Source of the DNA: a virus
Direction: 5' to 3' (one strand)
Virus record (IMG/VR): IMGVR_UViG_3300032294_003096
Span: 1-29,166 of that record
Length of the DNA stretch: 29,166 bases
The position numbers and the translations under genes were made by a program. Each line of letters starts with the position of its first letter. Positions within the stretch are counted from its first letter, which is position 1. Positions 1 to 29,166 of this stretch are shown here, piece after piece. Under the pieces are notes generated by a model. It did not search any database. It was given only the letters and a program-made list of their open reading frames with translations, and was not told the DNA's origin.

Positions 1-1
1 T

Positions 2-70
2 CTCGGATCGTTCGGAGCAAAGATCTTGAACGGAATGCGTTATATGTTCGGAGGACATCACGTTAGATGA
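2..70 (+). CDS. C-terminal end of an upstream gene (partial)
   Basis: An open frame enters from the left edge and ends at the TGA at 68-70. The visible tail is 22 residues and ends in GGHHVR. The Gly/Met/His-rich composition looks like real coding sequence, and the other forward frames stop within the same stretch (TGA near 33, TAG at 64-66). Too little is visible to name the gene. It ends just before a late-promoter-like octamer and the HNH gene. Confidence 0.45.
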   Translation, partial: LGSFGAKILNGMRYMFGGHHVR

Positions 71-78
71 AATAAATA
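71..78 (+). promoter_or_regulatory. Late-promoter-like octamer AATAAATA
   Basis: AATAAATA matches the NATAAATA consensus of T4-like cyanophage late promoters (T4 itself uses TATAAATA). It lies 21 bases before the ATG of the HNH gene, a distance that would allow a short leader. The match is to a short AT-rich word, so the call rests mainly on its position between two genes. Confidence 0.4.
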
Positions 79-98
79 TTCACAAGTCGCAGGTACTT

Positions 99-470
99 AT
101 GGATATTCTCCAGTCGCCTCAAGATTACTTGTTTAATTTACAAACAACGAGTTCATCAGAAGCGAAACGATTGTGGAGAAAACACATAAAAGAAAGTTGG
201 AATCACAAATGTGCCTATTGCAACTCTGAAGAAAATCTAACATTAGATCACGTTGTTCCGCAATCAAAAGGTGGTTTAGATATTACAAGAAATGTGATAT
301 GTTGCTGTCATTCTTGTAATCAATCTAAAGGACATGAGTATTGGAAGTTGTGGTATGTTCAACAAGACTTCTATAATGAAGATAGTTTGAATAAAATAGA
401 GGACTGGATGAAACCACCAAAACCTACAAATCTTTATATCTATCGTCCAAGAAGGAACAATGCTTCATGA
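99..470 (+). CDS. HNH endonuclease, free-standing homing type
   Basis: A 123-residue HNH nuclease. A first zinc knuckle CAYC is at residues 38-41. The catalytic core LDHVVPQSKGG has Asp50-His51, followed by Asn65 and a second knuckle of the form CxxC (Cys70, Cys73) before NQSKG. This is the McrA/HNH_1 layout, in which a beta-beta-alpha-metal fold cuts DNA and the cysteines bind a structural zinc. The ATG follows AGGT with good spacing. Small free-standing HNH genes in T4-like phages usually act as homing endonucleases, although a packaging or repair role cannot be excluded. The gene stands alone after a late-like promoter, and its stop overlaps the next small ORF (ATGA). Confidence 0.85.
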   Translation: MDILQSPQDYLFNLQTTSSSEAKRLWRKHIKESWNHKCAYCNSEENLTLDHVVPQSKGGLDITRNVICCCHSCNQSKGHEYWKLWYVQQDFYNEDSLNKIEDWMKPPKPTNLYIYRPRRNNAS

Positions 471-589
471 TAAATTCAACAACTCCATACAAACTAGCAG
501 AAATAATTAGAGATACTTGGCCTGGTCTTTACAGAAAATCATCGGTACCCTATAATACGAAAAAGATCTCTAAAAATGAAAAAGTATAA
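467..589 (+). CDS. Small hypothetical protein (40 aa)
   Basis: An ORF of 40 codons whose ATG overlaps the HNH stop codon as ATGA and whose 3' end overlaps the next gene by 14 bases. The product starts MINSTTPYKLAEIIRDTWPG and is basic at the C-terminus (TKKISKNEKV). The mix of aliphatic, aromatic and charged residues looks like a real short helix, and the ATGA junction is typical of this genome. No family is recognised. A strong sigma70-like promoter for the following gene lies inside it (528-556), so the region could instead be only a leader. Confidence 0.45.
   Translation: MINSTTPYKLAEIIRDTWPGLYRKSSVPYNTKKISKNEKV
528..556 (+). promoter_or_regulatory. Sigma70-type promoter TTTACA-N17-TATAAT
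   Basis: A -35 box TTTACA at 528-533 and a perfect -10 box TATAAT at 551-556 are separated by exactly 17 bases. Transcription would start near 563, just before the ATG at 576. This fits an early phage promoter read by unmodified host RNA polymerase and would drive the run of small genes and glutaredoxin. Confidence 0.65.
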
Positions 590-893
590 TGAAGAATATT
601 TTTCGGTGATCGAAACCAAAACAGGTAGGAAGATTGCTGATTGTGGTGAAGAGGAAGATGCTTTGATGATGGTTTCTTTTGATCCAAAGAGTAGAACTAT
701 TACAAAAAACAAATTTTTAATGGGTCCAGTGGTTGACATTGAAATTCCAAAAGTACTTCCTACAAGTGAGATTGTTGGTGGTGTTGGAAGTTCTTATGAA
801 CCAGAATTTCCAAAAGGAATGAATGGTCAAGGTAAACCATTGCCGCAAATTAAATTGCCCGAAGGTCAAGGTATTCCATTTAACGCTAAATAA
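576..893 (+). CDS. Hypothetical protein (105 aa)
   Basis: I do not recognise the family. The first half (about residues 1-55) reads as a compact alpha/beta segment with a charged GEEEDA stretch and a KSRTITKNKF strand. The second half is rich in Pro and Gly (EIPKVLPTSEI, then GQGKPLPQIKLPEGQGIPF) and is probably extended or disordered. There is no signal peptide, membrane segment or cysteine cluster. It is the first gene after the sigma70-like promoter at 528-556 and is followed after 20 bases by glutaredoxin, so it is probably expressed early. Confidence 0.65.
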   Translation: MKKYNEEYFSVIETKTGRKIADCGEEEDALMMVSFDPKSRTITKNKFLMGPVVDIEIPKVLPTSEIVGGVGSSYEPEFPKGMNGQGKPLPQIKLPEGQGIPFNAK

Positions 894-913
894 CTTTCAG
901 TTTTATAAGAATT

Positions 914-1150
914 ATGAAGTTTACAGTTTATTCAAAAGACGGTTGCCCATATTGCACAAAGGTTCAGCAAGTGCTAGAGTTGGCACAACTTCAGCACGTT
1001 GTTTACAAATTGAATACTGACTTTACCCGCGATGAGTTTTATTCTGAGTTTGGAGAAGGATCTACTTTTCCGCAAGTAATTGTGAACGATCAGCACATTG
1101 GTGGATGTACTGATACTGTTCAATACCTTAAGGAGCAAAATCTAGTTTAA
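914..1150 (+). CDS. grx: Glutaredoxin
   Basis: A 78-residue thioredoxin-fold protein with the dithiol active site CPYC at residues 11-14, after the first beta strand (MKFTVYSKDG). The conserved TFPQVIVNDQHIGGC segment contains the cis-proline (TFPQV) and the GG loop that binds glutathione. It would reduce protein or ribonucleotide reductase disulfides with glutathione. Glutaredoxins are frequent in T4-like phages, where they supply electrons for deoxynucleotide synthesis, which fits with thyX downstream. The length is the standard minimal glutaredoxin length. The stop overlaps the next ATG (TAATG). Confidence 0.93.
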   Translation: MKFTVYSKDGCPYCTKVQQVLELAQLQHVVYKLNTDFTRDEFYSEFGEGSTFPQVIVNDQHIGGCTDTVQYLKEQNLV

Positions 1151-1509
1151 TGGAAAACACTCTTCACGAAGTTTATAATGACGTTGAAAAAGCAATTGAT
1201 TATGCTTTTAAAGGACAATTTGTTTTGAAATTTTATGATTATCTAAAAGTTCGTGGAACAAAAAGAGTTGAGGCAGAAAAGTTTATTGAAAGTTCTACTG
1301 CTAGCGAAATCAGTAGTCTTGTAATGGATTTAGATGATTATCTCGAAGGTGGTTCAGATGAAATTCATAAACAACTTCGTGAGGGTTATGGACATATTCC
1401 AAAACCACAAGCAAGAAAAATAAGAAATTACCTCTACAGTATTCTTGAAGATGTCTGGAGATATAATCATGACAAAAGACCGGGAAGGAGAAAGAAGCAA
1501 ACTAAATAA
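1150..1509 (+). CDS. Hypothetical protein (119 aa), helical
   Basis: No family recognised. The protein is predicted mostly alpha-helical, with alternating charged and aliphatic residues, an acidic middle (LVMDLDDYLEGGSDE) and a strongly basic C-terminus (DKRPGRRKKQTK) that could bind nucleic acid. It starts inside the glutaredoxin stop codon, so translation is probably coupled. The 3' end may overlap a further small ORF at 1469-1675. Confidence 0.7.
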   Translation: MENTLHEVYNDVEKAIDYAFKGQFVLKFYDYLKVRGTKRVEAEKFIESSTASEISSLVMDLDDYLEGGSDEIHKQLREGYGHIPKPQARKIRNYLYSILEDVWRYNHDKRPGRRKKQTK

Positions 1510-1675
1510 ATCAGAACCTCAAATTAATAGGGGTGTTGAATTATTACTAAGGAATAGGAGGAAGAGAGAATCTACATCAAAGACTTTTCAAGTGAAATTT
1601 GGCAAGATGATCTCTCTTTTTCGTAGAGAGATTCATTTTTTCATACAATTTCATTTTGATATTAAGAAAAAATAA
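1469..1675 (+). CDS. Possible small basic protein (68 aa), overlapping
   Basis: An ORF in another frame overlaps the end of the preceding gene by 41 bases and fills an otherwise empty 184-base gap. The product is very basic (NRGVELLLRNRRKRE) and ends in an alternating hydrophobic/polar stretch (GKMISLFRREIHFFIQF) before DIKKK, which looks like real beta structure. Against it, there is no ribosome binding site at the ATG, and a hairpin with a T-rich tail (1610-1641) lies inside it. It may be a true overlapping gene, or the gap may be a terminator region. Confidence 0.4.
   Translation: MTKDREGERSKLNKSEPQINRGVELLLRNRRKRESTSKTFQVKFGKMISLFRREIHFFIQFHFDIKKK
1610..1641 (+). terminator. Hairpin with T-rich tail, possible terminator
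   Basis: ATCTCTCT at 1610-1617 pairs perfectly with AGAGAGAT at 1625-1632 across a 7-base loop, followed by TCAT and a run of six T (1636-1641). The stem is only moderately GC-rich and the T run starts a few bases late, so termination would be partial. It lies inside the doubtful ORF 1469-1675. Confidence 0.4.
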
Positions 1676-1693
1676 ACTCTCTGGAGAAAGCAA

Positions 1694-1948
1694 ATGGAAC
1701 TATCAATTATTTTGACATTTACAATTTTATTTTGCGTAATGTTCCTTTTCATCGGTTTAATTGGTGGATGGATTTTTAAACAATATCAAGTAGAGAGAAT
1801 TTATGGTATTCGCAACATTCATCCAGAATTTCTTGATAATAATGGAAATGTAATACCCGATGAAGTATTAGCTGTTCGTTTTGAAGAGGGATTTTTTGAT
1901 GGTGAAGAATATGATGATGGTGGTGAGGATGAAAATGAAGAGGATTAA
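1694..1948 (+). CDS. Small membrane protein with acidic tail (84 aa)
   Basis: One N-terminal hydrophobic segment, about residues 4-29 (IILTFTILFCVMFLFIGLIGG), is long enough to cross the membrane. It is followed by a basic turn (KQYQVER) and a soluble C-terminal part that becomes extremely acidic (DGEEYDDGGEDENEED). By the positive-inside rule the C-terminal part would face the cytoplasm. There is no lipobox or clear cleavage site. GGAGA stands upstream of the ATG. The function is unknown; the shape is that of a small phage inner-membrane protein, not of a recognisable holin. Confidence 0.75.
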   Translation: MELSIILTFTILFCVMFLFIGLIGGWIFKQYQVERIYGIRNIHPEFLDNNGNVIPDEVLAVRFEEGFFDGEEYDDGGEDENEED

Positions 1949-1954
1949 TAAATA
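1947..1954 (+). promoter_or_regulatory. Late-promoter-like octamer AATAAATA
   Basis: AATAAATA overlaps the stop codon of the membrane protein gene and lies 40 bases before the next start codon. It matches the NATAAATA late consensus, but this stretch is very AT-rich and a chance match is possible. Confidence 0.35.
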
Positions 1955-1993
1955 ACCAAAATAACTATATAAAACTGATTTGCATTGAAAATT

Positions 1994-2560
1994 ATGACAG
2001 CAACTAAAACAAAACCTAAAACATTGATTGAAAATCTACCTACAAATCCTTTTATTTTTGAAATTTTAAATTTAGTTTCAAAACAAAGAACAAATGGTAA
2101 AAAAATAGAATTTCTTCAAAAATATGAAGATCCTTCACTTAAAACAATTTTAATTTGGAACTTTGATGAGTCTATAATTTCTTTACTTCCAGAGGGCGAT
2201 GTTCCTTATGCAAGTACAGGAGAGCAGACTTCTTATAGTGGAACATTAAGTGGAAAAATTGAAGATGCAGTTTCTAAAATGGAAGAAATGAATTCAACTT
2301 CTCTTGGATCTATGGACCAAGGTAAATCTTCAATTAGAAAAGAATATACTATGTTTTATAATTTTGTAAAAGGTGGTAATGATGGATTAAGTTCTCTTCG
2401 CAGAGAAACTATGTTTATTAATATTCTTCAAGGGCTTCATCCACTTGAAGCAGAAATTGTTTGTCTTGTAAAAGATAAAAAACTTCAAAATAAATACAAA
2501 ATTACTAAAGAAATTGTTAGTGAGGCATATCCCGATATTCAATGGGGTGGTCGTTCATGA
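1994..2560 (+). CDS. Conserved phage protein of unknown function (188 aa)
   Basis: The first ATG is at 1994; an upstream TTG at 1985 is less likely. The protein is soluble and mostly helical. The N-terminal part (LIENLPTNPFIFEILNLVSKQ) and the middle (KIEFLQKYEDPSLKTILIWNFD) are followed by a Ser/Thr/Gly-rich linker near residues 78-92, and then helices ending in LHPLEAEIVCLVKDKKL and AYPDIQWGG. It resembles, from memory and without a search, a family common in T4-like cyanophages (DUF6433-like); no function is known to me. It follows a late-like octamer. Confidence 0.7.
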   Translation: MTATKTKPKTLIENLPTNPFIFEILNLVSKQRTNGKKIEFLQKYEDPSLKTILIWNFDESIISLLPEGDVPYASTGEQTSYSGTLSGKIEDAVSKMEEMNSTSLGSMDQGKSSIRKEYTMFYNFVKGGNDGLSSLRRETMFINILQGLHPLEAEIVCLVKDKKLQNKYKITKEIVSEAYPDIQWGGRS

Positions 2561-2586
2561 ATGTGCTTTTAAAGGAGAAATCGAAA

Positions 2587-2889
2587 ATGGCAGAAAAAAA
2601 TCAAACTAATAAAATTCTGCCTAGTGAATATGGATGTGAAGTTCTTCTTGAAAAGACCACTCTTGATAAAACAAAAGATTCTTCATTTCCAAGTGACGCA
2701 TATTTAATTTGGTATAAATTGGATGAAGAAATTCACATCGATCTTGTAAGAGGATCTAGGGTCCGTATTTTTGATATGTATTATGATAAGTATGGATTAG
2801 GATCTGTTCAAAAAATTGATTTTGGATATGGAAGAACAAATCCAAAATTATGGAAATATCAAAAATCAGAAAAGAAAAAAAGGAAATGA
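2587..2889 (+). CDS. Hypothetical protein (100 aa)
   Basis: The ATG at 2587 is preferred over the in-frame start at 2542 because AAAGGAGAAA stands immediately upstream and the product then begins MAEKNQTNKI. The protein has a central aromatic region (DAYLIWYKLDEEIHIDLVRG, then VRIFDMYYDKYG), a likely small beta-rich fold, and a C-terminal lysine cluster (KSEKKKRK). No family recognised. Its stop overlaps the next start as ATGA. Confidence 0.65.
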   Translation: MAEKNQTNKILPSEYGCEVLLEKTTLDKTKDSSFPSDAYLIWYKLDEEIHIDLVRGSRVRIFDMYYDKYGLGSVQKIDFGYGRTNPKLWKYQKSEKKKRK

Positions 2890-3077
2890 ATAAAGGATTT
2901 AATAATAATATTGAAGTAGAATTTGAACTACCTAAAAATGATTTAAATAAACTTTTAAAACAATACAAAAAAGTAAAAAAATATCAAAAATCATCTCTGT
3001 TTGCTATTAAATCAATTGATGGCACTGAAAAGATTGTGAGTTCAATGATTAAGGAAGCGGAGGATAATCCACTGTAA
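2886..3077 (+). CDS. Small hypothetical protein (63 aa)
   Basis: The ATG at 2886 overlaps the previous stop (ATGA) and has AAAAAGGAA directly before it, so it is preferred to the in-frame codon at 2850. The product is lysine-rich and helical (DLNKLLKQYKKVKKYQK) with a short hydrophobic stretch (SSLFAIKSI). No family recognised. It ends immediately before the speD ATG. Confidence 0.6.
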   Translation: MNKGFNNNIEVEFELPKNDLNKLLKQYKKVKKYQKSSLFAIKSIDGTEKIVSSMIKEAEDNPL

Positions 3078-3404
3078 ATGGGTAAGCATTATCTACTTAA
3101 CTTGTATGGATGCCCGTTTGTTCTTTTGGATGACGAGCATTGTCTTATTGACCTTTTAGAAAACGCAGCGGTTGCGAGTGGTGCTACTGTGATTCAGACT
3201 ATCTCAAAGAAGTTTGAACCACAGGGAGTCACTGTAATTTGTCTGTTGTCGGAAAGTCATATCAGTATCCATACTTGGCCAGAAGAAGGTAAAGCAGCAG
3301 TAGATGTCTATACCTGTGGTGATTGTAATCCAAAGATTGGATGCGATATTATTATTCAGCAAATTTATGCTCAAAATCATACGTTAAGTTATATTGAGCG
3401 ATAA
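3078..3404 (+). CDS. speD: S-adenosylmethionine decarboxylase proenzyme
   Basis: A 108-residue prokaryotic class 1B AdoMetDC. The self-cleavage site Glu59-Ser60 lies in LLSESHISIHTWPEE, where Ser60 would become the pyruvoyl group. His65 and Cys80 (YTCG) are the expected proton-transfer and catalytic residues. The enzyme makes decarboxylated AdoMet, the aminopropyl donor for spermidine synthesis. speD is a known auxiliary metabolic gene of marine cyanophages, thought to support polyamine supply during DNA synthesis and packaging. All key residues are present, and the length is close to the bacterial and archaeal short form, so an active enzyme is expected. It starts directly after the preceding stop codon. 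Confidence 0.95.
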   Translation: MGKHYLLNLYGCPFVLLDDEHCLIDLLENAAVASGATVIQTISKKFEPQGVTVICLLSESHISIHTWPEEGKAAVDVYTCGDCNPKIGCDIIIQQIYAQNHTLSYIER

Positions 3405-3431
3405 CTAAATACACTATACCTGGAGAAGACT

Positions 3432-3749
3432 ATGCTCTCTACTCAATACCGTCTTCGCCTTGAAGCAATCTGTGAGAGAATTGTAAAGGGCGAATCTGTA
3501 GAGTTAAGTGAAATGATATGGGCGGAAAAGTTATCAAAAGCAAATCGTTCTGCCTCAACTATTTTAAAACAAGCAAGACGCCGTGCCGCTAATCCAGATA
3601 TGCAGGAAGGTGATATGGATGATTTTCTAAATCAATTAGATTTAGGCGATCCAGATCCATCAAATCATAGAACGGGATTTAATGGTGTAGATGATATTAT
3701 TGACTTCTTTAGTCAAGATAAACCAGATGACTGGCGTACTAGAGATTAA
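3432..3749 (+). CDS. Hypothetical protein (105 aa)
   Basis: No family recognised by function. The N-terminal half is helical (RLRLEAICERIVKGE, then WAEKLSKANRSASTILKQARRRA); the C-terminal half is acidic and probably disordered (DMDDFLNQLDLGDPDPS, DDIIDFFSQDKPDDW). CTGGAGAAG precedes the ATG at good spacing. The preceding 27-base gap holds TAAATAC and TATACC, which may be part of a weak promoter. It is the last gene before the HNH insertion region. Confidence 0.7.
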   Translation: MLSTQYRLRLEAICERIVKGESVELSEMIWAEKLSKANRSASTILKQARRRAANPDMQEGDMDDFLNQLDLGDPDPSNHRTGFNGVDDIIDFFSQDKPDDWRTRD

Positions 3750-3775
3750 TTTGGTATAATATTTTACAATTTTAT

Positions 3776-3804
3776 TTGCATAACTATACTAACAGGTCTA
3801 TAAT
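3776..3804 (+). promoter_or_regulatory. Sigma70-type promoter TTGCAT-N17-TATAAT
   Basis: TTGCAT at 3776-3781 and a perfect TATAAT at 3799-3804 are separated by exactly 17 bases. Transcription would begin near 3811 and run rightward, antisense through the reverse-oriented HNH gene, towards the structured leader and the DUF4278 gene at 4366. The probable pre-insertion arrangement is promoter, leader, DUF4278 gene. Confidence 0.65.
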
Positions 3805-3814
3805 GACCTTACGT

Positions 3815-4222
3815 TCATCCGGGAGGTATTACTTTATAACCTAATGATTGAAGATAAAAAATGCAACTTTCTTCTTTAGTTTGAAATTTATGCAATTCAT
3901 AATGTTCATCAGCATCTAATGCTATTAAGTTATTTGGTTTGTTATTAGTGGGATTTCCATCAATGTGATGAATATGTTCACCACAATATCCATTAAATGC
4001 TTCAAAAACAAGACGGTGAATCTTTCTATATTTTCTCTTTGAATTAATACAAATAGTTACTCCAAGATATCCACTTCCATTATCATGTGGATTTAACATT
4101 TTTATATTTTGATTTGTATTGTGGTATCTGTTAAAGTTTCTATTAGAATATATGTTACCATCTTCTCCTGCAAAATAACCAGAATAACTTGGAATAGGAT
4201 TTAGTTTCATCTTTATTTTCAT
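3815..4222 (-). CDS. NUMOD4-HNH homing endonuclease
   Basis: A 135-residue protein. The N-terminal NUMOD4 module, about residues 9-45, starts PIPSYSGYFAGEDGNIYSN (the usual form is W-x-I-x-G-Y-x-x-Y-x-V-S-x-x-G). It is followed by the strand GYLGVTICINSKRKYRKIHR and the HNH_3 core HHIDGNPTNNKPNNL (His85-His86, Asp88, Asn90, Asn98) after His69. It would nick or cut DNA as a mobile intron-type or free-standing homing nuclease. It is the only reverse-strand gene in the left 10 kb and separates a good early promoter from its apparent target leader, both signs of insertion. A second in-frame ATG, four codons downstream of the first (residue 5), is an alternative start. Confidence 0.88.
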   Translation of the reverse strand: MKIKMKLNPIPSYSGYFAGEDGNIYSNRNFNRYHNTNQNIKMLNPHDNGSGYLGVTICINSKRKYRKIHRLVFEAFNGYCGEHIHHIDGNPTNNKPNNLIALDADEHYELHKFQTKEESCIFYLQSLGYKVIPPG

Positions 4223-4264
4223 CTCTAAAGTTATTTAGTAATTTAATCTTTTGGACGGAAGTAA

Positions 4265-4332
4265 GCCGACGCGGAACGGATCGTTCATTCGCTATTCGCA
4301 AATAGCGAACGCAAACGCCGACTGAAGGAACG
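4265..4332 (+). other. Structured leader upstream of the DUF4278 gene
   Basis: This stretch is distinctly GC-richer than its surroundings. GAACG (4274-4278) can pair with CGTTC (4282-4286). A strong hairpin follows: TTCGCTATT (4288-4296), loop CGCA, AATAGCGAA (4301-4309). The words GCCGAC and GGAACG occur in the same order on both sides (4265/4273 and 4317/4327). No T run follows, so it is not an intrinsic terminator. It is probably a 5' untranslated structure of the DUF4278 transcript. Confidence 0.5.
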
Positions 4333-4365
4333 CTCTTTAACTTAAAAAACTAAGGAGAAAACCTA

Positions 4366-4503
4366 ATGTCTAAAGTAGTTTATCGCGGTATCGAATATGA
4401 TACTGAAAAGCGTATTCAGTATCAGCAACAAATGATGCAACAACCTCAACAATACAATGAAACCTATCGTGGTGTTAAGTTCGTAAAGGAGGGACATAAG
4501 TGA
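4366..4503 (+). CDS. DUF4278-like YRG-motif small protein (45 aa)
   Basis: The product begins MSKVVYRGIEYD and repeats the motif near its end as ETYRGVKFVKEG, around a Gln-rich middle (QYQQQMMQQPQQY). The Y-R-G-x-x-Y/F repeats are the signature of DUF4278, a family of short proteins found in cyanobacteria and their phages; function unknown. TAAGGAGAAAACCTA gives a strong ribosome binding site. The stop overlaps the GTG of the next small gene. A strong RBS, a dedicated leader and an upstream early-type promoter suggest high early expression. Confidence 0.75.
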   Translation: MSKVVYRGIEYDTEKRIQYQQQMMQQPQQYNETYRGVKFVKEGHK

Positions 4504-4598
4504 AAAAACTCAACGTACTTCAACTTATTAAAGAGCAAAAGCAAAAAGAAGAGAGGCGCAAAAAAGCATCTCTTGCCACTCTATTGGCAGCAAAATAG
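4500..4598 (+). CDS. Very small basic peptide (32 aa), GTG start
   Basis: GTG at 4500 overlaps the previous stop (GTGA) and has AAAGGAGGG seven bases upstream, an unusually good ribosome binding site. The product begins MKKLNVLQLIKEQKQKEERR and ends in an alanine/leucine stretch (ASLATLLAAK), an amphipathic charged helix. It is followed within a few bases by a strong terminator, so this pair forms its own short transcription unit. Function unknown. Confidence 0.6.
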   Translation: MKKLNVLQLIKEQKQKEERRKKASLATLLAAK

Positions 4599-4601
4599 CA
4601 T

Positions 4602-4632
4602 AAGAGGGGGACTTGACTCCCCCTCTTTTTTT
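4602..4632 (+). terminator. Strong rho-independent terminator
   Basis: AAGAGGGGGA (4602-4611) pairs perfectly with TCCCCCTCTT (4618-4627) around the loop CTTGAC, and the T tract runs to 4632. It would end the DUF4278/32-aa transcript. The loop also holds most of the -35 box of the next promoter. Confidence 0.88.
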
Positions 4633-4641
4633 ATGTATAAT
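4613..4641 (+). promoter_or_regulatory. Sigma70-type promoter TTGACT-N17-TATAAT inside the terminator
   Basis: TTGACT at 4613-4618 lies in the terminator loop (its last base opens the 3' stem), and TATAAT is at 4636-4641 with exactly 17 bases between. Transcription would start near 4648 and serve the 57-aa gene and thyX. Confidence 0.7.
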
Positions 4642-4664
4642 TACCTTTGTCGAGGTTGATAAAA

Positions 4665-4838
4665 ATGGATAGAGAAAAGATTAAGCTCATTGTAAGAAAC
4701 CTTGAGACTTTAGTTGAATGTCTTAAGAAAGAACTTGATTTTGAAGTTAAAGATCCTCAATATGAGGAAGTTAAGAATTTTCTAGCTGATTACGACGAAG
4801 TATTTTATGACGAGGAGGATGAATATAATGTTCGATGA
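4665..4838 (+). CDS. Small acidic hypothetical protein (57 aa)
   Basis: The ATG at 4665 is preferred to an in-frame TTG at 4647 because CGAGG stands upstream at fair spacing and the predicted transcript starts near 4648. The product is a charged helix (DREKIKLIVRNLETLVECLKK) followed by an acidic tail (DYDEVFYDEEDEYN). It overlaps the thyX start by 11 bases, so the two are probably translationally coupled. No family recognised. Confidence 0.65.
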   Translation: MDREKIKLIVRNLETLVECLKKELDFEVKDPQYEEVKNFLADYDEVFYDEEDEYNVR

Positions 4839-5538
4839 CTTTGAGTTTATGAAACCAGAAGTAAAACTTGTATCTGTTACACCAGATGCAGAGAAACATA
4901 TGGCATACTGTGCTCGTGTTTCTAATCCAGCAAACCAGGAGAATGATAAGTTTGCTGGACTACTTAAGTATTGTATTCAGCATCAGCATTGGAGTATCTT
5001 TGAACAAGCTTCAATGACTGTAGAAATTAATACTACTCGCGGTCTAGCAGCACAAATTCTTCGTCATAGGAGTTTTACATATCAGGAATTTTCTCAACGA
5101 TATGCTGATAGTACGCTTCTTGGAAAAACCATTCCTCTTCCAGAACTTCGTCGTCAGGATAATAAGAATCGTCAGAACTCAATTGACGATATTCCTGATT
5201 ATCTTCGCCTGACTTTGACAGAAGACATTCGTGTTCATTTTGAGCACTCTATGCGCCTCTACAATCGCCTTCTAGAGAAAGGAGTAGCAAAGGAGTGTGC
5301 AAGGTTCGTACTGCCTCTAGCAACGCCTACACGCCTCTATATGACCGGTTCTGTAAGGTCGTGGATTCATTACATTGATTTGCGTTCTGCTCACGGCACA
5401 CAAAAGGAACATATGGAGATTGCTGAACTGGTACGTTGTATCTTTACTTGCCAATTCCCTGCTGTATCTGAAGCACTTGGTTGGACTCGTGAAGGATGCT
5501 CTGAATGCGTTGATCCTCCTTCTATTACTATTGAATAA
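4828..5538 (+). CDS. thyX: Flavin-dependent thymidylate synthase
   Basis: A 236-residue ThyX with the signature RHRx7SxR: RHRSFTYQEFSQR at residues 79-91. It methylates dUMP to dTMP using methylenetetrahydrofolate, with FAD and NADPH as reductants. The ATG at 4828 has GAGGAGG at proper spacing, which decides against the upstream in-frame codon at 4807. A C-terminal segment PTRLYMTGSVRSWIHYIDLR matches the conserved ThyX substrate-binding helix region. Marine cyanobacteria often use ThyX, and cyanophages carry it to supply dTTP. It follows a 57-aa gene behind a sigma70-like promoter, consistent with early expression. Confidence 0.95.
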   Translation: MFDDFEFMKPEVKLVSVTPDAEKHMAYCARVSNPANQENDKFAGLLKYCIQHQHWSIFEQASMTVEINTTRGLAAQILRHRSFTYQEFSQRYADSTLLGKTIPLPELRRQDNKNRQNSIDDIPDYLRLTLTEDIRVHFEHSMRLYNRLLEKGVAKECARFVLPLATPTRLYMTGSVRSWIHYIDLRSAHGTQKEHMEIAELVRCIFTCQFPAVSEALGWTREGCSECVDPPSITIE

Positions 5539-5541
5539 ATA
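5534..5541 (+). promoter_or_regulatory. Late-promoter-like octamer AATAAATA
   Basis: AATAAATA overlaps the thyX stop codon and stands 26 bases before the TTG start of the next gene. It matches the late consensus NATAAATA. A poor sigma70-like alternative (TTACTA, 17 bases, TATACT) overlaps it. Confidence 0.4.
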
Positions 5542-5567
5542 CTCCCATATACTATGGAGGAATAAAG

Positions 5568-5816
5568 TTGGCAACTTATCCAATTTATAATAAAATTACT
5601 GGAGAACAAAAAGAGATTGTTCTCAGTGTTCATGAATGGGATCAATGGAAAAAAGATAATCCAGAATGGGATAGGGATTGGAGTGATCCATCAACTTGTC
5701 CAGCATCTGGGGAAATAGGTGAAGTTTATGATCGATTAAAAAAGTCTCATCCAGGTTGGAATGATGTACTTCACAAAGCATCAAAGGCTCCAGGATCAAA
5801 AGTAAAACCAGTTTAA
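5568..5816 (+). CDS. FmdB-like phage protein without zinc ligands (82 aa)
   Basis: It starts at TTG 5568, with GGAGG seven bases upstream; the next ATG would remove the conserved start. The N-terminus MATYPIYNKITGEQKEIV has the two-strand layout of FmdB-type phage proteins (usually MPTYEF followed by a tag-like strand). The middle (HEWDQWKKDNPEWDRDW) and the C-terminal SHPGWNDVLHKASKAPG resemble versions known in T4-like marine phages. The CxxC pairs of bacterial FmdB are absent; one cysteine (STCPASG) remains. Function unknown. Family placement is by resemblance only. Confidence 0.6.
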   Translation: MATYPIYNKITGEQKEIVLSVHEWDQWKKDNPEWDRDWSDPSTCPASGEIGEVYDRLKKSHPGWNDVLHKASKAPGSKVKPV

Positions 5817-5825
5817 TTTTTTTAT

Positions 5826-6581
5826 ATGGCAAGAAGAAAAAGAGTAGATGATCAACCGATTGGTGTTGGAATGACTGCAAAACAAATAAAGCGCAAAAAA
5901 CCAATTAGTGCTGATTTGATGAGAGATGTTGAACCTCTTACTGAGAATCAAAAACTTCTTTTCAAATCATATGATTCAAATCAAAATATTGTTGCTTATG
6001 GTGCAGCAGGTACAGGTAAAACTTTCATCACTCTCTATAATGCACTTCAAGAAGTTTTAGATGAAAGGTCTCCTTACGAAAAAATCTATATTGTAAGATC
6101 TCTTGTTGCTACTCGTGAGATTGGTTTTCTTCCTGGAGATCATGAAGACAAGTCTTCTCTTTACCAAATTCCATATAAGAATATGGTAAAGTATATGTTT
6201 AATATGCCAGATGATCCATCTTTCGAGATGCTCTATGGAAACCTTAAGACTCAAGGTACAATTAGTTTTTGGAGTACCTCTTTTATTCGAGGAACAACTC
6301 TGGACAAATCAATTATTATTGTTGATGAAATGCAAAATCTTTCATTTCATGAATTAGATTCTATTATTACTAGGGTTGGTGAAGATAGTAAAATTATGTT
6401 TTGTGGAGATGCCACACAAAGTGATTTAATTAAAACAAATGATAGAAATGGTATTATTGATTTCCTAAAAATCTTAAGAGTTATGCCATCTTTTGAACTA
6501 ATTGAATTTGGTGTTGATGATATTGTAAGAAGTGGTTTGGTTAAGGAATATATTATAGCAAAAACTCAGTTGGCACTTTAA
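5826..6581 (+). CDS. phoH: PhoH-like P-loop ATPase
   Basis: A 251-residue protein with the Walker A motif GAAGTGKT at residues 59-66, Walker B IIIVDE at 163-168 followed by MQNL, and the sensor-type GDATQSD at 194-200, the layout of PhoH family ATPases. The family is related to the N-terminal part of superfamily 1 helicases and may act on RNA or DNA. In cyanophages phoH is widespread and used as a diversity marker; its link to phosphate stress is by name and context and is unproven for the phage. The 25-residue basic N-terminus (MARRKRVDDQ) precedes the core. No clear ribosome binding site stands before the ATG. Confidence 0.93.
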   Translation: MARRKRVDDQPIGVGMTAKQIKRKKPISADLMRDVEPLTENQKLLFKSYDSNQNIVAYGAAGTGKTFITLYNALQEVLDERSPYEKIYIVRSLVATREIGFLPGDHEDKSSLYQIPYKNMVKYMFNMPDDPSFEMLYGNLKTQGTISFWSTSFIRGTTLDKSIIIVDEMQNLSFHELDSIITRVGEDSKIMFCGDATQSDLIKTNDRNGIIDFLKILRVMPSFELIEFGVDDIVRSGLVKEYIIAKTQLAL

Positions 6582-6588
6582 AATAAGT

Positions 6589-6637
6589 AGTTCGTAAAAG
6601 TTTAAGTTTATATAAATAACTATAACTTTCACGAACT
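6589..6637 (+). promoter_or_regulatory. Inverted repeat with a late promoter in its loop
   Basis: AGTTCGTAAAAGTT (6589-6602) is complementary to AACTTTCACGAACT (6624-6637) at 13 of 14 positions. The 21-base loop contains TATAAATA (6611-6618), identical to the T4 late promoter core. The right arm ends four bases before the GIY-YIG ATG. Transcripts entering from phoH could fold the start region into the stem. Transcripts starting at the late promoter (near 6625-6630) would lack the left arm. Confidence 0.65.
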
Positions 6638-6641
6638 ATGG

Positions 6642-7274
6642 ATGTATAAAATTTATTTAATTGCAAATATTAAAAATAAAAAACAATATGTAGGTATTAC
6701 TAAATTTTCTATTGAAGAAAGGTTTTCTCAGCACGTTAAAAGGGGGTTTCTTTTAACAGAAGCAATCCAAAAATATGGAGAGCAAAATTTTTGGATTCAA
6801 TTAATCGAAGAAGTTGAATCTGCAGAAAGAGCATATGAACTAGAAATGTATTATATTAAAGAATATAATACAAAAGTGCCAAATGGGTATAATATAACTG
6901 ATGGTGGTGATGGAATTTTTGGATGGGAACCATCAGAGGAATACCGTAAAGAATGTTCAGAAAGGGTAAAACAACTTCATAATGAGAAAAAAGTAGGTAT
7001 GTATGGAAAAAAACATACAGAAGAAACTAAGAAAAAAATGAGCGATTCTCTAAGAGGAAATCAAAATTGTTTAGGAAGAATTCTTTCCGAAGATACTAAA
7101 TCTAAAATTTCATCATCACATAAAGGTAAAATTTTGAGTGAATCTACAAAAAATAAAATAAGCGAAAATCATCATAATGTATCTGGAGAAAAAAATCCTA
7201 TGTATGGAAAAAAACATTCACCTGAAACAATTGAAAAAATGAGACAAAAAGCACTAGCAAGGAAATCAAAATGA
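6642..7274 (+). CDS. GIY-YIG homing endonuclease with NUMOD3 repeats
   Basis: A 210-residue protein. The N-terminal GIY-YIG domain has IYLI (4-7) and YVGIT (16-20) in place of GIY and YIG, Arg27, the metal-binding Glu68 in ELEMYYI, and GYNITDGGDG at 82-91. Three NUMOD3-type DNA-binding repeats follow, at about 118-145, 148-172 and 187-205, marked by GKKHTEETK, GRILSEDTK/GKILSESTK and GKKHSPETI. It would make a site-specific cut and promote its own spread. It sits between phoH and the exonuclease gene, its stop overlaps the next ATG, and its last codons carry the ribosome binding site of that gene. A 19-base stretch encoding MYGKKH is repeated exactly (6998-7016 and 7199-7217). Confidence 0.92.
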   Translation: MYKIYLIANIKNKKQYVGITKFSIEERFSQHVKRGFLLTEAIQKYGEQNFWIQLIEEVESAERAYELEMYYIKEYNTKVPNGYNITDGGDGIFGWEPSEEYRKECSERVKQLHNEKKVGMYGKKHTEETKKKMSDSLRGNQNCLGRILSEDTKSKISSSHKGKILSESTKNKISENHHNVSGEKNPMYGKKHSPETIEKMRQKALARKSK

Positions 7275-7951
7275 CATTTATTCATCATAATTACTTGGGT
7301 GATATTGAACTAGAATGTAAGACAACAGAAAGCATCCGTCTCTATAATCTACCTAATGGAAACTGGGTGCCTTCTATTACTTCTGTAACTTCTTTTTATA
7401 ATCGGCAGATTTTTATTGATTGGCGTAAAAGAGTTGGTCTTGAAGAAGCAAATCGTATTACTAAAAGAGCAACTGCAAGAGGAACTGATTTTCACCAAGT
7501 GTGTCAAGATTATCTTGAAAATAAGGAGTTGAAGTGGGATGATTATCAACTCCTGACAAAACATATGTTTCATCATGCTAAACCATACCTAGATAAGATA
7601 AATAATATTCATGCAATCGAAAGAACTCTTTATTCGGAGTACTTGGGACTTGCTGGAAGAGTTGATTGTATTGCCGAATATGAAGGGGAGTTAGCAGTTA
7701 TCGACTTCAAGACATCAGAAAAAATTAAACCAGAAGAGTGGATTGAAAACTATTTTGTTCAAGAGACATTCTACGCAGCAGCATACTATGAACTGACTGG
7801 TCAAGTTGTTAAAAAACTCATTACTCTAATGGTGACTCCTGGTGGAGAAGTGAAAGTATTTGACAAAAGAAATAAAGGGGACTATATTAAATTATTAGTT
7901 CGTTATATCAAAGAATTTGTACATCACAATACTGGGACAAATGGAGAATGA
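7271..7951 (+). CDS. PD-(D/E)XK exonuclease
   Basis: A 226-residue nuclease of the RecB/Cas4/MGME1-like type. The catalytic core is GRVDCIAEYEGELAVIDFKT: Asp in GRVD, then Asp-Phe-Lys in VIDFKT, which is the D-(x)n-(D/E)xK motif. It is followed by the QETFYAAAYYEL helix with the Q-x-x-x-Y pattern typical of the family. It probably degrades DNA ends or processes recombination intermediates, and may help recycle host DNA. AAGGAA upstream of the ATG is supplied by the end of the GIY-YIG gene (ATGA overlap). The next gene, gp33, starts inside its 3' end. Confidence 0.85.
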   Translation: MTFIHHNYLGDIELECKTTESIRLYNLPNGNWVPSITSVTSFYNRQIFIDWRKRVGLEEANRITKRATARGTDFHQVCQDYLENKELKWDDYQLLTKHMFHHAKPYLDKINNIHAIERTLYSEYLGLAGRVDCIAEYEGELAVIDFKTSEKIKPEEWIENYFVQETFYAAAYYELTGQVVKKLITLMVTPGGEVKVFDKRNKGDYIKLLVRYIKEFVHHNTGTNGE

Positions 7952-8198
7952 ATTAGAGAAAGTACTGGAGAATAAATTCTTTTGTCCATCACGTTTTGCT
8001 CAAGAGATTGAAAATCTTGTCCAACTAAATGTTGAGATGAATTATATTGATGCGATTATCTACTTTTGTGAACAAAACAATATTGATTTGGAATCAGTTC
8101 CAAAACTCATTTCAAAACCTTTGAAAGAGAAGATTAAATATGAGGCAATGGAACTTAATTTTCTAAAGAAAACTTCCCGCGCAAAATTAGTATTTTAA
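7941..8198 (+). CDS. 33: Late promoter transcription coactivator gp33
   Basis: An 85-residue protein aligning by eye with T4 gp33 over its core: FAQEIENLVQLNVEMNYIDA followed by FCEQNNIDLESVPKLI and KPLKEKIKYEAMELNFL, matching the T4 pattern IEKMVEEFGMSYLEA, FLEENSI and IIEKIQSEAIDENLL. gp33 bridges RNA polymerase and the sliding clamp at late promoters. It is shorter than T4 gp33 (112 aa), missing mainly N-terminal residues. The ATG at 7941 overlaps the exonuclease end by 11 bases; a longer in-frame start at 7917 is less likely. The order exo-33-59-x-32 matches the T4 33-59-32 region. Confidence 0.85.
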   Translation: MENELEKVLENKFFCPSRFAQEIENLVQLNVEMNYIDAIIYFCEQNNIDLESVPKLISKPLKEKIKYEAMELNFLKKTSRAKLVF

Positions 8199-8794
8199 TG
8201 ATGCCATACGATGCTTACCGCGAATACCTTGCTCTAAAAAATCATTTTACAAAAGATAGTTACGATTATTTTAAGTATAATAAAAAAGTAAGAGCAACCG
8301 TTCAGTCATTTTATAAACGTAGGGACAGAATGTGGTTTGAAAAGATTTCTAGACAGAAATCTGACCAAGAAGTTGTAGATTTTTTCGTTGCTAATTTTGT
8401 ATCCTGTCCAGATCCAGAAACACTTTGGATTGGTGAGATGATAAAAGAAGGCGAAGGAAGATATCAAACGTGGCAGAAGAGAGTTCAATCACTTTCCTAT
8501 GTCTTCAAAGAAGAAAGTCAATCTTTGTTTGAAGAGAATAAATTTGAGGATGTTTTTAAATGTTCTAAAGGGCATCCAGTTATTCTTAAAAAGTTTTTGA
8601 GTGGTAAATTGTCATTGGAAACAATGGTTCTATTTGATAAGATCTTTGCATATTCGAAAAACTTTGATAAGAAACTTCAAGACCCAGTGTGGGAAACCGT
8701 CAGTCGTAGGATTAAAAAATATAATCCATTTCTAAATATTGATGTATTTCGTTTTCGTAAAATCTTGAAAGAAATTATTTTGGAGGGTCAATGA
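8198..8794 (+). CDS. 59: Replicative helicase loader gp59
   Basis: A 198-residue helical protein at the position expected for T4 gene 59 (between 33 and 32). The N-terminal YDAYREYLALKNHFTKDSYD is typical of gp59, followed by basic segments (KYNKKVRATVQSFYKRRDR) that would contact forked DNA. gp59 loads the gp41 helicase on gp32-coated lagging-strand DNA. T4 gp59 is 217 aa, so the length is comparable. Two consecutive ATG codons (8198, 8201) overlap the gp33 stop as TAATG; either may be used. Confidence 0.88.
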   Translation: MMPYDAYREYLALKNHFTKDSYDYFKYNKKVRATVQSFYKRRDRMWFEKISRQKSDQEVVDFFVANFVSCPDPETLWIGEMIKEGEGRYQTWQKRVQSLSYVFKEESQSLFEENKFEDVFKCSKGHPVILKKFLSGKLSLETMVLFDKIFAYSKNFDKKLQDPVWETVSRRIKKYNPFLNIDVFRFRKILKEIILEGQ

Positions 8795-9135
8795 GTTTCT
8801 TTAGTTCCGAAGTCGTCCGCGCAGAAATGGCGGAAATTGCAGAACTTCAAGAACAGATATATCAAAATGTTTTTAAATTTCCTTCTATGAGTAAGGAAGA
8901 AAAACTTGAGCACGTTGAAGTTTTAGAAACTCTTTTGGAAAAACAAAAAGTTCTTTATACAAGAATGAGTCTGTCGGATGACCCTAAAGCAAAAGAAATG
9001 AAAGAACGTATTATCAGTTCTGCTATTATGATGGGTATGCCTCCGGGCACTGATATGAATATCATTCTCAATAATATGTCTAAGATGCTTGATGTAATGA
9101 AAAAGCAGATTGACAAAACAGGTTCCGACCTGTAG
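8791..9135 (+). CDS. Hypothetical protein between gp59 and gp32 (114 aa)
   Basis: A helical protein with a likely coiled-coil first half (VVRAEMAEIAELQEQIYQ, then KEEKLEHVEVLETLLEKQKV) and a Met-rich hydrophobic stretch (SSAIMMGMPPGTDMNIILN). GGAGG precedes the ATG, which overlaps the gp59 stop as ATGA. Its position in the replication-fork block suggests a link to DNA replication, but no T4 counterpart is recognised. The strong gp32 promoter overlaps its last codons. Confidence 0.7.
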   Translation: MSFFSSEVVRAEMAEIAELQEQIYQNVFKFPSMSKEEKLEHVEVLETLLEKQKVLYTRMSLSDDPKAKEMKERIISSAIMMGMPPGTDMNIILNNMSKMLDVMKKQIDKTGSDL

Positions 9136-9138
9136 AAT
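9110..9138 (+). promoter_or_regulatory. Sigma70-type promoter TTGACA-N17-TAGAAT for gp32
   Basis: A perfect -35 TTGACA (9110-9115) and TAGAAT (9133-9138) are separated by exactly 17 bases, overlapping the end of the preceding gene. Transcription would start near 9145, leaving a leader of about 39 bases before the gp32 ATG. The spacer contains ACAGGT-TCCG-ACCTGT, a 6-bp inverted repeat. Confidence 0.72.
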
Positions 9139-9144
9139 AACGAA

Positions 9145-9184
9145 GTACACAAAGGCCAAATCCTACTAATCCGAGGTACACAAA
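9145..9184 (+). repeat. gp32 leader with 9-base direct repeat
   Basis: GTACACAAA occurs at 9145-9153, at the predicted transcript start, and again at 9176-9184, where its last A is the first base of the gp32 ATG. The ribosome binding site GAGGT lies just before or in the second copy. The unstructured A/C-rich leader could be a target for gp32 autoregulation, as known in T4, but this is inference. Confidence 0.4.
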
Positions 9185-10131
9185 TGTCTAATTTTGCAAA
9201 TCTTAAAAAACAATCCACTCTTGGTTCTCTTACTTCCAAATTGGTAAAAGAGGTAGAGAAGATGAGTACAACTTCTGGAGGTGCTGATGAGCGTCTTTGG
9301 AAACCCGAAATGGATAAAACTGGTAACGGTTTCGCGATCATCCGTTTTCTTCCTGCCCCCGAAGGTGAAGAACTTCCTTGGGCAAAAATGTATTCCCACG
9401 CTTTCCAAGGTCCTGGTGGTTGGTACATTGAAAACTCTTTGACCACTATTGGGCAAAAAGATCCACTTGGTGAACACAACCGAGAACTCTGGAACAGTGG
9501 TATTGAATCTAACAAAGAAACTGTTCGTAAGCAAAAGCGTAAACTGAACTATTACAGCAATATCTACGTTGTAAAAGATCCTACAAATCCTCATAACGAA
9601 GGTAAGGTCTTCCTCTTCAAGTATGGTAAAAAGATCTTTGATAAGATTATGGAAGCAATGCAACCTGAATTTGAGGATGAAACTCCCATCAATCCATTTG
9701 ACTTCTGGCAGGGTGCTAATTTCAAACTCAAAATTGTAAAAAAAGATGGGTATTGGAATTACGATAAGTCGGAATTTGATCGCGTTGCTCCTCTACTGGA
9801 TGACGACGATGCTCTGGAAGCACTCTGGAAGAAAGAGTATTCTCTGGGCGCAATCACTGCACCAGACCAGTTTAAGTCTTATGAAGAACTTGAGCGTCGT
9901 ATGAACATGGTTCTGGGTCTTAAGAACTCTTCTCCTGCTCGTTCTCGTGCAGTGGTTGAACAAGAAGATGATCTTGAAGAGTTTACTCAAACTCCTACAG
10001 TTCAAGATCGTGTAGTAGAAGAACTGGAACAATCTTATGCTCGTTCTAAGTCTCCTTCACTTCCTCAAATCTCTCAAGATGATGATGAAGATGATGCTCT
10101 TTCCTACTTCCAGCGTCTTGCTGAAGATTGA
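9184..10131 (+). CDS. 32: Single-stranded DNA-binding protein gp32
   Basis: A 315-residue homologue of T4 gp32. The N-terminal basic arm (FANLKKQSTLGSLTSKLVK) serves cooperative binding. The OB-fold core follows, with GNGFAIIRFLPAPEGEELPW, GWYIENSLTTIG, YYSNIYVVKDPTNPHNEGKV and KIFDKIMEAMQPE, matching T4 segments in order. The C-terminal third is acidic (QEDDLEEFTQ, ending in DDDEDDALSYFQ), the protein-interaction tail that recruits gp59, polymerase and recombinase. The His/Cys zinc site of T4 gp32 is missing: the region between GWYIEN and NYYSN contains no cysteine. It coats ssDNA in replication and recombination. It has its own strong promoter and a terminator inside the facing gp53 gene. 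Confidence 0.95.
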   Translation: MSNFANLKKQSTLGSLTSKLVKEVEKMSTTSGGADERLWKPEMDKTGNGFAIIRFLPAPEGEELPWAKMYSHAFQGPGGWYIENSLTTIGQKDPLGEHNRELWNSGIESNKETVRKQKRKLNYYSNIYVVKDPTNPHNEGKVFLFKYGKKIFDKIMEAMQPEFEDETPINPFDFWQGANFKLKIVKKDGYWNYDKSEFDRVAPLLDDDDALEALWKKEYSLGAITAPDQFKSYEELERRMNMVLGLKNSSPARSRAVVEQEDDLEEFTQTPTVQDRVVEELEQSYARSKSPSLPQISQDDDEDDALSYFQRLAED

Positions 10132-10827
10132 TCAAGAATAAAGTCTGATATTATCAGCACGTTTCAAGGTGTCGCTCACATATTGAGTGGCACCTTCTTT
10201 ATATGGCATTAAATCTTTAATATCATTTAGAATGATATTTAAATATCTTGATTTGAGGGCATAAATGTTTCTCTTATTATCCTCAAGTCTTTCTTCATAT
10301 TCGTAATTTGTAACTGGAACCGCAATGTTTCCAGTGTTTATTTGTTGATCAATAAAATAATCATAATAGATTACTGAGTAAGTTGATGAAACCTGAAGAC
10401 CTGCAGGGACAATTATTACCCCTTGACTGTTCTTAACTTCTACAGTTTCGTGATGATGTGGACCGTTGTAGATATTATTATAAATTTCTTCCTCAGTGTT
10501 AAATCCAGATCCATACTTTTCCCTTAAGTAAGTATCAAAAGAAGTTTGGGTTAATGGCCATTCTGTTTGAATGTTAACTATGTTATTTGAAAGAAGAATT
10601 ACCCAATCTAAAGTTGGGTCATCATAAATTTCGAATGCAACGTTGTCTGGACGGTCATCGCCAATGATTTTATATTTCTCAAAGAAGACCGCATTCTCAA
10701 AAATATCAGAACGAATGTTTCCTCTTTTGAATAGATTTTTAACTTCAATATAGTCGCTAATTTTAGCATCTGGAAGTCTGCTGACATATTCAAAGGATGG
10801 TAGTTGTCTGAAGTATGGATTTGTCAT
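10132..10827 (-). CDS. 53: Baseplate wedge protein gp53
   Basis: A 231-residue protein resembling T4 gp53 (196 aa). It begins MTNPYFRQLPSFEYVSRLPD and contains the LysM-like wedge segment YEIYDDPTLDWVILLSNNI-type pattern (seen here as FEIYDDPTLDWVILLSNN), followed by WPLTQTSFDTYLREKYG. gp53 joins neighbouring baseplate wedges around the hub. It is the last gene of the leftward block, one base after gp48, and its stop codon abuts the gp32 stop codon. The plus-strand terminator for gp32 lies inside its last codons, so this part serves two purposes. Confidence 0.85.
   Translation of the reverse strand: MTNPYFRQLPSFEYVSRLPDAKISDYIEVKNLFKRGNIRSDIFENAVFFEKYKIIGDDRPDNVAFEIYDDPTLDWVILLSNNIVNIQTEWPLTQTSFDTYLREKYGSGFNTEEEIYNNIYNGPHHHETVEVKNSQGVIIVPAGLQVSSTYSVIYYDYFIDQQINTGNIAVPVTNYEYEERLEDNKRNIYALKSRYLNIILNDIKDLMPYKEGATQYVSDTLKRADNIRLYS
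10166..10202 (+). terminator. gp32 terminator embedded in the gp53 coding region
   Basis: On the + strand, AAGGTGTCGCTCA (10166-10178) pairs with TGAGTGGCACCTT (10184-10196) over 13 positions including two G-U wobbles, around a 5-base loop, followed by CTTTAT. In the opposite (gp53) transcript the two wobbles become A-C mismatches, so the hairpin is weaker in that direction. Confidence 0.68.
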
Positions 10828-10828
10828 T

Positions 10829-12268
10829 TTAGTAACCTATTAATTTATCCGAATCACCATCAGATGCCGTATAATCATCATCATATAGAGGTTCTAGTTC
10901 TTGGAATTGTAAGTCAAGTTGATATGAAACCATAGATGGTTGGTTAGAATCATCGAATGACATATAATTTCCTTCTGGAGTATAATTTACACTACAACTT
11001 GTTAAAGCACATTCTTTAAACTTATTTAAGTAAGGATGTTCTTTATTTTGGAAGATATATGAGATGCCAAAAGTGTGTGGTGTTTGTAGTAGCATGGAAG
11101 ATTTGGACCTTTTTACTGACATTGCTTGTTTGAAATATCTAATAATTTTTTTAACGTTCTCTGCTTCTTTTGATGAACGAGGAGAAAGTTTGAAACTAAA
11201 ACTAAAAGTACGAAGATCTGGATTGTTAAATAGCAATTCTAAGTTTGGATTTATTATTGTTCCAAATTGTCTCTGCATAACACCACCATCACCCAAAACA
11301 CCTTTTATTAGATTTGAAACTATAGCTGTTCTTGCTCCACTTCCAGATGCTGTGCCTGCTTCTGCTTGTTTTCTAAATTCTTCTGCCACATTTCCTCCCA
11401 TTATTCCGGTTGCCATTACACTTCCTAGAGCTTGTTGGAGGTCGGGTAAATCTAATCCAGACCAATTGACGGTATTGGTGTCTTGTATTCCTCCCGGTAT
11501 CGGTAAAACAATTGTTGATAATACTGTTCTGTCTTTACCTAAAGGTTTTGGTATTTTATCACTAACACCAATTCTTCTTAGGTTTTCATCTCCAGCAGCA
11601 AATCCTGTTAGGCCTGATTGTTTGTATTCAATTATCGAAAACTTTATACAATCTTGAAGAGTAGAGTCTAAACCAATTGGATACACAACTACAGAATCAT
11701 ACTTTCCTCTTGTATTTCCTTTTATTGTTGCTTTTTCTTTATCAAATTCTTTTTGTTGATCTGGAGTTAATTCCGTGTTTCCTCCTTGGGGATCTGATCC
11801 TGGAGGTGATCCACCCGGTGGTGCCGCCCTTTCCCCACCTTTTGCTTTATTTGCTAAAGATTGATATCCAGGTCTTGATTTTAATACTTCAAAATTTGCG
11901 TTGCTGACAGGATCAGTTCCAGTATTAATTTGGGATAAATCAAAAGTTGCTTCTTTTGCTGATTTTAATATTGATTCAAATTGTTTTTTTCCTGATGTTC
12001 CAGCATAATATTTGTTATAAGCATCTTGACTTACTATTGTAATCTTATCATTGGATGCATTATAACTAAAGATTGGTTTATCTGGTCTTGGCCCTATCAG
12101 TCGTGTTTCATATATATCAAAATTTCCGGTTGAGGTATTATTTACAATTTCTACTAATTCTTGCCTACCAGGTATTGCTGGTACTGCTTGATATGTTTTT
12201 GCTTTAAAAATAACACTACTGTTATTGGCGTTATCTAATTCCCATCCTTGACGTAAAACTGGTGCCAT
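10829..12268 (-). CDS. 48: Baseplate tail-tube cap gp48
   Basis: A 479-residue protein placed as gp48 by its position between gp4 and gp53 and its cyanophage-type sequence. The N-terminus is APVLRQGWELDNANNSSVIF. The C-terminal conserved part holds NPNLELLFNNPDLRTFSFSF, then FKLSPRSSKEAENVKKIIRY and CALTSCSVNYTPEGNYMSFD, a tail-tube-like domain. gp48 caps the baseplate hub and starts the tail tube with gp54. It is longer than T4 gp48 (364 aa); a Pro/Gly-rich linker near residues 155-175 (APPGGSPPGSDPQGGN) accounts for part of this. The start at 12268 is chosen because GGGAGGGAG stands upstream; an in-frame codon five residues earlier is less likely. Confidence 0.8.
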   Translation of the reverse strand: MAPVLRQGWELDNANNSSVIFKAKTYQAVPAIPGRQELVEIVNNTSTGNFDIYETRLIGPRPDKPIFSYNASNDKITIVSQDAYNKYYAGTSGKKQFESILKSAKEATFDLSQINTGTDPVSNANFEVLKSRPGYQSLANKAKGGERAAPPGGSPPGSDPQGGNTELTPDQQKEFDKEKATIKGNTRGKYDSVVVYPIGLDSTLQDCIKFSIIEYKQSGLTGFAAGDENLRRIGVSDKIPKPLGKDRTVLSTIVLPIPGGIQDTNTVNWSGLDLPDLQQALGSVMATGIMGGNVAEEFRKQAEAGTASGSGARTAIVSNLIKGVLGDGGVMQRQFGTIINPNLELLFNNPDLRTFSFSFKLSPRSSKEAENVKKIIRYFKQAMSVKRSKSSMLLQTPHTFGISYIFQNKEHPYLNKFKECALTSCSVNYTPEGNYMSFDDSNQPSMVSYQLDLQFQELEPLYDDDYTASDGDSDKLIGY

Positions 12269-12347
12269 TAAACTCCCTCCCAACTAAAGGGAAAAACAAT
12301 CTCAATTTTTTGCAGCGTATGAGACATTTATATTGAGAGGAGTTTTT

Positions 12348-12355
12348 TATTTATT
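12348..12355 (-). promoter_or_regulatory. Late-promoter-like octamer on the reverse strand
   Basis: Reading the reverse strand, AATAAATA overlaps the stop codon of the 127-aa gene, 80 bases before the gp48 ATG. The intergenic gap (12269-12350) is otherwise short and AT-rich, so this is the best candidate for a gp48/gp53 late promoter. Confidence 0.4.
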
Positions 12356-12734
12356 TAGTAAGGAATTTTGCATAAGGAATTGAAAGCATTTCATCAAGTT
12401 CTTCATATCTAACAACGTGAAGTTTTCCTGCAACTTCATTCCAAGTATATTGTCTATATTTTCTCCAATGAAAATTAATTCCTCTAAATCCCCACGGTTC
12501 TATTGAAGTGCAAGCAATTAAAGGGTGTTGATCATATCTAAGATTTGGTGTTTTCGCATTGTAAATAAAGGTATAAAACTTTCCTACTTCTGGATATAAT
12601 GCTTCTTCCTTTAATACATCTATAATAATTATCATCAAGTCTTCAGGATCATTTGATCCTTCTTTCACAATTCTTTTTTTAATCTCTCTCATCCTTGGAG
12701 GTATATTGAGATATTGCCCAAAACCTTCTGCCAT
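12351..12734 (-). CDS. Hypothetical protein (127 aa) between gp4 and gp48
   Basis: The N-terminus is MAEGFGQYLNIPPRMREIKK, followed by a helical part (DPEDLMIIIIDVLKEEALY) and a beta-rich second half (GKFYTFIYNAKTPNLRYDQH, then GFRGINFHWRKYRQYTW). It begins inside the gp4 stop codon (TAATG) and is probably made together with gp4. It looks like a conserved structural or assembly protein of T4-like cyanophages, but I cannot assign a T4 counterpart. Confidence 0.7.
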   Translation of the reverse strand: MAEGFGQYLNIPPRMREIKKRIVKEGSNDPEDLMIIIIDVLKEEALYPEVGKFYTFIYNAKTPNLRYDQHPLIACTSIEPWGFRGINFHWRKYRQYTWNEVAGKLHVVRYEELDEMLSIPYAKFLTK

Positions 12735-13186
12735 TATTTGATACCTAATTCGTTTTCTGTGATTATGCGGAATTTAATCAGACGATCTTCGCACCATTCT
12801 TGAATTGATCTCCACTTTGACTGATTGATAGCATAAGTATTTACTTCATTGATGTATGTTTTAGATTTCTTTTTTCCTTGAATTGGTGGAACTGTTTGAT
12901 TCTTTGGTTTTATTTCTATTACATATTTTTGTATTTTACCATTATTTTCGAGGACTTCAATAATAAAGTCCGGAAAGTATCTACATACTTTTTGTTTTAC
13001 TGGATTATAATAAGGTATACAAAATTCTTCCGATCCATATTTCAATATGTTAGGTGAACGATCGCACCATTGCATAAACTTAAGTTCCCAGCTACTTCTA
13101 TAAACTATATTTTGTGGATTTCCAATATATTTTTCTGGATTTCTTGGATGAAAATATCCTTGATGGTATTTAGAATCACGCGGCAT
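12734..13186 (-). CDS. 4: Head completion protein gp4
   Basis: A 150-residue protein, the same length as T4 gp4 (also called gp50). It matches in order: HPRNPEKYIGNPQNIVYRSS (T4 has SKYRGDPKKITYRS), WELKFMQWCDRSPNILKYGS, EEFCIPYYNPV, CRYFPDFIIEV, YVIEIKPKNQTVPP and INEVNTYAINQSKWRSIQEW. The D-(x)n-IEIKPK pattern is a PD-(D/E)XK nuclease-like core. It finishes the DNA-filled head before the tail joins. The start MPRDSKYHQG at 13186 is chosen over an upstream in-frame codon because the family begins here and AAGGTTGG precedes it. The start overlaps the end of the NUMOD3 ORF by 11 bases. Confidence 0.92.
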   Translation of the reverse strand: MPRDSKYHQGYFHPRNPEKYIGNPQNIVYRSSWELKFMQWCDRSPNILKYGSEEFCIPYYNPVKQKVCRYFPDFIIEVLENNGKIQKYVIEIKPKNQTVPPIQGKKKSKTYINEVNTYAINQSKWRSIQEWCEDRLIKFRIITENELGIK

Positions 13187-13736
13187 TTTTCCAACCTTTA
13201 TGTGATTTATTTCTTCCATTAACAACATGCTGTAAGCACCCAATACTTAGATTATTTTCTTTTGCAAATTTAGTGAGGTTTTTAATTTCTACAATATTGC
13301 CTTCGGGAGAAAGTAATTTGTATTCTTTACTATTTTTATCGGATAACGCTTTTTTTGTACTCTCTAAACAAGGTTTACCTTTATTTGGACTTTGATTATT
13401 TTTGAACCATTCTTTTCTTTTATTTCTTTGCTTTTGTTTTGTTTCTTCTGAGTGAGTTTTCCCCCACATTGGATTTAATTCACCGAACCTTTTACTGTTA
13501 TACATTCCATTTTTTTCTCTATAATTTGCACAAGACATTCTAAACGAATCATTTTTACATAGTTCTAATGTGATATCCCTTAATTTTTCTTTAGTTTCTC
13601 TAGAATGTTTTTTGCCGTAAAACGGATTGAATTTTCCTTCATATCCGGAATATTCTTCATAGATTATTTCCGGTGGCGAATCAATATTAAATACTTCGTT
13701 TAATTTTTTAGTGTTAAATTTAATAATCTTTTTCAT
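13176..13736 (-). CDS. NUMOD3/NUMOD1 homing-endonuclease-type DNA-binding protein
   Basis: A 186-residue protein with NUMOD3 repeats at about residues 35-55 (NPFYGKKHSRETKEKLRD), 85-105 (NPMWGKTHSEETKQKQR) and 113-130 (SPNKGKPCLESTKKALS). A C-terminal IENR1/NUMOD1 helix-turn-helix follows: LLSPEGNIVEIKNLTKFAKE, NNLSIGCLQHVVNGRNKSHK, GW. No GIY-YIG or HNH catalytic motif is visible in the first 34 residues (MKKIIKFNTKK...), so it is either a fragment of a homing endonuclease or a DNA-binding remnant. It is the first gene of the leftward block and ends inside the gp4 start, supplying its ribosome binding site. Confidence 0.8.
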   Translation of the reverse strand: MKKIIKFNTKKLNEVFNIDSPPEIIYEEYSGYEGKFNPFYGKKHSRETKEKLRDITLELCKNDSFRMSCANYREKNGMYNSKRFGELNPMWGKTHSEETKQKQRNKRKEWFKNNQSPNKGKPCLESTKKALSDKNSKEYKLLSPEGNIVEIKNLTKFAKENNLSIGCLQHVVNGRNKSHKGWKNAA

Positions 13737-13757
13737 TATGAATTAAGAATTCCATAT

Positions 13758-13765
13758 TATTTATG
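13758..13765 (-). promoter_or_regulatory. Late-promoter-like octamer CATAAATA, reverse strand
   Basis: CATAAATA on the reverse strand, 22 bases before the ATG of the NUMOD3 ORF in the 93-base divergent gap between the leftward gp4 block and rightward gp54. It fits NATAAATA and is the natural late promoter for the leftward block. Confidence 0.5.
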
Positions 13766-13829
13766 TACTCTTGTTGCTTTCTGCCATTATCCTTACTACA
13801 TAATATATAAAGTCAAAAAGTATTTATAA

Positions 13830-14705
13830 ATGCCTACACCAAGGTCAGTATCAGAAATTAAAACTAATTTACTTAGACCTGCTCTGACTTCTCATTTTGA
13901 GGTTAGAATTCCTATACCGGATAATGTTAAGAAGAATGTAATAGAAAAAGTAGGATATAGATTATCTTCTACAGATTTAGATCAATTGAATTTGATGTGT
14001 TCTGAGGTATCTTTACCTGGATCTTCATTAGCAACTTTAGAAATCAATAATGATTTTACTGGTGTAACTGAAAGGCACGCTCATAGAAGAATTTATGATG
14101 ATCGAATGGATTTTACTTTTTATGTTGATGCTGAGAAGTATCTACCGATTATCTTTTTTGAATCTTGGATGAAATATATTGCTGGAGAATCTGAAACTCC
14201 TGATCCAGTAATGAGAGGAGTTGGTACTAGGGACAGTAAGTACTTTTATAGAGTTAGATGGCCAGATAATTATGTCTCGCAAGGTTTACAAGTAATTAAA
14301 TTTGAGAGAGACTATTCTAGTCAATTGGTGTACGATTTTATTCGAGCATATCCAATTAGTATTCAATCAATGCCAGTTTCTTATGATTCTTCTTCATTAT
14401 TAAAGTGTACTGTTTCAATGACCTACATCAGATATGTTGTGACTGGCAGACCATATTCTCCAACTGATCCCAAACCTGTCGATGGTTCTCTACAAAGACA
14501 AGCAAATATAAATGATTTAATAGAAGCACAATTGCGACGTGAGGCAGAAGAAGGAATTATTCCGGGGCAACCCGGATTTAGTGATCCTAATCTCGAAGCA
14601 AGATTTCGAGCTGCTAATCAACCCACAAATCAGCAATTTGATATTAATGGAAGACCTATTATTGATATTGAAACTGATATTAACGGAAGACCTCTTAACT
14701 TTTAA
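13830..14705 (+). CDS. 54: Baseplate tail-tube initiator gp54
   Basis: A 291-residue protein of tail-tube-like fold. Landmarks are the N-terminal RPALTSHFEVRIPIPDNVKK, the strand MCSEVSLPGSSLATLEINND with the LPG turn typical of tube-like proteins, DDRMDFTFYVDAEKYLPIIF and AYPISIQSMPVSYDSSSLLK. The last 70 residues are a variable Gln/Pro/Asn-rich tail with a DINGRP repeat. gp54 sits on gp48 and starts polymerisation of the tail tube. No ribosome binding site is visible before the ATG. The assignment to gp54 (not the tube protein gp19) rests on length and on position next to gp26 and opposite gp48. Confidence 0.75.
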   Translation: MPTPRSVSEIKTNLLRPALTSHFEVRIPIPDNVKKNVIEKVGYRLSSTDLDQLNLMCSEVSLPGSSLATLEINNDFTGVTERHAHRRIYDDRMDFTFYVDAEKYLPIIFFESWMKYIAGESETPDPVMRGVGTRDSKYFYRVRWPDNYVSQGLQVIKFERDYSSQLVYDFIRAYPISIQSMPVSYDSSSLLKCTVSMTYIRYVVTGRPYSPTDPKPVDGSLQRQANINDLIEAQLRREAEEGIIPGQPGFSDPNLEARFRAANQPTNQQFDINGRPIIDIETDINGRPLNF

Positions 14706-14711
14706 TAAATA
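14704..14711 (+). promoter_or_regulatory. Late-promoter-like octamer AATAAATA
   Basis: AATAAATA overlaps the gp54 stop codon, 27 bases before the gp26 ATG. Its position is the same as at other cluster junctions in this window. Confidence 0.45.
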
Positions 14712-14738
14712 ATCAAACTGAAACCTCTATAGGTCATT

Positions 14739-15458
14739 ATGCCTTTACCAAAGATCTCTACACCAACGTATGAGTTGGAATTGCCATCAACCGGACAAAC
14801 AGTTCAATATAGACCATTTCTTGTCAAAGAAGAAAAGGTACTAGTAATTGCTTTAGAAAGCGAAGATACTAAGCAAATTACTAATGCTATTAAGAATGTA
14901 ATTAAAAATTGCATTCTTACGAAATCGATAAAAGTGGAAACATTACCTACCTTTGACATTGAATATCTTTTCCTCAATATTCGGGGCAACTCAGTTGGGG
15001 AAGAAATTGAAGTTAATATTATTTGTCCTGATGACGAAACAACGACAACTAAAGTTAATTTGAATCTTGATGATATTAAGGTTCAGAAGAATAAAGAACA
15101 TACAAATAGGATCAAAGTAGATTCAAGTATTATGATGGAAATGAAGTATCCGTCGTTGGATCAATTTATTAAGAATAACTTTGACTTTAATGACAGCAGT
15201 GCAATGGATCAATCCTTTGATTTGATTGCTTCTTGTATTGATAAGATTTATACTGATGATGAGGTATGGGCAGCAGCGGATGTTACTAAAAAGGAACTTG
15301 TGGAATTCTTAGAACAAATGAATTCATCTCAGTTTAAGGAAATTGAAAAGTTTTTTGAAACAATGCCAAAACTTTCACATAAAATTTCTGTGATTAATCC
15401 GAAAACTAAAGTTGAAAGTGAAGTTGTATTAGAAGGGTTAGCAAGTTTTTTCGCATAG
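14739..15458 (+). CDS. 26: Baseplate hub assembly protein gp26 (tail chaperone-like)
   Basis: A 239-residue protein of the T4 gp26 type (Pfam T4_baseplate family, by recognition). It starts MPLPKISTPTYELELPSTGQ, followed by VQYRPFLVKEEKVLVIALES and a helix ITNAIKNVIKNCI. A beta-rich middle holds EVNIICPDDE. A helical C-terminal domain follows (DQSFDLIASCIDKIY, ELVEFLEQMNSSQFKEIEKF). The family acts in hub assembly and is not necessarily in the finished virion. The last sense codons AGT TTT TTC GCA contain a slippery heptamer just before TAG, and the -1 frame is open for 65 more codons, so a longer 303-aa product is likely. Confidence 0.83.
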   Translation: MPLPKISTPTYELELPSTGQTVQYRPFLVKEEKVLVIALESEDTKQITNAIKNVIKNCILTKSIKVETLPTFDIEYLFLNIRGNSVGEEIEVNIICPDDETTTTKVNLNLDDIKVQKNKEHTNRIKVDSSIMMEMKYPSLDQFIKNNFDFNDSSAMDQSFDLIASCIDKIYTDDEVWAAADVTKKELVEFLEQMNSSQFKEIEKFFETMPKLSHKISVINPKTKVESEVVLEGLASFFA

Positions 15459-15479
15459 CCCTAGTCCATATGGACTTAG
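15446..15479 (+). promoter_or_regulatory. Programmed -1 frameshift signal
   Basis: The slippery heptamer T TTT TTC lies at 15446-15452 in the gp26 frame, two codons before the TAG. After an 8-base spacer comes a hairpin: CT-AGTCC (15461-15467), loop ATAT, GGACT-(T)-AG (15472-15479, one bulged T). Its core AGTCCATATGGACT is a perfect palindrome. Heptamer, spacing and stem all fit known -1 recoding sites. Confidence 0.75.
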
Positions 15480-15649
15480 AGAGTTATTTTAGACTCAATT
15501 TTGCCTTGATGCAGTATCATAAATATTCTTTGACAGAGATTGAAAATATGATGCCTTGGGAACGAGACATCTATATTGCTTTACTGCAGCAGCATCTTGA
15601 AGAAGAAAAATTAAAACAACAGCAATCTAATGGCAATCAATTCTTCTAG
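15452..15649 (+). CDS. gp26 C-terminal extension made by -1 frameshift (T-like)
   Basis: After slippage, translation continues RIALVH and then MDLESYFRLNFALMQYHKYS up to the TAG at 15647-15649, adding 65 residues to gp26 residues 1-238. The extension contains LTEIENMMPWERDIYIALL and a charged C-terminus (EEEKLKQQQ), resembling the T part of G-T tail assembly chaperones, which recruit the tape measure to the tube subunit. An ATG at 15470 could in principle start a 59-aa free protein, but it has no ribosome binding site and lies in the hairpin loop. Gene 51 follows gene 26 in T4, so this may occupy its place. The end overlaps the next gene by 20 bases. Confidence 0.75.
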   Translation, partial: RIALVHMDLESYFRLNFALMQYHKYSLTEIENMMPWERDIYIALLQQHLEEEKLKQQQSNGNQFF

Positions 15650-17789
15650 TATTGTACCGATAGCAAAAAAGGAGAATGGTCGTGCCTTAGTCAATGAAAA
15701 GATTGATGAAAGAATATTAAGATTACTTGGTTTAGAAGAAGTTTTTGATATTGATTATGATACATATTTGTCTCTTCTTAAAGAGGCAATGGTCAAAGGT
15801 AGGATGGTCAAAAAAACAATTCCTACCGAAGAAATTATGCTCTTAAATGAAGAGTATAAAAGAGTTAAGAGTAAAAAAGATAAGGGTAGATTTAAGATTA
15901 AAAAAATTACAGCAGCAAGTTTCAAGAAAGGAACTGCTGCTGATGTAAATTTAGGTAATAGAAAACTTCTTACTGGAATTAAACCTCTTGCTCTTCCTCC
16001 TGCCATTAATAAAATGTCAGGTGAAAATGATCTCCGTGAAATTATAGACCTTCTTGGGGAGATTATAAAAAATCTAACACAACAAAATAAAGCACATAAA
16101 GATTCTACTGAAAGATCTAGGAAAGAAGCAGAGAATGCTAAGAGAGCAATATCGGAATCAAAGTTAGAAAAGGGATTTAAATTAGCGATTAATGCAGCAA
16201 AAAAAGTTATTGCTCCGATTAAATCATTGCTATCAAGAATTATTGATTTCTTTATGGCAATTTTCTGGGGCAAAGTCTTCCTCAAACTTTTAGATTGGTT
16301 TGCTGATCAAGAAAACAGAAAGAAAATTGATTTTTTATTCAGATTCTTAGGTGATCACTGGCCAAAACTTTTAGCACTTTACTTAAGATTTGGCACTGGT
16401 CTCGGTAAGTTTGTTGGTGGATTTACGAAGTTGGTTTTCTTTGGTACAAGAAAATTGCTTCAAGTTGTTGCTGGTATGGTTGGCGCAAAGGGAGCGGCAA
16501 GATTTCTTGGTGGTCGTGGTGGAAAATTAGTTGCTGCGGGATTGCAAGTAGCAACAACTGTTGGAACTACTATGGCATTGAGTGGTGGTATTGAAAATTT
16601 TGTTGGTGGTGAAAAAGAAGAAGATTTTAAAATCCCTACATTTTCTGGTGGAGGATTATCAAGTCTTAGAAAGTTATTTGGATTTTATGGTGGCGGTCCT
16701 GGTCGCGTAAGTGGTCAGAAAGGTGTTGATAAGATACCTGCGATGTTGAGTGATGGTGAGTTTGTTATGTCTCGTGGGGCAGTTCAAAAGTATGGAGTTG
16801 AAACACTAGAATCTATGAATGCTGCAGGTGGAGGAACAAACAGACCTAAGATGATTAGCGGGACTACTTATGCTGCTGGTGGTGGATTGATTGGATACGC
16901 TGGTGATATGATTAAACATCACGAAGCATTATCATCATTACAACCAGGACAGAATTATCATGTATCAGTAAAAAGTCCTGAGTATAAAAAGATTTCTAAT
17001 ACAACTAAAATTTATCCTTATCTTGATAGTGTTAATGTTCCTACTATTGGGTGGGGTGCGACTTATTATGATAGTTTAATGAAAGGATCTAAAAAAGTTA
17101 AAATGAGTGATCCTCCAATTACTAAGTCTGCAGCAGATAATCTATTAACTAAACATCTTTCTCAACTTATTCCATTGGCAAAATCTAAACTTCCTTTGTG
17201 GAATAAAATGTCTCCTCAACAGCAGGGGACAGTTGTTTCTTTTCTCTATAATGCTGGTCCAAATTCTATTGATCCTAAAGGTCCATATCCAAAGTTTTCT
17301 AGAGCATTGATTGCTGGTAATATGAGTGAGGCATCTAGAAATACTACTAGAGGTGGTCCAGCAGTTTCAAGAATTAATGAAGAGAGAAAATTATTAAGTA
17401 CTGGTCCTTTGGATCTAACCAAAGTTAAACAACCAACGAATATGACAGCAAAACCAAAGAAAGAACCAAGTATATTTGATAGACTTTCTTCTGGTTTCTC
17501 TTCAATGTTTGGGAAGGATGGTTCTATGATTTCTCCTCCAGCACAAGCAAAGGAACCTAGATATGCTAAAGGCGGAATGGTTCCTGCTAGATTATCAAAG
17601 GCACCAGCAAATATCAAAAACATTTCTCCTCCATCAAAACCTTCTGTAGTTGTAAGAACTATGAATAGTTTTAAACCAGAAAATATGAATATCCCTGGAG
17701 CACCTGGATCGCCAAGACTTCCTTCATTCAGTTCTGCTCGTATTGATAAAGAAAGAAGAAGAATTCTTGATATTCATAGTATCGGATAA
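15630..17789 (+). CDS. Large hub/tape-measure-like protein with GH24 lysozyme domain
   Basis: 719 residues. The N-terminal 190 residues are helical and charged with a coiled-coil-like stretch (STERSRKEAENAKRAISESK). A hydrophobic region follows (SRIIDFFMAIFWGKVFLKLL, LLALYLRFGTGLGKFVGGFT; about 200-320). Near residue 365 is the motif VDKIPAMLSDGEFVMSRGAV, common in tape-measure and hub proteins. At about 425-590 lies a T4-lysozyme-type muramidase with candidate Glu432 (HHEA), Asp466 (YLDS) and Thr472 (PTIGWG), plus VVSFLYNAGPN. The Glu-to-Asp distance is about 25 residues longer than in T4 lysozyme. It probably cuts cell-wall glycan at the tail tip during infection. It directly follows the frameshifting gp26, where long-tailed phages place the tape measure. 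Confidence 0.75.
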   Translation: MAINSSSIVPIAKKENGRALVNEKIDERILRLLGLEEVFDIDYDTYLSLLKEAMVKGRMVKKTIPTEEIMLLNEEYKRVKSKKDKGRFKIKKITAASFKKGTAADVNLGNRKLLTGIKPLALPPAINKMSGENDLREIIDLLGEIIKNLTQQNKAHKDSTERSRKEAENAKRAISESKLEKGFKLAINAAKKVIAPIKSLLSRIIDFFMAIFWGKVFLKLLDWFADQENRKKIDFLFRFLGDHWPKLLALYLRFGTGLGKFVGGFTKLVFFGTRKLLQVVAGMVGAKGAARFLGGRGGKLVAAGLQVATTVGTTMALSGGIENFVGGEKEEDFKIPTFSGGGLSSLRKLFGFYGGGPGRVSGQKGVDKIPAMLSDGEFVMSRGAVQKYGVETLESMNAAGGGTNRPKMISGTTYAAGGGLIGYAGDMIKHHEALSSLQPGQNYHVSVKSPEYKKISNTTKIYPYLDSVNVPTIGWGATYYDSLMKGSKKVKMSDPPITKSAADNLLTKHLSQLIPLAKSKLPLWNKMSPQQQGTVVSFLYNAGPNSIDPKGPYPKFSRALIAGNMSEASRNTTRGGPAVSRINEERKLLSTGPLDLTKVKQPTNMTAKPKKEPSIFDRLSSGFSSMFGKDGSMISPPAQAKEPRYAKGGMVPARLSKAPANIKNISPPSKPSVVVRTMNSFKPENMNIPGAPGSPRLPSFSSARIDKERRRILDIHSIG

Positions 17790-17798
17790 TAAAAAGAT

Positions 17799-20750
17799 AT
17801 GGCACAAAAATTACTTCCGCCAGCAAAAATTGATCCATCAAAACTTTTAGGGGGAAGTTCCCTAGCGACTACTATTGAGAGGATACGCTTTAAATCAACT
17901 GTTGTAGGAGATCGCTCTCTTGAACTCGGTATCATTAAAAAGCAAGTCATAAGAATTAATGATTTAGTAAAGACAAATACTTTACTTAAGGTAAAGGAAG
18001 AAGAAAGAAAGAGAAAACTTGCTGAACAAAAAAGATTTAGCGAAAGAGAAGAGAAACTTGAAAGTTCAAAAGAGAATATGGGAGATAAAATACCATCACT
18101 TCCATCATTACCTAAATTGGGATTTCTCGATAGAATTAAAAGTTTTCTTTTTAATATTTTTCTTGGATATATTTCTCTTCGTTTGCTTCCATATCTACCA
18201 AAACTTGCTGGTGTTGTTGGGACAATTGTAAAAGTTCAAGATGTTATTATTGATATTTCTGGGAAGATATTAAATGGTCTAGTTTCTTTTGTTGATAAGG
18301 CATATGAAGTTCATGATAAAACTAGGAAGTTCTTAGGGGATCTTGGTGGCGAAAGTTTCACCAAGACGTTTGATGGATTTATTGGTGCGATGGATAAAGT
18401 TATCCTAGCATCTATCGCAGCTGCTATTGCTTTTGGAGAACTTCGTGATACTGGTGGTCCTAGTCCGGATGGTTTTGGTGGAGGAAGAAGGGGTCAAATA
18501 AGAGGTGATATTATTGACCAGGGATTTTTTAATAAAAAAACTGGTCGTTGGCAGGGAAGTTTTAGTGGAAAAAATGGTGCTTATAGAACTGATGAAGCAG
18601 CAAGAAGATACGCACGAAGATTTGGAAGAGATGCTGCTGTTCGTAGATTTGGTGAAAGGGGAGTAGGATATCTTGGTGGCAAGTATGCTAGATCTCAGGC
18701 AACAAATCTTGCAAGGAGGGGTATTATTGGTCTCGCTGGTAAAGGTGGAACAAAATTAATCCTTGGAACAGTGAGACCTCTGCTTAAAAGACTTCCAATT
18801 ATTGGAGCATTACTTGATTTTGGTTTATCTGTAGCTCTTGGAGAGGATCCTGGAAGAGCGGCATTTAAATCAATTGGTGCGGGACTTTTGGGTTCTGTTG
18901 GCGCTGCTGTTGGTTCTCTTGCTTTTGGTTTTGGTGGAATTGTTGGTGGTATTCTTGGAAGCATTGGTGGAGATGCTATTGGTGGAGCTTTATATGATAT
19001 GTTTTTTGGTAATAAAAATCCAGCATCAAAACAAAAAGTTCAAGGTCTTGCTCAAGGTGGTACAGTAACCAGAGGTGGTCAATTACCATCATCAATAAAA
19101 AGAACAGTACAAAAACCAAAAATTACTAGAAGTCTAAAGGTACAAACTACTGAAGTAAAACCTGGACAATCTGTTGGTGGCGAAGATAAAATTGAAAAAG
19201 TATTTCCTGAGACAGAAACAAGAAATTCTGATACTGTAAATCCACTTGGTTATATGAAGAGTTCTTATAAAACTGCTTCATCTACTCTTGGGTTTGGTGG
19301 AATAGCGGCAATCTTTATGAAAGCTCAACTTGGAGAACAACCATCCAACGTTGATTATCAAAATGCTGCTGATGGATTAACTGCTTGGATGCAGAGAACT
19401 CTTGGTGGAGGAATTCAAAGAACTGGTGGTGCTTTTGCTGGTGGTGGAGAAGTTGATGTAGGAATGTTTAGTAATGGTGATGATATGAAAAATATCATTG
19501 CTAAATCTCTTCAAGAAAGTGTTGCTCCAAAGGTTGAGGATATGATTAATGATTTGAAAAAGCAGATTGAATTAAAACCTAGGGAAGTTAAAAAGGAAAA
19601 GGAAGTTAGTGAACCTTCTCCTGGGGAAGAATTGGGTAATGCTACAGAAATGATTGGCGGTGCTAGATTGTTTATGGATCTTGGATTCCCTCCTTTAGCG
19701 GCTGCCATACTTGCCGGTAATGTACAGGCAGAATCTGGATGGAAAGGTCAAAGAACTCCTTGGGTTCTCAATGATGGTGCTGGAACTAATAAAGGTTTGA
19801 TAAGTTGGAATAGAAGTAGAATTACTAATGCGGAAAAATTCTTGGGGAAACCTCTTGAAACTGCTAGTAATGCTGAGCAAGTAAAATGGATTAAAGAGGA
19901 ATTGAGGCAATATGGACTTCTTGATGAGTTTATGGATCCAAATAGAACTGAAGCACAGTTAAAATCAGATTCTTACAAATATATTGGGTGGGGAATAGAG
20001 GGAGATAGATGGAAATATTCATCTCGAATTTACTCCGCTCTTCAGAGGGGTGAGAGAGGAAGTTATGTTCCCTCTACAGCGGCGACTTTGGGAACTGGTA
20101 GCGGAAGTCTTGCCGCAGCAAAATCTTTAGCTGAAAGTATGGGACTTCAGCTCACCAGCTATGTTCGTCCGGGAGATCCTGGATATCACGGTAAAGGTAG
20201 AGCAATGGATTTCCAGACAGTAGGCGCTCCTGGTAATACTGGAACACCAAGTCAATTGGCGTATGCGCAAAAAATGGTTTCTCAATATGGTACTAGTTTG
20301 AAACAGTTGATTTATACTCCATTAGGATTTGGTATTTCTAACGGAAAAAGAGTTAAACTTGATTATTGGGGAGATGAGACAAATTCTGAACATTATCATC
20401 ATGTTCACGTTGCCTTTAATAAAGGTGGTAAAGTTAAAGGAAAGAGAGGTATTGATCAAATACGCGCAATGTTGACTCATGGGGAATTTGTCATTGATGT
20501 TGACTCAACCACTGCATTGGAGAAAAATTTTCCAGGATTTTTAGATGCTCTTAATAAAGCAAATTATGATGGTGCGATAAATGTTTTGAGATCCTATGCT
20601 CAATACGAACAGGGATCTACTATACACGCAGTAGTCGATGAAAAATTAATACCAGTTCCAATCCCAATTTCTTCCCCGCAGCAATCTCCAGTTGTTATTT
20701 CTTCTGGATTTGGTGGTGAAGATAGTATGTCTTCCAATTATATGAGGTAA
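17799..20750 (+). CDS. Large hub/tape-measure-like protein with two wall-hydrolase domains
   Basis: 983 residues. Residues 1-100 are charged and helical. Hydrophobic and Gly/Ala-rich segments follow (about 110-200 and 320-410, e.g. GLLGSVGAAVGSLAFGFGGI). At about 620-760 is a lysozyme-like tail domain with candidate catalytic Glu645 in NVQAESGWKG and GLISWNRSRI. At about 780-875 is an M15-type D,D-carboxypeptidase with HxxGxAxD (His797, Asp804) and HVH (868-870), the zinc ligands. The C-terminal part repeats the hub motif GIDQIRAMLTHGEFVIDVDS. Together these would cut both glycan and peptide parts of the cell wall. It is one of two adjacent large proteins; which, if either, is the true tape measure (gp29 counterpart) is not settled by the sequence. 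Confidence 0.75.
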   Translation: MAQKLLPPAKIDPSKLLGGSSLATTIERIRFKSTVVGDRSLELGIIKKQVIRINDLVKTNTLLKVKEEERKRKLAEQKRFSEREEKLESSKENMGDKIPSLPSLPKLGFLDRIKSFLFNIFLGYISLRLLPYLPKLAGVVGTIVKVQDVIIDISGKILNGLVSFVDKAYEVHDKTRKFLGDLGGESFTKTFDGFIGAMDKVILASIAAAIAFGELRDTGGPSPDGFGGGRRGQIRGDIIDQGFFNKKTGRWQGSFSGKNGAYRTDEAARRYARRFGRDAAVRRFGERGVGYLGGKYARSQATNLARRGIIGLAGKGGTKLILGTVRPLLKRLPIIGALLDFGLSVALGEDPGRAAFKSIGAGLLGSVGAAVGSLAFGFGGIVGGILGSIGGDAIGGALYDMFFGNKNPASKQKVQGLAQGGTVTRGGQLPSSIKRTVQKPKITRSLKVQTTEVKPGQSVGGEDKIEKVFPETETRNSDTVNPLGYMKSSYKTASSTLGFGGIAAIFMKAQLGEQPSNVDYQNAADGLTAWMQRTLGGGIQRTGGAFAGGGEVDVGMFSNGDDMKNIIAKSLQESVAPKVEDMINDLKKQIELKPREVKKEKEVSEPSPGEELGNATEMIGGARLFMDLGFPPLAAAILAGNVQAESGWKGQRTPWVLNDGAGTNKGLISWNRSRITNAEKFLGKPLETASNAEQVKWIKEELRQYGLLDEFMDPNRTEAQLKSDSYKYIGWGIEGDRWKYSSRIYSALQRGERGSYVPSTAATLGTGSGSLAAAKSLAESMGLQLTSYVRPGDPGYHGKGRAMDFQTVGAPGNTGTPSQLAYAQKMVSQYGTSLKQLIYTPLGFGISNGKRVKLDYWGDETNSEHYHHVHVAFNKGGKVKGKRGIDQIRAMLTHGEFVIDVDSTTALEKNFPGFLDALNKANYDGAINVLRSYAQYEQGSTIHAVVDEKLIPVPIPISSPQQSPVVISSGFGGEDSMSSNYMR

Positions 20751-20776
20751 ATAATATGATAGGAGTTTTAAATTAA

Positions 20777-22147
20777 ATGCAGGAAAGTTCAAGAAATTAT
20801 TCCCTTGAAAAGTTTATAATAACCCCTTCGAAAGAAAGGAGGACAACTCCTATTGATTTGGGGGCAGATGGAACTACTATTACTGATTTTTATTATTTTG
20901 AAAGTATTTTAAATGAAACTATTAAAGCAACTGTAACATATACTGATATTGGAAGATATCCTGTTGGAGATGGAGTTGCAAAAACCGTTATGGAGGGAAT
21001 GCCTATAGAAGGTGGTGAAGATGTTGATATTAGTATTAAAGATATGAATCATGATACTACTTTAAAATTTAAACTTCAGATTAGAACCCCAAATCAAATA
21101 TCTAGAGATACTACTAGATCAATTGTGAATTTAGATCTAGTATCTCAAGAAAGTATTATGAATTATAAAAAAGTTTTGAATGGTAGATTTGATGGTAAAA
21201 TATCAGAGCATATAAAAAAAATTCTTAAAACTAGTTTCGGTGTTAATGAAAATAAATTGGATATTGAAGAAACTGATAATAACTATAATTTTATTGGTAA
21301 TAATTTTCATCCATTTTATGTTTCTCATTGGTTAGCTAATAGATCTGTTCCCAAAGGGTTACTTGGAAACAGTGCTGGATTTTTATTATTCCAAACTTCT
21401 GATGGATTTAAATTTAAATCAGTTGATAATTTGTTATCATTGCAAGATGAAAATGGCAATCAAAAAAAGATGAAGAAATTTATATACAATCAAACTGTTG
21501 ATCTTCCTGTAGATTATGATGCTAAGATTTTAGAACTTGAACCACCAAGCCCAAATGGTGATATTGTGAGTAAGTTGGAATCGGGAACTTATTCAACAAG
21601 AACTATTCTTTTCGATCCCTTCGATTGTTATTATGAAGTAGTTAATCCAAATACTCAGGGTGGCGAAAGTGTATTAGCTAGTGAAAAGAAAACTAAAAAA
21701 GCTGGAAAAAATTTACCAAAAATAAATTCCAAGTTTAATGACACAGAAACTAACAAAGATTTTTCCAAAACAAAATATTATCTAATAGATAGAGGTTCTT
21801 TGCCATCAGGACCAACTAATGAGCAAATTAAAAAATCAAGAGATCCTAATTTTGATCCAAGACGTATTTTAAATCAATCATCTATGAGGTATAATCAACT
21901 GTTTTCCTCTAGAACTACTATTACTATTTTTGGTGATTTTAGTCTTCATGCTGGAGATTTGATATGGATTGACCCCCCTAGGGGATCTAATAAAGATGGA
22001 CAAGGATTGGATGATCATTTGGGCGGAGCATATTTAATTGCTGATTTATGTCATTATTATAATTTGACACATGGTTGTTATACAAAAATTACGGCAGTTA
22101 GGGATTCTACTGGCAAAAAAGGAAATCCATCATATAACGCCATATAA
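20777..22147 (+). CDS. 27: Baseplate central hub protein, gp27-like
   Basis: 456 residues. The middle segment NNFHPFYVSHWLANRSVPKG, followed by LLGNSAGFLLFQTSDGFKFK and SVDNLL, matches the T4 gp27 pattern (PFDVISWI..., YMFYQTIDGFKFKSLDAL). Upstream are KIILKTSFGV-like and NLDLVSQESI strands; downstream is a tube-like domain with TTITIFGDFSLHAGDLIWID and a histidine-containing LIADLCHYYNLTHGCYTKIT. A gp27 trimer forms the hub channel that binds the gp5 spike. AGGAG stands 11 bases before the ATG. It is separated from the gp5-like gene only by cp12. Overall divergence from T4 keeps the assignment moderate. Confidence 0.68.
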   Translation: MQESSRNYSLEKFIITPSKERRTTPIDLGADGTTITDFYYFESILNETIKATVTYTDIGRYPVGDGVAKTVMEGMPIEGGEDVDISIKDMNHDTTLKFKLQIRTPNQISRDTTRSIVNLDLVSQESIMNYKKVLNGRFDGKISEHIKKILKTSFGVNENKLDIEETDNNYNFIGNNFHPFYVSHWLANRSVPKGLLGNSAGFLLFQTSDGFKFKSVDNLLSLQDENGNQKKMKKFIYNQTVDLPVDYDAKILELEPPSPNGDIVSKLESGTYSTRTILFDPFDCYYEVVNPNTQGGESVLASEKKTKKAGKNLPKINSKFNDTETNKDFSKTKYYLIDRGSLPSGPTNEQIKKSRDPNFDPRRILNQSSMRYNQLFSSRTTITIFGDFSLHAGDLIWIDPPRGSNKDGQGLDDHLGGAYLIADLCHYYNLTHGCYTKITAVRDSTGKKGNPSYNAI

Positions 22148-22186
22148 AGTTGTTAAATAGTAGTAATTAGTTTGTATACTAACGCT

Positions 22187-22399
22187 ATGGAAAGCGTAGA
22201 AAGGCACATTGAGCACGATAAAAAGATTCTTGATGATCCTATGATTTCTGCTCAATCAAGAAGACACACTCAAGAAGAATTACAAGCACTTGAGAGATGG
22301 GTTGATAGACATCCAGAAGATCATCACGATCCTACTTCTCTTGAACTTTATTGTAATGATAATCCAAATGCTTTAGAATGTAGAGTATATGAGGACTGA
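22187..22399 (+). CDS. cp12: CP12-like Calvin cycle inhibitor
   Basis: 70 residues. The C-terminal half LELYCNDNPNALECRVYED is the CP12 signature: Cys56 and Cys65 eight residues apart and the ECRVYED end. The middle SRRHTQEELQALERWVDRHP matches the helical core. The N-terminal cysteine pair of many plant and cyanobacterial CP12s is absent. CP12 bridges GAPDH and phosphoribulokinase in the dark and stops the Calvin cycle; cyanophage CP12 is thought to divert host carbon towards the pentose phosphate pathway and nucleotide synthesis. The ATG at 22187 is preferred over a TTG at 22172. The stop overlaps the gp5 ATG, inside the hub operon. Confidence 0.9.
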   Translation: MESVERHIEHDKKILDDPMISAQSRRHTQEELQALERWVDRHPEDHHDPTSLELYCNDNPNALECRVYED

Positions 22400-24117
22400 T
22401 GAGTTTATATAATCCCGGATTTCTTGGCGAACACTTTAAGTGGTGGATTGGACAAATCGCCAGTGATTCAACTTGGCGAGATAATATTTTGCCTGGAAAA
22501 TTTGAAAGTAAAGATCAAATTCCGGGATGGGGTAGAAGATATAAGGTAAGAATTATAGGTCTTCACGATCAAGGAGAAACTGAAGTACCTTCAGATCAAC
22601 TTCCTTGGGCACATATAATGTATCCTGTGACTGGTGGTGGTGGACAATCTAATTCTGGGGCAACGGCAAACTTAAGGCAAGGGATGTTCGTTTTTGGTTT
22701 CTTCCTTGATGGAATGGACCAACAAGTTCCTGTTATTATGGGAGTCCTTGGAAATAATGCTCAAACATCTCTTGCAACAACAATTGGTAATAATAGAGTT
22801 ACCAATACTCAACCAGGAAGTCTTGCTACTAGTGGATATGCGACTCCCGCCGATGGAAATAGAGATCCAAATATAAAGGTTCCTGACGAAGGACTTGTAA
22901 TTAATAAACCAAAACCTGCAGAGCAAGCACAGGAATGTGCTCCTACTCCTCCCGGAGTTGCAGTAAATGAGTTTGGGTTGAGAGCAGATAAATCATTAAC
23001 AAAAACTCAATTTCAAGATCAACAAAGTGCCTTAGCAGAAGCTGATGCTAGAGGATTAACCGGAACCGCAAGAAGTGATTTCATTCAAAAAGCAGTTGCT
23101 GATGGTATTAATGCAAGATGTAAAGAGGCAAGTTCGCCAACTTCTCCTTCGCAACCTGGAGCAACTAAAGAAAACGTTGATGCAGTTCACGAACAATCAA
23201 AAGCAGATGTTGTAAGAAATGATTATTATCAAAGGAAGACCGTCTTAATGTCTCCCTGCGATACTGTTAAGTCTGCCCTCAAAGCAATTCAGACGGAACT
23301 TGAGAATCTAACAAAAGATATTGATAAAGTTTTGAATGCTGCTCAAAGTTATGTTGATGCAGTATCAAATGTACTTAGTGATATCCAATCATTAATTTCT
23401 AACTTTGCTTGCATTATTGCAAAGTATATGAAGATAGTCTTTGATAAGATTATGGAATATATTTTGAAGCAGGTAAATAAAGGACTTGCCCCAACGATAG
23501 AACAACTTCCTCCCAATATGAGGAATAGATATTTTGATATTAAAGCAACTATTACTGAATTGATTACTTGCTTGTATAATAAAATTTCAAATAATCTATG
23601 TGCTTTAATTCAGGGTATTTTAGATAAACAACTTAAAAAACAATTACCTCCAAGTGGACCAAACCCAAAGACACCAGTTCCTCCAATATGTTCTGTTGAA
23701 CAACTAACTGGGGATGTAATTGCTTTGAATATGGACGAAATGACAACAGGAGTGAATGGTATTCTCGACAATATTAATAAGTTTTTAAATGATGTTCAAA
23801 ATGAACTTGGAATTGTAACTGGAGCAATTGGTGGAATAAAAGATTTAATTGGTTCAGTCACTGGAAGTATTACTTCTGCATTGAGTTTTGAAAATATTAA
23901 ACTTAATGTATTTGGATGTGACTTAAAACCCAACTGTGCAGCATCAGATTACTATACACTTCAAAATGGTTCTGGTGCTGCTGAAGATCCGCAGCAACCA
24001 AGACCTGCTCAAGTTGATAAGGCATCTCAAGGAACACCAACTCCACCACAAACTATTGAGAAACCATTTGCTCAACCAAGTCAGAATGAACCTGATCTTA
24101 AGTTTGAAACTTACTAA
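22399..24117 (+). CDS. 5: Baseplate hub spike protein gp5-like (OB domain, no lysozyme)
   Basis: 572 residues. The first 130 residues form the gp5/VgrG-type OB domain: WWIGQIASD, YKVRIIGLHDQGETEVPSDQ, LPWAHIMYPVTGGGG, RQGMFVFGFFLDGMDQQVPV, IMGVLGN, closely following T4 gp5 (WFVG, VRVVGLH, LPWMSVIQPIT, GTRVYGHFLD, VLGTYGG). Instead of the T4 lysozyme domain there are a Pro/Thr/Gln-rich linker and a long helical part (about 290-510; KAIQTELENLTKDIDKVLNA and others) with several cysteines, then a Pro/Gln-rich tail. No beta-helix C-terminus is present. It should dock on the gp27-like hub. The start overlaps the cp12 stop, and GAGG lies upstream. Confidence 0.8.
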   Translation: MSLYNPGFLGEHFKWWIGQIASDSTWRDNILPGKFESKDQIPGWGRRYKVRIIGLHDQGETEVPSDQLPWAHIMYPVTGGGGQSNSGATANLRQGMFVFGFFLDGMDQQVPVIMGVLGNNAQTSLATTIGNNRVTNTQPGSLATSGYATPADGNRDPNIKVPDEGLVINKPKPAEQAQECAPTPPGVAVNEFGLRADKSLTKTQFQDQQSALAEADARGLTGTARSDFIQKAVADGINARCKEASSPTSPSQPGATKENVDAVHEQSKADVVRNDYYQRKTVLMSPCDTVKSALKAIQTELENLTKDIDKVLNAAQSYVDAVSNVLSDIQSLISNFACIIAKYMKIVFDKIMEYILKQVNKGLAPTIEQLPPNMRNRYFDIKATITELITCLYNKISNNLCALIQGILDKQLKKQLPPSGPNPKTPVPPICSVEQLTGDVIALNMDEMTTGVNGILDNINKFLNDVQNELGIVTGAIGGIKDLIGSVTGSITSALSFENIKLNVFGCDLKPNCAASDYYTLQNGSGAAEDPQQPRPAQVDKASQGTPTPPQTIEKPFAQPSQNEPDLKFETY

Positions 24118-24123
24118 TAAATA
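24116..24123 (+). promoter_or_regulatory. Late-promoter-like octamer AATAAATA
   Basis: AATAAATA overlaps the stop codon of the gp5-like gene, 20 bases before the next ATG, which also has a strong AAAAGGAGAT ribosome binding site. It fits a late promoter for the 1155-aa structural gene. Confidence 0.45.
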
Positions 24124-24142
24124 TCAATAACGAAAAGGAGAT

Positions 24143-27100
24143 ATGTCTTTTAATTTATTTTCCACACCCACTAAAGATGATATCAGAGTTGGATACGTTG
24201 ACCCAACTCTTGGTTTTGTTGATGGCGTTTCTGTATGCGAAGCAAATGAATATGCAAAGAATAATCCAGGAACAACCTTTATTTTTAGAGATGGAGATAA
24301 TAATCTTCGATATTTAAATATCAATGAAGTTAATGATATTAATCCAAACGATTTAACTGCAACTAATGATGAGTGTGAAGGTATTCAGCAATATAAAGAA
24401 TGCGGTCCTCCAAGAATTCAGTTTTTTGGTGGTGGAGGAGTTGGTGCTGCTGGAAATCCCGTCATTGGTAGAGATGGATCTTTACTTGCAGTTGATCTTA
24501 TTACTGGTGGATATGGGTATCAATATTCACCAATTGTAGCAGCAAAAGATGACTGTCAGTTTGGTAATGGTGCTGTTCTGACTGCTGTTCTTGGGGAGAC
24601 TGTAGATGAAACAGAAGTCTTTGAAGGAGAAGAAGATTTTGAAAATTATGAACTCTGCGAAGATACTGATGTTGGATATGGTTTGAGATATGGTCCAAAC
24701 GGAGAAGAACTTGGTGCCTGGGAACCACAAACTTACACAAGAGTCGGTGCTGATCCAATCAAAAGAGAAATTGAAATCTTTCAAAAAGCAATACAAAAAC
24801 CATTCTGGACAACTAGAAAAGAACAACCAGATAGAATTATTACTGTTGAAGGCGAAACAAAACAATACCCAAATACATTCAATGTCACTCACCCTGCTTG
24901 GGGTGAGTTTATGAATCAATATGCTGTTTCTCCAGTAAAACCCTCAAATGTTACTGGTAGTGATGAATCGGGAAAAGTTTTTTCTTTAGAGTGGGAATTG
25001 AATTTTCCCGTAAGTGGTGAGTATATTTTTAGGGGATTGTGTGATAACACTTCTCAGGTTTACATTGATGGTGGATTAGTTGGTAAGTTAAAAGGATTTC
25101 AGGATAATCCATCTCCATTACAAAAGACAATCTCTGAAGGAAATCATATTTTAAAAATTGAACTTTTAAATGTTCCTATTACTGAAAAAACTACAACTAC
25201 AACTGATTCAAAATTAAAAGCATCCTTTATTCAACAGGGATCAAGTTTTTATCTTCAGGTTGATGGGTCTGGGTCTGGTGAAATCTCATTCTTTATGGAT
25301 GTAGATGACAATCCATTTACTGCAGGAATGTCAGCTAGAGAAATTTCTATTCCTTCTGATGGTGGTAGAGTAATATTAAAGAGAGATCCTACTAAAGAAA
25401 AGGATAGTGATAAAGGATCGGGAACTTTTAGTGGAGGCAAAAAGTACGGTCCTATTGAAATTATAGGCGCTGGTCCAGGAGCAAGAGGACCTATTATTAA
25501 TAGTAAAACACGCCTTGGAATTCGTGATGCTGATGGTGATGATGCGAATATTAAAATTAATATTGAATCGGTAAAGTCATCAAGGTCATCTTCTTCTTCA
25601 ATAAATGTTGGTGAGGTAATTTCGCCCCAGTCTTGGAATACAAATCCGATGGGAGTTTCGATGATTATTGACGCTCCACTTCCTCCAATTCCCCAAGAAC
25701 AACCACCGGCACAAACAGGAGAATGTCCACCTAATCCTATTTGGTCAACTAGATTTTCTGGATCTAGACAAACGTGGTATCCTGTAAGATTTCCTAGTTG
25801 GAGTAAATTTATGAACAGGTACGCAATTTCACCTGTTCTTCCATTGAATACTCCAGGGAGTGATATATCTGGAACCACTTTTTCAAATAGTTGGGAGATA
25901 GATCTTCCCTATGCTGGATTTTATGGTGTGAAAGGGACTAGAGATAATAATGGTAGAATTTTAATTGACGGAAAAGAAGTTTCTTCTTTGGATGGATTTA
26001 GTGTCGATAACCCAAAGTTATCAAAAGTTTACCTCACTAAAGGAAGACATACTATAGTTGCAGAAATTTTAAATCAACCCATTAGTACTAGAAGTGTAAT
26101 TGATGCTAAAGTTTTCAGTACTCAAGATTGGAGAGTTCCTAGTTCTCCTCTAATTACTAAAAAAGAAGTCTCTTTTAAAATAAGAGAGGCGGGATCTGAT
26201 GGAAGTTCCGTAGAGATAGTGGATTTATTAACGGTTGATGAAAAAAATGATGGCGAAGAAATATCCAAAAAAATTGAAGTCGGAAAAGTATATAAAGTTG
26301 TAGCAAGACCAAGTAATAGAAAATTAAGATCTGATGGTAGGATTCTTAAATTAGAGGACAGCACTGATAATGATTATAATGATTTGGTTATAACTGCAAG
26401 TGATGGAAAATTTTACGATATTAATGGAAACACTTGCAAATTTATCATAGAAAATCCTCAATCTAAAAATGGTGTTACCTATGAAGGTCCTCCATTGTTT
26501 GCATATAATGAATCTAGGTGGAGTAAATATATGAATGATTTTTCTGTATCTCCTAAAGTTTTTGAATCTATTAATTCACCAGAATCTCCTGTAGTGGGAA
26601 AATACACTTTAACTTGGAAAAATGTTAATTTTCAATATAGTGGATCATATAAGTTTAATTTTCAGGCAGACAATGTTGCAACATTAAAAGTTGGTGGAAA
26701 AGAAATATTTAAGACTACTGATTTTACTGGAGAGAAAGTGCAATATACTTTTAATATTACTTCAGGAAAATATGACATTGTTATTGAATTAGAAAATTTA
26801 AAATCTAGTGTTGAAAGACGGCAAGATTTTATTTTTTCTAGAAATCCTATGGGAGTTGCTCTTTTTATTAGTAAAGATATAGTTTTTGAAGATGACAATA
26901 AGACACCTTGGACTTCTAATCCAATAGGAATTTCTGCAATACTCATTCCACCTCCCTGTGCGAAAAAGATCGGAGGAAGAGGAGTAGTTGATAAAGTAAT
27001 TGTAAATGATCCTGGAAATGGTTATTTACCACCACGAGAACAAGGTCCGGGATATCCAGTAACTCTTGTTTTGGATGAAGTAATTGTAGAAGATCCTGGA

Positions 27101-27610
27101 ATCAATTATCGTTGTGGGGAAGATCAACTTCAAATTATTCCGAATAATGGAGCACAACTTTCATATGACTGCAATCCATTTGGGAAAATTAACACAGTAA
27201 AAGTTTTAAATTCTGGTATTGGTTTCAATGTTTATCCAGAAATAACTCTTCCATCAGAGACTGGTGTAAACGCAACATTCCGCCCAGTGTTCCGTGTTGT
27301 AAGAGATCCTATTCTTCCCCCTGAACAAGTAGAGAAAATAATTCAGGTTACGGATCTTGTTGGTCTTAAGCAAACTGGGTATGTGGATGGAAGAGCATAT
27401 TATGGTGCTGTTTATTATGATGAGGGAATTCCTTTTGCGGGGTACTATAAGACTGTTGGTCCACAAACAAGAGTCTATGCAACTCTGCAAGAAAGTATCA
27501 CTGCTCGCGTTACCACACGTCCAAGTGCCATTCAAAGATCTGGTACTGATGTTACAAGCAATGATCCCCGTCTTAACATTCCTGGAACTATTGAAGATAC
27601 CCAGACATAA
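24143..27610 (+). CDS. Large virion structural protein with three PA14-like repeats
   Basis: 1155 residues. Three imperfect beta-sandwich repeats start near residues 250, 549 and 789. Each opens with an aromatic-rich block (WGEFMNQYAVSPV, WSKFMNRYAISPV, WSKYMNDFSVSP), continues with a strand pair (SGEYIFRGLCDN, AGFYGVKGTRDN, SGSYKFNFQADN), a ligand-loop-like VYIDGGLVG/ILIDGKEVS/LKVGGKEIF and a closing HILKIELLN/HTIVAEILN/YDIVIELEN. A NPMGV/NPIGI motif recurs near 500, 900 and 925, and Gly-Tyr blocks (PGNGYLPP, SGIGFNVYP) occur near 955-1050. The C-terminus (YVDGRAYYGAVYYDEGIPFA) looks like a cyanophage fibre or baseplate segment. It is probably a baseplate or host-contact protein. The PA14-like label is by pattern only. 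Confidence 0.65.
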   Translation: MSFNLFSTPTKDDIRVGYVDPTLGFVDGVSVCEANEYAKNNPGTTFIFRDGDNNLRYLNINEVNDINPNDLTATNDECEGIQQYKECGPPRIQFFGGGGVGAAGNPVIGRDGSLLAVDLITGGYGYQYSPIVAAKDDCQFGNGAVLTAVLGETVDETEVFEGEEDFENYELCEDTDVGYGLRYGPNGEELGAWEPQTYTRVGADPIKREIEIFQKAIQKPFWTTRKEQPDRIITVEGETKQYPNTFNVTHPAWGEFMNQYAVSPVKPSNVTGSDESGKVFSLEWELNFPVSGEYIFRGLCDNTSQVYIDGGLVGKLKGFQDNPSPLQKTISEGNHILKIELLNVPITEKTTTTTDSKLKASFIQQGSSFYLQVDGSGSGEISFFMDVDDNPFTAGMSAREISIPSDGGRVILKRDPTKEKDSDKGSGTFSGGKKYGPIEIIGAGPGARGPIINSKTRLGIRDADGDDANIKINIESVKSSRSSSSSINVGEVISPQSWNTNPMGVSMIIDAPLPPIPQEQPPAQTGECPPNPIWSTRFSGSRQTWYPVRFPSWSKFMNRYAISPVLPLNTPGSDISGTTFSNSWEIDLPYAGFYGVKGTRDNNGRILIDGKEVSSLDGFSVDNPKLSKVYLTKGRHTIVAEILNQPISTRSVIDAKVFSTQDWRVPSSPLITKKEVSFKIREAGSDGSSVEIVDLLTVDEKNDGEEISKKIEVGKVYKVVARPSNRKLRSDGRILKLEDSTDNDYNDLVITASDGKFYDINGNTCKFIIENPQSKNGVTYEGPPLFAYNESRWSKYMNDFSVSPKVFESINSPESPVVGKYTLTWKNVNFQYSGSYKFNFQADNVATLKVGGKEIFKTTDFTGEKVQYTFNITSGKYDIVIELENLKSSVERRQDFIFSRNPMGVALFISKDIVFEDDNKTPWTSNPIGISAILIPPPCAKKIGGRGVVDKVIVNDPGNGYLPPREQGPGYPVTLVLDEVIVEDPGINYRCGEDQLQIIPNNGAQLSYDCNPFGKINTVKVLNSGIGFNVYPEITLPSETGVNATFRPVFRVVRDPILPPEQVEKIIQVTDLVGLKQTGYVDGRAYYGAVYYDEGIPFAGYYKTVGPQTRVYATLQESITARVTTRPSAIQRSGTDVTSNDPRLNIPGTIEDTQT

Positions 27611-27648
27611 ACCTCATTAAATAGTACTATATTGAAATTTCAATACTA

Positions 27649-28314
27649 ATGGCAACTGCTCAAAACAGTAATAATACAAAACTTGGATCTTCACCTAAAG
27701 TAGGAAGAGAAGAACTTCTTGCCGACAATATTTCCAAAAATAATACTTCAAAACAGAACTACACTGCGATTAGATATGGCAATGATCACGGTTCAATTAG
27801 TTTTGGGCATATTCACAAGCAAGGAGATGTAACTTCTGATGTAATGCTTCAAGCATCTGATGGAAGACACTCTATTATTTTGGACAATGATGGTCCAAGA
27901 AAAGCGTGTACTCAGATTACTGCCCCAGGTAGAATTGCAATTGAATCTGGACAAGATTCAACAGAAGCGGAGGAAACTCTTTTTATTCACGCTCATAATG
28001 GCAATATTGCTATTATTGCATCAAATGGAAAACTCAGACTTCAGGGAACTGATATTGAATTAGTTGCTGTTGGTGAAGGTGGTTCTAAAGGAAATGTAAC
28101 AATAGATGCATCTCAGGGGATTAAGTTAGATGCAAAGAATGTTGTAGTTAATGGAAAGAGTACATTGACCTTATGTTCACCAGGAACAGTGCAACTTTCG
28201 GCAAATGGTTGTATGACTTTATACGCATCTTTAATTCGTGGAGTTAGCGATGCTGTTGCAAATAAAGATTCTAAAGTTGGTGGAAGAAACGTTCAAAGAA
28301 AAAACAACAAGTAA
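27649..28314 (+). CDS. Beta-helical spike/needle protein, like the gp5 C-terminus
   Basis: 221 residues. Residues 60-190 are a series of short strands with a period of about 8-12: DVMLQASDGRHSIILDND, GRIAIESGQDS, GNIAIIASNGKLRLQGTDIE, GNVTIDASQGIKLDAKNVVV, NGKSTLTLCSPGTVQLSANG, CMTLYAS. This is the pattern of the trimeric beta-helix at the C-terminus of T4 gp5 and of VgrG-type spikes. The separate OB-domain gene upstream (22399-24117) lacks such a region, so this gene may supply the membrane-piercing needle. No ribosome binding site is seen. Confidence 0.65.
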   Translation: MATAQNSNNTKLGSSPKVGREELLADNISKNNTSKQNYTAIRYGNDHGSISFGHIHKQGDVTSDVMLQASDGRHSIILDNDGPRKACTQITAPGRIAIESGQDSTEAEETLFIHAHNGNIAIIASNGKLRLQGTDIELVAVGEGGSKGNVTIDASQGIKLDAKNVVVNGKSTLTLCSPGTVQLSANGCMTLYASLIRGVSDAVANKDSKVGGRNVQRKNNK

Positions 28315-28325
28315 GGAGAGAAATT

Positions 28326-28988
28326 ATGGCATTTTTAATGGATGATACTGCTGTCGGCGGTCAAATGATGGTTGGTGCTGGAGTACCAAAAGCACTGGGA
28401 CTTGGAAAAAATAAAATTAATGGATCTGGATATGTTGAAGGACCTTTTCAAACTGGTCAAGCGGGTGCTCATAATACTTGTAAAGCGACTTTAATGATTG
28501 GTCCATTGACCAATCCAGACGCAAAAGTTTCTCCATTATATTCTTTATGGTCTAGACTTTACTCTCGGTTTCAAAGTTTTGTAAGAGTTGATTTATTACT
28601 TAAGTCTACTTATATTGAAGCAAAAGTTGTTAGAACTCAAATTCTTCAGGCATCAATTAAAAACTTTGTAATTCCGCATCCAACAAAAGAAGGAAAACAG
28701 TTAGTTCATACTTGTTTAGAGGGACCAGAAAATGGCGTTTATGTTCGCGGGAGACTCTTAAATAAGTCAGAGATTGAACTTCCAGAATATTGGACAAATC
28801 TTGTGGATGAAAGTACAATTACAGTATCTTTAACTCCTATTGGAGCACACCAAGATATTATTGTAAAGAGAATTGGAGATAATAAAGTTTATCTCCAAGC
28901 AAAACCAGGAATTCCTGTAAATTGTTACTATCATATTTTTGGAACAAGAAAAGACGTACCCAGATTAGTTACGGAGATTGAAAGTTAA
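28326..28988 (+). CDS. Virion structural protein (220 aa), fibre-like C-terminus
   Basis: An N-terminal glycine-rich part (AVGGQMMVGAGVPKALGLGK) is followed by a region ending near residue 105. A conserved C-terminal block then holds KNFVIPHPTKEGKQLVHTCL, EGPENGVYVRGRL, IELPEYWTNLVDESTITVSL, TPIGAHQDIIVKRIGDNKVY. This IPHP...EGPE...LPEYW block is often seen at the ends of cyanophage tail-fibre or structural proteins, where it precedes or replaces an intramolecular chaperone domain. GGAG precedes the ATG. It is probably a baseplate-attached or fibre-related protein. Its exact role is unknown. Confidence 0.7.
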   Translation: MAFLMDDTAVGGQMMVGAGVPKALGLGKNKINGSGYVEGPFQTGQAGAHNTCKATLMIGPLTNPDAKVSPLYSLWSRLYSRFQSFVRVDLLLKSTYIEAKVVRTQILQASIKNFVIPHPTKEGKQLVHTCLEGPENGVYVRGRLLNKSEIELPEYWTNLVDESTITVSLTPIGAHQDIIVKRIGDNKVYLQAKPGIPVNCYYHIFGTRKDVPRLVTEIES

Positions 28989-29166
28989 TGGCATATACGT
29001 TCAAAAGATACGGAACCTTCACTGGTCCTGGAGTTGATATTGAATATAGAGATAATGATGATTTTTCTTTAGATCCTTTTGATGGACTTTTTAATCTTAA
29101 CGATGTCTCTATGGTTTTGGTAAACACTGCAGAGTCTCCAGCAGATTATGTTTATATGCACTTAAA
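28988..29166 (+). CDS. Start of a structural gene, cut by the window end
   Basis: The ATG at 28988 overlaps the preceding stop (TAATG), and the frame stays open to the window end, 59 codons. The product begins MAYTFKRYGTFTGPGVDIEY and continues with DDFSLDPFDGLFNLNDVSMV. No family can be named from this much. Position and coupling place it in the same structural operon. Confidence 0.75.
   Translation, partial: MAYTFKRYGTFTGPGVDIEYRDNDDFSLDPFDGLFNLNDVSMVLVNTAESPADYVYMHL

Follow-up and report, generated by a model that had tools for sequence, protein, structure and literature searches.

Phage lambda makes its tail assembly chaperone as a short form, gpG, and a long form, gpGT, that arises by −1 frameshifting; both are encoded close to the tape measure gene, and an earlier review describes G-T frameshifting as widely conserved in long-tailed phages, T4 excepted (PMC5009743). 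For T4 itself, gp26 and gp51 both appear among the hub assembly chaperones (PMC3004832). Vladimirov, Gautam and Davidson (Virology 2022, 566:9–15) identified the tail assembly chaperones of the T4-like group; passages elsewhere that cite their work mention T4-like phages in which the two forms have a gene each, short and long (PMC10885494), and poly-T frameshift signals in T4-like TAC-N genes (PMC12846349). In Vandenendeviridae and Andersonviridae, TAC-N carries a poly-T site at its 3′ end and the −1 frame is uninterrupted, in a region that is usually mis-annotated (PMC12846349).

Here we describe a T4-like cyanophage locus whose gp26 gene, judging from sequence comparison, very probably directs synthesis of both a short and a long chaperone, the long one via a −1 slip on T TTT TTC. 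The frameshift strategy has already been described in T4-like phages and the idea is not new; the new detail here is a three-part, dnaX-like signal, together with widespread mis-annotation. The abstract of the 2022 work of Vladimirov et al. is said to name T4 genes 26 and 51 and to report frameshifting conserved in several T4-like groups.

Slippery site at the 3′ end of gp26

The window, by which we mean the whole stretch of DNA analysed, is a 29,166-base virus record, a fragment from a T4-like cyanophage; the features discussed are collected in Table 1. Among the matches listed, the closest named relative of its gp26 is that of Synechococcus phage S-SM2 (Kyanoviridae), at 83% identity. For comparison we used 87 distinct cyanophage loci, made up of 80 IMG/VR loci and named isolates.

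Table 1. Features of the gp26 locus and the genes that follow it, in window coordinates
Feature	Position	Strand	Remarks
gp26 / short tail assembly chaperone (TAC-N), 239 aa	14739..15458	+	PF12322 E 3e-76; phrog_150 E 8e-81
Shine-Dalgarno-like AAGGG, presumed stimulator	15433..15437	+	8 nt 5′ of heptamer
Slippery heptamer T TTT TTC	15446..15452	+	TTT TTC in gp26 frame; 87/87 cyanophage loci, also distant phages
−1 frame extension (TAC-C domain), 65 codons + stop	15452..15649	+	phrog_634 E 4e-29
gp26 stop codon TAG	15456..15458	+	one GCA codon between TTC and stop
Hairpin CTAGTCCATATGGACTTAG, palindromic, presumed stimulator	15461..15479	+	8 nt 3′ of heptamer
Internal ATG, start of ‘gp51’ in relatives’ annotation	15470..15472	+	within hairpin loop region
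719-aa gene	15630..17789	+	lysozyme domain PF00959 E 2e-9; weak tape-measure phrogs from E 7e-5
983-aa gene, tail-lysozyme-like	17799..20750	+	PF18013 E 8e-6, below its cut-off; tape-measure phrog_9570 E 9e-8 (weak)

In every one of the 87 loci the 3′ end of gp26 reads NNT TTT TTC NNN stop. In codon tests that ignore kinship among the loci, both Phe codons of the heptamer are fixed (TTT in 87/87, TTC in 87/87), most other conserved Phe columns of gp26 being a mixture of TTT and TTC in the same loci. The codon in front of the pair varies both in codon family and in the amino acid encoded (AGT 42, TCT 38, GGT 3, AAT 2, GAT 2), yet its final T is kept in 87/87. Since the Phe codons are fixed, and the preceding codon varies but keeps its T, the heptamer is under selection beyond that on the protein sequence, and its conservation goes far beyond what chance would give.

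In a scan of the window's major + strand ORFs, the only other classical heptamer near a stop was A AAA AAC at 28299–28305, which is close to the stop of ORF 27649–28314, with the next ORF in the −1 frame. It was dropped as a second frameshift site, and is probably there by chance, because the next ORF has an AAGGAG and an ATG of its own.

The −1 frame

The −1 frame of the window is open from 34 nt 5′ of the gp26 stop codon to 15646 and is closed by TAG at 15647–15649, giving 65 codons from the slip (translation RIALVHMDLESYF...ENMMPWERDIYIALL...), which together with gp26 make up a predicted 303-aa long form. The same frame is open across the gp26 stop in all of the cyanophage loci (87/87), and the extension measures 59–66 residues in 86 of them. 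The remaining locus, L009, has 42 residues, which could reflect a true truncation or a fault in the assembly. Codon-like constraint in the −1 frame is already seen ahead of the internal ATG: in the six codons that separate it from the slip, second positions are least variable and the encoded pattern is R, I/V/L, A/G/S, M/L, x, H. The extension is predicted to form three helices.

Elements flanking the heptamer

An AGGG motif lies 8–9 nt upstream of the heptamer in 85/87 cyanophage loci and is maintained through alternative codon pairs, GAA GGG or GAG GGN. Codon use would lead one to expect it in 36%, and elsewhere in these genes Glu-Gly pairs have it in 7/20 cases (Fisher p = 4e-10, a value that is indicative because the sequences are related).

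Downstream, the 5-bp core stem of the hairpin is 80% paired across 86 sequences, as against 14–51% when it is slid, and is perfect in 43 of the 86. Covariation amounts to 49 double-change cells, where shuffles average 15 and, with kinship ignored, 0 of 2000 of them reach 49. The most stable 40-mer along the locus is formed by the 40 nt starting from the gp26 stop (mean −9.0 kcal/mol). RNAalifold run on the 86 sequences returned no consensus structure, so the case for the hairpin rests on the direct pair counts and the per-sequence energies. It is possible, though we say so tentatively, that AGGG, T TTT TTC and the hairpin over the ATG act as a three-part recoding signal that sets the ratio of the chaperone forms, the hairpin also suppressing independent translation of the extension.

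An earlier note on this DNA had pointed to the heptamer in the gp26 frame before the stop, to an 8-base spacer and a palindromic hairpin, to an internal ATG in that hairpin without a ribosome binding site, and to a −1 frame open for 65 codons with a conserved-looking domain. Its coordinates and spacing proved right. The heptamer and the open frame recur in every cyanophage locus, the domain has a phrog profile match, and the window has no Shine-Dalgarno-like sequence 5′ of the ATG, which lies in the loop region. The note had also proposed looking for heptamer, hairpin and −1 ORF in other T4-like cyanophages, and that comparison gave the first and last of these throughout and hairpin pairing with covariation.

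Relation to T4 gp26 and gp51

The PF12322 core stands alone in T4 gp26 and is joined to the extension domain in T4 gp51, and the two T4 proteins are mutually similar (E 2e-6). A profile built from the predicted fusions aligns with T4 gp51 without gaps through the slip junction; an extension-only profile matches T4 gp51 residues 207–244 and has no match to T4 gp26. By these alignments, T4 gp26 is the short form and T4 gp51 is a one-ORF version of the predicted long form. In T4 the two genes are on opposite strands and gene 26 ends in GAG TTC TTT with no heptamer, so T4 encodes both forms separately. Because gp51 corresponds to the whole long form, cyanophages would make from one frameshifted gene what T4 makes from two. 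The earlier idea that the extension takes the place of T4 gene 51 is borne out as far as the match to the gp51 C-terminal domain goes, and has to be amended in that gp51 is the entire long form.

With both a PF12322 core and a gp51-type C-terminal domain, the locus belongs to the T4 gp26/gp51 family. One PF12322 match was found in the 29-kb record, which is a fragment; across 692 phage records the match occurs at one place per record, in a survey that could miss a copy as diverged as T4 gp51. The relation to T4 supports reading genes 26 and 51 of that phage as the G/GT pair that T4-type phages possess, the two-gene state of T4 and the cyanophage frameshift being two routes to the same protein pair.

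Chaperone fold and gene neighbourhood

An AlphaFold2 model of gp26 (mean pLDDT 78) found its best solved fold matches, the top three of 665 aligned chains, in 3fgx, 2ob9 (HK97 tail assembly chaperone) and 3klu, at Z 7.2–8.0 and confined to residues 1–96; after these came a PICI-like element's protein at Z 5.0 and a non-phage match at 4.3. YqbN 3klu and 3fgx we take to be chaperone relatives that group with 2ob9. We hold with moderate confidence, as such Z scores can reflect a common arrangement, that the modelled N-domain of gp26 is G-like, with a tail assembly chaperone fold. A sequence search of the PDB with the gp26 profile gave no match, solved chaperones included, and Foldseek alone on the gp26 model gave no E-value below 0.7.

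The tail tube gene lies upstream of gp26 (13830–14705). Downstream, the 719-aa and 983-aa genes adjoin, each with a lysozyme-like domain and weak tape-measure matches. The earlier note had seen here two large hub/tape-measure-like genes; two large lysozyme-domain genes do adjoin, and with their weak matches either may be the tape measure gene. Taken by sequence, gp26 and gp51 look like a tail assembly chaperone pair of the G/GT type. The window also carries homing-endonuclease-like ORFs (HNH or GIY-YIG type) at 13176–13736 (−), 6642–7274 (+) and 3815–4222 (−), the first of which overlaps the head closure gene ORF 12734–13243.

Occurrence in distant phages

The same arrangement, T TTT TTC or T TTT TTT together with an open −1 frame is also found in Melnitz-3, BUCT-ZZ01, Moby (Stenotrophomonas), in AsFcp_1 and Aeh1 (Aeromonas), in KVP40-type Vibrio phages, in a Desulfovibrio phage, in phiM19 (Sinorhizobium) and in OLIVR5 (Agrobacterium), many such distant phages having about 30% protein identity or less. 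Ackermannviridae and related phages have a weaker site (ATTTTC, CTTTTC), with the −1 frame open and the extension domain recognisable. In seven loci of this kind (L087, L100, L103, L104, L106, L107 and L108) the heptamer is degraded and an ATG overlaps the gp26 stop (TAATG). In loci of the Ackermannviridae type the slip may be weaker, translation may reinitiate, or the two may occur together.

Probable production of the long form

That gp26 makes a G/GT-style pair by −1 frameshifting, the central proposal of the earlier note, is supported by what comparison among genomes shows: heptamer conservation, −1 coding constraint ahead of the internal ATG, and the way the predicted fusion matches T4 gp51. 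Most ribosomes would stop at 15456 and release the 239-aa short chaperone, while a minority would shift back by one base at T TTT TTC and continue translating to 15646, yielding the 303-aa long form; the upstream AAGGG and the downstream hairpin would aid the slip. As in lambda gpG/gpGT, the short and long forms would work together as chaperones in loading the tape measure and the tail tube. What we infer in this scheme is slippage in vivo, the effect of each stimulator, the product ratio and the assembly role.

The extension could instead be a small gene in its own right, annotated in several database records as ‘gp51 / baseplate hub assembly catalyst’ and translated from its own start codon by reinitiation past the gp26 stop, with no frameshift. 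An ATG stands at extension codon 6 in 74/87 cyanophage loci, and annotated genes of Vibrio, Ackermannviridae and Stenotrophomonas phages start at an ATG overlapping the stop. We nevertheless consider it highly improbable that the extension is made in this way. The common ATG is not preceded by a Shine-Dalgarno-like match in 48 of the 74 loci, and 7/87 loci contain no ATG within extension codons 1–12, among them S-CAM8, S-RIM2, ACG-2014a, ACG-2014d and ACG-2014j. Moreover, a standalone gene beginning at the internal ATG would exclude the six constrained −1 codons in front of it. Such a gene leaves the invariant heptamer unexplained, its annotated starts are inconsistent or missing, and T4 has the extension domain solely within a fusion. 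A standalone gp51 gene as sole product was rejected as the best reading on the missing ATGs, the missing ribosome-binding sites and the −1 constraint; the ATG at 15470 is probably not the main route to the extension.

Frameshifting to the long form might also coexist with weak reinitiation at the internal ATG, yielding a free extension protein, as the retention of that ATG in most loci and the frequency of stop-overlapping ATGs in distant relatives would allow; but that ATG has disappeared from several lineages and mostly has no SD-like motif, and the hairpin palindrome CATATG offers another explanation for its conservation, so we think this arrangement unlikely. RNA polymerase slippage on the T6 run, rather than ribosomal frameshifting, would be in keeping with a homopolymeric site. 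Transcriptional slippage generally needs longer runs, however, and across the 87 loci the run stays at six, always ends in C and keeps an exact codon register, while an SD-like element and a hairpin fit ribosomal slippage; we regard a transcriptional origin of the long form as scarcely credible.

Consequences for annotation

The proposed ribosomal frameshifting on the heptamer has consequences for how cyanophage records are read. The extension gene is absent from the database entries of S-CAM8, ACG-2014d and ACG-2014j, and in those of S-RIM2 and ACG-2014a it starts about 50–93 nt 3′ of the gp26 stop. In our set the affected cyanophage records are L089 (S-CAM8), L090 (S-RIM2), L092, L093 and L096. 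Because public records omit the extension or start it late, the annotated ‘gp51’ of cyanophages is unreliable. Cyanophage entries for ‘gp51 / baseplate hub assembly catalyst’ are indicated to be mis-annotated C-terminal domains, and where the extension coding sequence is wholly missing from a record, core-gene counts are affected. Because it is conserved, the site lends itself to testing −1 frameshifting in cyanobacteria in a natural setting; a literature search on cyanophage ribosome profiling found nothing useful.

Comparison with known systems

The dnaX gene of Escherichia coli has an SD-like stimulator about 10 nt upstream, the heptamer A AAA AAG and a hairpin downstream. The cyanophage site likewise has three parts, an internal SD-like element at a distance (8–9 nt) close to that in dnaX, a heptamer and a downstream hairpin, but its heptamer is T TTT TTC, and its frameshift would yield a longer product whereas that of dnaX yields a shorter one. 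The cyanophage protein resembles lambda gpG/gpGT and the HK97 type in its predicted short and −1 frameshifted long forms, encoded close to candidate tape measure genes, and its gp26 N-domain model is similar to HK97 2ob9. It differs in its slip sequence (G GGA AAG in lambda), in its T4-type lineage and in having no sequence match to solved chaperones. Like the T4-like chaperones of Vladimirov et al., it combines the gp26 core PF12322 with a gp51-type C-terminal domain; T4, unlike the cyanophages, has two genes on opposite strands and no heptamer. As in Vandenendeviridae and Andersonviridae, the cyanophage locus has a poly-T site, an uninterrupted −1 frame and a mis-annotated region; the conserved motif in those other phage families is GTTTTT (PMC12846349), whereas in cyanophages it is T TTT TTC.
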